This document shows, piece by piece, positions 1 through 64,000 of a stretch of DNA of 64,000 nt. The stretch lies in NCBI RefSeq assembly GCF_004364635.1, contig NZ_SOAX01000004.1, positions 124,001-188,000 of the forward strand, in the 5' to 3' direction. Position 1 is the first letter of the stretch, and the number at the start of each line of letters is the position of its first letter. The DNA is from Halospina denitrificans (lineage in GTDB: Bacteria; Pseudomonadota; Gammaproteobacteria; Pseudomonadales; Oleiphilaceae). The position numbers and the translations under genes are program-made. The notes beneath the pieces are model-generated. The model worked only from the letters and a program-made list of their open reading frames with translations, was not told where the DNA came from and made no database searches.

Positions 1-1
1 G

Positions 2-67
2 GAAAGCATCCGCGAACGCCAGAACCTGGTTCGATCGATGTTTACCGGCTACAAGCGAGATCATTGA
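2..67 (+). CDS. 3' end of an unidentified upstream gene (partial)
   Basis: An open frame enters from the window edge and ends at TGA 65-67, with a C-terminus reading SIRERQNLVRSMFTGYKRDH. Its stop overlaps the ATG of the PepSY gene at 67 (TGATG), the geometry expected of translationally coupled genes. Only 21 codons are visible, so no family can be assigned and chance openness cannot be excluded. Confidence 0.35.
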   Translation, partial: ESIRERQNLVRSMFTGYKRDH

Positions 68-372
68 TGACAGTCACACCTCCATGGCGGCCGCTGATGG
101 CCGCCGCTCTGCTCCTGGTAGCCGTTATACCGATTGCCGGGGCAGATCATGACGAGGTTCGGGAACTGCGCGAGAATGAGGATATCGTTGGTCTTGAGGA
201 GATCCTCACAACCTTCCGCCAAAAATATCCCGACGGCCGGGTGCTGGAAGTGGAGCTGGAGCGCGAAGAAGATGAACACGTCTACGAACTGGAAATCCTT
301 GCCCCCTCGGGGGAGGTACGTGAACTGCGTTTTGACGCTGTTACCGGCGAATTCATGGGCGAAGACGATTAG
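67..372 (+). CDS. PepSY-domain periplasmic protein
   Basis: A protein of about 101 residues with an N-terminal hydrophobic signal segment (residues about 9-26, ending near IAGA) followed by one PepSY-like module: DIVGLEEILTTFRQKYPDGR, then strands VLEVELEREED and VYELEILAPSGEVREL, closing with the typical FDAVTGEF. PepSY modules are thought to be small periplasmic inhibitory or sensing domains, and such genes often precede PhoPQ/QseBC-type two-component systems. The response regulator starts 11 nt downstream and the kinase follows, so this is probably the first visible member of a three-gene signalling operon and may modulate the kinase sensor domain. A TTG at 64 is an alternative start; ATG 67 is preferred. 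Confidence 0.75.
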   Translation: MTVTPPWRPLMAAALLLVAVIPIAGADHDEVRELRENEDIVGLEEILTTFRQKYPDGRVLEVELEREEDEHVYELEILAPSGEVRELRFDAVTGEFMGEDD

Positions 373-383
373 GTGACCGGCGC

Positions 384-1067
384 ATGAGACTGTTACTGAT
401 TGAGGATGAGGCAGCTCTCGCCGAGCAACTCAGGAAAGCCCTGAGTGACGCGGGCTTCGCCACGGATGTCACCGGCGATGGTATTGAAGCCCAGTATCTG
501 GGCGAACAGGAAGCCTACGATGTGGCGGTACTGGATCTTGGTCTCCCCGGCCGCTCCGGGCTGGAAGTACTCCGGAACTGGCGCAAGGCGGGAAACGCCC
601 TCCCCGTTCTGATCCTCACCGCCCGGGATGCATGGCATGAAAAGGTCGATGGCTTCAAGGCCGGGGCCGATGACTATCTGGGGAAGCCCTTCCATACCGA
701 GGAACTCATCGCCCGGCTCAATGCCCTGATCCACCGTGCCGGCAACCAGCCCGGCGGCGCGCTTACCGCCGGCGGTCTGACATTGGATGAGGAGCGCCAG
801 GAAGCCCTTTTGCCCTCGGGAGCCCCGGTGGAGCTCACCGGAACCGAGTTCCGGTTATTGCGCTACCTGATGCTCCACCCGGATTCGCTGCTGTCGAAGA
901 GCCGCCTCACCGAGCACGTGTATGAATACGACCAGGACAAAGACAGCAACGTCATCGAGGTCTACATCAACCGGCTGCGCCGCAGGATCGGGCACGACGC
1001 CATCGAAACCCGGCGCGGCCAGGGCTATGTCTTTCACCCCGGCGTTTTCCGGGCACAGGACGGCTGA
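384..1067 (+). CDS. OmpR/PhoP-family response regulator
   Basis: A 227-residue two-domain regulator. The receiver domain (about 1-115) has the acidic pair E7/D8, phosphoacceptor D51 in VLDLGLPG, T79 and K101 in LGKPF, so phosphorylation chemistry is intact. The C-terminal winged helix (about 128-220) has the OmpR-type ELTGTEFRLLRYLMLHP and VIEVYINRLRRRIG motifs. The kinase gene begins 11 nt downstream with its own GAGGGAG-like ribosome site. The partner kinase is PhoQ-like, so the pair may respond to divalent cations, membrane stress or copper; the signal cannot be read from sequence. Confidence 0.9.
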   Translation: MRLLLIEDEAALAEQLRKALSDAGFATDVTGDGIEAQYLGEQEAYDVAVLDLGLPGRSGLEVLRNWRKAGNALPVLILTARDAWHEKVDGFKAGADDYLGKPFHTEELIARLNALIHRAGNQPGGALTAGGLTLDEERQEALLPSGAPVELTGTEFRLLRYLMLHPDSLLSKSRLTEHVYEYDQDKDSNVIEVYINRLRRRIGHDAIETRRGQGYVFHPGVFRAQDG

Positions 1068-1078
1068 GGGAGTTCAGG

Positions 1079-2401
1079 GTGCGAACCAGTCTGCAATCCC
1101 GACTTGCTATTGGTATTGCCATTCCGGTGGCGATAGCGACACTGCTGACCGTGGTCCTCGTGAGCTATGGCGCGCGCCAGCTGGTGGACGACTTCGTGCT
1201 GACCCGCCTGGAACACGACCTTGAAACCCTGGTCGCCGGCGTGGAACTGAGCCCGAATGCCCCGCCGCACCAGGGCAAACAACTCACCCAGGTGTATCAA
1301 CAGCCCTATTCCGGCCACTATTTCCAGATTGAAACAGAGGGCAGCGCGCCCGAGCGTTCCCGTTCCCTCTGGGACCATCAACTGGATCTTCCGGATCTCG
1401 AACCCGGCGAACGCCGTACCTTCCGCACACTGGGGCCCGAGGGACAACCGCTCATGATGCTGATTGAAGGCTTCAGTCAGTCGGGCCAGTCCGCCGTGGT
1501 CGGCGTCGCTGAGGATATTGGCCCGCTAACGGCAACGGTACGACTGCTGCAGGGCAGTATTGCCGGCCTTGGCGTTCTGCTTCTCGGGCTTATTGTGCTG
1601 TCACAGACCGCCCTTATCCGTCGTGGTCTGGCACCGGTGAACGCACTCCGCCAGGAGCTTCAGCGCCTGGAGCGCGGCGATATCGAGGAACTCAACGCCG
1701 ACCAGGTCCCGCGTGAAATCCGCCCCCTGATCCTGGAAATCAATCAGCTGATCCGCCTGCTCTCCAGCCGTTTGATACGCTCCCGCAACGCCCTTGGCAA
1801 TCTGGCCCACGCCCTCAAAACCCCCCTGACCATCCTCGATGGCCTCAATGAAAACGAGCCTCACTCGTCCGACGAACTCCATCGCCAGGTCGCGGCCATG
1901 CGCAACATTGTTGAACGGGAGCTGCGTCGTGCACGCCTTGCCGGTGGCGGCATGCCAGGCGCAACCCTGGCACCGGAGACCGCGATTTCTGAACTTGTCG
2001 AGGTATTCACCAAAGTCTATGCCCACAAAACCATCGAATTTGATATCCAGATTACGCCGGAATTGAGACTGCCCCTGGATCGGGAGGATTTTCTCGAGCT
2101 GGTCGGAGTCCTCGTCGACAACGCCTGCAAGTGGTGTCATCACCGCGTCCGGGTTACCGTGGAACAGTCTGGGGAGAAGACTTCGCTTACCGTTGACGAT
2201 GACGGCGCCGGCTGCCCTGAGGAACAACGCGCCTCGCTGGCGAAACGGGGCTGGCGGGTGGATGGGGAACATCCGGGTTCGGGCCTGGGACTGGCCATCG
2301 CCGCCGACATTGTCGAGCAGTACAACGGGCGGCTGAGCTTCCATGATTCCCCGCTTGGCGGCCTGCAGGTGAAAGCCACGCTTAAAACAGGGAGGGACTG
2401 A
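1079..2401 (+). CDS. PhoQ-like sensor histidine kinase
   Basis: A 440-residue membrane kinase starting at GTG. TM1 is at about residues 10-30, a periplasmic sensor loop at about 31-150, TM2 at about 157-178, then a HAMP-like linker (RRGLAPVNALRQELQRLERGD). The dimerisation box is NLAHALKTPL with phospho-acceptor H244, a PhoQ-type H-box (alanine where EnvZ-type kinases have acid). The ATPase domain has N-box LVDNACKW, G1 DDDGAGCPEEQ and G2 GSGLGLAI. The C-terminus coincides with the end of the operon; an AT-rich spacer follows. Confidence 0.9.
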   Translation: MRTSLQSRLAIGIAIPVAIATLLTVVLVSYGARQLVDDFVLTRLEHDLETLVAGVELSPNAPPHQGKQLTQVYQQPYSGHYFQIETEGSAPERSRSLWDHQLDLPDLEPGERRTFRTLGPEGQPLMMLIEGFSQSGQSAVVGVAEDIGPLTATVRLLQGSIAGLGVLLLGLIVLSQTALIRRGLAPVNALRQELQRLERGDIEELNADQVPREIRPLILEINQLIRLLSSRLIRSRNALGNLAHALKTPLTILDGLNENEPHSSDELHRQVAAMRNIVERELRRARLAGGGMPGATLAPETAISELVEVFTKVYAHKTIEFDIQITPELRLPLDREDFLELVGVLVDNACKWCHHRVRVTVEQSGEKTSLTVDDDGAGCPEEQRASLAKRGWRVDGEHPGSGLGLAIAADIVEQYNGRLSFHDSPLGGLQVKATLKTGRD

Positions 2402-2409
2402 CTTCCCGA

Positions 2410-2429
2410 GCAAGGCACTGCTGGCTTGC
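2410..2429 (+). terminator. Possible hairpin terminator after the kinase gene
   Basis: GCAAG (2410-2414) pairs with CTTGC (2425-2429), extended by CA/TG after one mismatch. An A/T-rich stretch follows but there is no clean T-run, so this is a weak call. Confidence 0.3.
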
Positions 2430-2515
2430 CCATAAAGATTCATTTTATTAGTATTTTTTATTAATCCTTCTTTTCAAACCAGCAAACAACCACCAACATC
2501 AGGGAGACACACCCC

Positions 2516-2977
2516 ATGAGATCCATCCGAAACAGCCTTCTCGGCGCATGCCTGATAACAATGACCCTCGCCGTTCTGCCCGCACAGGCGGAAGACGTGA
2601 CCTCGGAGCTGAACCCCAAACTCCGGGGACTCCTCCAGAAGGAAATGGTCGGAATCGAGGCGGCAATGAAGGAAGTCTACAGCGCCATCATCCGCGGCAA
2701 TCACAAGGTCGTGCAGGAAAAAGGCCAGGCCATTCACGACAGTTTCATTCTCGCTCAGGAATTAACCGATGAGGACCGCAAGGCGCTCAAGGCTGCTGTG
2801 CCCAAGGCGTTCCTGAAACTCGACCAGAAGTTCCACAAGCAGGCTGCAAAGCTCGCTGAAGCCGGCGGGGGTAAGGACACAGGGAAACAGAAACAGATCT
2901 TCGACCGGATGACGAATTCCTGCGTGAGCTGTCACAGCCGTTTTGTGGATGAGCGTTTCAGCGGCCTGAAGAAGTAA
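2516..2977 (+). CDS. Cytochrome c'-like periplasmic c-type cytochrome
   Basis: A 153-residue protein with a signal peptide (residues 1-25, ending PAQA) and a predicted four-helix body. The single haem motif CVSCH lies close to the C-terminus (NSCVSCHSRFV), the location typical of the cytochrome c'/c556 family rather than class I cytochromes. It is probably a soluble periplasmic haem protein that binds NO or carries electrons. The gene stands alone, separated from the kinase by about 115 nt of AT-rich sequence (2440-2470) that could hold a promoter, and ends at a hairpin shared with convergent metY. Confidence 0.8.
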   Translation: MRSIRNSLLGACLITMTLAVLPAQAEDVTSELNPKLRGLLQKEMVGIEAAMKEVYSAIIRGNHKVVQEKGQAIHDSFILAQELTDEDRKALKAAVPKAFLKLDQKFHKQAAKLAEAGGGKDTGKQKQIFDRMTNSCVSCHSRFVDERFSGLKK

Positions 2978-3000
2978 GCCCGGATGCGCGACATCCGGGC
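2978..3000. terminator. Bidirectional hairpin between cytochrome and metY genes
   Basis: GCCCGGATG (2978-2986) and CATCCGGGC (2992-3000) form a perfect 9-bp stem with a 5-nt loop in the 32-nt gap between two convergent genes. No T-run follows on the + strand, so efficiency is uncertain, but the position fits a shared terminator. Confidence 0.6.
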
Positions 3001-3009
3001 TGCCCCGGG

Positions 3010-4287
3010 TCAGGACTGTGAGGCGTCCAGTGCCTGCTCAACGTCCGCCAGGATGTCATCCACGTGCTCAATACCAATGGCGAGGCGCACCAGATCCCGT
3101 GGAACGCCGGCGCTGGCCAGTTCCTCGTCATTGAGCTGACGGTGGGTAGTGCTGGCGGGATGGCATGCCAGCGTCTTGGCATCACCAATATTCACCAGGC
3201 GCACGATCATCTGCAGGGCATCGATGAATCGGGCGCCCGCTTCGTCGCCTCCCTTGATGCCAAAGGACAGAATGCCCGAGGCTCGGCCATCCATGTATTT
3301 CTTCGCGAGCTCATGGTACCGGCTGGATGCCAGGCCCGCGTAGTTGACCCAGTTCACCGCCGGATGCTGCTCCAGGTACTGGGCTACTCTGAGGGCATTC
3401 TCGCAGTGGCGTTCCATGCGCAGGTGCAGGGTCTCAATGCCCTGCATCAGCTGGAACGCATTCATCGGTGACAGGGCTGCGCCCATGTTGCGCAGCGGCA
3501 CCACCCGGCAGCGCCCGATGAAGGCGGCCTCGCCCATGGCTTCGGTATAGACCACGCCATGGTAGGAGGGATCCGGTTCATTCAGCATGGCAAAACGCTC
3601 GGGGTAGTCGGCCCACGGGAAGCGCCCGGAATCCACAATCGCACCACCCAGTGTGGTTCCATGCCCACCCATGAATTTCGTCAGTGAATGGATAACCACA
3701 TCGGCGCCATGCTCAAAAGGGCGCCACAGGCAGGGCGTGGGAACCGTGTTATCGACGAACAGGGGCACGCCGTTCCGGTGACCAATCGTGGCCAGCTTTT
3801 CAACGTCAACAACATTGCCGGCCGGGTTGCCCACGGTCTCGCAGAAGATCAGCTTGGTACGATCATCAATGCGAGCCTCAAACGCATCCGGGTCGTCAGC
3901 ACTGACAAACCGGACCTCAATGCCCTGTCTTGGGAAAGTATGGGCGAACAGATTGTAGGTCCCGCCATAGAGCTGGGTCGTGGTCACAATATTGTCCCCA
4001 ACCTCGGCAATGGCCTGGATGGAAGCGGTGATGGCCGCCATGCCGGAGGCCATGGCCAGCGCTCCGACACCGCCTTCCAGCAACCTGACTCGCTCCTCGA
4101 GAACGGCGTTCGTGGGATTCATCATGCGGGTATAGATATTGCCCGCGACCTTCAGGTCGAACAGGTCAGCACCGTGCTGGGTGTTATCAAACGCATAGGA
4201 AGTGGTCTGGTAAATCGGCGTAGCTACGGCTTTCGTGGTGGGGTCGGGTTGGAATCCACCATGAATCGTCAGGGTATCGGTTTTCAT
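3010..4287 (-). CDS. metY: O-acetylhomoserine sulfhydrylase (PLP-dependent)
   Basis: A 425-residue member of the Cys/Met metabolism PLP family. The N-terminus TLTIHGGFQPDPTTKAVATP, the phosphate-binding SGMAAI, and the PLP lysine K204 in SLTKFMGGHGTTLGG are all present. The length and the extended region after the lysine (IVDSGRFPWADYPERF) fit O-acetylhomoserine aminocarboxypropyltransferase (MetY) rather than the shorter cystathionine synthase/lyase enzymes. It would make homocysteine from O-acetylhomoserine and sulfide in the cytoplasm. It is divergent from rpe, with a 168-nt gap. O-succinylhomoserine specificity (MetZ) is less likely from length. Confidence 0.88.
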   Translation of the reverse strand: MKTDTLTIHGGFQPDPTTKAVATPIYQTTSYAFDNTQHGADLFDLKVAGNIYTRMMNPTNAVLEERVRLLEGGVGALAMASGMAAITASIQAIAEVGDNIVTTTQLYGGTYNLFAHTFPRQGIEVRFVSADDPDAFEARIDDRTKLIFCETVGNPAGNVVDVEKLATIGHRNGVPLFVDNTVPTPCLWRPFEHGADVVIHSLTKFMGGHGTTLGGAIVDSGRFPWADYPERFAMLNEPDPSYHGVVYTEAMGEAAFIGRCRVVPLRNMGAALSPMNAFQLMQGIETLHLRMERHCENALRVAQYLEQHPAVNWVNYAGLASSRYHELAKKYMDGRASGILSFGIKGGDEAGARFIDALQMIVRLVNIGDAKTLACHPASTTHRQLNDEELASAGVPRDLVRLAIGIEHVDDILADVEQALDASQS

Positions 4288-4455
4288 GACGCGTCCTTGA
4301 AATCCAGTTGTTATGGTTTTTGCCAGCCCTAGTATGCCCCAGCTCGGCTATGATCAGAAACAGGACGCAACGCTGGGCCCCTGCTGGTTTGAAACGGGTG
4401 CGACAGTTACACTATCCGCCTTCCAGTCCAGTTAACAATCAGGTTCGGAACTTCT

Positions 4456-5133
4456 ATGAACGACGCCCTTATTGCTCCTTCAATCCTCTCCGCCGATTTC
4501 GCCCGACTCGGCGAGGAAGTGGACAACGTCCTCGCCGCCGGCGCGGACATGGTGCACTTCGATGTGATGGACAACCATTACGTGCCCAATCTGACCATCG
4601 GCCCCATGGTCTGTGAAGCACTGAGAAAGCATGGCGTCACCGCGCCCATCGACGTCCACCTGATGGTCAAGCCGGTGGACGACCTGATCCGGATGTTCAT
4701 TGATGCCGGAGCCGATTACATCACCTTCCATCCGGAAGCGTCGGATCACATCGACCGTTCCCTTCAGCTGATCAGGGATGCAGGGCTCAAGGCCGGCCTC
4801 GTATTCAACCCGGCCACGCCACTGCACTACATGGACTACGTTCAGGACAAGCTCGACATGATCCTGTTGATGTCCGTGAACCCCGGCTTCGGCGGTCAGT
4901 CCTTCATCCCCGGCACCCTGGACAAGCTGCGCGAAGCGCGGCGGAAGATCGATGCCAGCGGCCGCAACATCCGCCTGGAAGTGGACGGTGGCGTGAAGGC
5001 GGACAACATCGGCGAGATCGCCGCCGCCGGCGCGGATACCTTTGTGGCCGGCTCAGCCATCTTCAAGCAGGACGACTACCGCCAGGTCATCGACGAGATG
5101 CGCAAGCGCATCGCCCAGTCGCAATCGATCTAG
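4456..5133 (+). CDS. rpe: Ribulose-phosphate 3-epimerase
   Basis: A 225-residue TIM-barrel enzyme interconverting ribulose-5-P and xylulose-5-P in the pentose phosphate pathway. Family motifs are complete: [30 protein letters not shown] (metal/catalytic H34, D36), DVHLMV (H68), [12 protein letters not shown] and the catalytic-aspartate loop LEVDGGV. In pseudomonads rpe lies next to gph and trpE; gph is not here and trpE is about 5 kb downstream, so the cluster appears opened by insertions. Its stop overlaps that of the convergent ABC permease within CTAG. Confidence 0.95.
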
Positions 5134-5939
5134 CTTTGCGCCAGGCGCCGGTTCAGCGCCCAGACCGACAGGGGCGCGAAAACCAGCGTGATCACGCCGG
5201 CCCAGGCCAGGGCTCCCAGGGCGGGCTCGAGTACAGGCCCGCCACTGAGCAGCCCCCGCGACGCCTCCGCCAGCAGGGACACCGGATTGAGAGGGACCAC
5301 CACCTGCAACAATGGCGGCATGGTCTCGACCGGCACGAACACGCTGCTGATGAAAGTCACCGGAAACAGCGCCGTGAAGCCGAAGAGCTGGACGTGCTCC
5401 GGATCCTTGGCAAGAACCCCCACCAGCACCATCACCCAGGACATGGCCAGGGCAAACACCAATAGCAGCGCAATCAGCACCGGCAACCAGACCAGGGATT
5501 CACTGGGCCGGAACCCCAGAAGCGCACCGATGACCAGCAGCAGCACGATGCACCAGGCCTGTTTGACCATATCCGCCAGAATCCGCCCGGCAAGCGGCGA
5601 CCAGCGCGCGATCGGCAGGGCCCGGAAGCGGTCGAACACGCCCCGGGTCAGATCCGTGTTCAGGCCGTGCCCCACATAGACGGTGACGAAGACCAGGTTC
5701 ATCACGATCACACCGGGCAGTATGAATTCCAGATAATCCGCCGTTGAGCCGGCAATGGCGCCCCCGAAAACGAACAGGAAGAGCACCAGGAACAGGATGG
5801 GCTGGATGCTGAAGTCCGCCATTTCCCAGGGATTGCGCCGCAGCTGAAGCAGGGTCCGCCATGCCAGGGTGAAAGTCTGGCGTGCACCATCCATCAAGCG
5901 AGCCCGCAGGCCGGTTGGCGTTCGTTCTTCTGGCATCAT
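5130..5939 (-). CDS. ABC-2 type (DrrB-like) transporter permease
   Basis: A 269-residue inner-membrane protein with about six hydrophobic segments and the ABC-2 permease features [38 protein letters not shown] and the late [20 protein letters not shown]. It overlaps the upstream ATPase gene by 4 nt (ATGA), so the two form an exporter pair similar to DrrAB. Such pairs export hydrophobic compounds, lipids or polysaccharide; the substrate is unknown. It lies downstream of a decayed TonB-receptor gene on the same strand, so an ancestral link with siderophore traffic is possible but speculative. Confidence 0.88.
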
Positions 5940-6901
5940 GACTCGGGCTCCGTCGTTACGTCGGATTCCGGTTCCACGCGCCGCCCTGTCAGTGACAGGA
6001 ACACATCATCGAGACTGGGCCGGCGCAGCATCAGCTCCCGGACGCTGATGCCCGCCTCATCCAGTCCCCGCACAACCGTGGTCAAAAGGGCCGAATCCGT
6101 CAGCGGCACCATGACACGCAGGCCATCCACCTCCGGCGCCCGGCCCGCCACGTCTCCACCCAGCTCCACCAGGGCCGGTAGATCGGCCTCGCTGTTCGCG
6201 TGCAGCTCCAGGGTCTGGGCGCCGATGCGGGACTTGAGCTCTTCAGACGTACCCCGGGCAATGACCTGCCCCTGGTCAATCACCACCAGCTCGTCCGCCA
6301 GCGCATCCGCCTCGTCCAGATACTGGGTCGTGAGCAGCACCGTGGTTCCCTGCGCCACCAGGCGACGCACCAGGTTCCACAGATCCATGCGGGCGCGCGG
6401 ATCCAGGCCCGTGGTGGGTTCGTCGAGAAAGAGAACACTGGGGTGGCCGACCAGGCTGGCGGCCAGATCAAGCCGACGGCGCATGCCGCCGGAATAGGTC
6501 TGGACGGGCCGATGGGCCGCATCGCGCAGGTCAAAATCGGCGAGCAGCTCATCCGCACGGTTTCGGGCGGTGCGTCGGGGCAGCGCCAGAAGGCGACCGA
6601 TCAGGACCAGGTTTTCCCGCCCGGTCAGCTTCTCATCCACGGAGGCATACTGACCGGTCAGGCCCAGGTGCTGGCGCACCGCGTGGGGGTCACGCTGGAC
6701 ATCGAAGCCTTCAACACTTGCCGTACCCGCATCCGGGCCAATCAGCGTTGCCAGGATACGCACCACCGTGGTCTTGCCCGCGCCGTTGGGGCCGAGCAAG
6801 CCCAGCACGGTGCCACGGCGGACGTTCAGGTCCACGCCATTAAGCGCCTTTGTGGCACCGAAATGCTTGACCAGTCCCTCGGCGCTAATCGCGTCTTCCA
6901 T
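5936..6901 (-). CDS. ABC transporter ATP-binding protein (DrrA-like)
   Basis: A 321-residue ATPase with Walker A GPNGAGKTT (G37-T45), Q-loop in LGLTGQYASVDEKLTG, signature YSGGMRRRLDLA, Walker B VLFLDEPTTGLD and switch histidine-region LLTTQYLDEADALAD. It has the C-terminal extension of about 80 residues typical of DrrA/antibiotic-export ATPases, including LRRPSLDDVFLSLTGRR. It is coupled to the permease by a 4-nt overlap. All nucleotide-binding motifs are intact. Confidence 0.92.
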   Translation of the reverse strand: MEDAISAEGLVKHFGATKALNGVDLNVRRGTVLGLLGPNGAGKTTVVRILATLIGPDAGTASVEGFDVQRDPHAVRQHLGLTGQYASVDEKLTGRENLVLIGRLLALPRRTARNRADELLADFDLRDAAHRPVQTYSGGMRRRLDLAASLVGHPSVLFLDEPTTGLDPRARMDLWNLVRRLVAQGTTVLLTTQYLDEADALADELVVIDQGQVIARGTSEELKSRIGAQTLELHANSEADLPALVELGGDVAGRAPEVDGLRVMVPLTDSALLTTVVRGLDEAGISVRELMLRRPSLDDVFLSLTGRRVEPESDVTTEPES

Positions 6902-6963
6902 GGAATCGCCCCGATCTTCTCAGCCTGTAAGCTGATCAGGATAGCGCCGAGTGAGTCCAGACA

Positions 6964-7150
6964 CTACCAGTTAACCGCGTAGCCGAGGCCAACCGTGCGG
7001 CCCTGGCCTTTAACCCTTGATGTGGACAGGTTATACGCCTGGCTCACCGCCGGATAGTAATCCTCGTTCAACAGATTCTTCGCGGACAGCGTCAGATCGC
7101 CGGGGCCGGCATCGAAACGGGCTACAACATCAACGACTGTGTAGGGGGCA
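6964..7150 (-). pseudogene. 3' remnant of a TonB-dependent receptor gene
   Basis: The minus-strand frame ending at TAG 6964-6966 reads YTVVDVVARFDAGPGDLTLS, then AKNLLNEDYYPAVSQAYNLS, then GQGRTVGLGYAVNW. This is the characteristic last three beta-strands of a siderophore-type TonB receptor: the LxxKNLxDxxY signature and an aromatic C-terminal residue for outer-membrane assembly. The rest of the receptor (roughly 600 residues) and any start are missing. Upstream the frame runs straight into the 3' end of the tetR gene, so a deletion probably joined the two. The exact junction (about 7140-7160) is estimated by eye. Confidence 0.75.
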
Positions 7151-7741
7151 GGGAGCAAGACTGTGCCAGGCGGCATCCGCAAGCGTTTCGCGATATTCGG
7201 ACGGCGCAGTTTTCACCCGGCCAGCAAGCCAACTGCGCACGTAATCCTGGGAAGGACCGTTAACGAGTGCATGGAAAAGCTCCACCGGCACGTCCCGTAT
7301 CTCGCCAGCATCAATCCGGGGCCGCAACCAGTCACGGACCATCCGGAACTGGCGGCGATTGTCTTCCTTGAGGGTCTCGGCGGCCTCGCCCCGGATCACC
7401 TGGGCACGCGTTGAGAAGATAAAGCGCGCCCAGTCAGGATTGTCCTCCACCCAATCCAGGTAGGTCGTGACCATCAGACGGATGCCGGTCTCAGCATCCG
7501 GATCGGCCGCCAGCGCCTCGGTCAGTCGCTGTGAGTAATTCCTGAGTCCCTGTATGAACAGCGTGGCGGCGAGTTGATCCTTATTGCCGAAATGGTGATA
7601 GAGACTACCGGTGCTGGCCCCCGAGCGCTCACGGATCATGTCGACGGTGGTGTTCTCCACACCGTTTTCCATGAAGCAGGCCAGTGCCGCCTGCAGAATC
7701 TCATCGCGGCGTCTGTCACCCCGGGCTTGACTACTCGCCAT
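7130..7741 (-). CDS. TetR/AcrR-family regulator with altered C-terminus
   Basis: A 203-residue regulator with the TetR helix-turn-helix DEILQAALACFMENGVENTT then IRERSGASTGSLYHHFGNKD. The ligand domain contains YLDWVEDNPDWARFIFSTR. It is divergent from the DUF4442 gene across a 48-nt spacer packed with TAGAAT/ATTCTA half-sites, so it probably autoregulates and controls that neighbour. The last residues (about CPLHSR) are read in a second frame over DNA encoding the TonB-receptor remnant, so the C-terminal tip appears to have been replaced by the deletion. Confidence 0.88.
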   Translation of the reverse strand: MASSQARGDRRRDEILQAALACFMENGVENTTVDMIRERSGASTGSLYHHFGNKDQLAATLFIQGLRNYSQRLTEALAADPDAETGIRLMVTTYLDWVEDNPDWARFIFSTRAQVIRGEAAETLKEDNRRQFRMVRDWLRPRIDAGEIRDVPVELFHALVNGPSQDYVRSWLAGRVKTAPSEYRETLADAAWHSLAPCPLHSR

Positions 7742-7746
7742 AGAAA

Positions 7747-7774
7747 TAGAATCCTATTCTAGAACGTTATTCTA
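7747..7774. promoter_or_regulatory. Two overlapping TetR-type operator palindromes
   Basis: TAGAAT-CCT-ATTCTA (7747-7761) is a perfect 6-3-6 palindrome. TAGAAC-GTT-ATTCTA (7760-7774) is a second copy with one mismatch, sharing 2 bp with the first. The centres are 13 bp apart, in the spacer between the divergent tetR and DUF4442 genes. Confidence 0.7.
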
Positions 7775-7789
7775 ATAAGAGGATAGACC

Positions 7790-8266
7790 ATGCCTGCTAA
7801 ATCACCAACCCTGCGTATGTACGAGCGATTTGCCGCGATGCCTGGCGGTCGAGCCATGTTCTCAAGAGCGCTGTGCTTCAGGGCGCCCTATTTTCAAACC
7901 ATCCGCCCGCGGGTCGAGACCCTGGAACCAACACGCAGTGTCTGGCACATGAAGAAGCGTCGTGCGGTGGAAAACCACATCGGCACCGTCCATGCCCTGG
8001 CCATGGGTAACCTCTGTGAAATCGCGGCGGGAACACTCATGGAAGCCGGGTTGCCTGCAAGCAAACGCTGGATCCCGAAAAGCATGACCATCGACTATCT
8101 GGCCAAGGCAAACACCGACCTGGTGGGCGAAGCGACACACGATGCGCTGGACAGTGCCGAGGGCGATGTTCCGGTGGTGGTAACCGTCAGGGACAAGTCG
8201 GGCACCGCTGTGGTCCAGGCGACGATCACCATGTTTGTTTCCGCGAAAAAGGCGAAATCCACGTGA
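7790..8266 (+). CDS. DUF4442 hotdog-fold protein (thioesterase-like)
   Basis: A 158-residue protein resembling the DUF4442 branch of the hotdog superfamily: PYFQTIRPRVETLEPTRSVW, the helix region ENHIGTVHALAMGNLCEIAAG and the strand MTIDYLAKANTDLVGEA. Members are thought to act on acyl thioesters, but no activity is proven for this branch. The ATG at 7790 follows AAGAGGA. Transcription is divergent from a TetR regulator through shared operators, suggesting control by a small molecule, perhaps an acyl-CoA. Confidence 0.75.
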   Translation: MPAKSPTLRMYERFAAMPGGRAMFSRALCFRAPYFQTIRPRVETLEPTRSVWHMKKRRAVENHIGTVHALAMGNLCEIAAGTLMEAGLPASKRWIPKSMTIDYLAKANTDLVGEATHDALDSAEGDVPVVVTVRDKSGTAVVQATITMFVSAKKAKST

Positions 8267-8269
8267 CCC

Positions 8270-8587
8270 CTAGAACCGGTGAGGCTCAAACTCGACAGCC
8301 TGCGGTACCTGGCCCAGCAGCTCAATCCGGCCCCGATAGCGGCCCTCGCCGGTGGCGGTGAAATCGAAGGTAAAGGTCCGGCGGAACCGCAGCCGCCCCC
8401 TGTCGTCGCGGCCAACGCCCAGGCCACTGAGATACACGCTCTGGTCCAGCAGGTCCACATCGGCCTTCTCACAGGCCTGGCGGGCGGCCCTGAGGGCACG
8501 CTCCTTGGTTTCCTGCGCCCGCCACCAGTACCAGGCGCCGAAGGCGGCAAGAAAAAGCAAAGTGAGTGTCGTTAGATCAAGCTGCAT
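8270..8587 (-). CDS. DUF3301 small membrane protein
   Basis: A 105-residue protein with one N-terminal membrane segment (residues about 5-22) followed by the DUF3301 pattern: ARQACEKADVDLLDQSVYLS then LRFRRTFTFDFTATGEGRYR and a terminal LLGQVPQAVEFEPHRF. The function of the family is unknown. It lies 6 nt downstream of the lipoprotein gene on the same strand, so the two are probably cotranscribed, and converges on the DUF4442 gene with a 3-nt gap. Confidence 0.75.
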   Translation of the reverse strand: MQLDLTTLTLLFLAAFGAWYWWRAQETKERALRAARQACEKADVDLLDQSVYLSGLGVGRDDRGRLRFRRTFTFDFTATGEGRYRGRIELLGQVPQAVEFEPHRF

Positions 8588-8593
8588 AGCGTC

Positions 8594-9079
8594 CTAGAAT
8601 CCGATACACCCAAACTCCGTGCGCGCGGGATGGGCCATAGGGAAAAAGCCACAGAGTCCGCCGCTCATGTCTCCGACCCGCTCGGTGGCAGACACCACCC
8701 TGTTCCCCGAGAAGGCCAGCGTTGCATTCATGCTACCAACGGGAACGCCCAGGGGGATTGGCACCGCAAAGACCGGCATCAGCGTATACCACGCAAGCCC
8801 GCGTTTATAGAGCCATTGCTCTTTTCCCGCTTCGTGGAATATCGCATCCGGTTCTCCCCATTCGGCTTCAACCTCCGCCTTCGTGTACCTGAAATAAACC
8901 AAGGGTTCAGATCGAGGCTCTGAAAGGTAGCCTCTGCCCCCCAGCACAAACTCACCTGCCTGAAGCTGGTTTTCCGAGTTGTGTAAAACAAGCGCGCCGG
9001 CACAGCCACTCAGCAACAGCACCATCATACAGAGCATTGATACGGTGCGCAGACGCAGAGTCCGGATGGAGTCATTCAT
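8594..9079 (-). CDS. Putative lipoprotein, unknown function
   Basis: A 161-residue protein with a lipoprotein signal peptide: positive N-terminus, hydrophobic SMLCMMVLLL, lipobox LSGC with acylated C26. The mature part contains GGRGYLSEPRSEPLVYFRYT and WGEPDAIFHEAGKEQWLYKR, reminiscent of small outer-membrane lipoproteins of the SmpA/OmlA type, and a second hydrophobic stretch (YTLMPVFAVPIPLGVPVG). No family is confidently recognised. It shares a transcript with the DUF3301 gene. Confidence 0.65.
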   Translation of the reverse strand: MNDSIRTLRLRTVSMLCMMVLLLSGCAGALVLHNSENQLQAGEFVLGGRGYLSEPRSEPLVYFRYTKAEVEAEWGEPDAIFHEAGKEQWLYKRGLAWYTLMPVFAVPIPLGVPVGSMNATLAFSGNRVVSATERVGDMSGGLCGFFPMAHPARTEFGCIGF

Positions 9080-9270
9080 TGACCTGGACCTCCCTGTTCA
9101 AATCCGCGCCATTCTACGGCATCTTACGCCAATGCCGATAAACGGGGACGGCAACAACCAGGATCTGCAGATTCCTGCGGAAAACGCACGAGTTGAGTCC
9201 TGCTTCCAGCGCGCCTTTGGTATCCTACCCAACGACCCAAAAGGAATACCCTGATCACGGATGAACGACG

Positions 9271-9813
9271 ATGAATACTGCACTGCGCTATCTACTGACG
9301 ACTGTCCTTTTTCTGACCCTGCTGAGCGGCTGCGACGAAAATCCGGAGCATCCCGATCCGCGTGTGGAGGGACCGTGGGAGATCGGCACAGAATGGCGGA
9401 CCATTCAGTTTGAGCCGCCGCTTCAGACCTTTCCCGAAGTCATGATCCACATGCTGCAACTTGGCGTCTCCGCCGAGAATTATCGATTCACCGATGAGGG
9501 TCTTTTCGAAGAATCCTCCTTCTACCCAAGAGACAAAAGTGATGGAACCGTACTGAAACCGGAACTGGTAATCATCCTTGATGATGGTCGTGATATCCCG
9601 ATGAAGGCCTCATCCAGAGTGCACGGCGCGGTTGATCCCATCTGGCTGGAGTTCGGCTACAACCCAAAACCGACAAGCGAAGGCGAGCACCGCACCTTTT
9701 CCGACCTGAAGGCGGATATCCGCGCGATCCGGATTCGTTGCGACACCCCCTTCACGCTCAAGGCATTGAAATGGGAGGTTCTCCATGATGCAGTCGCTAT
9801 GGACGACTTCTGA
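9271..9813 (+). CDS. Putative lipoprotein, unknown function
   Basis: A 180-residue protein with signal peptide and lipobox LLSGC (C21), followed by a mature domain rich in short strands: WRTIQFEPPLQTFPEVMIHM, LVIILDDGRDIPMKAS and IRAIRIRCDTPFTLKALKWE. It may be a beta-sandwich, but no family is recognised. A 191-nt non-coding spacer with no clear motif separates it from the divergent lipoprotein. It ends about 50 nt before the inverted repeat and possible promoter of the trp leader region. A start 9 nt upstream of the called ATG (9261) is out of frame. Confidence 0.55.
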   Translation: MNTALRYLLTTVLFLTLLSGCDENPEHPDPRVEGPWEIGTEWRTIQFEPPLQTFPEVMIHMLQLGVSAENYRFTDEGLFEESSFYPRDKSDGTVLKPELVIILDDGRDIPMKASSRVHGAVDPIWLEFGYNPKPTSEGEHRTFSDLKADIRAIRIRCDTPFTLKALKWEVLHDAVAMDDF

Positions 9814-9861
9814 TCAAGGCCGCGTTTCCCGGTCGAGATGGATCAGAGTCCTTGAGGGGAA

Positions 9862-9893
9862 CGGTTGCTTCAAAACAACCGCTTCGCTATCCT
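9862..9893 (+). promoter_or_regulatory. Inverted repeat overlapping a candidate trp promoter
   Basis: CGGTTG (9862-9867) and CAACCG (9876-9881) form a 6-bp inverted repeat with an 8-nt spacer. It overlaps a candidate promoter: -35 TTGCTT (9865-9870), 17-nt spacer, -10 TATCCT (9888-9893). The hexamer matches are modest, but the location, about 30 nt before the leader reading frame, fits a trp operon promoter with an operator-like repeat. Confidence 0.4.
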
Positions 9894-9925
9894 GAGCCAA
9901 GTTTCCAACCATCGGGAGACCGGAC

Positions 9926-10000
9926 GTGACAGCCGGACTGAAGAAAGCAAACCAACACGTGCACCCCGCACGCTGGGCGAATCCGCGCTGGCGATGGTGA
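9926..10000 (+). CDS. trpL: trp operon leader peptide
   Basis: A 24-codon frame starting at GTG 9926, with GGGAG at 9914-9918 as ribosome site, ends RWANPRWRW-stop. Three TGG codons (9974, 9989, 9995) fall within the last eight sense codons, including the final one. Trp is the rarest residue in most proteins, so three in eight just upstream of trpE is the hallmark of a leader peptide for attenuation. Charged tRNA-Trp shortage would stall a ribosome there and change folding of the following RNA. Identification rests on composition and position. Confidence 0.7.
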   Translation: MTAGLKKANQHVHPARWANPRWRW

Positions 10001-10060
10001 ACTGAACACCATTGAACGCGACGTGGCCGAGCCACGACTCCACAACGCCCATGCTTTTTT
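9994..10060 (+). promoter_or_regulatory. Probable trp attenuator region
   Basis: ATGGTG (9994-9999, covering the last Trp codon and stop) pairs with CACCAT (10007-10012). CGTGGC (10022-10027) pairs with GCCACG (10031-10036). An alternative imperfect stem pairs 10018-10026 with 10040-10048 and would exclude the second hairpin. A run of six T lies at 10055-10060, 13 nt before the trpE start. The terminator/antiterminator assignment is not resolved. Confidence 0.5.
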
Positions 10061-10072
10061 CAGGACAGGACC

Positions 10073-11557
10073 ATGACACCCGAACAGTTTTCCGCCTATG
10101 CCGGTGAAGGCTATAACCGTATTCCCGTTCACCGGGAAGTCTTTGCCGACCTCGACACGCCATTGAGCACCTACCTCAAGCTGGCCGATGCGCCCTATTC
10201 CTATCTGCTCGAATCCGTCCAGGGCGGTGAGAAGTGGGGCCGTTATTCAATCATCGGACTCCCCGCGCGGGAGCGGCTGCGCGTCACGGGCCACGACGTA
10301 ACGCATGAAAGCGAGGACGGCGTGATCGAGTCCATCACCGCCGAGGACCCGCTGGCGTACATCGAGGCCTTCCAGGCCCGCTTCCATTCGCCGGAGCTTC
10401 CGGACATGCCCCGCTTCAACGGCGGACTCGTTGGCTATTTCGGTTACGACACCGTGCGCTTCGTGGAGCCGCGCCTTCACGACACCGCACCGCCGGACGA
10501 ACTGGGGACGCCGGACATCCTGCTGATGGTCTCGGACGAAGTGGTGGTTTTCGACAACCTCCGCGGCAAGCTCCACTTGATCGTGCAGGTAAACCCGGCG
10601 GACGAGGGAGCCTACGAAGCGGCCGTGGAGCGGCTCGACGAACTGGAGCGCACCCTGCGCCAGACGCAGGTAAACGGACCGGTCTCCCCGAACACCGGCA
10701 ACAGCCGGATCGACGAACGGGATTTCCACTCGGACTTCACCCAGGAGAACTTCGAGGCCGCCGTCGAGCAGATCCGCGAGTACGTCCTCGCCGGGGATGT
10801 GATGCAGACGGTGCTGTCCCGGCGCATGTCCGTGGCCTTCGAGGCGCCGCCGCTGAACCTCTACCGGGCACTGCGCTGCCTCAATCCGTCGCCCTATATG
10901 TATTTCCTCAACCTCAAGGACTTCCACATCGTGGGCTCCTCGCCGGAAATACTGGCGCGGGTTGAGGACGAGGAAGTAACGGTCCGCCCCATGGCCGGCA
11001 CCCGCAAGCGCGGCGCCACCGAGGAGGAAGACAAGGCACTGGAAGAAGAACTCCTGGCCGATCCCAAGGAGCGCGCCGAGCACCTGATGCTGATCGACCT
11101 GGGGCGCAACGACATCGGCCGGGTCACCGAAACGGGCTCGGTGGAACTGACCGATAAGATGACGGTGGAGCGTTATTCCCACGTCATGCACATCGTCTCC
11201 AACGTCACCGGCCGCCTGAAGGAAGGGCTCTCCTGCATGGACGTGCTGCGCGCCACCCTGCCCGCGGGGACGCTCAGTGGCGCGCCCAAGATCCGGGCGA
11301 TGGAGATCCTGGACGAACTGGAACCGGTCAAGCGTGGGATCTACGGCGGCGCCGTGGGCTACCTGTCCTGGAGCGGCAACATGGATACGGCCATCGCCAT
11401 CCGCACCGCCATCATCCAGGACAACACCCTGCACATCCAGGCTGGTGCCGGCGTGGTGGCAGATTCAGTACCCCGGCTGGAGTGGAAGGAAACCCAGAAC
11501 AAGGGCCGCGCCATCTTCCGGGCGGCCGACATGGCCCTGACGGATTTCGACCACTGA
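10073..11557 (+). CDS. trpE: Anthranilate synthase component I
   Basis: A 494-residue chorismate-utilising enzyme that with TrpG makes anthranilate from chorismate and glutamine, the first step of tryptophan synthesis. The feedback-site motif LLES (45-48) is intact, so tryptophan inhibition is expected. Catalytic blocks include [62 protein letters not shown] region and [29 protein letters not shown] precedes the ATG. It heads a trpE-G-D-C operon preceded by a leader peptide. Confidence 0.96.
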
Positions 11558-11575
11558 CCGGCGAGGAGTATTCCC

Positions 11576-12169
11576 ATGCTTTTAATGATCGACAACTACG
11601 ACTCCTTCACCTACAACGTGGTCCAGTATCTGGGTGAGCTTGGGGCCGAGGTGGAAGTCCACCGCAATGACACCATCACGCTCAGCGACATCGAGGAAAT
11701 GAACCCGGAACGCATCGTGATCTCCCCCGGCCCCTGCTCCCCGGACCAGGCCGGCATCTCGCTGGACGTGGTCCGCCATTTTGCGGGGAAGATGCCGATC
11801 CTCGGCGTCTGCCTCGGGCACCAGTGCATCGGGCAGGTTTTCGGCGGCCGGGTTATCCGCGCCGGTCAGGTCATGCACGGCAAGACCTCCATGATCCATC
11901 ATCTCGGCCAGGGTGTCTTCGCCGGGCTGGAGAACCCGTTCGAGGCCACCCGCTACCACTCCCTGGTGGTGGACAAGGATCATTGGCCCGAGGACACCCT
12001 CGAGATAACAGCGTGGACCGAGAATGCCGACGGCAGCATGGAGGAAGTCATGGGGCTGCGGCACCGGTCGCTCGCGATCGAGGGCGTGCAGTTCCACCCA
12101 GAATCCATCATGACCCGGCACGGCCACGAGCTGCTGGATAACTTTCTGAAGATGAAGAACCAGGGATAA
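11576..12169 (+). CDS. trpG: Anthranilate synthase glutamine amidotransferase component II
   Basis: A 197-residue class I glutamine amidotransferase supplying ammonia to TrpE. The catalytic triad is visible: C79 in [11 protein letters not shown]174 and E176 in VQFHPES. The N-terminal [20 protein letters not shown] and oxyanion [12 protein letters not shown] are typical. It may also serve folate synthesis (PabA role), as in several proteobacteria; no separate pabA is in the window. It starts 18 nt after trpE and is followed by trpD after 5 nt. Confidence 0.95.
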
Positions 12170-12174
12170 GCGCC

Positions 12175-13215
12175 ATGGACATCAAGACAGCAATCGCCAA
12201 GGTGGCCGAACGGCAGGACCTGACCACGGACGAGATGAAAGCGGTGATGCGCATCATCATGCAGGGCGAGGCCACGGATGCCCAGATTGGCGGTTTCCTG
12301 GTGGGACTGCGCATGAAGGGTGAAACCATCGACGAAATCACCGGGGCGGTGGAGGTGATGCGGGAGCTGGTCACCGGCGTTAACATCAACGCATCGCCAG
12401 TGGTGGACATCGTTGGCACAGGCGGTGACGGCGCCAACCTGTTCAACGTCTCCACCGCCGCTACTTTTGTGATCGCCGGGGCCGGCGGTCACGTGGCCAA
12501 GCATGGCAACCGCTCGGTGTCCTCGCGCAGCGGCAGCTCGGACCTGCTCGACCAGGCCGGCCTGCGCCTTGAAATGACCCCGGAACAGATCACGCGCTGT
12601 GTGAATGAGACGGGCGTGGGCTTCATGTTCGCCCCCAACCATCACAAGGCCATGAAACACGCCGTCGGACCGCGCAAGGAACTGGGGATGCGCACCATCT
12701 TCAATATCCTCGGCCCGATGACCAACCCCGCGGGCGTGAAGCACCAGCTCATCGGCGTCTTCAACGGTGATCTCTGTGCGCCCATGGCCGAGGTCCTGCG
12801 CCGGCTTGGCAGCGAGCACATCCTGGTGGTCCATTCCGATGACGGCCTGGACGAGATCAGCCTGGCCAGCCATACCCGCGTGGCCGAACTGCGCAATGGC
12901 GAGGTTACGGAATACCGGATTCGCCCGGAGGACATGGGCATCAAGTCCCAGGCGATCACGGACCTCCAGGTGGCGGACGCCACCGAGTCCCTGGAGCTGA
13001 TCCGTGCGGCGCTCGGCCCCAATCCCGAAGGCCGCGCCGCACTGGCCCGGGACATGATCGCCCTCAACGCCGGTGCCGCCCTCTACGCGGCCGACCTTGC
13101 CGATACCCTCGAAGCCGGCGCCAGCAAGGCACTCGATGCCATGGCCAGCGGCGCGGCCCTTGAACGCATGGACCGGCTGGCAACGCTGAGCCAGACCATG
13201 GAGCAACAGGCATGA
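12175..13215 (+). CDS. trpD: Anthranilate phosphoribosyltransferase
   Basis: A 346-residue enzyme joining anthranilate to PRPP. It shows the PRPP-binding glycine-rich loop [37 protein letters not shown], the [20 protein letters not shown] anthranilate-site region and the magnesium-binding [11 protein letters not shown]. The length is that of free-standing TrpD, not a TrpGD fusion. It overlaps trpC by 4 nt (ATGA), so trpD and trpC are translationally coupled. Confidence 0.96.
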
Positions 13216-14015
13216 GCGATACACCCACCATCCTCAAGCGCATCGTCGAACGCAAGCACGAGGAAGTGGCCGAGCGCCGCCTGCGGCTGCCACCGGATGA
13301 GTGCAAGGCGGAAGCCCGCCACCAGCCGGACACCCGTGGCTTTGCAGCCGCCCTGCAACGGCACATCGATGCCGGGGGCCCGGCCGTGATCGCCGAGATC
13401 AAGAAGGCCTCTCCGAGCAAGGGCGTGATCCGGGATCCCTACGATCCGGCCACGATTGCCGAGGATTACGAACGCCACGGCGCCGCCTGCCTGTCCGTGC
13501 TCACCGACAGGGACTTCTTCCAGGGCCAGGAAGCCGACCTGATGGCGGCCCGCGCCGCCTGTTCGCTGCCGGTCCTGCGCAAGGACTTCATGGTGGATGA
13601 CTACCAGATCCACGAAAGCCGCATCGCCGGCGCGGACTGCATCCTTCTGATCGCCGCCTGCCTGTCCACCATCCAGATGCAGGAGCTCGCCGGCCTTGCC
13701 CAGGAACTGGGGATGGATGTGCTGGTGGAGGTCCACAACAGCGAGGAAATGGACGAGGCCCTGCGCGTGAAGAGCCCGCTGATCGGCATCAACAACCGCG
13801 ACCTGCACAGCTTCGAGGTCTCGCTGGAGACCACCTTCAATCTCCACGAACGCGTCCCGGATGATCGACTGACCATCACCGAGAGCGGCATCCATACCCG
13901 CGATGATGTTTCCGCCATGCGCAAACGCGGCATTCATGCCTTTCTGGTGGGCGAGTCCTTCATGCGTTCCCAGAGTCCCGGCCAGAAGCTGGCGGACCTG
14001 TTTTTCCCCGCCTGA
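13212..14015 (+). CDS. trpC: Indole-3-glycerol phosphate synthase
   Basis: A 267-residue TIM barrel converting CdRP to indoleglycerol phosphate. Motifs: [20 protein letters not shown] (catalytic Lys), [62 protein letters not shown] and [13 protein letters not shown]. It is monofunctional, without the TrpF domain found in enterobacteria. In Pseudomonas the next gene is vfr; here the KaiC-like signalling block intervenes. A weak hairpin (14045-14060, CCACC/GGTGG, then ACTATTTT) may end the operon. Confidence 0.96.
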
Positions 14016-14083
14016 ATCACGAACAACCCTAAATAAGGTATTTCCCACCTCAATTGGTGGACTATTTTCCCTGTGCTACGCTA

Positions 14084-14099
14084 ATTGATAAATATCAAT
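14084..14099. promoter_or_regulatory. Palindrome before the KaiC-like gene
   Basis: ATTGATA (14084-14090) and TATCAAT (14093-14099) form a perfect 7-bp inverted repeat around AA, ending 14 nt before the ATG and just upstream of GGATGGA. It may be an operator or an mRNA hairpin controlling translation. No regulator gene is adjacent. Confidence 0.45.
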
Positions 14100-14113
14100 A
14101 ACTGGATGGAACT

Positions 14114-15556
14114 ATGAGCACCAAACTCTCATCCGGCATCTCGGGCCTGGACGAAATCCTGGACGGCGGGCTGCCCCGGAACCGCAGTTTTCTGGTCAGC
14201 GGTGGCGCCGGTGTCGGGAAAACCATCCTGGGCACACACTTTCTGCTTGAAGAGACAGATGGGGAAAGTCTTTTCGTAACCCTGGGAGAAACAGCGTCCC
14301 AGTTACGGGAGAATGCCGACAAGCTCGGCCTCTCATTGGACAATGTGGATATACTGGATCTGTCGCCGGGAGGGGCGGAAGACGATGGCGCCATCTACAG
14401 CCTTCTCGAAAGCTGGGATGTGGAGGGAACGGCCATCCACGACCAGATTGTTGATCGTGTCCGGGAACTGAACCCCGCCCGGATCTTCATCGACTCCATC
14501 AGCCATATGCGCCTCCTGTCCTCTGACGCGTTCCAGTACCGCAAGCAGATCATGTCCATGCTGCGTAAACTGACCGCCGACGGTGCCACGGTCCTGTTTA
14601 CCGCCGAACAGGAAAAAAGCACGGAAGATGCGGTCCTGAACTTCCTGAGTGATGGCATCATCGAGTTGCAACTGACCGAGCACGGCCGACTTTGCCAGAT
14701 CAAGAAACTGCGCGGTTCCGGGTTTATTGAAGGCTGTCATTTCTACAGTGTTCACGATACTGGACTGACCCTGTTCCCGCGACTGTCACCCGGTGAACAC
14801 GGCCGAAGCTTTGCGCTGGAGTCCATCAGCTCAGGTGTCCCGGAACTGGACGAACTGACCCACGGGGGCATTGAGCGCGGCACGGTTACCCTGGTGAGCG
14901 GCCCCACCGGGGTCGGAAAGACCACGCTGGCCGCTCAGTACATGAAGGAGGCCGCCAGCCGCGGCGAATACTCCGTCATGTACAGCTTCGACGAAAGCGC
15001 CTCCACGTTTTTCCGGCGCTGTGCAGAAATCTCCCTGCCAGCCCAACAGATGGTGGAAACAGGCAACCTGAAATTCGAAGCCATTGAACCACTGCATTAC
15101 AACCCCGACCAGCTGGCCAATATGGTTCGCCATGATGTGGAGGAGAAAGGCGCACGCCTGGTGTTGCTGGACAGCCTCTCCGGCTACCGCCAGTCCGTCC
15201 GCGGAGCGGATCTGCAGGAGCGGGTGCATGCGCTGTGCCGTTATCTGGTCAACATGGGAGTGACCGTGCTCCTGATCAACGAAACCTATTCAATTACCGG
15301 CGCGGAAATGCGGGTCACGGAAAACGGGGTAAGCTACCTCGCGGATACCATCATCCTCCTTCGCTATCTGGAGCTGTCGGGCGAGATAAGAAAGACCATC
15401 GGTGTGCTCAAAAAGCGTACCAGCGATTTCGAGAAAACCCTGCGCGAGTTCAGAATCAGTGCCGATGGCATCAAGGTCGGAGAACCACTGACCAGCTTGA
15501 GAGGCATCCTGACGGGCATGCCGGAAATGCTGGAAGACCGTGGAAGTCTTACCTGA
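14114..15556 (+). CDS. KaiC-like double-domain RecA-fold ATPase
   Basis: A 480-residue protein with two tandem KaiC domains. CI has Walker A GGAGVGKT (30-37) and Walker B IFIDS; CII has Walker A GPTGVGKT (263-270) and Walker B LVLLDS. The glutamate pair after the core strand is G59-E60 in CI and D293-E294 in CII, where cyanobacterial KaiC has EE in both. Aligning DTIILL by eye, the cyanobacterial phosphosites S431/T432 correspond to S407/Y408, so one is conserved and the other replaced. No kaiA or kaiB is present. Such proteobacterial proteins usually act in signalling or stress rather than clocks. The stop overlaps the next start (TGATG), so function with the GGDEF-EAL protein is likely. Confidence 0.9.
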   Translation: MSTKLSSGISGLDEILDGGLPRNRSFLVSGGAGVGKTILGTHFLLEETDGESLFVTLGETASQLRENADKLGLSLDNVDILDLSPGGAEDDGAIYSLLESWDVEGTAIHDQIVDRVRELNPARIFIDSISHMRLLSSDAFQYRKQIMSMLRKLTADGATVLFTAEQEKSTEDAVLNFLSDGIIELQLTEHGRLCQIKKLRGSGFIEGCHFYSVHDTGLTLFPRLSPGEHGRSFALESISSGVPELDELTHGGIERGTVTLVSGPTGVGKTTLAAQYMKEAASRGEYSVMYSFDESASTFFRRCAEISLPAQQMVETGNLKFEAIEPLHYNPDQLANMVRHDVEEKGARLVLLDSLSGYRQSVRGADLQERVHALCRYLVNMGVTVLLINETYSITGAEMRVTENGVSYLADTIILLRYLELSGEIRKTIGVLKKRTSDFEKTLREFRISADGIKVGEPLTSLRGILTGMPEMLEDRGSLT

Positions 15557-17847
15557 TGTCGGGATCCTCGGCCCTGCGCACGACACCCACGATTGCGGTG
15601 GGTATTGAGAGTGCTGCCAACGTACGCTTGATTAATTCCGTGGTGGGAGACCAGTACTCGCTGCAGCATGCGCTGGACGGAGCAGCCTGGGAAGAACCGG
15701 AGCTGATCGTTGTCGACCGGGCGTCCCTGCAACGTCATAGTGCGTTGATTCATCAGCTCTGCACCCAGGATGCCCCCATGATCCTGCCGGTACTCCTGGT
15801 CTCGGATGGCAGACGTGACCCCAATCTGCGCTCCCACGCGGAACTCGGTACAGCTATCAATGACATCCTTCGGATCCCCACCAGCCGAATGGAACTACTG
15901 GCCCGGATCGACAACCTGGTGCACATGCGCCAATTGTCCCGCACCCAGGAAAAGGCCCGTCGCGAGCTTTCTGATGTAGTGGGTGCCCTGCAGATTCTCA
16001 ACGCCTGCGACCAGATTCTGGTCCGTTCTGAAAGCGAAAGCGCCTTACTTGACTCGATCTGCCACCGGATCGTTCAGGCGGAAGACTATGACCTGGCCTG
16101 GATCAGCTTCCCGCCCCTCCCTGACATCCCTGCCAAAGCGGGCAAATCAGCGGAGTACACCAACATTCTGGCCGCTGAATGGGCGTCAACCAATGGCCAC
16201 AGGGCCCTCGTTAAGGAAGCCCTGGAGACGGGAAAGCCTCAACCGGTTCAACACCTGCAGGACGAAGGCCTTATCCCGGAAGCATTCGGGAACGCGGACG
16301 AGCGGACACTGTCTTCCGGCGTTGTTCTCCCTCTTCAGGTGGACATTGGGACGCCGGGATACCTCGCCATCTGTTCCCACTACCCCAACCACTTTGATCA
16401 GGAAGAGTGTCAGCTTCTTCAGCGCCTCAGCACCAACCTGGCCTACGCTCTTAACACGCACCGTTTCCAGCGCGAACGGGATATCCAGTCCGCGGAGATC
16501 CGCGGCCTCGCCTTCTCCGACGCACTGACGGGACTGCCGAATCGGCATTACCTGACAAGCTTCCTGGATGACCTGCTGGAAAACCAGGAAACCAGAGGCG
16601 CGCCCTCCGCCGCGATTCTTTTCATTGACCTGGACGGCTTCAAGATCATCAACGACGCCCTCGGCCACGACGCCGGAGATGAGGTGCTGATTCAGGTGAG
16701 TCGGCGGCTGCAGGGCGCGGTCCGTGATTCCGACCTGGTCGTTCGCCAGGGTGGTGATGAGTTCCTGGTGGTGATATTCGATGCCCCGCGCACGAGCGCG
16801 CCCCTTAAACCCCGTGACCCGGACAGCTTCAAGGAACTTGCCAGCAGTCTGGCTTGCCGCATCATCGACAGCCTCAACTCACCCTTTGTGGTGGATGATC
16901 ACGAACAGCACCTGAGCGCCAGCATCGGTATCAGCCTGTGCCCGGACCATGGCGAGAACGCATCCGTCATCATTCAGGCGGCGGATATCGCCATGTACGA
17001 AGCCAAGAAAACCGGCGGCATCAGCCACCTCTACTCGCCGGCAATCTCGGAGCAACGCCAGCAGCGCCTGTCACTGGAAAACCGCCTGCGCCATGCGATT
17101 GATCACGAGGAACTCGCGCTGCACTTCCAGCCGCTTTTCAATATGCAGACCCTGGATGTGATCGGTACGGAAGCGCTGGTTCGCTGGCCGCAGGAAGACG
17201 GCAGCATGCTGTCACCCGGAAACTTTATCCCCCTGGCTGAAGAAACCTGCCTGATCCGGCCCATGGGCGACTGGATCCTGGAAGCCGCAGCCAGGCAATT
17301 GCGCGACTGGCACGACGCGGGCTATCCGCTGACGATGTCGGTCAACCTCAGCCTCAAGCAACTGCAGTCCGAAGGGGATGTCGAACGTTTCTTCGAATTG
17401 GTCCGACCCTATATTGATCCCCGGTGGATCACGCTGGAACTGACCGAAAGCATCGTGGCCTCCGACCCGAGCGCTATCGAGTCCCTGATGCATAAACTCA
17501 GTGAGCACGGCTTCCAGATTGCCATCGACGACTTCGGCACCGGCTACTCGTCCCTGAGCCGCCTTCAGCACATGCCCATCCAGATCCTGAAGATCGACCG
17601 CAGCTTCGTCGACCAGATCAATACTCCCGGCAAAGGGAACGCCATGATCCCGATCATCCGCCAGATGGCGGCCAGCTTCGGACTGCTCACAGTGGCCGAA
17701 GGCATCGAGAATGAAGCCCAGTACCAGCACCTCTGCAAGCAGGGCGTCGACGTCGGCCAGGGGTTCTGGTTTGGCCGTCCAGTCCCGGAAGCCCAATTGC
17801 GGGAAATGTTCCTTCAGGGCGCCACGATCGTACCTCCTCAGATGTAA
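15556..17847 (+). CDS. Receiver-like/GAF/GGDEF/EAL c-di-GMP protein
   Basis: A 763-residue protein (ATG 15556 overlapping the KaiC-like stop). A receiver-like domain (about 10-125) keeps an aspartate (D54, LIVVDR) but has RIP where receivers have KP, so it may not be phosphorylated. A coiled linker and GAF-like domain (about 140-300) follow. GGDEF at 399-403 with inhibitory site R390xxD393 suggests an active cyclase with product feedback. The EAL domain has E539AL plus DDFGTGYSSLSRL, suggesting intact phosphodiesterase chemistry. The net direction cannot be predicted. Coupling to KaiC suggests ATPase state sets c-di-GMP output. Confidence 0.92.
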   Translation: MSGSSALRTTPTIAVGIESAANVRLINSVVGDQYSLQHALDGAAWEEPELIVVDRASLQRHSALIHQLCTQDAPMILPVLLVSDGRRDPNLRSHAELGTAINDILRIPTSRMELLARIDNLVHMRQLSRTQEKARRELSDVVGALQILNACDQILVRSESESALLDSICHRIVQAEDYDLAWISFPPLPDIPAKAGKSAEYTNILAAEWASTNGHRALVKEALETGKPQPVQHLQDEGLIPEAFGNADERTLSSGVVLPLQVDIGTPGYLAICSHYPNHFDQEECQLLQRLSTNLAYALNTHRFQRERDIQSAEIRGLAFSDALTGLPNRHYLTSFLDDLLENQETRGAPSAAILFIDLDGFKIINDALGHDAGDEVLIQVSRRLQGAVRDSDLVVRQGGDEFLVVIFDAPRTSAPLKPRDPDSFKELASSLACRIIDSLNSPFVVDDHEQHLSASIGISLCPDHGENASVIIQAADIAMYEAKKTGGISHLYSPAISEQRQQRLSLENRLRHAIDHEELALHFQPLFNMQTLDVIGTEALVRWPQEDGSMLSPGNFIPLAEETCLIRPMGDWILEAAARQLRDWHDAGYPLTMSVNLSLKQLQSEGDVERFFELVRPYIDPRWITLELTESIVASDPSAIESLMHKLSEHGFQIAIDDFGTGYSSLSRLQHMPIQILKIDRSFVDQINTPGKGNAMIPIIRQMAASFGLLTVAEGIENEAQYQHLCKQGVDVGQGFWFGRPVPEAQLREMFLQGATIVPPQM

Positions 17848-17923
17848 TCCAGCATGCCCCGGAATTGCCCTTTAACCGGCAAATTCCCTAAGCTGATCCT
17901 GTTCATTCATCAAGGAGACGTCG

Positions 17924-19567
17924 ATGTCCCGGTCACCGTCCATGCCATTGCGTTACCTGCCCTATGCCGCCAGCATCATCGGATCCATCGCCACCCTGCC
18001 ATTGATTACCCTGCATCCGGGGTGGGCCCTGGTGCCTGGAATCCTGGCTGCTCTCGCGATACTGGGAACACGGGATATCCTGCAGCGCCGGCATACAATC
18101 AGCCGCAACTACCCGATACTTGCCCATTTCCGCTACTTCCTGGAGTCCATAGGACCGGAAATCCGCCAATACTTCATTGAGTCGGACACCGAAGCCATGC
18201 CCTTCTCCCGGGAGCAGCGCAGCATTGTCTACCGCCGCTCCAAGAACGTGCTCGACAAACGGCCCTTTGGCTCGCTGCAGGCGATGTACAACCCGGGGTA
18301 CGAATGGCTCAACCACTCAATGAGGCCCGTGCACCTCGACAGCTATGATTTCCGCGAACTGGTCGGACCCGACTGCAAACGGCCCTACAGCGTCAGTGTT
18401 CTCAATATCTCCGCCATGAGTTTCGGGTCACTCAGCGCCAACGCCATACTGGCCCTCAATACCGGCGCCCACAAAGGCGGTTTCTACCACGACACCGGCG
18501 AGGGCGGCATTTCCCGTTACCACCAGGAGCCCGGTGGGGATCTGGTCTGGGAAATCGGCTCCGGCTACTTCGGCTGCCGCAACCCGGACGGCAGCTTCAA
18601 CCCGGAGGAATTCAGACGCAATGCCCGCCTGGAGCAGGTCAGGATGATCGAGATCAAGCTCTCCCAGGGGGCCAAGCCCGGCCACGGCGGCATCCTGCCC
18701 GCCGCCAAGGTCACGCCGGAGATCGCCAGGGCCCGGGGGGTGCCGGAGGGTGAGGATGTGGTTTCCCCGTCATCCCACAGCGCCTTCACCACACCGCTGG
18801 AGCTTATGGACTTCATCAGCCAGCTGCGGGAACTCTCAGACGGCAAGCCCATAGGTTTCAAGCTCGCCATCGGCCATCCCTGGGAATGGTTTGGACTGGT
18901 CAAGGCCATGCTGGAAACCGGTGAACACCCGGACTTCATTGTGGTGGACGGCGGTGAGGGAGGGACCGGTGCCGCTCCCCTGGAATACATCAACCGGATT
19001 GGCGAGCCCCTGAGCGAGGGCCTTCTGCTGGTTCACAACACCCTGGTCGGGACCAACCTCCGGGGCAAGGTCGCCATCGGCGCAGCCGGCAAGATCACCT
19101 CCGCCTTCCATATGGCCCGGGCCCTGGCCCTGGGCGCGGACTGGTGCAACGCGGCCCGCGGATTCATGTTCTCGCTCGGCTGCATCCAGGCACTCAACTG
19201 CCACACCGACCGGTGCCCCAGCGGCGTAGCCACCCAGAACAAACGGCGCGGCGACAACCTGGATGTGGCCGACAAGAGCGAGCGGGTCTACAACTTCCAC
19301 CGCAACACCATTGCCGCCCTGGGCAACATGCTGACCACGGCCGGGCTCCACCACCCCCAGGAATTCGGCCCGGAGCACATCATGCGCCGGATCAGCGCCA
19401 ACGACATCCGCACCTACCGGGAGCTCTATCACTTCATCGAGCCCGGTTCCCTTATCGACGGCTGCCCGGAGCATCAGTTGTTCCAGCGCTACTGGCCCAC
19501 TGCCCGGGCGGACAGTTTCGACCCGCCCGGCTTCATCATGACGCTGAGGGAACCCCGGGTGCACTGA
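17924..19567 (+). CDS. Membrane FMN-binding glutamate synthase-family protein
   Basis: A 547-residue protein with two N-terminal membrane segments (about residues 8-28 and 30-48) and a glutamate-synthase-type FMN barrel: ISAMSFGSLSANAILALNTG, HDTGEGGISRYH, GGILPAAKVTPEIARARG, VVDGGEGGTGAAP. The 3Fe-4S ligands are visible as C-x5-C-x4-C in LGCIQALNCHTDRCPSG. It lacks the amidotransferase and hydrolytic domains of GltB, so it is not a normal glutamate synthase; members are common, membrane-anchored and functionally unassigned. AAGGAG precedes the ATG. It has its own 76-nt upstream gap and may or may not belong to the signalling operon. Confidence 0.85.
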   Translation: MSRSPSMPLRYLPYAASIIGSIATLPLITLHPGWALVPGILAALAILGTRDILQRRHTISRNYPILAHFRYFLESIGPEIRQYFIESDTEAMPFSREQRSIVYRRSKNVLDKRPFGSLQAMYNPGYEWLNHSMRPVHLDSYDFRELVGPDCKRPYSVSVLNISAMSFGSLSANAILALNTGAHKGGFYHDTGEGGISRYHQEPGGDLVWEIGSGYFGCRNPDGSFNPEEFRRNARLEQVRMIEIKLSQGAKPGHGGILPAAKVTPEIARARGVPEGEDVVSPSSHSAFTTPLELMDFISQLRELSDGKPIGFKLAIGHPWEWFGLVKAMLETGEHPDFIVVDGGEGGTGAAPLEYINRIGEPLSEGLLLVHNTLVGTNLRGKVAIGAAGKITSAFHMARALALGADWCNAARGFMFSLGCIQALNCHTDRCPSGVATQNKRRGDNLDVADKSERVYNFHRNTIAALGNMLTTAGLHHPQEFGPEHIMRRISANDIRTYRELYHFIEPGSLIDGCPEHQLFQRYWPTARADSFDPPGFIMTLREPRVH

Positions 19568-19667
19568 GGACCCGGCATCCCGAGGCGAGGGACTTTTAAT
19601 CCACTATGCCGCAGAACCTCCCTGGGTTACCATTGAAGGACGAACCACCCATGTAAGAGGAGATTAC

Positions 19668-20261
19668 TTGGCTAATTCCTCGATTGAGCCCAAACACGGC
19701 GATCAACTGCGGATGGACGCGGAAACCCGGCTGAGAAGCGGTAAGGCGCCGCCGACGAACGGTTGGACGCTGAAACCGGACACCCTCGCGCTGCTCTATC
19801 GGCTCGCCAGCAACCCGGATACTGCCTCCGATGGGCTCAAACTGCTGCATGAACTGCAGACGCACCAGGTTGAGCTGGATCTGCAGCAAGCCCAGATTGA
19901 TGCCAACGAGCGCGAATCCACCGACCTGCTGACCCATTACAGGGTCCTTTTTGAGGCTGCCCCTGTCGGTTACCTTGTCGTGACGCTGGATGGACATATC
20001 TGCGAGGCCAACCCCGCCGCAACACAGCTACTCGGAGTGGACGCCGGAACACTGGAGGGCAGCACCCTGGAGGGTGTACTGGGAGCCCGCACAGAATCGG
20101 CCGTCAGTGGCCTTATGGACACACTGACCCACGGGGATAAGGGCGCACCCTACGAGGTGCAGTCAAGCGACAATGGCACTGCTTCACGTTCGCTGGTGCT
20201 CAACTCCAGCATTGCTCCGGATGGCAACGCCCTCCTGATCACCCTTTCCGAACACGCCTGA
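19668..20261 (+). CDS. PAS-domain protein
   Basis: A 197-residue cytoplasmic protein, starting at TTG supported by AGAGGAGAT immediately upstream. A helical segment (about 40-85, RLASNPDTASDGLKLLHELQ then THQVELDLQQAQIDANERES) resembles the linker common before PAS domains in chemosensory kinases. One PAS domain (about 88-195) follows: YRVLFEAAPVGYLVVTLDGH and ANPAATQLLGV. No output domain is present, so it probably works by binding a partner. The adjacent CheB-CheR-PAS gene starts 36 nt downstream, making that the best candidate. The truncated look also fits a split hybrid kinase. Confidence 0.75.
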   Translation: MANSSIEPKHGDQLRMDAETRLRSGKAPPTNGWTLKPDTLALLYRLASNPDTASDGLKLLHELQTHQVELDLQQAQIDANERESTDLLTHYRVLFEAAPVGYLVVTLDGHICEANPAATQLLGVDAGTLEGSTLEGVLGARTESAVSGLMDTLTHGDKGAPYEVQSSDNGTASRSLVLNSSIAPDGNALLITLSEHA

Positions 20262-20297
20262 CCCCAGGCACGAGCCCAATGGATTAGGCCCCGCCTT

Positions 20298-22826
20298 ATG
20301 GTCACCCATTCGCAGACACGCATCGTTGGCATTGGCTCCTCAGCCGGTGGCCTGGAGGCTCTGGAGCAGTTCCTGAGCCATACTCCAGCGGACACCGGCA
20401 TGGCGTATATCGTCATACAGCACCTTGATCCCACCAAGAAGGCCCTTTTATCCGAGCTGCTCCAACGCGTCAGCAGCCTGCCCGTATCCGAGGTCAGACA
20501 GGATATGAGGATCGAGCCGAACTGTGTCTACGTCATCCCTCCCAATACCGAGCTCAGCATCGGCCACAATGTCCTGCACCTGGAACCACCTCGGGAACCG
20601 CGGGGGCTCCGCCTGCCCGTCAACGTTCTGTTCTCCTCCCTTGCCAGTGCCTGTGGCGAAAACGCCATTGCCGTCGTCCTTTCCGGCATGGGCTCGGATG
20701 GGACTCTGGGCCTTCAGGCCATCAAGGCAGTTGGCGGCCTGACAATTGCTGAGGACCCGGATTCGGCCCAGTTTGATTCCATGCCCCGCAGCGCAATTGA
20801 CTCGGGGTACGCCGACATCATCGCCCCTCCCGACAGGATACCGGAACGCATACGGGCCTATGTGGCGCAGGTGTCGGAGCAGGCCGTCGAAAGCGAGGAA
20901 ACGCAGCCACCGCTCGATTCCATCATCGAACTGCTGCACCAGCGGACCGGGCACGACTTCTCCCTGTACAAGGACAGCACGCTCTTCCGCCGCATCGAGC
21001 GTCGCACGGCAATCCATGAACTCCAGTCCATCAGTGACTATGCGGCCTTCCTGCGACACAACGGCCACGAAGCCGACCTGTTGTTCCAGGAACTGCTGAT
21101 CGGCGTTACGGGGTTTTTCCGGGATTTTTCCGTCTGGGACTACCTGGGCGACACCCTCCTGCCCGAGTTGCTGGAGAATGCTGGGGAGAACCGCAAGCTC
21201 CGCGCCTGGGTGGTGGGCTGTTCCACCGGGGAGGAAGCCTACTCGCTGGCCATGCTGTTCAGCGAAGCGCTGCAGCGCCGGCCCGATGGGCATGAATTCA
21301 CGATTCAGATCTTTGCTTCGGATATCAGCCCCGAAGCCATCGCCAAGGCCCGCCGTGGCGAGTATCCGTTATCCATCAGTGAGCGCGTGTCGCCCGAACG
21401 ACTGGCTCAATTCTTTACCGCCCACAACACGCACTATCAGATCAAACCCGTCATCCGGGACATGGTGATGTTTGCACAGCATGACGTCGTGATGGATCCC
21501 CCCTTCACCAAGCTCGACCTGATTGCCTGTCGCAACCTGCTGATCTACTTTGACTCGGCACTCCAGCGGCGACTTCTGCCCCTGTTCCATTACAGCCTGA
21601 ACCCGGGCGGGATACTGCTGCTGGGCGCTTCGGAAACCGTCGGACGCTGCAGATCCCTGTTCACACTCCTGGAAACCAGAGCGCGGGCGTACCGGCGCCG
21701 CGACAATGTCTCCACCGAGAACCCGGAGCTGCTGTTACGATCATTCCCACCATTGTCCGTAATGAACAAGGAGCCTTCCATGGCCTCTTCCAACCCCCCG
21801 AGCCCTACAAGCGATAACCTGCAGACCGCCGCCGACCAGGTACTGCTCCAGGTCTACGCGCCTGCGGCGGTCGTTCTCAACAGTGAGGCCGACATCCTCT
21901 ACATCAGCGGGCGTACGGGAAAATACCTTGAGCCGGCAGCGGGCAAGGCAAACATGAACTTTCACGCCATGGTCCGCGATGGACTGCGCGCGCCACTGTC
22001 CCAGGCACTGAAGCAGGCAGCAACACAGGTTGAACCGGTGCAGCTGCATAACCTGGAAGTGGCGGCGGCGGGCGGCATCCAGCTTGTGGACGTCACGGTC
22101 CAGACCTTCCGCAACCCCAAGGCACTGAAAGACATGACCATGGTGGTCTTCCGGGACATTGCCCTGACGCAGGACGGGCAGCGGGAAGCGACGGCACCGG
22201 CCAACCAGAATGCTCAACATGCGGCCGAAATACAGCAGTACCGCGACGAGATTGAGACACTACGCGAGGACGCGCGGGCCACACGGGAAGAGCTTCAGTC
22301 GACCAAGGAGGAATTCCAGTCGACCAACGAGGAGCTGCAATCCAGCAACGAGGAGTTGACGACGTCCACGGAAGAAATGCAGTCAATGAACGAGGAACTG
22401 CAGACCATCAACAGCGAGCTCCAGGCCAAGCTCGATGACCTCGCACTGGCCCAGAGCGATCTGCAGAATGTCCTCAACAGCGTGGAAATCGCCATCCTGT
22501 TCCTGGACCAGGACCTGAACGTCCGTCGCTATACAGAACGGGCCTCAGGCATCATCAACCTGCGTGAGAACGATATCGGGCGCCCCCTGACCGACCTGAC
22601 ATCCAGCCTCGACTACCCGGAACTGCACGAGGATGCCACGGAGACCCTGCGGACCCTGGCGGTGTCGGAAAAGCAGGTTCCCACCGACGACGAGCGCTGG
22701 TTTTCCGTGCGCATCATGCCCTATCGCCGGCTGGACAACGTCATCGACGGTGTCGTGATCACTCTGCTTGATATCACCGAAACGAAGCAGCTTGAGGCAA
22801 CGCTTCGCCGGGAATCCAGCCACTGA
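20298..22826 (+). CDS. CheB-CheR-PAS fusion protein
   Basis: An 842-residue multi-domain protein. The CheB methylesterase domain (about 8-185) has GSSAGG (S15 nucleophile), VIQHLDP and GMGSDG. The CheR methyltransferase domain (about 205-460) has HDFSLYKDSTLFRRIERR, GCSTGEEAYSLAM and ACRNLLIYFD. A long coiled coil (about 645-715) has repeated SxEELQS units. A terminal PAS domain follows, ending ITLLDITETKQLEATLRRES. There is no receiver ahead of CheB and no histidine kinase after PAS, although many homologues continue into a kinase. No chemoreceptor gene is nearby, so the methylation target is unknown. Confidence 0.92.
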   Translation: MVTHSQTRIVGIGSSAGGLEALEQFLSHTPADTGMAYIVIQHLDPTKKALLSELLQRVSSLPVSEVRQDMRIEPNCVYVIPPNTELSIGHNVLHLEPPREPRGLRLPVNVLFSSLASACGENAIAVVLSGMGSDGTLGLQAIKAVGGLTIAEDPDSAQFDSMPRSAIDSGYADIIAPPDRIPERIRAYVAQVSEQAVESEETQPPLDSIIELLHQRTGHDFSLYKDSTLFRRIERRTAIHELQSISDYAAFLRHNGHEADLLFQELLIGVTGFFRDFSVWDYLGDTLLPELLENAGENRKLRAWVVGCSTGEEAYSLAMLFSEALQRRPDGHEFTIQIFASDISPEAIAKARRGEYPLSISERVSPERLAQFFTAHNTHYQIKPVIRDMVMFAQHDVVMDPPFTKLDLIACRNLLIYFDSALQRRLLPLFHYSLNPGGILLLGASETVGRCRSLFTLLETRARAYRRRDNVSTENPELLLRSFPPLSVMNKEPSMASSNPPSPTSDNLQTAADQVLLQVYAPAAVVLNSEADILYISGRTGKYLEPAAGKANMNFHAMVRDGLRAPLSQALKQAATQVEPVQLHNLEVAAAGGIQLVDVTVQTFRNPKALKDMTMVVFRDIALTQDGQREATAPANQNAQHAAEIQQYRDEIETLREDARATREELQSTKEEFQSTNEELQSSNEELTTSTEEMQSMNEELQTINSELQAKLDDLALAQSDLQNVLNSVEIAILFLDQDLNVRRYTERASGIINLRENDIGRPLTDLTSSLDYPELHEDATETLRTLAVSEKQVPTDDERWFSVRIMPYRRLDNVIDGVVITLLDITETKQLEATLRRESSH

Positions 22827-22842
22827 CCCGGGCGGCCCAGAG

Positions 22843-23457
22843 TCAGACCTTCGCGGATTCCCGCTGCGAGACGCGATCGTACCAGGCCTGCAGGTTCGTC
22901 TGGTCAGGCTGGATGCCGATCTTGTTCACCTTGTTGAAATCAATGGTGCACAGCGCGTTGATGTCCGCCGCCGTGAAGGTGTCCCCAACGATGTACTGGC
23001 GTCCTTCCAGGTGCTTGTCGAGGAAGTGGAAGAATTTCTCCACCCCCTTACGACACTCCTCGCCCCATTCGGGAATCGGGTTCATGCGATCCTTGAAGAC
23101 ACCGCTGGTGTGCTGAAAGCACATGCCCGTCGGCATGAAGAAGAAGAACTCCAGCCACCGCAGCCACTGCTCCACCTTCGCCTTTTCCAGTGCATCCCGG
23201 CCCAGCAGCGGATGCTCGGGATACACCTCTTCAAAGTAGCGACAGATGGCCATGGTTTCCGAGATGCAGGTACCCTCGTCCAGCTCCAGGACAGGGACCT
23301 TCTTCATGGGGTTCTTTTCCGCAAATTCGGGCGTCAGGTTTTCTCCCTGGCTGAGGTCAAGCTGAACAAACTCCACCTTATCGAGGATGCCCTTTTCGGC
23401 CATGAACATCCGGACGCGCCTCGGGTTGGGCGCCCGTTTCATTTCATAGATTTTCAT
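22843..23457 (-). CDS. Glutathione S-transferase family protein
   Basis: A 204-residue cytosolic protein with the thioredoxin-fold N-domain (MKIYEMKRAPNPRRVRMFMA then KVPVLELDEGTCISETMAI, the cis-Pro and Ser-Glu glutathione site) and an all-helical C-domain ending DQTNLQAWYDRVSQRESAK. The ATG at 23457 is chosen because a GGAG lies before it and the family starts there; the open frame extends 15 codons further into crp. It begins 10 nt after the crp stop, so it is probably cotranscribed with crp, an uncommon arrangement. Confidence 0.88.
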   Translation of the reverse strand: MKIYEMKRAPNPRRVRMFMAEKGILDKVEFVQLDLSQGENLTPEFAEKNPMKKVPVLELDEGTCISETMAICRYFEEVYPEHPLLGRDALEKAKVEQWLRWLEFFFFMPTGMCFQHTSGVFKDRMNPIPEWGEECRKGVEKFFHFLDKHLEGRQYIVGDTFTAADINALCTIDFNKVNKIGIQPDQTNLQAWYDRVSQRESAKV

Positions 23458-23467
23458 TGGAACTCCG

Positions 23468-24109
23468 TTAACGGGTGCCGTAGACGACCATTGTCTTGCC
23501 ACTGACCTGAACCAGCCCCTGATCTTCCAGGGTTTTCAGAACCCGGCCCACCATCTCGCGGGAACAGCCCACGATACGCCCGATTTCCTGGCGCGTGATC
23601 TTGATCTGCATGCCATCGGGATGGGTCATGGCATCCGGTTCCTCGCACAGGTCCAGCAGCGTGCGTGCCACACGGCCGGTCACGTCCAGAAAAGCCAGGT
23701 CGCCTACCTTGCGCGTGGTCTGGCGCAGGCGCGAGGCCATCTGCTCGCCGATGAAGTACAGCACCTTGGGGTCTTCCGTAGAGATTTCCCGGAACTTGGT
23801 GTAACTGATCTCGGCCACTTCGCATTCGGTCTTGGCTTTTACCCAGGCGCTGCGGGAATCCATATTGTCGAACAGACCCATTTCACCGAAGAAGTCGCCG
23901 GCGTTGAGGTAGGCCATGATCATTTCGCGGCCATCTTCATCCTCGATGATGACGGTGACGGAACCCTTGACGATGTAGAAGAGGGAATCACTCTTGTCGC
24001 CCGCGTAGATGATGGTGCTCTTGGCTGGGTACCGCCGGCGGTGGCACTGGGACAGAAAGTAGTCCAGATGCTTGGTCTTGTTATCGACGGGTTTGGCAAC
24101 ACTGCTCAT
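23468..24109 (-). CDS. vfr: Crp/Vfr-family cAMP receptor protein
   Basis: A 213-residue global regulator close to E. coli CRP and Pseudomonas Vfr. The cAMP pocket is conserved ([20 protein letters not shown], with the Gly-Glu and Arg-Ser contacts) and the recognition helix reads [18 protein letters not shown], so binding to TGTGA-type sites is expected. Start ATG 24109 is favoured by AGGA eight nt upstream; an ATG 33 nt earlier is possible. Neighbouring osmC and, farther, prkB recall the E. coli crp-yhfA-prkB region, and speD and trpC the Pseudomonas vfr region. Element A lies about 150 bp upstream. Confidence 0.93.
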
Positions 24110-24260
24110 AGATTGAATCCTGCCTTTGTTGGTTGTATCCATTCATGCCCCTGGGGCTGCTCCCTCGCATGGACAACAGTATAGAACAGGAAAAGCGCTT
24201 CGTCGTCAGTGCGCTTACACTGGATTTTCTCTGTGGTAGCCTTCGTGGTTCGTGCCCGTC

Positions 24261-24370
24261 GGTGTGGTCGGGGAGGGGGCTCCGGGAAACGCTATGAATA
24301 CGTCCCTGTACGCTGCGCTTTCGCCATCCATGGCGAAAGAGCTTCCCTCCGCCCCCTCCCCGACCACACC
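24261..24370 (-). repeat. Long hairpin element A (subtype 1, inverted)
   Basis: Perfect 20-bp arms 24261-24280 and 24351-24370, then an unpaired TCC/TCC internal loop, then GGGAA/TTCCC. The core (read on the minus strand) contains hairpin 1, CTTTCGCCA-TGGA-TGGCGAAAG (24318-24339), and hairpin 2, TAC-AGGGAC-GTA. It lies between divergent crp and osmC, ending 30 nt before the osmC start, so there is no room for a separate osmC promoter after it. The arms match no other copy; the core matches element B at all but three of the core positions compared. Confidence 0.9.
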
Positions 24371-24400
24371 TTATTCAATATCGAGGAGAGCGCCGCTCAA

Positions 24401-24820
24401 ATGAAAACCACCATCAACTGGACTGGCGATGCCAGCTTTCGCGCAACAACCGGCTCGGGACATGACATCCAGATGGATGGACCGCCGGATCACGGTGGCC
24501 AGAACCAGGGCGCACGCCCGATGGAGATGATGCTGGTGGGTCTTGGCGGCTGCACATCCTTTGATGTCATGAGCATCCTTCACAAGTCGCGCCAGGACGT
24601 TACCGATTGCCGCGCTGAAATCGAGGCGGAGCGGGCGGATACGGTGCCGTCGGTGTTCACGCGCATTCATATCCATTTCCACGTGACCGGCAACAATCTG
24701 AAAGAGAAGCAGGTCGAGCGCGCAATCCGCCTCTCAGCCGAGCACTACTGCTCCGCATCAATCATGCTGGAAAAAGCGGGTGTTGAAATCACGCATGAAT
24801 ACACCATTCATAATGGGTAA
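24401..24820 (+). CDS. OsmC/YhfA-family protein
   Basis: A 139-residue OsmC-fold protein: DASFRATTGSGHDIQMDGPP, MEMMLVGLGGCTSFDVMSIL (with the peroxidatic-type Cys of GGCTS) and HYCSASIMLEKAGVEITHEY (second Cys). It is likely a thiol-based protein of redox or osmotic stress, close to E. coli YhfA, which also neighbours crp. Start ATG 24401 follows GAGGAGAG; an open frame upstream runs through element A and is not coding. It is flanked by hairpin elements A and B in opposite orientation. Confidence 0.88.
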   Translation: MKTTINWTGDASFRATTGSGHDIQMDGPPDHGGQNQGARPMEMMLVGLGGCTSFDVMSILHKSRQDVTDCRAEIEAERADTVPSVFTRIHIHFHVTGNNLKEKQVERAIRLSAEHYCSASIMLEKAGVEITHEYTIHNG

Positions 24821-24864
24821 GGGTATTTTCAAAACTCCAAGATTCTCTACCGGGAAAGGTTCAG

Positions 24865-24984
24865 GGCTTGAAAGTCGGTGGTATGGCTTGGAGGGAAGCT
24901 CTTTCGCCATGGATGGCGAAAGCGCAGCGTCCAGGGATGGATTCATAGCGTTTCCCGGAAAGCCATACCACCGACTTTCAAGCC
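24865..24984 (+). repeat. Long hairpin element B (subtype 1, forward)
   Basis: Perfect 25-bp arms 24865-24889 and 24960-24984, a GGA/GGA 3x3 internal loop, GGGAA/TTCCC (24893-24897 and 24952-24956), hairpin 1 CTTTCGCCA-TGGA-TGGCGAAAG (24901-24922), and hairpin 2 TCC-AGGGAT-GGA (about 24930-24941). It starts 44 nt after the osmC stop and ends 129 nt before the speD start. It may terminate osmC or protect its mRNA. The rest of the osmC-speD spacer shows no further motif. Confidence 0.9.
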
Positions 24985-25113
24985 TGCACGGAACCAACCG
25001 GCAAACAAAACCAGAAGACTCGGAAATCCCTGAGAACAATCATGGTGTTCAGCACCTCACGGCAAAGGCATAATACTCCGCTTTAACCAAGTGTGAGCGA
25101 AAGAGGCGCGCCG

Positions 25114-25905
25114 ATGGAGAACAAGCTGGAGCTTCACGGTTTCAACAACCTGACCAAGTCCCTGTGCTTCAATATCTACGATATCTGTTATGCACGGACC
25201 GAAGAGCAGCGTGAAGCCTATATTGACTACATCGACGAGATGTACAACGCCGAACGCCTGACCCAGATCCTCACGGACGTGGTCAAGATCATCGGTGCCA
25301 ACATCCTCAATATCGCCCACCAGGACTACGACCCCCACGGCGCCAGTGTGACCATGCTGATTGCCGAGCACGAGGTAGTGCCGGAAGGCCACAGCAGCGA
25401 GGCCTCCCCGGGCCCCCTGCCCGAAACCCTGGTGGGACACCTGGACAAGAGCCATGTAACCGTCCACACCTACCCGGAAAGCCATCCCTACGAAGGCATC
25501 AGCACCTTCCGGGCGGACATTGACGTGTCCACCTGCGGACTCATTTCGCCGCTGAAAGCGCTCAATTACCTGATCCACAGTTTCGATTCAGACATTGTCA
25601 CGGTCGACTACCGGATCCGCGGCTTTACCCGCGACGTGGACGGCAAGAAGCATTACACCGATCACGACATGAGCTCCATCCAGGACTACCTGACCGAAGA
25701 CACCCGCGCGGCCTACCAGATGATGGACGTCAACGTGTACCAGGATAACCTCTTCCACACCAAGATGATCCTGCGCGAGTTCAACCTGGACAACTATGTG
25801 TTCGGCGTGAATGCCAGTGACCTTGATCCCCAGGAGGCCGACGACATCCATCAACGCCTCCAGAAGGAAATGCTCGAGATCTTCTACTCGCGCAACCTTC
25901 CCTGA
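25114..25905 (+). CDS. speD: S-adenosylmethionine decarboxylase proenzyme
   Basis: A 263-residue proenzyme of the E. coli (class 1A) type, whose self-cleavage at S113 in [12 protein letters not shown] creates the pyruvoyl group. It makes decarboxylated AdoMet, the aminopropyl donor for spermidine. Other family regions: [37 protein letters not shown] and the C-terminal [12 protein letters not shown] 25114 has AGAGG seven nt upstream and gives almost exactly the E. coli length; a GTG at 25093 is the alternative. speE is not in the window. Confidence 0.94.
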
Positions 25906-25996
25906 CCTCCCGCCACAGCTTCCCCTCAAGCCTGATTCGCCCGGGAGACGGCGCACGCCGTTCACGGGGCCATTGTGTCAATACCCAGCGTTACAG

Positions 25997-26080
25997 TTAC
26001 ATCGTTTAATGTAAATTTTGGCTATCAACCTCTTTACAGCCAAGTATACACTCGTCTACATTTGTATACAGTTGTATACA
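25997..26080 (+). promoter_or_regulatory. Operator region: palindrome plus four 10-bp repeats
   Basis: TTACAT-CGTTTA-ATGTAA (25997-26014) is a perfect inverted repeat. Downstream, 26041-26080 is four head-to-tail 10-mers of form NNNGTATACA: caaGTATACA, ctcGTCTACA, tttGTATACA, gttGTATACA. Spacing of one helical turn puts all copies on one DNA face. The array ends 23 nt before the monooxygenase ATG, over the expected core promoter. The cognate regulator is not adjacent. Confidence 0.65.
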
Positions 26081-26103
26081 CAGATAACGCAGGAGACGCC
26101 GCT

Positions 26104-27657
26104 ATGGCCCAACAGAAAGGCGCAATCGCTGCCACCCATACCCGGGTTGCCATCATTGGTTCTGGATTCTCGGGCCTTGGCATGGCCATCCGGCTCAAGG
26201 GGGAAGGCCGACATGACTTCCGCATCTTTGAAAAGGAAGACGGGGTCGGCGGCACCTGGCGCGTGAATCACTACCCGGGTTGTGCCTGTGACGTGCAGTC
26301 CCATGTGTACTCATTCTCGTTCGAACCCAACCCGGAATGGACGCGGATGTTCGCGCCGCGTGACGAGATCCGCGCCTATCTGGAGCACTGCGCCGACAAG
26401 TACCGGATCCGCCCGCACATCCACCTCGGCACCGCTCTCAACACGGCTGAATGGGATGAGGATGCCGCTCTCTGGCGTCTCCAGGACGAACACGGCAACC
26501 GCTATACGGCCAATATGCTGGTATCCGGAATCGGGGCTCTCTCCACCCCCACCTACCCGAACGTGCCCGGTCGCGACCGTTTTCAGGGCAAGGCATTCCA
26601 TTCCCAGGACTGGGATCACGATTATGACCTGCGCGGTAAGCGAGTGGGTGTGATCGGCACCGGGGCCTCGGCCATCCAGTTCGTTCCGGAAGTGCAGAAA
26701 GAGGCCAGCAACCTGAAGGTCTTCCAGCGCTCGGCGCCCTGGATCATGCCGAAGCCGGACCGGCCCATCCGATCCTGGGAGCGGGCGCTTTTCCGGCGCG
26801 TGCCGACGGCCCAGACACTGCAGCGCAAGACACTGTACTGGATGCTGGAAGCCCGCGTACTGCCCATGCTGATCAACCCGAAGCTGCTGCGATTCGTCAA
26901 GGTCATTGCCCGGCGCCACATCCACAGCCAGATCAGTGATCCGGTGCTGCGCCGCCAGGTCATGCCGGACTATGAATTCGGCTGTAAGCGGGTACTGATG
27001 TCCAACAACTACTACCCCGCCCTGGACAAGCCCAACGTGGACCTGGTCACCGATGACATTCAGGAGATCACGGAAACGGGGATACGCACTGCGGACGGCC
27101 AGGAGCACGAGCTGGACACAATCATCTACGGTACCGGCTTCAAGGCGACCGACCCGGTCCCCAACGGGCTCATCAAGGGCCGTGGCGGGCAGGACCTGCA
27201 GGAGGTCTGGCGTGAAGGGCCCGAGGCCTACAAGGGCGCCACCATCCACGGCTTCCCCAACCTGTTCATGATCATGGGGCCGAATACCGGGCTTGGTCAT
27301 AACTCGATGGTGTACATGATCGAGTCCCAGATCCAGTACGCGCTGGATGCGCTCAAGACCATGGAGAAGCGGGATCTCGACTGGGTGGACGTCAAACCCC
27401 GCAAGCAGGCCCAGTACAACGAGAAGCTACAGAGCCGGCTCGACGGCTCCATCTGGACGGATGGAGGCTGCACCAGCTGGTATCTGCATCCGGAAACGGG
27501 TAAGAATGTGGCCTTGTGGCCGGACTTTACCTTCCGGTTTGCACAGCAGACCTGTCGGTTCGATCCGGCGGCCTACAAATGGGGGTGGCGTGAGGAACAG
27601 GCAGCGCCCCCTACCCCATCCAATGCGTCCAATAGAAAAGAGGAAGCCTTTGCATGA
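26104..27657 (+). CDS. Class B flavin monooxygenase (Baeyer-Villiger/AlmA type)
   Basis: A 517-residue FAD/NADPH enzyme. FAD-binding GSGFSG (19-24), the Baeyer-Villiger fingerprint FxGxxxHxxxW at 160-170 (FQGKAFHSQDW) and the NADPH site VIGTGASAIQ (183-192) are intact, followed by the family GPNTGLGHNS motif. Such enzymes insert oxygen into ketones or oxidise long-chain alkyl compounds; AlmA relatives support growth on long alkanes in marine bacteria. ATG 26104 has AGGAGA eight nt upstream; the longer open frame runs through the operator repeats. It overlaps the SDR gene by 4 nt and the three-gene operon recalls the mycobacterial mymA locus. Confidence 0.9.
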   Translation: MAQQKGAIAATHTRVAIIGSGFSGLGMAIRLKGEGRHDFRIFEKEDGVGGTWRVNHYPGCACDVQSHVYSFSFEPNPEWTRMFAPRDEIRAYLEHCADKYRIRPHIHLGTALNTAEWDEDAALWRLQDEHGNRYTANMLVSGIGALSTPTYPNVPGRDRFQGKAFHSQDWDHDYDLRGKRVGVIGTGASAIQFVPEVQKEASNLKVFQRSAPWIMPKPDRPIRSWERALFRRVPTAQTLQRKTLYWMLEARVLPMLINPKLLRFVKVIARRHIHSQISDPVLRRQVMPDYEFGCKRVLMSNNYYPALDKPNVDLVTDDIQEITETGIRTADGQEHELDTIIYGTGFKATDPVPNGLIKGRGGQDLQEVWREGPEAYKGATIHGFPNLFMIMGPNTGLGHNSMVYMIESQIQYALDALKTMEKRDLDWVDVKPRKQAQYNEKLQSRLDGSIWTDGGCTSWYLHPETGKNVALWPDFTFRFAQQTCRFDPAAYKWGWREEQAAPPTPSNASNRKEEAFA

Positions 27658-28538
27658 AGTCATTTTCGGGAAAAGTCGCGGCCATTACCGGCGCAGGATC
27701 AGGCATCGGACGGGCGCTGGCCCTGGCGCTCTCCCGCGAAGGCTGCCATCTGGCCCTGAGTGATGTGAACGCGGAAGGGCTGGCAGAAACCGCCAGGCAG
27801 TGTGAAGCGGATGGCATTACCGTTACGACGGCCAACGTTGATGTCTCCAACAAGCAGGCCGTCCACAAGTGGGCGGACAGCGTCGTCAAGGATCATGGGC
27901 GGGTCAACCTGGTCATCAACAATGCCGGCGTGGCTCACGCCGGCTCCGTGGAGGGGTCCAGCTACGACGATTATGACTGGATCCTGGACATCAACCTGCG
28001 TGGCGTCCTCTATGGCACCAAGGCCTTTCTCCCGCATCTGAAACAGGCGAAGGACGGCGGCCACATCGTCAATATCTCCAGCATCTTCGGGCTCTTCTCG
28101 CAGCCGGGGATGAGCGCCTACAACATGACCAAGTTCGCGGTCCGTGGCTTTACGGAATCCCTGCGCCAGGAGCTGGACCTGGAAGGCGCGAACGTCTCCG
28201 CCACCTGCGTTCACCCCGGCGGCATCAGGACCAACATCGCCCGTTCCGCGCGTATGGACAACAGCGTCCAGGACCTGATGGGCGGCGAAAGCAACGACCA
28301 GATGCAGGCCAGTTTCGAGAAGCTTTTCCGGACCACGGCGGATCAGGCCGCAGCCGCTATACTCAAGGGCGTGCGCCAGAACCGTCGGCGCGTCCTGATC
28401 GGGCCCGATGCGCGCGCCGCCGACTGGATGCAGCGCGTGCTGCCCACGGGCTATCAGACACTGGTCACGACCGCATTGAAACTGAACCGCAGAAAACAGG
28501 GCGGAACCCATGCAAGTAATGGAAACAGCAACCTATGA
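27654..28538 (+). CDS. Short-chain dehydrogenase/reductase
   Basis: A 294-residue classical SDR. The cofactor loop TGAGSGIG (12-19), NNAG, catalytic Ser in IVNISSIFG and Y-N-M-T-K (YxxxK) are present. D in the ALSDVNAEG strand end suggests NAD(H) preference. The C-terminal stretch of about 50 residues (RVLIGPDARAADWMQRVLPT) is the one seen in acetoin-reductase-like SDRs next to flavin monooxygenases. Within the operon it probably supplies or consumes the alcohol/ketone handled by the monooxygenase. Overlaps: 4 nt with the monooxygenase gene, 29 nt with the hydrolase gene. Confidence 0.9.
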   Translation: MKSFSGKVAAITGAGSGIGRALALALSREGCHLALSDVNAEGLAETARQCEADGITVTTANVDVSNKQAVHKWADSVVKDHGRVNLVINNAGVAHAGSVEGSSYDDYDWILDINLRGVLYGTKAFLPHLKQAKDGGHIVNISSIFGLFSQPGMSAYNMTKFAVRGFTESLRQELDLEGANVSATCVHPGGIRTNIARSARMDNSVQDLMGGESNDQMQASFEKLFRTTADQAAAAILKGVRQNRRRVLIGPDARAADWMQRVLPTGYQTLVTTALKLNRRKQGGTHASNGNSNL

Positions 28539-29493
28539 GGCCATCCTGGCGTCCCTCGAAGAGGTCAGCGAGCAGTACCTGAAGGCAACGGCGGATCTAC
28601 CCACCCTGGCCGGCAGCTGGCAGCCGGGGCGCAATGCCTGGCAACGGTTGCAGTCCATGAGCGGTTGGCTTCCGGGCATCAGGGCCGAGCGCATCGAGAT
28701 TGACGGTCACTGCATGCACTACTGGCGAATCGGCTCCGGTCACGGAACCCCGGTGGTGCTGGTCCATGGTTTTGGTGCCAGCAAGGAAAACTGGCTCAGC
28801 ATGCTGCCGGCCCTTTATAAGCGCGGCATCACCCTTTATGTGCCGGACCTTCCGGGATTCGGCCAGAGCGACTACATCGACGGGGCCCGCTACACCTACG
28901 GGAAACAGGCCGGGCGTCTGGACGAATGGGCCCGCCGCCTGGCCCTGCCAGCGGCACACTGGATCGGGTCATCCATGGGGGGCGCCACCCTGGCAACCCT
29001 GGGCGCCAACCATCCCGACCGGGTTCGCAGCCTGGTACTGATGAACGCCGCGGGCATGGGCAGCGCACGTTTCAGTCCGATGGAAACCCAGCTCCTGCAG
29101 GGTGAAAACCCATTGATCGCGGCGTCAACGGCAGAAACACGGGCGCTGTTCCGCATCGCCATCCACCGGCACCAGGGGCTGATCAGTCGCCTGATGCCAC
29201 TGGCAATGGGTTCGGAGATGCAGCAGCGGGCACCGGTCAACCGCCGGATCTTTGCCGACATGATGCAGCCCGAGGAGCCCGTTCCCGGGCTTCTGGACCG
29301 GGTGAGTGCCCCGACCCAGATCGTCTGGGGCGAACAGGATCGAGTGGTCGATGTCTCCTGCGCCCATCATTATGGGGCGCTGCTCCCCAATGCCCGGGTC
29401 AGGGTGTTGCGGGGCATCGGACACCTGCCGATGCTCGAAGCGCCCCTGCGAAGCGCCCGTATCGTGCGCAACTTCTGGAAAACATTGGCGTAA
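28510..29493 (+). CDS. Alpha/beta hydrolase
   Basis: A 327-residue hydrolase. The oxyanion motif VLVHGFGASKENW, nucleophile elbow G-S-S155-M-G, acid in WGEQDRVVD and histidine in GIGHLPMLE make a full triad. It likely hydrolyses esters produced by Baeyer-Villiger oxidation, which fits its place as third gene after the monooxygenase and SDR. The 29-nt overlap with the SDR gene suggests coupling; a second in-frame ATG at 28519 would shorten this. The first 50 residues form an amphipathic extension before the core fold. Confidence 0.88.
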   Translation: MQVMETATYEAILASLEEVSEQYLKATADLPTLAGSWQPGRNAWQRLQSMSGWLPGIRAERIEIDGHCMHYWRIGSGHGTPVVLVHGFGASKENWLSMLPALYKRGITLYVPDLPGFGQSDYIDGARYTYGKQAGRLDEWARRLALPAAHWIGSSMGGATLATLGANHPDRVRSLVLMNAAGMGSARFSPMETQLLQGENPLIAASTAETRALFRIAIHRHQGLISRLMPLAMGSEMQQRAPVNRRIFADMMQPEEPVPGLLDRVSAPTQIVWGEQDRVVDVSCAHHYGALLPNARVRVLRGIGHLPMLEAPLRSARIVRNFWKTLA

Positions 29494-29507
29494 CGCCGGA
29501 ACCGGCG
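29494..29507. terminator. Hairpin filling the hydrolase/prkB convergent gap
   Basis: CGCCGG-AA-CCGGCG exactly fills the 14 nt between the TAA of the hydrolase (29491-29493) and the TAG complement of prkB (29508-29510). It is a GC-rich perfect stem without a T-run, so it is a possible bidirectional terminator or a barrier to antisense read-through. Confidence 0.5.
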
Positions 29508-30377
29508 CTACCAGGCGTAGCGCTTGTGTTCCATCAGCTCCAGAAGCCTGGGGCGAAGGATGAGATCAATCGCCAGGGGCAGCTTGGGCCCGGGAATCAC
29601 AAGGGTGTCCTGCCGGGACATGAAACTGCCGGAAATCATCTGCAGCAGCCTCTGGAAATCCACCTCCATATAATGCCGGAAGTGGATGACGATCATGCTC
29701 TCGTCATCCGTGGGCACTTCGCGCACCACAAAAGGGTTTGAGGTGTCGACGGTGGGTACCCGCTGGAAGTTGATGTGGGTGTTGGAGAACTGCGGGACAA
29801 TATCCTGAACGTAGTCGTCCATGCGGTTGATAATGGTCTCGACCACCTCGCCCTCACGATAGCCCCGGTAATTGGTATCCCGGTGAATCTTCTGGATCCA
29901 CTCCAGGTTGACGATCGGCACTACCCCAATCAGAAGATCCACGTGATCCGCCACGTTGTACCGATCCGTGGCGATACCACCATGCAGCCCCTCGTAGAAC
30001 AGCAGATCGCAATCAGGCGGCAGACTCTGCCAGGGCGTGAAGCTGCCCGGCTCGTAACCGGCGGCGATCAGCTCGCGGTCCTCATCGTGCACATACTCAC
30101 GATACTGACCCGTACCGGTTGCACCGAAATCCTGGAAAAGGGCTTCAAGTTTTTCGATATGGTTGGCATCCAGGGCGAAATGGTTGAAATCACCATAACG
30201 CCCACGAGCCGCCACCCGCGACATCTGCTCACGGGTATAGCGGTGGAAGCTGTCGCCACTGACGGTGGCGGCACGCAGCCCTTCACTCGCGAAGAGTTTA
30301 CTGAATGCGCGCCCGGTGGTCGTGGTGCCGGCTCCCGATGAGCCGGTAACGGCAATAATCGGATACTGACTGGACAT
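29508..30377 (-). CDS. prkB: Phosphoribulokinase-like kinase (PrkB)
   Basis: A 289-residue protein the same length as E. coli PrkB. The P-loop variant GSSGAGTTTT (12-20, lacking the usual lysine, as known for class I phosphoribulokinases), DSFHRYTREQM, FYEGLHGG and YREGEVVETIINRMDDYV are conserved. No RuBisCO gene is present, and homologues in heterotrophic gammaproteobacteria have unclear function despite kinase architecture. ATG 30377 gives the conserved N-terminus SSQYPIIAVTGSSGAG; a TTG 36 nt upstream is a longer alternative. Linkage with crp and osmC mirrors E. coli. Confidence 0.9.
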   Translation of the reverse strand: MSSQYPIIAVTGSSGAGTTTTGRAFSKLFASEGLRAATVSGDSFHRYTREQMSRVAARGRYGDFNHFALDANHIEKLEALFQDFGATGTGQYREYVHDEDRELIAAGYEPGSFTPWQSLPPDCDLLFYEGLHGGIATDRYNVADHVDLLIGVVPIVNLEWIQKIHRDTNYRGYREGEVVETIINRMDDYVQDIVPQFSNTHINFQRVPTVDTSNPFVVREVPTDDESMIVIHFRHYMEVDFQRLLQMISGSFMSRQDTLVIPGPKLPLAIDLILRPRLLELMEHKRYAW

Positions 30378-30459
30378 GCCTGCACGGGTCTCGGTATGGG
30401 TCAAAGCCCGCAATCGCGGGACCGCACATAGTGCACAGGTCTCTGCCCACTGACAAGGA

Positions 30460-33400
30460 TCAGTATCGCAAAAGCCGCGGCCGACCTACGGCTGCCCCCT
30501 GGGCATAATCCACGCCGAGTACCCGCAGGGCGTCGAGACGGGCCGGCTGGGAGACGCCGCTCACAACCACTTCGGCGCCCATCTGGTGTGCCACTGTAAC
30601 AACGGCGGAGAGCATTGAATCCCGCGCAAAACCGGACCACTGAGAGCCAGAACCCTCCTTCAGGCGGATCAGGTCCGTTGGCAGCCGGCGGACCAGACGA
30701 GCCATCTCGGGATCCGTCTCACGCATGTCCAGACAGATGCGCCCGCCAAGCTCACGTACCTCCCGCATGAACAGGGCCACGGCATTGGGGTGGGCCATGG
30801 CGTCGGCTTCCGAGACACAGAACCAGAGTTTGTCCACGGGGCACTGGTGATACCTGAAAACCGCCTGAATGAATCGCGTCAGACCGGGCTCGGTCAGGGT
30901 ATACCCCAGAACAGGGATACAGACGCCGGACTCCGCCTCGGGGAAAGTCTGCAACGGCCGCTTGAGGCACTCCAGAACCGCCTGCATCAACCACTCATCA
31001 AGACGTGCCCCGCCGCCATAGCGCTCCGCCAGGGGCACGAGCTCGGAGGCATCCATCAGCTCCCCGTGTTCATCCGGCGCCGTCATGCTCAGCTCATGCT
31101 GGGCCGGCATGCGGGTGGTCCCGTGAAGCGGGATAATACGCGAAGCCCGAAGCAGTAGCTCATTGCGCCGCAGCGCCTCATTACCCGCGAGCCGATCGGC
31201 AAGACGCACCACGTGACGCATCCGCTCGGCGGGGACAGACCCGTAACGAAAGGCGGGTGGCCATTCAAAGGGTGCTTTCCCACAGGCCTCATCCGCCAGT
31301 GCCAGCCAGCGTTCAGCGGTGACAACGGCGGGATCCCCGACAGCAACCCCGGCCCGCAGAATACCCTCATCGCCGCCGATTACGCGGTGAACCCGGCGCA
31401 GCATCCGTACCAGCCAGGCCTCCATGGCCTGCCCATGAAACAGCAGGCCCAAGCGGTTTCCGGAGAGTCTTCCGATCAGGGTATGGGGCGGCAATTGCTC
31501 GCCCAGAAGCTGGACCAGGGTTGCCGGGTCCACCGCCTGCTCGCGCCATGACATGACGATCAGGGTCTGTTCCCGGGACGGCGGTGCCGCCACCAGCATC
31601 CGGGTCAGTCGACGCCGGAATTCCCCATCGTTGCACAGACCTGTCTCCGGATCCGTGATCACGCGCTCCACCAACTGCCGGTAGAGCGTCTCCAGCAAGC
31701 GGTCCAGTCCCTCATCAACCAACGCCTGGTCATGCCGCGAAATAGGCAGCAGTTCGCCATCCGCCAGTCGCCGGGAAAGCGCATTCAGGCCTAGATCCGC
31801 AATCTTGCGACCCGACGGGCCGACCAGGAGAAAGCGCCGGCGATGCTGGCCTGCCCAGGCCATCCGGATCGGCCTGGTCGTACCATCCGTCATCCTTTCC
31901 AGGAACCAGGTCCCCACCGGCATCGACTCGAGGCTCTTCTCCCAGTAAGCCAGGGAGCGGTCGGTTCCGTCGTGGTGCTCCTTGACCGGCTTGCCCCGGA
32001 ATCCGGCGCTCAGCTTCACATACCGGCTGCGATGGGGGTGCCTGATATGGTCCGCCAGGCTCTCCAGGCTCTCGTCACTGGGTTGTTCCGGCGTGCGCTC
32101 ACGAAACGCCCTCAGGCGAGCGATCAATTCCTCGGCGCGGGTTTCCGACGCCGGGTCGCTCGCGTCCAGGATGGCATCCAGGAGCTCCAGTGCCTCACTC
32201 CAGAGCCCTTCCTGGGATTCACTGCGGAGGTAATGCAGCATCATCAGGTTGCGCCACTCATCCTCCACGAATCGCAGGACCGGCCTGGGAAGGGGTTCCC
32301 CGAAAAGCCGGTCATCCAGCGCCTCGTCGGTTACCCGGGCGGCTTCATTGACGCGCTCACTGCCTTCCACGGCCTTGATCGCCGTGCGCACCTGCCGCTG
32401 ATAGTTTTTTTCGCGCTCCTCCAGTTCCTCCCGGAATGCTTCCGCCGCCTGGGTAAGTGCCCGGTTCGGTGAGCGGTCGGGGTCGAGCCCCCTCAGCGGC
32501 TGGTACAGTTCCGACGACCAGGGGAGTTGCGACTCCTGGTCCGCGGTATCAAGGTGGCCGATGCGGTTGATCAGGCGCCGCAGTGGGTGATCCCTTTCCT
32601 CGAGACCACCCGGTTCCCTGGCCAGAACCCGGGCAATGACCGGCTCAAGCCCCTCGATCAAGCCTCGTCCCCGCTGGGTCAGTCGCGGACTCCGGCACAG
32701 CGCGGCGACAAGGTCCGGAACCAGTGATTCGGGAAAGCGTGCGGCCCCGGAAACTGCCTCATCGTTTTCCAGCCTGGTATGCAGGGAGCGGATGGCCTCC
32801 GCCCTCGTGTGCCCACCCAGGGGCTCGGGACGCAGATCCTCGGGCTCAGTCAGTGACGGAAGGGGCGGCATGGCCACCTGGCGCACGGCAATCTCCGCCT
32901 CCTGGCGCCGGTTGTTCACGGTTCGCCTGGGAGTCGCCGGCAGGTGGAGCAGCATCCCCTGATGGCCAGCGTCCGAAACAATGGCGTTGTTGCGCGCCAG
33001 TACCGAGTGGAGGCTGGCGTAGAGGTCCCCGAGCTCATGCAGCACATCGGCCTCAAAGCGCGCGTAGAGTTCCCGGCTTTCCTGCCGGTTGAAACCACGG
33101 GCCCGAACAGCCTGACCCAGCACCCGGCAGAGCACCTCGGGGCCCAGTGGGCCCGGCTCCATCGCCGCCGACTCCAGACCCAGGTCACTGAGCCGGGCAT
33201 GAAGCAGGCCGACGCCGGCTTCGTGGCGCTGCCTGGCCCGCTCCGCGAGCACACCCAGAATGAGCCAGTCTGAACCGCCGTGATCCGATGCAACCGGGCT
33301 GCAGAGGCCATCAAAGGTGCCTCGAAGCTCAGTCTCCAGGGACTCACTCAACCCATTGGAGACTGGCACCAGGCTGGCTGGCAGCGCGTCGAGCCATTCC

Positions 33401-33861
33401 GCAACCAGCGCCTTGATACCACCCAGCCAGGTCGCACGCACCTGGGAGAGGATAACCTTCGAATCCGCCTCCGGGTGGCGTTTCCGGGAGGATTCATCAA
33501 CCAGTCCGGACTGCTGGAGGAGGGTTTCAAACGCCTGCAGGGAGGCGGAAGAGAATTCAACAGCGAGGCTCTCGGTGCCGGCACGTACAGCATGGCCGGG
33601 GATGCAATGCCAGTCCGAACTGCGATTGGGACGAAGGTGGAGATTAATCCGGCTCTTTCCGGCTTCCAGCCAGGCCCGGATTGCGGCCGCACGGGATGCC
33701 GGGTATCGGATTGATACTCCGGTCGCTGAAAAAGCAACAACCTGGCACGGCCAGGAAAGACCTTCCGGTGTTTCAGCCCGCGCCGCGATACGGGCACTGC
33801 GTCTCTGGCTGTGGCGTCTGTCGGCGTTAGGCCGTACAGCGCCCGGACGTCCACATTCCAT
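30460..33861 (-). CDS. Large DUF1631-like protein with degenerate GGDEF and EAL domains
   Basis: A protein of about 1133 residues. The N-terminus (about 10-100, RRHSQRRSARIAAR then VVAFSATGVSIRYP) resembles a PilZ-like strand domain. A long helical region follows (about 140-640) with DUF1631-like segments such as VSGAARFPESLVPDLVAALC and HPLRRLINRIGHLD. A second PilZ-like beta region (about 655-715) comes next. TDPETGLCNDGEFRRRLTRM marks a GGDEF-type fold without the signature, and the last 250 residues look like an EAL barrel with no EAL. It is probably a catalytically dead c-di-GMP or RNA-turnover adaptor (compare CsrD). AGGGA precedes ATG 33861; ATG 33879 is an alternative. Confidence 0.7.
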   Translation of the reverse strand: MECGRPGAVRPNADRRHSQRRSARIAARAETPEGLSWPCQVVAFSATGVSIRYPASRAAAIRAWLEAGKSRINLHLRPNRSSDWHCIPGHAVRAGTESLAVEFSSASLQAFETLLQQSGLVDESSRKRHPEADSKVILSQVRATWLGGIKALVAEWLDALPASLVPVSNGLSESLETELRGTFDGLCSPVASDHGGSDWLILGVLAERARQRHEAGVGLLHARLSDLGLESAAMEPGPLGPEVLCRVLGQAVRARGFNRQESRELYARFEADVLHELGDLYASLHSVLARNNAIVSDAGHQGMLLHLPATPRRTVNNRRQEAEIAVRQVAMPPLPSLTEPEDLRPEPLGGHTRAEAIRSLHTRLENDEAVSGAARFPESLVPDLVAALCRSPRLTQRGRGLIEGLEPVIARVLAREPGGLEERDHPLRRLINRIGHLDTADQESQLPWSSELYQPLRGLDPDRSPNRALTQAAEAFREELEEREKNYQRQVRTAIKAVEGSERVNEAARVTDEALDDRLFGEPLPRPVLRFVEDEWRNLMMLHYLRSESQEGLWSEALELLDAILDASDPASETRAEELIARLRAFRERTPEQPSDESLESLADHIRHPHRSRYVKLSAGFRGKPVKEHHDGTDRSLAYWEKSLESMPVGTWFLERMTDGTTRPIRMAWAGQHRRRFLLVGPSGRKIADLGLNALSRRLADGELLPISRHDQALVDEGLDRLLETLYRQLVERVITDPETGLCNDGEFRRRLTRMLVAAPPSREQTLIVMSWREQAVDPATLVQLLGEQLPPHTLIGRLSGNRLGLLFHGQAMEAWLVRMLRRVHRVIGGDEGILRAGVAVGDPAVVTAERWLALADEACGKAPFEWPPAFRYGSVPAERMRHVVRLADRLAGNEALRRNELLLRASRIIPLHGTTRMPAQHELSMTAPDEHGELMDASELVPLAERYGGGARLDEWLMQAVLECLKRPLQTFPEAESGVCIPVLGYTLTEPGLTRFIQAVFRYHQCPVDKLWFCVSEADAMAHPNAVALFMREVRELGGRICLDMRETDPEMARLVRRLPTDLIRLKEGSGSQWSGFARDSMLSAVVTVAHQMGAEVVVSGVSQPARLDALRVLGVDYAQGAAVGRPRLLRY

Positions 33862-33940
33862 GCGGGATTCCCTGTTCATTCGACAACGAGCGCAGATTAC
33901 GCGCCAGGGTATGACCCCGCCATTGCGGGTTTCCGAAACA

Positions 33941-35248
33941 TTACAATCGCTTCACGAAAATCCGGGAGTTACGGCTGCGCGTGGCTTCCCGGTCTTTTTC
34001 CGGCGGCAGGCGGTCAAGCTCCGCCGCCTCGAAACCACGTTCAATGAACCAGTGCGCCGTCTGGGTGGTCAGCACAAAGAGCTCCCCCAGACCTTCAGCC
34101 CGGGCGTGGCGCTCCGCCATCGCCAGGAGTTTGTCCCCACGACCGGAGCCACGGTAGTGATCGCTGACCGCAAAGCACGCCAGCTCCATCATCCCGGTTG
34201 AGGGATAGGGATAGAGCGCGGCACAGCCCACAATACCGCCGTCGCGCTCATCCACCAGGAAACGGTCAATCTCGGTCTCGATCAATTCCCGTGGACGGCT
34301 GACCAGTACGCCACGCTCTTCGAGAGGCTGTATAAGCTCCTGGATAGCGCTGATGTCCTCTGCCGTGGCGGTACGAAGGTGCTCATAGTTCTCATCGGTT
34401 ACCAGGGTTCCCAGACCATCCCGGGTGAACAGCTCCTCCAACAGGGCACCATCGGTGGTATACCCGATGATGTGGGCGCGACGCACTCCCCGGTCACAGG
34501 CCGTCACAGCCGCCCGCAGAGCCGCCGCATCATCCCCCTCGGGCACTTTCGAGGTCAGCAGCTCCCGCGCCTGGGTCACGCTCAGCTCACGCACAAGCTG
34601 CCCCGTGCTGCCGGGCACCCCGTTGTTTTCCGTGAACAGGATGAGCTTGTCGGCATCCAGCGCGGACGCGGCCTCCCCGGCCACATCCTCGTGGGAAAGG
34701 TTGAACGCATCCCCGGTTGCGGAGTAACCGACCGGCGGCAGCAGGACGACCTGCCCGAGCGCGAGCTGCTGCTGGACGCTGGCGGCATCGACGCGACGCA
34801 CCCGTCCGGTGTATTCAAGATCCACACCGTCGATAACGCCAATAGGCCGCGCCGTCACCCAATTACCGCTGGCGACCCGGATCTGGGCCCCATGCATGGG
34901 CGAGTTGATCAGCCCCATGGAGAGCCGACTCTCCAGCATGGCCCGCAGCCGCCCCACAGCTTCAAGAACCAGGGGCAACTGGGCTTCACTGGTGATCCTC
35001 AGCCCCGTCTGATACCCGGACTCGAGGCCTGCGCTCTCAAGCCGTTCACGGATCTGGGGGCGGGCACCAAACGCAATCACCAGGCGCACCCCCAGACTGG
35101 CCAGCAGCGCAATATCGTGGATGATGGGCGTGAGATTGCTGTGCGCCAGGGCATCACCACTGAGGGTGATCACCACCACCCTGTCGCGGTGTGCGTTGAT
35201 GTAAGGCGATGAATGGCGAAACCAGTGCAGCCAGTTGTGGTCAGTCAC
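33941..35248 (-). CDS. argA: N-acetylglutamate synthase
   Basis: A 435-residue classical ArgA with an N-terminal amino-acid-kinase domain (VVVITLSGDALAHSNLTPII, VLLPPVGYSATGDAFNLSHE) and a C-terminal GNAT domain (GCAALYPYPSTGMMELACFA, VSDHYRGSGRGDKLLAMAER). It performs the first step of arginine synthesis and is normally inhibited by arginine through the kinase domain. The GTG at 35248 is preceded by GGAGGAAAG and lies 8 nt inside the end of argE, so the two are translationally coupled; a longer open frame over argE is spurious. Confidence 0.94.
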   Translation of the reverse strand: MTDHNWLHWFRHSSPYINAHRDRVVVITLSGDALAHSNLTPIIHDIALLASLGVRLVIAFGARPQIRERLESAGLESGYQTGLRITSEAQLPLVLEAVGRLRAMLESRLSMGLINSPMHGAQIRVASGNWVTARPIGVIDGVDLEYTGRVRRVDAASVQQQLALGQVVLLPPVGYSATGDAFNLSHEDVAGEAASALDADKLILFTENNGVPGSTGQLVRELSVTQARELLTSKVPEGDDAAALRAAVTACDRGVRRAHIIGYTTDGALLEELFTRDGLGTLVTDENYEHLRTATAEDISAIQELIQPLEERGVLVSRPRELIETEIDRFLVDERDGGIVGCAALYPYPSTGMMELACFAVSDHYRGSGRGDKLLAMAERHARAEGLGELFVLTTQTAHWFIERGFEAAELDRLPPEKDREATRSRNSRIFVKRL

Positions 35249-36425
35249 CCGCTCTTTCCTCCCCTGGTTCGACGCAACAACGTTGTATGAGACCGGACAG
35301 GATACCGACCATGGGCTCGATCTGCGACAGGGCCAGGAACTCGTCGGGCTGGTGGGCCTGGTCGATGGAGCCGGGCCCGAGGACCAGCGTCTCCATCCCG
35401 AGCGACTGCAGGAAAGGGGCCTCGGTGGCAAAGGCAACGCCCTCGGCCCTGTGCCCCGTCATCTGCTCGCACAGCGAGACCAGTTTCGAGCTCTCGGCCT
35501 GCTCGAAGGGCGGCACGCCATCAAAGAGTGGCTCGAAGATGCATTCGAGCTCCCTGGCACGGGCGATGGGCGCCACCCGCTCCAGGATCAGGCGCCGCAG
35601 CTCGCTGATGTCCATGCCGGGAAGCGGCCTGAGATCAAAATGCAGCTCGCAGTCGGCACAGATCCGGTTGGGATTGTCACCACCGTGGATATGCCCCGGA
35701 TTCAGGGTTGGCACGTCCACCCGGAAGCCCGGATGCTGGTACTGCTTCTGGAGTTCCCCGCGCAGCGCCAGTATCTCCGTCAGGACCGCATTCATGCCTT
35801 CCAGGGCATTGCGCCCCAGTGACGGGTCCGAGGAGTGGCCAGACCGCCCCTCCAGCCGCAGACGCTCCATCATGATGCCCTTGTGCAGCCTGACAGGCCG
35901 GATTTCGGTGGGTTCACCAATAACCGCGTAGCGGCCCCGCGGCCTGCCGGCCCGGACCAGTTCCCGGGCACCTCCCATGGCGCTTTCCTCGTCGGCGGTT
36001 GCCAGGATCACCAGAGGTTCACTGAACGCCGCATCCCTGGCCCGCCAGGCGGCTTCAAGCGCCAGGGGGAAGAAGCCCTTCATGTCGCAGGTGCCCAGCC
36101 CATACCAGCGGTCACCCCGCTCACTCAGCGTGAAGGGGTCCGTCTGCCAGCGGTGCTCATCGAAAGGCACGGTATCCGTATGACCGGACAGGACCAGCCC
36201 GCCCGGCCCCTCGCCGCGTGTGGCAATCAGGTTGTACTTACCCGGCGCTCCGGGAACCGCCATGGTCTCCACCCGGAAGTCCAGCGCGGAAAGCCATTGA
36301 GCCAGCTGGCTGACCACCACCTCATTGCTCTGATCCCACTGGGGGCTGACGCTGCTGATTGATGGCGTGGCGATCAGGGTTGCCAGCATGTCACGGATTT
36401 CCGGGATCGGCCGCTGCATCGTCAC
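35241..36425 (-). CDS. argE: Acetylornithine deacetylase
   Basis: A 394-residue M20-family metallohydrolase releasing ornithine from N-acetylornithine. Metal ligands are visible in LSGHTDTVPFD, TCDMKGFFPL, ADEESAMGGARE (catalytic Glu-Glu) and VIGEPTEIRPVRLHKG; dimerisation-domain GRSGHSSDPSLGRNALE follows. Linear-pathway ArgE next to ArgA is the pseudomonad arrangement, although pseudomonads also have ArgJ; argJ is not in the window. It overlaps the upstream hypothetical gene by 4 nt and argA by 8 nt: one three-gene operon. Confidence 0.93.
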   Translation of the reverse strand: MTMQRPIPEIRDMLATLIATPSISSVSPQWDQSNEVVVSQLAQWLSALDFRVETMAVPGAPGKYNLIATRGEGPGGLVLSGHTDTVPFDEHRWQTDPFTLSERGDRWYGLGTCDMKGFFPLALEAAWRARDAAFSEPLVILATADEESAMGGARELVRAGRPRGRYAVIGEPTEIRPVRLHKGIMMERLRLEGRSGHSSDPSLGRNALEGMNAVLTEILALRGELQKQYQHPGFRVDVPTLNPGHIHGGDNPNRICADCELHFDLRPLPGMDISELRRLILERVAPIARARELECIFEPLFDGVPPFEQAESSKLVSLCEQMTGHRAEGVAFATEAPFLQSLGMETLVLGPGSIDQAHQPDEFLALSQIEPMVGILSGLIQRCCVEPGEERAGD

Positions 36426-37801
36426 TGCTCCTCGCCGCCTTCTTCGACAGGGGTCGGGACGGGCCTGATTTCACCCAGCCCTGGCCTGAGGAATTCTTCC
36501 AGGCCGGGCCCCTCCTCATCACCCGTAATGGGGCGCCCGGGATCATCCGGACGCCGCCAGACCGAGAAGGTCTCAATATCCTCCGCGTGGAAGGGCGCGA
36601 CCACCTCACCCCCTTCCAGGGTCCGCCGGATATGGAGGGCTCCGCCTTCCAGAGCCACAAGCTGGCCTTCCACGCGTCGCCCATTGGCAAGATCAAGCCG
36701 CACCCGCCGGTCAATCCAGGCAGCCGCCCTTTCCGTGTTCGACGCCCTGAATTTGGGATCGTTATCCGGTTCTTCCACGGGCACCAATGGTTCCTCCGCC
36801 GCATCGCTGTCCGGCTTGTCCGGATCCACGGCAAATCCGACACTCTCCCACTGCCGGTCATTGTACACAATGGAGAGCCCAGCCTTCTCCTGCCATTGCG
36901 CCAGGGTCAATCGCTTTCCCGGCGCCTGGAAATCCTCCGCCGGATTCCACTCCAGGGCAAGCTCACCGCCTTCCCGCAACCAGCTCTGGAAAAGGTTGGT
37001 GGTCTCCGTTGATGGACTCATGCCCTGCTCTTTCATGGACATCGACCAGTCACGGGCCGCCCCCAGAACCCATTCGTCCACGGGTTCATCTTCAGCAGCG
37101 GCACAGAACGAGGACAGGCGACGCATGAAACCCGCATCGCGCATTACGACTTCCCCCTTATGGATGCCGGGCTGATAGGTGGCGGAGGTTTCAGACCATG
37201 GCAGAGCAAGGCGCTCTCCCTGCCACTGACCGGAGAGGCTTCCAAGGAGACCGGCATCCAGACTCAGGGAGTAGCCGTGTCCCTCGCCACCGGTAGGCCC
37301 TCGATAACGGAGGGCTGCGTCAGCACCAATCCGATCAATCCCCATGCGCAACAGATCCGCGGGGGTCAGTGCCGGCTGGTTCCCGCAGCGTTCCAGATGC
37401 AGGGGGTGCTGCTGCAGGGAAAGCGCACGATGGACGCGAGCCCAGGGACGGAACAGATCCGGCTGAAGCACCAGTTCCACCTCATTGAACTGGAGTTCCC
37501 AGGTGCTGGGCTCCTCACCACTCAACAGCCACCGGTGGAGGGGCAGAAACCCGGGCGCACTGAATGACACCGACTTCAGGGTCACGGGCTCGGAAACATC
37601 AAACCAGTGCCAGCGCACCCCTTCAACGGAGACGCTGCCGTCAAACCCGGGACGGATACGGTCCCAGTGAAGGTCGCCCCAGGGACCGGCGAATTGTTTC
37701 ATCTCGCTCAGAGTCGAATGGGCGCCATACCATAAGGTGGCGTAATGAGTGACGGCGGCCAGAAGCAGCGCCGCAAGAACAGAGATCAGAAGTTTTTTCA
37801 T
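36422..37801 (-). CDS. Membrane-anchored protein of unknown function, first gene of the argE-argA operon
   Basis: A 459-residue protein with one N-terminal membrane anchor (residues 4-22) and a large presumably periplasmic part. AsmA-like repeated beta features (DGSVSVEGVRWHWFDVSEPV, WELQFNEVELVLQPDLF) are followed by helices and, near 380-430, a small SH3/Sm-like module (LDLANGRRVEGQLVALEGGA then VVAPFHAEDIETFSVWRRP). The tail is acidic and Pro/Glu rich. No named family is recognised. The 4-nt overlap with argE means cotranscription although no arginine role is evident. Confidence 0.7.
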   Translation of the reverse strand: MKKLLISVLAALLLAAVTHYATLWYGAHSTLSEMKQFAGPWGDLHWDRIRPGFDGSVSVEGVRWHWFDVSEPVTLKSVSFSAPGFLPLHRWLLSGEEPSTWELQFNEVELVLQPDLFRPWARVHRALSLQQHPLHLERCGNQPALTPADLLRMGIDRIGADAALRYRGPTGGEGHGYSLSLDAGLLGSLSGQWQGERLALPWSETSATYQPGIHKGEVVMRDAGFMRRLSSFCAAAEDEPVDEWVLGAARDWSMSMKEQGMSPSTETTNLFQSWLREGGELALEWNPAEDFQAPGKRLTLAQWQEKAGLSIVYNDRQWESVGFAVDPDKPDSDAAEEPLVPVEEPDNDPKFRASNTERAAAWIDRRVRLDLANGRRVEGQLVALEGGALHIRRTLEGGEVVAPFHAEDIETFSVWRRPDDPGRPITGDEEGPGLEEFLRPGLGEIRPVPTPVEEGGEEQ

Positions 37802-37999
37802 GATTCAGCGCCTGGAACCCTTGCTGGGAGCGAAAGTAGCTTACCTCACGCCCCTGTGTTTTTATAATTCAGTCGAATGTCGACCCTGTCTCAGCGTAGC
37901 AGTCATCGCGACGCCAAAGTGCAGGAAAAATCATGTATATTCACTATAGTAGGAATCAGAAGGGCTGTTATCCGCCATTGCCCCGAGGCAGGAGGCATC

Positions 38000-39350
<1,351 letters not shown>

Positions 39351-41960
39351 CTAGAAACTGATCGTCAACGACGGTTCGGCCTTCTGGAGCTGGTCCCGGA
39401 AAATGGCCTTGATCCGTTCCAGCCCCTCTATGGATTCCGCCTCAAAGCGCAACACCAGATTGGGCGTGGTATTTGAGGCGCGACAGAGCCCCCAGCCATC
39501 CGGGTAGTCCACGCGAATGCCATCGATATCGGTAATGGTGGCATCACCAAAATCCCCGTCATTGGCCAGCCGCTCAATGAGGGCAAACTTGGCATCGTCC
39601 GGTACCGGCAGGTTGATCTCGGGGGTGCTTTCATCCTCCGGGAACTCCGCGAAGACCGCATCCGCCTCACGGTCCTCAGTGCCCAGGATCTCCAGCAGCC
39701 TTGCTGCGGCGTAGATGCCATCATCAAAGCCGTACCAGCGCTCCTGGAAGAAGATGTGGCCGCTCATCTCCCCGGCCAGCAGCGCGCCCTCGGACTTCAT
39801 CTTGGCCTTGATCCAGGAATGGCCGGTCTTCCACATGATGGGGCGGCCGCCGTACTCGTTGATGACGGTCGCAAGGCGGCGGGAACACTTCACGTCGTAG
39901 ATGATGTCCGCGCCGGGGTTGCGCGAGACCACATCGCGGGCAAACAGCATCAGCAGCCGATCCGGCCAGATGATCTTGCCGCTGTTGGTGACAACGCCCA
40001 GGCGGTCACCATCACCGTCAAAGGCGATCCCCAGGTCCGCGCCCTGATCCCTGACCGTCTGGATCAGGGTTTCCAGGTTCTCCGGCTTGCCCGGGTCCGG
40101 ATGATGATTGGGGAAATCGCCATCCACATCGCAGAACAGGGGTGTGACCTCACACCCAAGCTCCTGGATCAGTTGGGGCCCAAGCTCCCCGGCGACGCCA
40201 TTGCCCGCGTCCACCACAACGCGCAGGGGCGTGGCAACGGCGATATCGCCCACGATCCGGTCGATATAGGCCTTGCGCACGTCCTGTTCCGTCTGCTGGC
40301 CGCTGCCCTCTTCCAGCTGCTGGTTGCGGATGCGCTCCAGCAGTTTCTGGATGGCGTCGCCAGCCAGGGTCTCACCCCCGAGCACCATCTTGAGGCCGTT
40401 GTACTCAGGCGGGTTATGACTTCCGGTGATCATCACCCCGGAGCCGTTCTCCAGGTAGTGGGCTGCAAAATACAGAACCGGCGTGGGAACACGTCCGACG
40501 CGGACGACGTCCATTCCGGCCTGCATCAGGCCCTGCGAGAGCGCCTCGGCCAGTTCGGGGCTCGAGTGGCGGCCATCGTAACCCACGCAGATCTGCTGCT
40601 GGCCCCGCTGAATGCCTTCACTGCCAATCGCCTGGCCGATAACGCGGACGATATCCGGCGTCAGGGTGTCGCCCACCACGCCACGGATGTCATAGGCACG
40701 GAAAATCGAATCGGGAACTTCTGTCATCAAGGGTGCGGTTTCTTCCAATGTCATCTCCCCGGCGTCACTGCCGCCTTCCAGCCCGAGGACGTCCTCGTCC
40801 CCGTTCATCATTTCAATGTCGAGCGCATCATCATCGAAGAGGGGGTCGTTGTCACCCCCCTCCTCACTATCGGGCTCTGCCGGGGCCGCCTCCTCCTCTG
40901 GAGCGGCCTGGCGTTTCTTCGCCGCTGGTTTCTTCGTGGCTGCCGCGCCACGACCGGTTCTGACCGGCGCTTCCCTGGCAAGCCGACTCAGGGTCTCGGC
41001 CAGCGCAATCGTGGCCGGCAACCTCAGCGCCGGCAGCTTGACACGCTCGCCACCAAAGGCTTTCTGGGCCCACTGACTGAGACCGGAAACGTCGTTACGG
41101 AGCTGCTTCTGCAGCGTCATGAATACAGCCCAGAGCCCTGCGATAACGACAAGCGCAATGCCCAGGGCCATCCCCCACACAGTCATCAGCGGGAAAAGTT
41201 CCGGCGGTTGGGCGGTGGAGGCATAGCGCACGGACCAGCGGTCAACAGCGAGGTCGCGGGCAACACCCTCCCCGCCGGCCTGGCCACTGGAAACGATGGT
41301 CACGTCCCGGTTATCCACGCGCTGGCGCAATTCCACACGCCCGTCGATGGCTTCGGTGGCGGCCGCGATAACGGGATCCATTACGCTGGCCTCGAAAATC
41401 ACGAGCAGGCTGCCACCTTTTCTGCCGTCCTCCCCGGTCTTGACCGGGGCGGCAATCTGCACCAACCACTCGCCGTCACGCTGGTAGGCATCCATCTGGT
41501 TCTCGCCCGAGCGTTCGGCCTGACGGGCAAGATCAATACTGGCAAAGCTGAGTTCGTAGTCGCGTCCCTCGGGCTGGGTGACCTCATCCGGTGCAAACAG
41601 GAAAACCGCCCGCGCGGACGGAAGTGTATCCTGAAGCACCCGAGCGACTTCCTGTTTCCCACCCCCCCGGGCGGCCTCAAACGTAGTCTGTTGGGCTGCA
41701 TAGCCGGCAACAATATCGTGGAGGTAGCTCAGGTGCTGGTCAAACCGGCTTTTCAGACCATCGACGCGGTCGCGGGTATTGGCCTCAAGCACCCGCTGTT
41801 CGGTGGGCGCCATGACGAAGGTGGTCAGCAGCCACGTCAGCACGGCGACACCGGCCAGGACCAGGGCCGATTGCAGCAGCGGGATCCGCATCAGCGAAAA
41901 CGGGCGCGCTCGCGAGTCGTTCCCGGGGGCATCCGTTTTTTTCTTTTTCCCGAATTTCAT
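39351..41960 (-). CDS. algC: Membrane-anchored phosphomannomutase/phosphoglucomutase
   Basis: An 869-residue protein. Residues from about 416 are a complete AlgC-type alpha-D-phosphohexomutase: IFRAYDIRGVVGDTL, phosphoserine S514 in ITGSHNPPEYNG, metal loop DGDGDRLG and sugar-binding GEMSGH. This enzyme feeds LPS, alginate or other polysaccharides. Ahead of it lie TM1 (about 30-50), a periplasmic domain of about 200 residues with sensor-like features, TM2 (about 257-282) and an acidic linker (about 340-410). P. aeruginosa AlgC is only the 463-residue enzyme. The extension may tether or regulate the enzyme in response to an envelope cue. Confidence 0.93.
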   Translation of the reverse strand: MKFGKKKKTDAPGNDSRARPFSLMRIPLLQSALVLAGVAVLTWLLTTFVMAPTEQRVLEANTRDRVDGLKSRFDQHLSYLHDIVAGYAAQQTTFEAARGGGKQEVARVLQDTLPSARAVFLFAPDEVTQPEGRDYELSFASIDLARQAERSGENQMDAYQRDGEWLVQIAAPVKTGEDGRKGGSLLVIFEASVMDPVIAAATEAIDGRVELRQRVDNRDVTIVSSGQAGGEGVARDLAVDRWSVRYASTAQPPELFPLMTVWGMALGIALVVIAGLWAVFMTLQKQLRNDVSGLSQWAQKAFGGERVKLPALRLPATIALAETLSRLAREAPVRTGRGAAATKKPAAKKRQAAPEEEAAPAEPDSEEGGDNDPLFDDDALDIEMMNGDEDVLGLEGGSDAGEMTLEETAPLMTEVPDSIFRAYDIRGVVGDTLTPDIVRVIGQAIGSEGIQRGQQQICVGYDGRHSSPELAEALSQGLMQAGMDVVRVGRVPTPVLYFAAHYLENGSGVMITGSHNPPEYNGLKMVLGGETLAGDAIQKLLERIRNQQLEEGSGQQTEQDVRKAYIDRIVGDIAVATPLRVVVDAGNGVAGELGPQLIQELGCEVTPLFCDVDGDFPNHHPDPGKPENLETLIQTVRDQGADLGIAFDGDGDRLGVVTNSGKIIWPDRLLMLFARDVVSRNPGADIIYDVKCSRRLATVINEYGGRPIMWKTGHSWIKAKMKSEGALLAGEMSGHIFFQERWYGFDDGIYAAARLLEILGTEDREADAVFAEFPEDESTPEINLPVPDDAKFALIERLANDGDFGDATITDIDGIRVDYPDGWGLCRASNTTPNLVLRFEAESIEGLERIKAIFRDQLQKAEPSLTISF

Positions 41961-42022
41961 GGACTCATCCTTAATTGGGGAGGCTTTGAAGCCAGTATAG
42001 AAACCTCGGCTATTATTGCATC

Positions 42023-42484
42023 CTAGCGGCCGCCTGTTGAGCCAAAACCGCCTTCACCGCGCAGAGAGGCATCAAATTCATTCACCAGTTCGAATTCCGC
42101 CTGGACGACGGGCACGATCACCAGCTGGGCGATGCGTTCGCCGGGTTCGATGGTGAAGGTTGTATTACCCCGATTCCAGCAGGAGACCATGATCTGGCCC
42201 TGGTAGTCGGAGTCGATAAGGCCCACGAGGTTGCCCAGGACGATACCGTGTTTGTGGCCGAGGCCGGAGCGCGGGAGGATCATGGCGGCCAGTGAGGGGT
42301 CGTCGATGTGGAGGGCCATGCCGGTGGGGATGAGGTCGGTTTCGCCGGGGGCCAGCGTTAAGGGTTGTTCGACGCAGGCACGGAGGTCGAGGCCGGCGGA
42401 GCCTTCGGTGGCGTAGCTCGGCATGGGGATGGTGTCGCCCAGGCGCTCATCCAGGATTTTGAGCTGGAAACGTTGTTTGGACAT
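42023..42484 (-). CDS. dut: dUTP diphosphatase
   Basis: A 153-residue trimeric dUTPase that removes dUTP and makes dUMP for thymidylate synthesis. All five motifs are present: [44 protein letters not shown] and the C-terminal [10 protein letters not shown]. It lies in the coaBC-dut-algC-argB order typical of pseudomonads. Hairpin element C ends 46 nt upstream of its ATG, so a transcript from coaBC would carry the hairpin between the two genes. Confidence 0.95.
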
Positions 42485-42530
42485 TATTTGGTCTCTGGTT
42501 TCTGTGGGTTGCTGTGGGTTTTGTGCAGGA

Positions 42531-42645
42531 AATCAGTCGGGTGGGGAGCGCTTTCCGGGAATCGCTGTGAATCCATCCATGGACGCTGCCCTCCGCCATC
42601 CATGGCTCCGGAGCTTCCCGGAAAGCGCTCCCCACCCGACTGATT
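42531..42645 (-). repeat. Long hairpin element C (subtype 2, inverted)
   Basis: Perfect 31-bp arms 42531-42561 and 42615-42645; here the internal-loop positions are complementary (TCC/GGA), so pairing runs unbroken into GGGAA/TTCCC. Read on the minus strand, the core has hairpin 1 CTCCGGAGCCATGGATGGCGGAG (23 nt split as CTCC-GGA bulge-GCCA/TGGC-GGAG) and hairpin 2 TCCA-TGGA region. It starts 13 nt after the coaBC stop and ends 46 nt before the dut start, in the direction of those genes. Confidence 0.9.
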
Positions 42646-42658
42646 CCCCCCGCATTGT

Positions 42659-43852
42659 TTATGCTCGCGACCTTTTATGGATCAGGGTCAGGAGATCGGT
42701 CGCCAGTTCTGTCTTGGAGCGGGCATCATACTTTTGGCTACCGCCTTCCCAGAACACCTCCACTGCGTTGCGGTCACTGTTGAAACCGATATCCGGGGCC
42801 GAGACATCATTGGCGACGATCATATCGAGGTTTTTGCGTTTGAGCTTGTCCTTCGCATAATCGCTGACGTTGTTGGTTTCGGCGGCGAAGCCGACGGTGA
42901 AGGGTCGGTTCTGCTTTCGGGCCGCGACGGAGGCGAGGATATCGGGGTTCTGTTGCAGTTCGATTACCGGGGCGCTGTCTTTGTTTTTCTTGATCTTGGA
43001 TTCGGAGCGGGTGACCGGGCGGTAGTCGGCGACGGCGGCGGTGGCGACGAACCAGTCGGTGCCGTTGGTCAGGGCCTCGTCCACGGCCTTTTGCATGTCT
43101 TCGGCGGTTTCCACATCCACGCGCTGGACGCCGTTGGGCGTGGGCAGGGAGACGGGGCCGGCGACCAGGGTGACGTCGGCGCCCTGGCGGGCGGCGGATT
43201 CGGCGATGGCGAAGCCCATGCGCCCGGAGCTGTGGTTGGTGATGTAGCGCACCGGGTCCAGGGACTCGCGGGTGGGGCCGGCGGTGAGCACGAGGCGGAT
43301 GCCTTTCAGGGGCTGGTCGTCCATGGCGGCAACCTGCTGCACCAGTTGGTCCGGCTCCAGCATGCGCCCGGGCCCCACATCCCCACAGGCCTGATCCCCC
43401 TCGGCGGGGCCCCAGATACGGAACTGCGGATCGGATTCAAGCGCCTGGAGATTCTTCTGCGTGCGGGCATTCGCCCACATGGCCTGGTTCATCGCCGGCG
43501 CCAGGGCAATGGGCGCCTCGGTGGCCAGGCAGAGCGTGGTCAGCAGATCATCGGCAAGGCCGTGAGCAAGACGGGCCATAATGTCGGCGGACGCGGGCGC
43601 CACCAGCACCAGCTCCGCCCACTTCGCCAGCTCAATATGGCCCATCCCGGCCTCCGCCTCGGGATCCAGCAGACTCTGGCGAACCGGATGGCCACTCACC
43701 GCCTGAAAGGTCAACGGCTGAACAAACGCCTTCGCCCCCTCCGTCATCACCACCCGAACCTCATGCCCCTGCTGCTTGAGCCTGCGCACCAGATCCGCAC
43801 TCTTGTAGGCGGCAATGCCGCCGGTGACCCCAAGAAGAATCCGTCTGCCCAC
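42659..43852 (-). CDS. coaBC: Bifunctional phosphopantothenoylcysteine synthetase/decarboxylase
   Basis: A 397-residue fusion for two coenzyme A steps. The flavin decarboxylase half (about 1-185) has RILLGVTGGIAAYKSADLVR, VVMTEGAKAFVQPLTFQ and PAMNQAMWANARTQKN. The synthetase half (about 190-397) has VLTAGPTRESLDPVRYITNH, SSGRMGFAIAESAARQGADV and VGFAAETNN followed by KNLDMIVANDV. It is flanked by hairpin elements C (downstream) and D (upstream, about 140 bp before the start), and divergent from radC. Confidence 0.95.
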   Translation of the reverse strand: MGRRILLGVTGGIAAYKSADLVRRLKQQGHEVRVVMTEGAKAFVQPLTFQAVSGHPVRQSLLDPEAEAGMGHIELAKWAELVLVAPASADIMARLAHGLADDLLTTLCLATEAPIALAPAMNQAMWANARTQKNLQALESDPQFRIWGPAEGDQACGDVGPGRMLEPDQLVQQVAAMDDQPLKGIRLVLTAGPTRESLDPVRYITNHSSGRMGFAIAESAARQGADVTLVAGPVSLPTPNGVQRVDVETAEDMQKAVDEALTNGTDWFVATAAVADYRPVTRSESKIKKNKDSAPVIELQQNPDILASVAARKQNRPFTVGFAAETNNVSDYAKDKLKRKNLDMIVANDVSAPDIGFNSDRNAVEVFWEGGSQKYDARSKTELATDLLTLIHKRSRA

Positions 43853-43992
43853 GTTATCCCCTGCTTAGCTGTTTGGCCGATCTGAACCACAAGATACCAG
43901 AGAACCTCCGTGAATTGGCATGGCCTGTTGATATCGCTAGACTATCTCCCCTTAGCAATCCAGCTGACGGCAGCTACTCGAAGCTGGATAGA

Positions 43993-44098
43993 GGCAGGCG
44001 GGGCGGGCTTCACGGGAAGCTCCGGAGCCATGGATGGCGGAGGCGCAGCGTCCAGGGATGGATTCATAGCGATTCCCGTGAAGCCCGCCCCGCCTGCC
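43993..44098 (+). repeat. Long hairpin element D (subtype 2, forward)
   Basis: Perfect 26-bp arms 43993-44018 and 44073-44098, including GGGAA/TTCCC; the internal-loop positions are CAC/GTG and paired. The core shares hairpin 1 (GCTCCGGAGCCATGGATGGC) with element C and hairpin 2 (TCC-AGGGAT-GGA) with element B. It lies between divergent coaBC and radC and ends 36 nt before the radC ATG, so any radC transcript from upstream begins with this structure. Confidence 0.9.
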
Positions 44099-44134
44099 GA
44101 TGCACGGAAGACGAAAACCGAAAGGACTCAAGAA

Positions 44135-44809
44135 ATGTCAATCAAGGACCTCCCTGTAGAGGAACGCCCCCGCGAAAAACTCCTGAACCACGGCGCCACC
44201 ACCCTCAGCGACGCCGAACTCCTGGCCATATTCCTGCGCACCGGCAGCGCCGGCAAACCCGTCATGACCCTGGCCCGGGAACTGATCGAACAGTTCGGCA
44301 GCCTGCGCGCCCTCGCCGGCGCCTCCGCCACCCAGTTCTGCCGCACCCAGGGCCTGGGCACCGCCAAGTTCGCCCAGCTCCAGGCCGCGCTCGAAATGTC
44401 ACTGCGGGTACTGGACTCCCCGCTGCAAAGCGGTGAAGCCCTCACCTCCCCGGACGCCACCCGCCGCTACCTCAAGACCAAGCTCATCACCCGGCCCCAC
44501 GAAGTCTTCGCCTGCCTGTTCCTCGACACCCGCCACCGCATCATCCGTTACGAGGAACTGTTCTCCGGCACCATCGACGGGGCCGCCGTCTACCCTCGTG
44601 AAGTGGTCCGTCGCGCCCTGGACCACAACGCCGCCGCCGTGATCCTGGCCCACAACCACCCGTCCGGTGTCGCCGAGCCCAGCGACGCGGACATCAACCT
44701 CACGGAGCGCCTGAAATCCGCGCTGGGACTGGTTGACGTACGGGTCCTCGACCACATGATTGTGGGCCACGGCGAAGTAACCTCGCTCGCAGAGACGGGC
44801 CGGATCTGA
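44135..44809 (+). CDS. radC: RadC-family JAB1/MPN-domain protein
   Basis: A 224-residue protein, close to E. coli RadC in length. A helix-hairpin-helix-like N-terminus ([40 protein letters not shown]) precedes the JAMM metal site [14 protein letters not shown] and [13 protein letters not shown]. The historical repair role is disputed; a metallo-hydrolase fold is clear. ATG 44135 follows AAGGA; the frame open back to 43910 runs through element D and is not coding. It is divergent from coaBC as in Pseudomonas. Confidence 0.93.
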
Positions 44810-44818
44810 ACTTTTGCT

Positions 44819-44847
44819 TTGCGTTTTTGGCGTGATTCTGGTATAAA
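44819..44847 (+). promoter_or_regulatory. Candidate rpmB-rpmG promoter
   Basis: TTGCGT (44819-44824), 17-nt spacer, TATAAA (44842-44847), 118 nt before the rpmB ATG. The -10 is strong and the -35 moderate. The G/C-rich leader between them and rpmB could carry ribosomal-protein autoregulation, but no known motif is recognised. Confidence 0.55.
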
Positions 44848-44965
44848 ACCGGCCTTTTCCGGGAGCGTCAGGCGCAGGCTTTAGCAGCCGATCAGGGCAA
44901 CAGGGCACGACCTGAGCGCAGGATTCGTTTTCAGCACAATTACCAACGCTCTGTTGGAGGCCAAA

Positions 44966-45202
44966 ATGTCCAGAGTTTGTCAGGTGACCGGTAAGCGCAC
45001 AGCCACCGGTAACAACGTTTCACACGCCATGAACCACAGCAAGCGGCGGTTTCTGCCCAACCTGCAGACCCACCGTTTCTGGGTTGAGAGCGAAAAGCGT
45101 TTCGTAAAACTGCGTATTTCCACCAAGGGGATGCGTATCATCGATAAAAAGGGTATCGAAACGGTCCTGAAAGACCTCCGTGCCCGCGGCGAAAAGGTCT
45201 GA
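44966..45202 (+). CDS. rpmB: Ribosomal protein bL28
   Basis: A 78-residue protein of the exact family length, [20 protein letters not shown] followed by [20 protein letters not shown]. It is a 50S subunit protein. ATG 44966 follows TGGAGG. rpmG begins 10 nt after its stop, the usual rpmB-rpmG operon. Confidence 0.97.
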
Positions 45203-45212
45203 GGAGAGCATC

Positions 45213-45368
45213 ATGCGCGAGAAAATCAAACTGGCGTCCAGCGCCGGCACGGGTCACTTCTACACCACGACCAAGAACAAGCGCAACACGCCGGACAAGA
45301 TCGAGATGAAGAAGTACGATCCGGTGGTTCGCAAGCACGTGAACTACAAGGAAACGAAGCTCAAGTAA
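45213..45368 (+). CDS. rpmG: Ribosomal protein bL33
   Basis: A 51-residue protein, [20 protein letters not shown] then [26 protein letters not shown] precedes the ATG. It lacks the zinc-ribbon cysteines (C- form), so it needs no zinc. It is followed by a strong hairpin. Confidence 0.97.
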
Positions 45369-45379
45369 GGCTTCAGGCT

Positions 45380-45414
45380 GCCGGAGGCTATCTGGAACCA
45401 ACAGAGCCTCCGGC
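45380..45414. terminator. Hairpin after rpmG
   Basis: GCCGGAGGCT (45380-45389) and AGCCTCCGGC (45405-45414) form a perfect 10-bp stem with a 15-nt loop, between rpmG and the convergent nuclease-family gene that ends at 45417. There is no T-run on the + strand. Confidence 0.65.
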
Positions 45415-45416
45415 GG

Positions 45417-46280
45417 CTATCCCTCCCCCTTGCCCCCGACCGGCCGCGGCAATTCGATTTCCATACTGATGGGCAGATGATCCGACACTGGGTAACTGAC
45501 CACCTTGGCGTCGTGCACATCCAGAGAAGGACTCACCAGAATGTGATCCAGGGCCTTTTCCGGTCGCCAGCTCGGGAAGCTGAATGCCGAATTGGCCAAT
45601 GGAGCCAGATCCGCCTCTTTCAGGGGAGACTGCCCCAGGAGCTGATCCGCGTGAGCATTCATATCGCCCATGAGCACCACGTGCTCATAGGGCGCGATCA
45701 GGTCCCGGATATAGGCAAGCTGGCGGTTCTGGGCCCCCTTGCTCAATGACAGGTGCATCAGGACCAGGACCAGCGGGTCCTCGGGATTGCCATAATAGGC
45801 CACTATCGCGCCCCGGCCCGGAATCAGCCCCGGAAGACGATGATCTTCCACGGCCAGGGGCCGGTAGCGGCTGAGTATCCCGTTGCTGTGCTGGGCAATG
45901 CGCCCGAGATTGCGGTTCAGCTGCTGGCGCCAGTAGGGAAAACCACCGTGCTCGGCCAGATACTGCACCTGATTCACAAAACCGCTGCGCATGGAACCGC
46001 CATCACACTCCTGAAGCGCAACCACGTCGTAGTTGCGCAGCAGTTCCGCGATGCGATCCAGGTTGTCCTGACGTTGGCGATGCGGCAACAGGTGCTGCCA
46101 GCTCCGGGTCAGGTAATGATGATAGGCTTCGGTGGCAATCCCCACCTGGATATTGAAGGTCAGCAGCCGGATACGTCCGGCCCGCTGGAGTGTCGGTGCG
46201 AACTCAGAACCAGAGGTGGCGCCGCGAACCGGGTGAAGCCCGCGGAGCCGTTTTACCTGATCTCGCAGTCTTGGGTACAC
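45417..46280 (-). CDS. Endonuclease/exonuclease/phosphatase-family protein
   Basis: A 287-residue metal-dependent phosphodiesterase-fold protein: LLTFNIQVG, VVALQECDGGS (metal Glu), LMGDMNAHADQL, KALDHILVSP and the terminal VSDHLPISMEIELP catalytic histidine. The substrate may be DNA, lipid or nucleotide. It starts at GTG 46280, only 3 nt after the dsbA stop, without a clear ribosome site, so translation is probably coupled to dsbA. The same neighbour order is seen in pseudomonads. Confidence 0.85.
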   Translation of the reverse strand: MYPRLRDQVKRLRGLHPVRGATSGSEFAPTLQRAGRIRLLTFNIQVGIATEAYHHYLTRSWQHLLPHRQRQDNLDRIAELLRNYDVVALQECDGGSMRSGFVNQVQYLAEHGGFPYWRQQLNRNLGRIAQHSNGILSRYRPLAVEDHRLPGLIPGRGAIVAYYGNPEDPLVLVLMHLSLSKGAQNRQLAYIRDLIAPYEHVVLMGDMNAHADQLLGQSPLKEADLAPLANSAFSFPSWRPEKALDHILVSPSLDVHDAKVVSYPVSDHLPISMEIELPRPVGGKGEG

Positions 46281-46283
46281 GGA

Positions 46284-46913
46284 TTAATCGCCGGAGCGTT
46301 CCTGTTCCACCAGGTGATCAGCAATGGCCAGCATGTTCTCATAATTACCGGCCTTTCTGACGGTAATCACATAGCGCCCCTCAACAACCAGGGTTGGCGT
46401 TCCCGTTACCCGCGCGCCCTGCTGGAAGGCCTTGCCGCGGCGCATGGCCGTATCCACCGCGAAACTGTCCCAGGCTTCCGTGACCGCTTCGGCATCGGCT
46501 GCGCCAACTTCCTCGAAAAAGCCGGCCAAGGCCTCTTTTGAGTTGAGACTGCGCTTTTCACCGGCCAGGGCGTCAAACAACGGCCCGTGCATTTCATCGA
46601 CAACCCCAAGTTCACGCGCGACATAGAACGCCTGAGCATGGGTTTCCCAGTCACTACGCATGGATGCCGGCACATGGCGCAGATTCACGTCGTCCGCCAG
46701 GTCCTTCTTCCATTCCTTAATGACCGGCTGCATCTGGTAGCAGGAGGGGCAGCCATACCAGAAGACTTCGGCAACCTCGTACTGGTCCCCGGAACGGGTT
46801 TCAACCGGGTTGGACAGTTGATTGTAATGCGTTCCCTCTTCCCAGTCCTGCGCCATCGCCAGGGGAGCGACAAACGACAGAGCTAAAAGGGTACACAGAA
46901 TCCTTCGTGGCAT
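46284..46913 (-). CDS. dsbA: Thiol:disulfide interchange protein DsbA
   Basis: A 209-residue periplasmic oxidase with signal peptide (1-21, ending LAMA), thioredoxin motif C55-P-S-C58 in VFWYGCPSCYQM and cis-Pro loop VTGTPTLVVEGRYVI. Typical DsbA is CPHC; the histidine that makes the cysteine very oxidising is replaced by serine here, so redox potential could be lower. ATG 46913 is supported by GGAG eight nt upstream. It is downstream of cytochrome c4, whose maturation also depends on thiol chemistry. Confidence 0.93.
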   Translation of the reverse strand: MPRRILCTLLALSFVAPLAMAQDWEEGTHYNQLSNPVETRSGDQYEVAEVFWYGCPSCYQMQPVIKEWKKDLADDVNLRHVPASMRSDWETHAQAFYVARELGVVDEMHGPLFDALAGEKRSLNSKEALAGFFEEVGAADAEAVTEAWDSFAVDTAMRRGKAFQQGARVTGTPTLVVEGRYVITVRKAGNYENMLAIADHLVEQERSGD

Positions 46914-46998
46914 GTTCTTCTCCGAATAGGGCACTAATGAATTGACCACCCTATTGAAGCGAACTTTGAGGGCCGCAGCAAGTACCGATTGAGAAGCC

Positions 46999-47604
46999 TC
47001 AGTAGAGGCCCTCAATGTACTCGGCAACCGCCTCGATTTCCGAGTCGCTCAACCTGGACGCGATGCCGCCCATGATCTGGCTCTGCTCATTGTGGACGCG
47101 AGCACCGGATTTATAATCCTTCAGGGTCTGTGCCACATACCCGGAAGACTGACCACTGATGCGCGGATAGCCCGCCGGCTCGTTGCCCTTGCCCTGGGGC
47201 CCGTGGCACGCGGTACAGGCTGCGACGCCCTTGGACATATCGCCACCGCGGTAGAGCGACTCACCCTGATCGACCAGCTCCGGATCCGCTTCGCCACGGG
47301 GCATATCCTGCTGGCCAAAATACGCCGCAATGTCCTTCAGATCCTGATCGCTCATGCCATCCAGTTGCCCGGCCATCATGGGAATCTCCCGATCGCCGCT
47401 CTGGATCGCCTTGAGCTGGCGATAGAGGTAGTTCTCACCGATCCCGGAGAGCTTGGGGTATTCTCCCTGGGTAGGCTCGGCGCCAGCCTCGCCATGACAG
47501 GCGACACAGCCGCCAGCCAGCTCCTCACCCGCCTGGGGGTCGGCTGCCTGGACCGTGCCGGTCAGCCCCATCAACACTACTAGACCTGTCAGCAGTTTTT
47601 TCAT
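46999..47604 (-). CDS. Cytochrome c4 (dihaem)
   Basis: A 201-residue periplasmic dihaem protein. A signal peptide (1-20, ending TVQA) precedes two similar class I domains, each with a haem motif (CVACH and CTACH) and a distal methionine region ([36 protein letters not shown]). It passes electrons to terminal oxidases. The gene order cytochrome c4-dsbA-nuclease and divergent engB matches pseudomonads. The 147-nt divergent spacer with engB includes TATTATACATG near 47700, possibly promoter material. Confidence 0.94.
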
Positions 47605-47751
47605 TCTTGCACCACTCGGATTACGCTTTCATTCTGGTCTGGCCAACGGCGCGGACGGACACCCCGCCCAATCGCCGCCGGCCCCGGAAACTGGTGTGGT
47701 ATTATACATGTTTCGCCACTGACTGAAATCAGCAAAGCAACGGACCCTTTC

Positions 47752-48384
47752 GTGACCGACCAATCTCCCCACCCCACCATCGCCTTCAACAGCGCGCGCT
47801 TTCTCACCAGCGCCGCACACCTGGACCAGTGCCCCGAGGACGAAGGTTGCGAAGTGGCCTTTGCCGGGCGCTCCAATTCCGGAAAGTCCAGCGCTCTCAA
47901 CGCCATAACACGCAACAGCAAGCTGGCGCGCACCAGCAAGACGCCCGGCCGCACCCGCCTGATCAATTTCTTCACCCTGAGCCGCCCGGGTGCCCGCCTG
48001 GTGGACCTTCCCGGCTATGGTTATGCCCGGGTTTCGCGGGAAATGCAGCAGGACTGGGAAAAGCACCTCGGCGCCTACCTTGAGCACCGCCAATCCCTGC
48101 GCGGCATGACCCTGATCATGGATATCCGCCATCCGCTGTCAGAGTTCGACGAGATGCTCATCGAATGGTGCCAGCATCATGACCTTCCAATGCTTCTGCT
48201 GCTGACCAAGGCCGACAAGCTCAAGAAGAACCCGGCGCGCCAGCAGGTCCGGGACGTCCAGAATGCGCTGCGGGACGTCCCCTGCGTCACCCGGGTCCAG
48301 CCGTTCTCCGCCCTCAAGGGCGACGGCATCGATGAAGCCAGGGCCCACCTCAGCCAATGGCTGGATGGGCCCGACCCGGACTGA
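47752..48384 (+). CDS. engB: Ribosome-biogenesis GTP-binding protein EngB/YihA
   Basis: A 210-residue GTPase for 50S assembly. G1 [10 protein letters not shown]2 [15 protein letters not shown]3 [12 protein letters not shown]4 TKADKL and G5 SALKG are all present. It starts at GTG 47752 with only a weak ribosome site (CGGA). Its stop codon (48382-48384) abuts the convergent tetR stop directly, with no intergenic base. Confidence 0.95.
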
Positions 48385-49059
48385 TCAGGAACCTTCAGCC
48401 TCGGGCTGGACCCGGGACAGCTGCGGCCGGTAACGCTCTCTGATCGCCGCCATCTGGTCATAATACGAATCGGTCAGGTAGGGCAACTGAAGGGTCAGCA
48501 CCTGGTAGATCCCCTGCTTGAGTTCCTGCTGGCTGGTGGCATCGTTTCCGCCGTCCGCACGGGCGGTTTTCAGGAACGCCATCCAGTTCGTCACCACCAG
48601 CCACACGTTCAGGGCCATGGCTTCCTGTTCCTGATCGGAATGCGGGTGAAGAATGCCCGCATCCTCAAGTCCCTGCAACACCGCCCGTACTTCCGTCAGG
48701 CACTGGAAGGTGAATTCGCGATAGTCCATGCGCAAGCGCTCGTCCGTGGTCAGCAGGTATTCGAGATCGCGGTGAAAGAACCGGTAATACCAGAGCCCAT
48801 CAAAGACCGATTCCAGGTAGAACATCTGGTCCTCGATCGTCAGTGTGCGATCGCGCGGCACCCGGAGGTACCGGTCAACCAGGGCCCGGTACTGGATAAA
48901 CAGCGAGTAGATGATGTCGGTCTTGTTGCGGAAGTGGTAGTACAGATTCCCGGGGGAGATGCCCAGCTCCGCCGCAATATGGTTGGTGGTGACATTGCGC
49001 TCACCCTGTTCGTTGAACAGTTGAAGACTGGTCTGGAGAATCCGGTCACGGGTTTTCAT
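48385..49059 (-). CDS. TetR-family regulator of the aldehyde/alcohol oxidation operon
   Basis: A 224-residue regulator: helix-turn-helix RDRILQTSLQLFNEQGERNV then HIAAELGISPGNLYYHFRNK, ligand domain with YRFFHRDLEYLLTTDERLRM. This type (large C-domain with DYREFTFQCL) is common in pseudomonads near fatty-acid genes. It is divergent from the aldehyde dehydrogenase operon with a perfect 10-bp operator palindrome between them. It probably represses that operon and itself, relieved by an aldehyde, alcohol or acyl derivative. Confidence 0.9.
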   Translation of the reverse strand: MKTRDRILQTSLQLFNEQGERNVTTNHIAAELGISPGNLYYHFRNKTDIIYSLFIQYRALVDRYLRVPRDRTLTIEDQMFYLESVFDGLWYYRFFHRDLEYLLTTDERLRMDYREFTFQCLTEVRAVLQGLEDAGILHPHSDQEQEAMALNVWLVVTNWMAFLKTARADGGNDATSQQELKQGIYQVLTLQLPYLTDSYYDQMAAIRERYRPQLSRVQPEAEGS

Positions 49060-49085
49060 GGGGCCTCTGACAGCAGGGGATTGAC

Positions 49086-49107
49086 TATTAGAGTAGATAC
49101 TCTAATA
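49086..49107. promoter_or_regulatory. Operator palindrome between tetR and aldehyde dehydrogenase
   Basis: TATTAGAGTA-GA-TACTCTAATA, perfect 10-bp arms with a 2-bp spacer, in the 100-nt divergent intergenic region. It is the probable TetR binding site. A -10-like element may lie within or just after it. Confidence 0.75.
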
Positions 49108-49159
49108 ATGAATTTAAAGGGTAGCCTATGGCCCGAGGAACGATACAGGAGAACCTGAC

Positions 49160-50605
49160 ATGGTCGCGAACGTAGTTCAGCTGACGGATACCAAGAAACA
49201 GGTCCAGCAGATTAACCGGGCATTCAGCGCCCAGCGTCAGGCGGCACGCGCGCACCCCACGCCAAGCCTGGCCGAGCGCCGCGAGCATCTGAAGCGGCTC
49301 AAGCGCATGCTGCTGGCCAACCAGGACGCGTTCTGCGATGCGATCAACGAGGACTTCGGCGGTCGTTCCCGGGACGAGACGCTCCTTGCCGAGTTCATGC
49401 CCTCAATCCAGAACATCAACTACACCCAGCACAACCTGGCGCGCTGGATGAAACCGGAAAAGCGCAAGGTCCACGTGCTGTTCCAGCCCGCACGCAACGA
49501 GGTTCACTACGAGCCCCTGGGTGTGGTGGGCATTATGGTTCCGTGGAACTACCCGCTCTTTCTGGCCGCGGGCCCGCTGACCGCTGCCCTGGCGGCCGGC
49601 AATCGCGTGATGCTGAAGCTGTCGGAATTCACACCGGCCACCTCCGCGCTGCTTGAACGCCTCCTGCACGAGACCTTCCCGTCTGACCTGGTGACGGTCA
49701 TCAATGGCGAGGCCGACGTGGCCCAGGCATTCTCCGCCAAGCCGTTCGACCATCTCCTGTTTACCGGCTCAACGCCGGTGGGCCGACTGGTCATGAAGGC
49801 GGCTGCCGAAAACCTGACGCCGGTCACCCTGGAGCTGGGCGGCAAGTCCCCGGCCATCGTCTCCCATGAAGTCCCCATGAAGGACGCCGCCGAACGCATT
49901 GCCTTCGGCAAGGCCATCAACGCGGGGCAGACCTGTGTGGCGCCGGATTACATCCTGTGCCCCCGGGACCGGGTCAAGAGCTTTGTGGACGAGTTCCGCG
50001 CGGCCTTTTCGACCATGTACCCGACTGTGAAGGACAACCCGGACTACACCAGCATCATCAACGAACGCCAGCATGAACGCCTGCAGGGCATACTGAATGA
50101 CGCCAGGGATAAAGGCGCAGAGGTAATCGAGGTGAACCCGGGGAACGAGTACTTCGGCGAGGGCACCCGCAAGCTGCCGCCGCAGTTGATCCTGAACGCC
50201 ACCGAAGACATGCGGGTGCTCCAGGAAGAGGTATTCGGGCCACTGCTGCCGATTGTCACCTACGACCGCATGGACGAGGCGCTGGATTACATCAATGACC
50301 GGCCCCATCCCCTGGCACTGTACTATTTCGGCTACGACCGCGCCGAACAGAAGTACGTGCGCGAACACACCCGCTCCGGCGGCGTCTGCATCAACGACAC
50401 CCTGGTGCATGTCGGCCAGGACGACCTGCCGTTTGGCGGCGTGGGTGATTCCGGCATGGGCAGCTACCATGGCAGTGAGGGATTCGTGACCTTCAGCAAT
50501 GCTCGCGGCATCATGAGAAAACAGCGGTTCAACAGTGGCAAGGTGATTCACGCCCCACACGGGACCCTGTTACACAAGCTGATCTACAGGATCTTCATCC
50601 GATAA
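49160..50605 (+). CDS. calB: Coniferyl aldehyde dehydrogenase-type enzyme
   Basis: A 481-residue NAD(P)-dependent aldehyde dehydrogenase: cofactor GVVGIMVPWNYPLFLAAGPL, FTGSTPVGRLVMKAA, catalytic Glu in LELGGKSPAIV and catalytic Cys in NAGQTCVAPDYIL, with the C-terminal hydrophobic tail LLHKLIYRIFI of membrane-associating class 3 enzymes. This subgroup is annotated as coniferyl aldehyde dehydrogenase, but in oil-degrading marine bacteria it often serves long-chain aldehydes. AGGAGAACC precedes the ATG. It is the first gene of an operon with the Tat protein and GMC oxidoreductase. Confidence 0.9.
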   Translation: MVANVVQLTDTKKQVQQINRAFSAQRQAARAHPTPSLAERREHLKRLKRMLLANQDAFCDAINEDFGGRSRDETLLAEFMPSIQNINYTQHNLARWMKPEKRKVHVLFQPARNEVHYEPLGVVGIMVPWNYPLFLAAGPLTAALAAGNRVMLKLSEFTPATSALLERLLHETFPSDLVTVINGEADVAQAFSAKPFDHLLFTGSTPVGRLVMKAAAENLTPVTLELGGKSPAIVSHEVPMKDAAERIAFGKAINAGQTCVAPDYILCPRDRVKSFVDEFRAAFSTMYPTVKDNPDYTSIINERQHERLQGILNDARDKGAEVIEVNPGNEYFGEGTRKLPPQLILNATEDMRVLQEEVFGPLLPIVTYDRMDEALDYINDRPHPLALYYFGYDRAEQKYVREHTRSGGVCINDTLVHVGQDDLPFGGVGDSGMGSYHGSEGFVTFSNARGIMRKQRFNSGKVIHAPHGTLLHKLIYRIFIR

Positions 50606-50635
50606 CCAACGGGTGACCCGACAAGGACAACAATA

Positions 50636-51271
50636 ATGCCCCGGGAAAACACAGAAAACGGGGAAGGCAACGCCGACATGGATCGGCGCGCCTTCCTGCG
50701 ACTCGGCTTCAACGGAGGCACCGCGCTGGGTGGTGCCGTCGCCATCGCCAGCCTCTCCGGCTGTTCCGCGCGCCCCCTGCATGACCCCAGGGGTCCAGCC
50801 ACCGCCTCGGCCCCCGACCATGGGTGGCACTTTCTCACCGAAGAGGACCGGGTTGTCCTGGCCGCGCTGATTCCCGCGATTATCGGCCCCCAGATCCCGA
50901 GCGATGCGGACGAGCGCGAGGCCACCATCGCACGGACCATGGAGGATATGGACCAGGCCCTGCACTTCATGGGCCCGCCCAACCAGGCTGAATTCCGGCA
51001 ACTGTTCGACCTGCTTGAATTCACGCCAACGCGCCTGACCATGGCTCGCGTGACCTCCTACTGGCCGAATGTCTCGGAAGCCCAGGCTGAAGCCTTTCTT
51101 CAGCGCTGGCGCAACAGCAGTTTCAACATCTTCAACAAGGCCTACCTTGGGCTGGTTCAGGTGACCAACGCAGCCTGGTATGGACGCCCGGACCACTATC
51201 AGCAGATGGGTTACCCCGGGCCACCCGCCTACACCTACGACGAGCTTCCCCAACTCAACCGCGCAAGCTGA
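50636..51271 (+). CDS. Tat-exported small subunit-like protein (gluconate 2-dehydrogenase subunit 3 type)
   Basis: A 211-residue protein with a twin-arginine signal peptide: D-R-R-A-F-L-R at about residues 16-22, hydrophobic GGTALGGAVAIASLSG, then a lipobox-like LSGC. The mature part includes LTEEDRVVLAALIPAIIGPQ, the pattern of subunit 3 partners of GMC alcohol dehydrogenases. It lies 10 nt before the GMC gene. If exported, it could carry the folded flavoprotein partner by hitchhiking; that partner has no signal of its own. Confidence 0.75.
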   Translation: MPRENTENGEGNADMDRRAFLRLGFNGGTALGGAVAIASLSGCSARPLHDPRGPATASAPDHGWHFLTEEDRVVLAALIPAIIGPQIPSDADEREATIARTMEDMDQALHFMGPPNQAEFRQLFDLLEFTPTRLTMARVTSYWPNVSEAQAEAFLQRWRNSSFNIFNKAYLGLVQVTNAAWYGRPDHYQQMGYPGPPAYTYDELPQLNRAS

Positions 51272-51281
51272 GAATACACAG

Positions 51282-52880
51282 ATGGCAGAGTTCAACCTTT
51301 ACGGAAAGGGCATTGAAGACGGCTGGGCCGTGGAAGACGCGGCCCGGCTGGAAGCCGACACCCATTTCCAGGCAGACGTGGCGATTATCGGAACGGGCGC
51401 GGGTGGCGGAACCACGGCTCAGCTTTTGTCAGAGGCCGGATTCCGGGTGATCCTGGTGGAAGAGGGGCGGCTGTATCATGACCCCGACTTCACCATGAAC
51501 GAACAGAAAAGCTACAGCCGGCTCTATCAGGAAGGGATGACACGCGCGACAGCGGATGGTGGTATCGCCATCCTGCAGGGGCGGTGTGTGGGCGGGTCCA
51601 CAACGGTGAACTGGACCTCAAGCTTCCGCACCCCGGAGGCCACCCTCAATCACTGGAAAAACCAGCACGGCATCCAGGACTGCGAGCCGGAAACCCTATC
51701 GCCCTGGTTCGGCAACCGTGAGAATGAGCTCAACATCCAACCCTGGACCACCGAGCCCAACCGCAATAACGGGGTTCTGCGCGATGGCTGCCAGGAACTG
51801 GGCTGGGACTGGAAAACCATTCCCCGCAACGTGAAGGGCTGCTGGGATCTGGGCTACTGCGGCATGGGCTGCCCGACGAATGCCAAGCAAGGCACGCTGG
51901 TGACCAGCGTGCCGGCGTCGCTCAGGCGCGGCGCCACCCTGGTCCACAGCCTGCGGGCCGAAAAACTGCACCATAACCAGGATCGCGTGGAATACCTGGA
52001 AGCAACAGCGCTGGGAGAAGATGGGGTGGCACCCACCGGCCGCAAGGTCCGCATCGAGGCGGATCATTTTGTGGTGGCGGCCAGTGCCATCGGGTCGCCC
52101 GGTCTGCTGCTGCGCTCAAAGGTACCGGATCCCCATGAACGCCTGGGCCGGCGCACCTTTCTCCACCCGGTCAACGCAGCCGTTGCCCGCATGCCAGAGA
52201 CCGTTGAGGCCTATTACGGGGCGCCCCAGTCCATCTATTCCGATGAATTTCTCTGGCGGGATGGCGTCGCCGGCAAACCGGGTTTCAAGCTGGAGGTTCC
52301 ACCGCTGCATCCGGTGATGGCCGCTGCCGTCCTGCCGGACCATGGCGAGGCCATGGCAGCCCAGGCCAATGACTTTCCACGCATCCAGTCGGTGATCGCC
52401 CTGCTCCGCGACGGCTTCAACGAGGACAGCCAGGGCGGCACCGTCACCCTTCGTGACGACGGCAGCCCTCAGCTCCACTACCCGATGAGTGACAGCCTCT
52501 GGGAAGGCATGCGCGAATCCTGGCTGCGCATGGCGGAATGCCAGTTCGCGGCCGGCGCCAGTGCCGTCAGGGCCGTTCATATGGACTCCGGCTACTGGAA
52601 CAGCTGGAAGGAGGCGCGGGAGGCGATCAAGGAACTCCCGCTCGCCATACATCGGGCACGTCTGTTCACGGCCCATCAGATGGGGGGCTGCGCCATGGGC
52701 GAAGATCCCCGCCACAGCGTCGTGAACAGTTACGGCGAACACCACCAGCTGAGCAACCTTTCCGTCCACGACGCCTCGATTTTTCCGACCAGCCTGGGTG
52801 CGAATCCGCAGCTGACGGTGTATGCTCTGGCAGCGCGTAACAGTCAGCGACTGGCTGACCGCCTCAAGGGCAAAGCATGA
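51282..52880 (+). CDS. GMC-family FAD alcohol oxidoreductase
   Basis: A 532-residue flavoprotein: FAD loop VAIIGTGAGGGTTAQLLSEA, GGSTTVNWTSSFRTP, a cysteine-containing insert CWDLGYCGMGCPTNAKQG, and the C-terminal catalytic HQMGGCAMG and GANPQLTVYALAARNSQRLA. It resembles long-chain alcohol oxidoreductases. ATG 51282 is used since the FAD domain follows directly; the frame open from 51180 overlaps the previous gene and is spurious. With the aldehyde dehydrogenase it could take a primary alcohol to the acid. Confidence 0.88.
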   Translation: MAEFNLYGKGIEDGWAVEDAARLEADTHFQADVAIIGTGAGGGTTAQLLSEAGFRVILVEEGRLYHDPDFTMNEQKSYSRLYQEGMTRATADGGIAILQGRCVGGSTTVNWTSSFRTPEATLNHWKNQHGIQDCEPETLSPWFGNRENELNIQPWTTEPNRNNGVLRDGCQELGWDWKTIPRNVKGCWDLGYCGMGCPTNAKQGTLVTSVPASLRRGATLVHSLRAEKLHHNQDRVEYLEATALGEDGVAPTGRKVRIEADHFVVAASAIGSPGLLLRSKVPDPHERLGRRTFLHPVNAAVARMPETVEAYYGAPQSIYSDEFLWRDGVAGKPGFKLEVPPLHPVMAAAVLPDHGEAMAAQANDFPRIQSVIALLRDGFNEDSQGGTVTLRDDGSPQLHYPMSDSLWEGMRESWLRMAECQFAAGASAVRAVHMDSGYWNSWKEAREAIKELPLAIHRARLFTAHQMGGCAMGEDPRHSVVNSYGEHHQLSNLSVHDASIFPTSLGANPQLTVYALAARNSQRLADRLKGKA

Positions 52881-52895
52881 CGGCGTGGGAGATAA

Positions 52896-53390
<495 letters not shown>

Positions 53391-53400
53391 GCGCGACACC

Positions 53401-55095
53401 ATGACGGGAAGACAACGGATCGCGCTGGCAGCCCTCTGCCTGGCGCTCGCGGGCTGTGGCAACACGGAGCGGGAAGCGACGCAGCAGGCCGGGGTGGCAT
53501 CGGCCCACCCGATGGCCACGGAGGCCGGAATCCGGGTGCTCGAGTCCGGCGGCAACGCCTTTGATGCCGCCGTGGCCACGGCTGCCACCCTCGGCGTGGT
53601 GGAGCCCTACAGCTCGGGGATCGGTGGCGGCGGCTTCTGGGTCCTGCGACCAGCCGACGGCGACCCCGTGGTAATTGATGCCCGGGAAACCGCGCCGGGA
53701 AAGGCCCACCCCGACCTCTACCTGGACGAGGACGGCGAGGTACTGGAGGGTGAGCCCTCACTCAACGGCGCCCTTGCCGCCGGTATTCCGGGCCAACCCG
53801 CTGCCCTGGACCGTATAACCGGCGACTACGGCAACCTGCCCCTGCACCGCAACCTTGCCCCGGCCATCAAGCTGGCGCGCACCGGGTTCCCGGTGGATGA
53901 GCGATACCGCTCGCTGGCTGAATTCCGTCTGGAGGTCCTCCGTGAGGATCCCACAACCCGGCGTCTCTTTCTGGATGGCGAAGGTAATGTGCCTGAAGCG
54001 GGAACCCTGATCCATCAGCCGGCGCTGGCCGACACCCTCAGGACTCTTGCCCGGAAAGGGCGCGACGGCTTCTACCAGGGTGAACTGGCACAGAAGCTGA
54101 CCCGCGACGTGCGGGCCGCTGGCGGCATCTGGACCGGCGAGGACCTTGCGGAGTACGAAACCATCAAGCGCAAGCCCCGGATCATCGATTTCCGGGACGC
54201 ACGCATCCTGACGGCCCCCGCGCCTTCATCCGGCGGTGTCGCGCTCGGCCAACTCTTTGGCATGCTGCAGGCTCGCCCGCTGCCCGCGACGGCGGATTCC
54301 GTGGAGCGCACCCACTGGCTGACCGAGATGATGCGCCGGGCCTACCGGGATCGGGCCCAGTATCTGGGCGATCCGGCATTCACGGACATACCGACACAGA
54401 AACTGCTGTCCCCGGACTACCTGGAAAGCCTCGCATCAGACATCACCCCGGACAGCGCCACACCCAGCGGCCAACTAACCGACCCGGGAACCGATGGGCG
54501 CCACACCTCCCACCTGTCCGTAATAGATGCTCAGGGCAACGCCGTATCCGCAACCCTGAGCATCAACTACCCCTTCGGCTCAGGGGTAACCTCAGAGCGC
54601 ACCGGCATTGTCCTCAACAACGAAATGGATGACTTCAGCATCCGGCCCGGATATCCCAATGCGTATGGCCTGATCGGCGGTGAGGCGAACAGGGTGGAGG
54701 CGGGGAAACGACCGCTGTCCAGCATGAGTCCTGTGATTCTGGAAACCGACGGCGCCATAACCGCTGTGGGCACACCCGGTGGCAGCCGGATCATTACCAT
54801 GAATTTCCTGGCATTACTGGATCTCCTGGATGGCCACGCCCCCGCAAGCGTGGTTGCCAATCACCGCTTTCATCATCAGTACCAGCCGGATCAGATCCAG
54901 CATGAGCCGGATACCTTTACGACGACTGAAAAAGAGCGGCTCCGCGATCTGGGTCACGAACTCAAGGACGTGGGCAGGACCTACGGCAATATGCAGCTGA
55001 TCCGCCAGGCCACGGACACCGGCCGGATAACGGGGGCGTCGGATCCCCGCGGCATCGGCCGAGCAGGGGTCATCGATGCCACTGACTCAGAGTAG
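53401..55095 (+). CDS. ggt: Gamma-glutamyltransferase, lipoprotein type
   Basis: A 564-residue self-processing N-terminal nucleophile hydrolase. The lipobox LAGC (C19) predicts a lipid-anchored envelope protein rather than the soluble periplasmic form of E. coli. The processing and catalytic threonine is T369 in DGRHTSHLSVIDAQGNAVSA; substrate regions NPYGSG-like NYPFGSGV and LSSMSPVI follow. It degrades glutathione or gamma-glutamyl peptides for amino-acid recovery. The start follows coaD by 10 nt with a weak ribosome site; the 3' end overlaps the convergent DUF945 gene by 9 nt. Confidence 0.92.
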   Translation: MTGRQRIALAALCLALAGCGNTEREATQQAGVASAHPMATEAGIRVLESGGNAFDAAVATAATLGVVEPYSSGIGGGGFWVLRPADGDPVVIDARETAPGKAHPDLYLDEDGEVLEGEPSLNGALAAGIPGQPAALDRITGDYGNLPLHRNLAPAIKLARTGFPVDERYRSLAEFRLEVLREDPTTRRLFLDGEGNVPEAGTLIHQPALADTLRTLARKGRDGFYQGELAQKLTRDVRAAGGIWTGEDLAEYETIKRKPRIIDFRDARILTAPAPSSGGVALGQLFGMLQARPLPATADSVERTHWLTEMMRRAYRDRAQYLGDPAFTDIPTQKLLSPDYLESLASDITPDSATPSGQLTDPGTDGRHTSHLSVIDAQGNAVSATLSINYPFGSGVTSERTGIVLNNEMDDFSIRPGYPNAYGLIGGEANRVEAGKRPLSSMSPVILETDGAITAVGTPGGSRIITMNFLALLDLLDGHAPASVVANHRFHHQYQPDQIQHEPDTFTTTEKERLRDLGHELKDVGRTYGNMQLIRQATDTGRITGASDPRGIGRAGVIDATDSE

Positions 55096-56408
55096 GCGGG
55101 GCAACTCAAGAACCTGATCGTTCAGGCGCAGCTCCATATTGTCCAGCCGAACATCCAGGTGGTAGCGGCCATCACTGCCGTCAACAATATCACGCTGCTC
55201 AAGGCGCTCAAGGACCTTCCTTGCGGTGTTGGGCAGCACCCAGACCATGTTGCGGTCAACGATGAGTACCCCCTGCCCCTCGGCATGGCGCAGGAGGCTC
55301 ACGGGCTGGTCCCGCTCCGGCGCAGGGCGCTGGGGATAACGCAACACCATCTCGCCCTCGATAACCCCTTCGGGCAACCGCAACAACAGTTCCGGGACGG
55401 CCATCTCGCCACCATGGGCAGACAGGCGCTGAAGACTGCTGGAAAGGGATTCGTGGAGCTTCATCTCCTGCGTTGCCCGCCTGGAGGCGCGACCCTCCTC
55501 CGAGCGGCTTGTGCGCTGGAGTGCCACGAAAGCGCCGAGTGCCGAGTCCAGGCTCCGCGCATGCAACCCATCGGCTGTCCACTCAAACACCTGGCGTCCG
55601 AAGTCTTCCCGTCCGGTTTCAAAGGAGTCGATCCCGATCTGCAGTGCAGCGTCAAAATAGCCGTCCTCTTCCGAGGCGTCGATATCAATGCGCATGCTGC
55701 GTGCAATCACCGGGTCAGCGAGGACCGGGTCCAGAGTCATCCGCTCAACGCGGAATCGGCTCTGGCCCTGCCACAGACTCTCAAGCAGTGGCGCCATCTG
55801 GTGGTCCAGGCTTACATTCTCCACCCTGAGCACCCCGTCGCCCACGTCCATCTCGAAACCGGGCCAGTCCATGGCCAACTCGTGACTGCCGCTGCCGTGC
55901 CAGTAATCCGCCGACATCACGAACTGCTCCACCGTTCCGCGTGTCCCGGCCAATGCCTGGATATCGATATCCGGCGACCAGGAGAACGATGGAATCAGCA
56001 GACGCCCATCCAGATGGCCGCCCAATCCCGCCTCGAGTCGCAGCTTCGGTTTCTGTTCCGGGAAAAGCGTGTTGAGCACGCCCGAATCGTCATTCTCGAG
56101 CCGGGTCACGGCCCTGATGCCGGTTACTCCATGCTCAAAACGGGTAACAAGGTTGACTGGCTTCGCCAGGGCCGGCTCACCATCGTCCCCTTGCGGCGGC
56201 AACAGCTGTGTCCTGGCGGTCGCGCTCAGGTAACCGCGCTCATAGCTCACCGGCCGCAGGCGCCACTCATCCTGCTCACGGGCTTCCAGGTCCGTCACCA
56301 GGCGTTTGAACTGGGATTCCGCCAGGACCCCGAATCCATAGGGGGCGCCGAGTGCGACACCAATCAGCAGAATCAGGGCGGCCAGCGGTAGAAAACGCAT
56401 TGATGGCT

Positions 56409-56412
<4 letters not shown>
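55087..56412 (-). CDS. YdgA-like DUF945 envelope protein
   Basis: A 441-residue protein with N-terminal membrane anchor (residues 6-24) and the DUF945 opening: LAALILLIGVALGAPYGFGV, WRLRPVSYERGYLSATARTQ, GVTGIRAVTRLENDDSGVLN. The remaining beta-rich repeats are probably periplasmic. Function in the family is unknown. It overlaps ppk by 4 nt, so it is the last gene of a lifO-hemB-ppk-ydgA transcript. Confidence 0.8.
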
Positions 56413-60579
<4,167 letters not shown>

Positions 60580-60793
60580 AGGGCTACACCATGCCGGGCC
60601 ATATGGGTTTCTGTTTCACAGGCCCCATTATGCCAGATCCTGCGCCAGCGGCGAGGCAATGGGCATAAAACCCAAACAGCGTCGCAAGTGTGATTTTTTG
60701 TAGTAGCACCGGGCAGGATACACGGAAGCATCTAGACTGATGGTCAGGTTACACTGACATAGTGGAGCCTCTATCCCTTGATTGACCGTTTTC

Positions 60794-60817
60794 AGCCGGG
60801 CCCTGCCCGGCTTTTTT
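60794..60817 (+). terminator. Strong intrinsic terminator without an upstream gene
   Basis: AGCCGGGC (60794-60801), loop CCT, GCCCGGCT (60805-60812), then TTTTT: a textbook Rho-independent terminator on the + strand, preceded by 215 nt without a coding gene in that direction. It would end a non-coding RNA or shield tetR. Confidence 0.85.
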
Positions 60818-60841
60818 GTGGGTTTCGCTTGACTAAAGAAA

Positions 60842-60855
60842 TGAATGGTGATTCA
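60842..60855. promoter_or_regulatory. Palindrome before the third TetR gene
   Basis: TGAAT-GGTG-ATTCA (60842-60855), 49 nt before the tetR ATG and next to TTGACT (60829-60834), a -35-like hexamer. Probable autoregulatory operator of the downstream TetR; the matching -10 is weak. Confidence 0.5.
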
Positions 60856-60903
60856 CTTTTATTGACGCATTGGTTCACCGCAAAACCGGAGTGAGCAGCC
60901 AGT

Positions 60904-61524
60904 ATGGCCTATCGCGAAACCCCCCGCATGAGGGCGCGGAAGGAAGCAACTCGCCAGCGCATCCTCGATACCACCCACGCCCTGGTGGCCGAGGGCGGCT
61001 TCGGTCTGGCATCGGTGGCACGGGTCGCCGAAAACGCGGGTGTCGCCATTGGCTCCGTCTACCGGCATTTTGACTCCAAAAGTGACCTGTTTGCCGAAGT
61101 ATTCCGACGAGCTACGGAACAGGAAGTACACAAGGTTGGCGAAGCACTGGACACCGCCGCTCCCGCCGACGAGGCACTGGCGGAATCGCTTGGTGTTTTC
61201 GCGCGCCGTGCCATCCGCAGCCCGACCATGGCCTGGGCCCTGATTGCAGAGCCCGTGGACCCACTGGTGGATGAAGAGCGCCTTCGCTACCGCCAGGCCT
61301 ATGCCGAACTGTTCCAACAGAACCTGACGCTGGGCATCGAGCAAGGACACTACCGCCCGGACCAGAATCCACAGCTTGGCAGTGCCGCCATTGTGGGCGC
61401 CATTGCCGAAGCCCTGGTTGGCCCGCTGTCGCCCGCCGCCGGCGGACTGGACAGTGACTCGGCGGACCGGCTGATCAACGACATTGTACGGTTCTGTATG
61501 CAGGCCGTACGCACTGGGGAGTAA
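60904..61524 (+). CDS. TetR-family regulator
   Basis: A 206-residue regulator: RQRILDTTHALVAEGGFGLA then VARVAENAGVAIGSVYRHFD, DSKSDLFAEVFRRA and a ligand domain resembling regulators of acyl-CoA metabolism (AWALIAEPVDPLVDEERLRY). It is cotranscribed with the acyl-CoA dehydrogenase gene 6 nt downstream, so this is an autoregulated operon. Confidence 0.9.
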   Translation: MAYRETPRMRARKEATRQRILDTTHALVAEGGFGLASVARVAENAGVAIGSVYRHFDSKSDLFAEVFRRATEQEVHKVGEALDTAAPADEALAESLGVFARRAIRSPTMAWALIAEPVDPLVDEERLRYRQAYAELFQQNLTLGIEQGHYRPDQNPQLGSAAIVGAIAEALVGPLSPAAGGLDSDSADRLINDIVRFCMQAVRTGE

Positions 61525-61530
61525 AGCGCA

Positions 61531-63216
61531 ATGAACGCACCCTTTGAAACCGGCCAGGACAGCACCTTTCTGGCGGAGACCCACGACGTATTCAATCAGC
61601 CCCCCGCGCTGGAGAACTACAACCTCTTCCGCGAGGACCAGGCTCTGCGCGAGGCGGTCAAGCGCGAGGGCGCCGAATGGGCCACGAACGAACTGGACGT
61701 GTACGGCGCGATCACCGGGCGTGCGGATGTGATCGACCTGGGCTTCCGGGCCAACGAGAACAAACCCGAGCTGCTTACCCACGACCGCTACGGGCATCGC
61801 ATTGATGAGGTACGGTTCCATCCGGCCTACCACGAAGTCATGACCATGGCCCTGGAAGGCGGACTGCAGAGCGCCCCCTGGACCGACCCCAGGGCCGGCG
61901 CCCATGTTGCAAGGGCGGCGCGTTACTACATGCACTCACAGGTCGAGGCGGCCCACTGCTGCCCGGTGACCATGACCTTTGCCTGCGTGCCCGCCCTGCG
62001 CAAGCAGCCGGACCTGGCCGAATACTGGCTTCCCAAGATCCTCAACCGCCACTATGATCCGCGCAATGTGCCGGACACGGAGAAACAGGCGGTCACCATC
62101 GGCATGGCCATGACCGAAAAACAGGGCGGTTCGGACGTCCGCGCCAACACCACCCGCGCCTACCCGGTAGCAGAAGAAGGACCCGGCAAGGCCTATGAGC
62201 TGGTCGGGCACAAGTGGTTCGTTTCCGCGCCAATGTGCGACGCCTTTCTGGTACTGGCGCAATCCTCCGGCGGACTGAGCTGCTTCCTGCTGCCACGCTG
62301 GCGCCCGGACGGGACCAAGAACCCGATGCAGCTCACGCGCCTGAAAAGCAAGATGGGTAATGTGGCCAATGCCTCCAGCGAAACCGAATTACGCGGCGCC
62401 CTCGCCTGGATGGTCGGCGATGAGGGGCGCGGCGTTGCCACCATCATCGAGATGGTCGCCATGACCCGTTTTGACTGCATGATCGGCTCCTCCGCCGGCA
62501 TGCGCCAGGCTGCGGCCCAGGCACTGCACCACTGTGCCCATCGGAGCGCCTTCGGTGGCCGCCTCAGCGAGCAGCCCCTGATGCAGAACGTCCTGGCCGA
62601 CCTGACCCTGGAGAGCGAAGGCGCCGTGGCGCTGACCATGCGCATGGCAAGGGCGCTCGACCACCAGGACGAGGAGAACGAACGTCATCTTGCGCGGCTG
62701 GTGACCGCCGTGGGCAAGTACTGGATCTGCAAACGCACGCCCCAGCACGCGTACGAGGCCATGGAGTGCATCGGTGGCAGTGGTGTGATGGAAGACTGCA
62801 TCATGCCAAGGCTGCTGCGCGAGTCCCCGGTCAACGCCATCTGGGAAGGCAGCGGCAACGTGCAGTGCCTGGACGTACTCCGGGCAATGAAAAAGGAGCC
62901 GGGCGTACTCGACAGCTTCTTCCGGGAAGTGAACCTGGCGCAGGGCATGAACGGCCACTTCGACGCCTTTGCCAGCGCGCTTGAGGACGAATTCCGGAAT
63001 ACGGACAATCTGGAATACCGGGCCCGCAACCTCACCGACCGCATGGCGCTCGCCATCCAGGCCTCCCTGCTGTTGCGCGGCGACAACCAGGCCGTGGCCC
63101 AGGGTTTCTGCGCGGGGCGCCTGCAGCAGCGGGACCACTTCCAGTTTGGCAACCTGCCGGATGACGTCGACTGTGCCGCCATCATCGAGCGCGCGACCCC
63201 CAGCATGGAGGACTGA
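61531..63216 (+). CDS. AidB-like acyl-CoA dehydrogenase
   Basis: A 561-residue flavoprotein of the AidB branch: YNLFREDQALREAVKREGAE, HDRYGHRIDEVRFHPAYHEV, the strongly conserved MTEKQGGSDVRANTT, GHKWFVSAPMCDAFLVLAQ and C-terminal ECIGGSGVMEDCIMPRLLRE-WEGSGN. E. coli AidB (541 residues) binds DNA and lessens alkylation damage; isovaleryl or other acyl-CoA activity is also possible. Here a TetR partner of fatty-acid type suggests a metabolic role. Its stop overlaps the DUF503 start (TGATG). Confidence 0.9.
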   Translation: MNAPFETGQDSTFLAETHDVFNQPPALENYNLFREDQALREAVKREGAEWATNELDVYGAITGRADVIDLGFRANENKPELLTHDRYGHRIDEVRFHPAYHEVMTMALEGGLQSAPWTDPRAGAHVARAARYYMHSQVEAAHCCPVTMTFACVPALRKQPDLAEYWLPKILNRHYDPRNVPDTEKQAVTIGMAMTEKQGGSDVRANTTRAYPVAEEGPGKAYELVGHKWFVSAPMCDAFLVLAQSSGGLSCFLLPRWRPDGTKNPMQLTRLKSKMGNVANASSETELRGALAWMVGDEGRGVATIIEMVAMTRFDCMIGSSAGMRQAAAQALHHCAHRSAFGGRLSEQPLMQNVLADLTLESEGAVALTMRMARALDHQDEENERHLARLVTAVGKYWICKRTPQHAYEAMECIGGSGVMEDCIMPRLLRESPVNAIWEGSGNVQCLDVLRAMKKEPGVLDSFFREVNLAQGMNGHFDAFASALEDEFRNTDNLEYRARNLTDRMALAIQASLLLRGDNQAVAQGFCAGRLQQRDHFQFGNLPDDVDCAAIIERATPSMED

Positions 63217-63506
63217 TGGAGCACCCCCATGTGGCCGCCATGACCCTGCGCTTCCAGGTCTATGGCTGTGAAACCGTACGGGACAAGAAGCGTGTCTTTG
63301 CAGCCATGCGACGGGTCTGGGGGAAGGAACCGGATCTGGCCGTGGCCGAGATCGCCGATCAGGACGATCCGGGACTGGCCACCTGGAGCGTGGTCACCAC
63401 CGGCCCGGATCCCCAGTTGCTCCAGCATCGCCTTCAGGAAGTGGAGAAGGCGATCCTGGCGCGCATTGATGCCCCGATTCTCGACACACAGGTCGAAATC
63501 GACTGA
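63216..63506 (+). CDS. DUF503-like small protein
   Basis: A 96-residue protein with the DUF503 (YlxP-like) pattern: CETVRDKKRVFAAMRRVWGK, LAVAEIADQDDPGLATWSVV, then LLQHRLQEVEKAILARID. YlxP relatives are linked with ribosome maturation in Gram-positive bacteria; the role here is unknown. It is coupled to the AidB-like gene by TGATG. Confidence 0.75.
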   Translation: MEHPHVAAMTLRFQVYGCETVRDKKRVFAAMRRVWGKEPDLAVAEIADQDDPGLATWSVVTTGPDPQLLQHRLQEVEKAILARIDAPILDTQVEID

Positions 63507-63527
63507 ATAAAAAGCAGTGCACCGCTC

Positions 63528-63746
63528 CTACTCGGTGCTTTCTTCGACACTGTCGCCTGCTTCCTCAGCGGTTTCGCCCGCCTGTTCCATGGTATTTTCC
63601 TGGGTGCCGGTCATGTCCTCGGTGGTTTCTTCGGCGCTGTCCGCAGCATCCTCGCCGGTCTCCTCCATAGAGGAGTCATCACCGCAGCCGGCCAGGCCCA
63701 GCGTTGCAACGAGCATAAGACCAATAATCCATTCGCGCTTCATCAT
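63528..63746 (-). CDS. Small acidic lipoprotein
   Basis: A 72-residue protein: MMKREWIIGLMLVATLGL then lipobox LAGC, followed by a low-complexity Glu/Asp/Ser/Thr-rich mature part with no fold evident. It is like other small acidic lipoproteins of halophiles. AAGGA precedes the ATG; a second ATG three bases later is equally likely. Convergent with DUF503, 21 nt apart. Confidence 0.6.
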   Translation of the reverse strand: MMKREWIIGLMLVATLGLAGCGDDSSMEETGEDAADSAEETTEDMTGTQENTMEQAGETAEEAGDSVEESTE

Positions 63747-63781
63747 TTGCGTTTCCTTGTGCATTGAAGTGTACGCCGGAG

Positions 63782-63799
63782 TTTTACATTCTTTTACAT
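63782..63799. promoter_or_regulatory. Tandem TTTTACAT repeats before the lipoprotein
   Basis: TTTTACAT occurs at 63782-63789 and 63792-63799 (10-bp period) in the 218-nt divergent spacer between the small lipoprotein and the partial gene at the window end. One helical turn of spacing suggests a regulator site. Nothing else stands out in the spacer. Confidence 0.35.
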
Positions 63800-63964
63800 A
63801 CTGCGGCAATAACCTTTGAATTACCTCTGATTCAGAATTATCAGCCTATTAGCGGACAGCCCGTGAGGGAGCGGCGCCGAAGACTGGTCTATGGTGGCCT
63901 CAGGCCTTATACTGGACTGCTTGAGGGAGAATCAGACAGGTTGGAAGGGACATAATGGCGAGCA

Positions 63965-64000
63965 ATGGTTGCCAGAATCACCTCTGAAATCCGGACACCC
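63965..64000 (+). CDS. Possible 5' end of the next gene (partial)
   Basis: An ATG at 63965 opens a frame (MVARITSEIRTP) to the window end. GGAAGGGA lies at about 63943-63950, rather far for this ATG and better placed for ATG 63955, whose frame stops after ten codons. Too short to identify. Confidence 0.25.
   Translation, partial: MVARITSEIRTP

Follow-up and report, generated by a model that had tools for sequence, protein, structure and literature searches.

Cores and arms of a dispersed intergenic palindrome family in Halospina denitrificans have separate histories

REP/REPIN sequences are high-copy intergenic palindromes whose close copies mostly form inverted pairs (PMC3116915), and TwoAYGGAY RNA (RF01731) consists of two hairpins with AYGGAY loops and a poorly conserved outer stem (PMC2864571, PMC4333381), for which binding of CsrA has been proposed (PMC4333381). 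For RNA genes, template switching has been described as a source of perfect stems (PMC8794818; each of these sources is drawn on in part). Here we describe a palindrome family in Halospina denitrificans that shares features with all three. Four of its copies, elements A to D, lie in the window, by which we mean the whole analysed stretch of 64,000 nucleotides:

24261–24370, minus strand: element A, with a Crp-family gene on one side and osmC on the other; core 24284–24347, arms 24261–24283 and 24348–24370
24401–24820, plus strand: osmC, lying between A and B; Pfam OsmC, 2.9e-20
24865–24984, plus strand: element B, 3' of osmC; core 24893–24956, arms 24865–24892 and 24957–24984
42528–42648, minus strand: element C, in the gap that separates dut from the 3' end of coaBC; core 42557–42619
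42659–43852, minus strand: coaBC, lying between C and D; Pfam Flavoprotein and DFP
43993–44098, plus strand: element D, between coaBC and radC; core 44014–44077, arms 43993–44013 and 44078–44098 (perfect)

A covariance model of 100 positions, built from 30 copies, matched the window at 24266–24365 (minus), 24875–24974 (plus), 42539–42637 (minus) and 43996–44095 (plus) with 107–118 bits; the remaining four of the eight matches up to E = 1 are the same four places on the opposite strand. These matches and the Pfam assignments confirm the initial annotation, which had placed one pair around osmC and the other around coaBC. Its claim that subtypes agree within each pair also stands. A and B have in common TCTTTCGCC...GGCGAAAG plus a GTTTCCC tail, and C and D have in common TCCGGAGCC...GGCGGAG and AGCGTCCA plus ATTCCC. 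The triple signature of h1 type, GGA/GGA mismatch in the inner arm and GTTTCCC tail is found in A and B only (2 of 107 copies), and the C/D signature in 4 of 107, two of them being C and D.

Each copy comprises a roughly 64-bp core containing two GGA-loop hairpins, framed by near-perfect inverted arms of 21–47 bp. The arms measure 24 bp in 36 of 107 copies, and their 2812 pairs include at least 64 that are not Watson–Crick (24 of these G–T); the arms were delimited by extension under a rule biased towards pairing, so this mismatch rate is a lower bound. Between own copies, that is, copies of the genome studied here, arm identity averages 0.452 and does not exceed 0.88. Among 182 cores, in which the relatives are represented by 53 of 113 listed elements, a GGA was located in 161 first and 181 second hairpins, and the loop reads ANGGAN in 342 of these 342; strict AYGGAY loops occur in 129 of 161 first and 83 of 181 second hairpins, and the 21 first hairpins missed by GGA-based detection mostly carry CAGGA-type loops. 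Folded as DNA, element B adopts the expected outer stem and two hairpins (z −11.3). Element D folded as RNA also forms the outer stem, with a minimum-energy core that departs from the two-hairpin form. In the 30 aligned own copies, the arms are rich in G on the 5' side and in C on the 3' side, and an invariant G–C pair (30/30) with a near-invariant neighbour (29/30) lies 12–13 bp outside the core, in columns 7 and 6. An origin of the arms as captured target sequence or pre-existing terminator hairpins was rejected in view of their characteristic length, the G-rich 5' side and the lack of a T-tract by eye. Rfam miRNA-type matches on the arms, all below cut-offs, were likewise set aside and probably reflect long hairpins.

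The 3.32-Mb genome contains at least 107 copies above 60 bits. At E ≤ 0.1, at least 125 matches represent at least 110 distinct places, of which three weak ones (28–32 bits) were left out of all counts. The copy list is a lower bound, as the best 150 candidates per genome were scored and the known copy C5:208367 is absent from it. Nearly all of the at least 107 copies lie between called genes, with genes called on both sides of 106 of the 107 by a codon-score caller. In the same-genus relatives, distinct places at E ≤ 1e-4 number at least 44 (G001), 38 (G002) and 31 (G004); G003 (68% complete) was excluded from site comparisons. Across the taxonomic family as sampled, matches occur in 126 of 151 genomes and in 8 of the 16 genera, with per-genome counts resting on the best 27 candidates. 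The coaBC loci of named species contain no element at the model threshold, Catenovulum aside, in which three weaker relatives of 37–49 bits lie 5' of coaBC (L059:1893-1990, L059:2234-2331 and L061:2266-2363). A search made largely outside subscription journals found no publication on this palindrome family, and the Marinobacter literature, in the portions covered (including PMC3733652, PMC12306157 and a term search), holds nothing specific to it.

Like REP/REPIN sequences, the family has more than 100 intergenic palindromic copies (here at least 107) and inverted close doublets: of the 12 own neighbour pairs closer than 600 bp, every one is opposed and 10 read '-+'. It differs in its two-hairpin core of about 64 bp, in copy-specific arms of 21–47 bp and in that the nearest neighbour of most copies lies beyond 600 bp. 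Moreover, this genome is without a Y1 (RAYT-type) transposase, for which reason mobilisation by RAYT was rejected; Y1_Tnp (PF01797, RAYT/TnpA-REP) gave no match in G000, G001, G002 or G003 and two in G004. An invariant tetranucleotide (GTAG/CGTC) was sought at the arm ends, and no column exceeded 0.52 bits within 40 nt on either side, in a search blurred by varying arm ends and indels. In relatives, GTAG-type sequences that we take, by eye, to be REP-like stand beside or between paired elements (L199, L200, L201); they are absent at the matching own sites, near C2:429662-435169.

An apparent likeness to TwoAYGGAY lies in the two GGA-loop hairpins on an outer stem, and among Rfam families element B scores highest against this RNA (33.9 bits). 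In the wider taxonomic family it was matched in 4 of 20 loci, at best with 38.1 bits; both matches span all 168 positions. The gathering score of RF01731, 43 bits, was reached by none of the matches in the window, none of 20 own loci and none of 20 wider-family loci, and 16 own loci yielded just one match at E ≤ 1. In contrast to TwoAYGGAY, the family is a dispersed repeat of more than 100 copies, and its near-perfect arms look like a DNA-level feature. Since the ANGGAN loops resemble those of CsrA-binding hairpins and the genome encodes one csrA, the copies might act as CsrA-binding RNA, as proposed for TwoAYGGAY. REP/REPIN and TwoAYGGAY are the closest known kinds; each departs from the family on a defining point, and the family is assigned to neither. 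With template-switch hairpins and quasipalindromes it shares two-sided changes that preserve perfect stems; unlike those of RNA genes (PMC8794818, drawn on in part), it is a dispersed repeat whose centre can change independently of its stem. A MITE would have terminal inverted repeats common to its copies, which the low arm identity given above contradicts.

Neighbouring copies tend to have similar cores. Own neighbours 300–2000 bp apart show a core identity of 0.903 (11 pairs) against 0.772 after permutation (p = 5e-5), and with the window pairs set aside the value is 0.894 (9 pairs, p = 1.5e-4). Within the main subfamily (92 copies), identity declines from 0.94 at 0.3–2 kb (10 pairs) through 0.905 at 2–3 kb (3 pairs) and 0.854 at 3–5 kb (14 pairs) to 0.83 from 5 to 50 kb and 0.823 between contigs; the similarity of neighbours fades by about 5 kb. 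The relatives gave 0.806 vs 0.720 (p = 0.056), 0.834 vs 0.758 (p = 0.088) and 0.946 vs 0.758 (p = 0.001) at 300–2500 bp, with few pairs from 53 of 113 listed elements. The closest copies argue against a general conversion: own pairs less than 600 bp apart show no clear resemblance (12 pairs, 0.818, p = 0.077), and main-subfamily pairs below 300 bp (7 pairs, 0.775) fall under the subfamily mean; pairs below 300 bp in G001 are alike (4 pairs, 0.889, p = 0.003). In the abutting pairs P114 and P235, partner cores differ (0.89–0.92) and orthologues are 0.98–1.00 identical, and P165 partners share 0.82–0.83. Because the partners in these pairs differ, as do those of P372 in G001 and G002, conversion is not general.

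Cores and arms do not share one history. The 20 own pairs with a core identity of at least 0.985 have an arm identity of 0.463, vs 0.452 over all 5671 pairs, and the copies C2:352801/354443 combine 100% identical cores with unrelated arms. The reverse is seen at orthologous sites, where 17 comparisons with a core identity below 0.86, not independent since they share branches, have a mean arm identity of 0.78; random pairs scored alike reach 0.54 (95% quantile 0.69). Arms are fully identical at P372a between G001 and G004 (1.00; 5' outer arm 16/16 positions) and at P372b between the own genome and G002 (1.00), with a core identity of 0.78 in both cases, and element A of the own genome and of G002 has arms at 0.94 and cores at 0.75. 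The P372 loci are collinear over about 1.1 kb in all four genomes, and the partners have one identical core in G004, 0.97 identity in the own genome, 0.78 in G001 and 0.77 in G002. The ancestral pair may have matched, its cores then being replaced in G001 and G002; P372 would then be an original match that broke up later, a reading that counts against conversion as the source of the match. The arms of P372a in the own genome and G002 are at chance level (0.56–0.62), so that recognisable arms are not retained at every site. Arms and cores are thus decoupled, and some orthologous sites hold strongly different cores within kept arms.

The arms remain complementary because most changes hit both sides. 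In the outer helix of 30 copies, 17 of 23 pairs change on both sides, 10 with all four Watson–Crick types; a one-sided change is found in 3 cells, and 18 of the 19 unpaired cells belong to the inner arm. After register correction, the orthologous arm differences (41 related comparisons) comprise 140 two-sided Watson–Crick changes, 32 via G–T and 35 with a mismatch, and the 24 closest comparisons give 35, 11 and 7, respectively. Nine of these 35 two-sided changes fall within the inner 5 bp and 26 outside; some of those adjoining the core may have arrived with it. Recent splits include single two-sided changes (A between G001 and G002, P114b between G001 and G004, X432905 between G002 and G004) as well as single one-sided ones (P235a, X9335, P114a, P165a). 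Template switching between the arms would explain two-sided changes as single events. Selection for pairing with fast compensation is an alternative.

The A/B pair occupies the same place in the own genome, G001, G002 and G004, and its partner cores are alike within a genome (0.95 own, 0.91 in G001, 0.92 in G002), while own A and B are only 0.69–0.84 identical to their orthologues. Both own cores are of TTTCG type and both cores in G001 and in G002 of GGTGG type; in G004, A is of GGTCG type and B of GGTGG type with hairpin 2 expanded. The GGA/GGA mismatch of the inner arm is present in B of the own genome, G001 and G002, and in A of the own genome only, which suggests that B converted A in the lineage of the own genome. 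A shared donor is an alternative source of the A/B match. Conversion between partners, one of the options raised in the initial annotation, is thus supported for this pair by its retained place, by partners that are alike and orthologues that are not, and by the mismatch in A.

Based on these observations, we propose the following hypothetical two-layer scheme, in which (i) A to D would be copies of a dispersed intergenic DNA palindrome; (ii) its core of about 64 bp, with two hairpins and mostly ANGGAN loops, would serve as a common cassette, open to replacement by the core of a different copy; (iii) the donor would most often lie no more than a few kb away and could have either orientation; and (iv) the arms of 21–47 bp would belong to the locus, inherited with the site and drifting in sequence, with complementarity kept through template switching. 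Separately from these two layers, copies within about 600 bp are arranged back to back, left end towards left end. Neighbours would share a subtype because their cores are copied mutually or from a common local source, and not because a gene is carried along. The exchange would be gene conversion, possibly by single-strand annealing or by template switching at the replication fork. Against this, ordinary RecA recombination works poorly on a 64-bp tract whose copies are about 77% alike and flanked by non-homologous arms. Core-limited gene conversion, perhaps plus local gain, fits best, and we favour the whole explanation, centres copied between nearby copies and arms bound to their locus, with a probability of roughly 0.6. 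A more specific version, a family of palindromic sockets, each the locus's own and kept complementary by template switching, in which a 64-bp double-hairpin GGA-loop cassette is exchanged mainly within the span of a replication-fork gap (about 0.3–5 kb), is put forward tentatively and as rather less than an even bet.

The resemblance of neighbours might instead reflect short-range spread, in which a copy newly arrived at a distance of one or two genes from its parent brings the parental core and gains new arms at the target, so that neighbours are sisters. The C/D pair is compatible with this: both sites are empty in G001, G002 and G004 by synteny and have no model match there, dut, coaBC and radC follow in the same order, and the two cores are 0.94 identical. 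The pair C5:117157/118751 is absent from the same three relatives, and each of its two cores has the other as closest match (0.98, rank 1 both ways). The HSPs of the relatives are 69–90% identical, and insert sizes are estimated by eye at about 130–150 bp. Both copies of each pair were either gained around a resident gene or lost in the relatives; as all four copies are recent, shared origin is indistinguishable from conversion after gain. The decay of similarity over kilobases in both orientations and the identical cores with unrelated arms at C2:352801/354443 are also as short-range spread predicts. However, it cannot yield changed cores within kept arms, as seen for A (own/G002), P372a (G001/G004) and P372b (own/G002), and no candidate enzyme is at hand, Y1, the sole transposase family sought, being absent from the genome. 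We consider spread an improbable account of the family, with a compatible place for the pairwise spread of the initial annotation at C/D and the C5 pair. A further reading is a composite unit, in which two copies would be the ends of a mobile element carrying the enclosed gene. Inverted back-to-back ends around a single gene at A/B and C/D, five '-+' neighbours at 300–2000 bp in the genome, and the own pair C2:160729/161554, which encloses two small, possibly mobile genes, would suit such a unit. We presume the genes inside this '-+' pair (L151, C2:160729-161652) to be a BrnT/BrnA-like toxin–antitoxin pair. Yet in three relatives coaBC and the C5 gene occupy the same positions with no elements around them, unlike the cargo of a composite transposon, which excludes gene carriage at these two loci and contradicts that part of the initial annotation. 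With osmC and A/B at one place in four genomes and same-orientation pairs matching as well, a composite unit is highly improbable.

The orientation of the copies is likewise open to a geometric explanation, namely that they are sense-strand regulatory leaders of the next gene and that opposed pairs follow from gene context. All four window elements are sense into their downstream gene (Crp-like, AdoMet_dc, dut and radC), and a 5'-leader rule fits A to D. It fails genome-wide, where 51 of 106 copies are sense into the next gene, and was rejected as contradicted. The copies prefer the 3' ends of genes instead: 34 lie in convergent and 13 in divergent context (p = 0.003), 38 in tandem sense and 21 in tandem antisense (p = 0.036), and close '-+' pairs are found in all four contexts, which makes leaders very unlikely, if not quite as remote as a composite unit. 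Within 600 bp, 10 of 12 adjacent own copies are '-+', that is with left ends facing, two are '+-' and none share an orientation (p = 3.8e-5 vs 25%); the relatives give '-+' in 6/6, 3/3 and 4/4 cases (13/13), at loci partly shared with the own genome. Between 300 and 2000 bp, 5 of 11 own neighbours are '-+' and 6 of 11 have the same orientation (p = 0.16). Back-to-back orientation is a short-range rule, across gene-sized gaps only suggestive, and since the bias is confined to less than about 600 bp, A/B, with 510 bp between model matches, is at its edge. The genome-wide neighbour list to which the initial annotation had tied its claims therefore gives a split answer, with non-random orientation below 600 bp and neighbour cores alike at larger spacing. 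The core similarity is not tied to opposed orientation: opposed pairs at 300–2000 bp reach a core identity of 0.940 (5 pairs, p = 1e-4) and same-orientation pairs match too (0.872, 6 pairs, p = 0.013). The description of both pairs as inverted upstream and forward downstream of the enclosed gene is true and adds no information, because every '-+' pair fits it on either gene strand. Least probable of all is a chance agreement of two common subtypes. The h1 type alone does agree in 24% of random draws, and h1 type with tail in 8.5%; against this stand the permutation results with and without the window pairs and the restriction of the A/B signature to 2 of 107 copies, and the reading is contradicted.

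Repeats are usually treated as units copied whole, and here centre and arms differ in history. The separate histories make the family a natural assay for two processes that are hard to see in bacteria, the short-range exchange of dispersed 64-bp sequences and two-sided change in palindrome arms. With more than 100 copies here and matches in 126 of 151 sampled relatives, both rates should be measurable from sequence alone. A similar core is also a warning, as it does not equal common descent of the copies. If true, the socket-and-cassette arrangement would be a repeat whose centre and frame are inherited separately.

Two further observations concern individual sites. The G001 copy C12:80200 and own C8:163912 are probably one orthologue, their arms having been judged by eye. 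Some copies are expanded by about 80 nt in hairpin 2, resembling three more hairpins (L141, C1:521707; L155, C2:438076; L199, the G001 orthologue of C2:432905; and L186, B of G004), and this expansion is present or absent at the same site depending on the genome.
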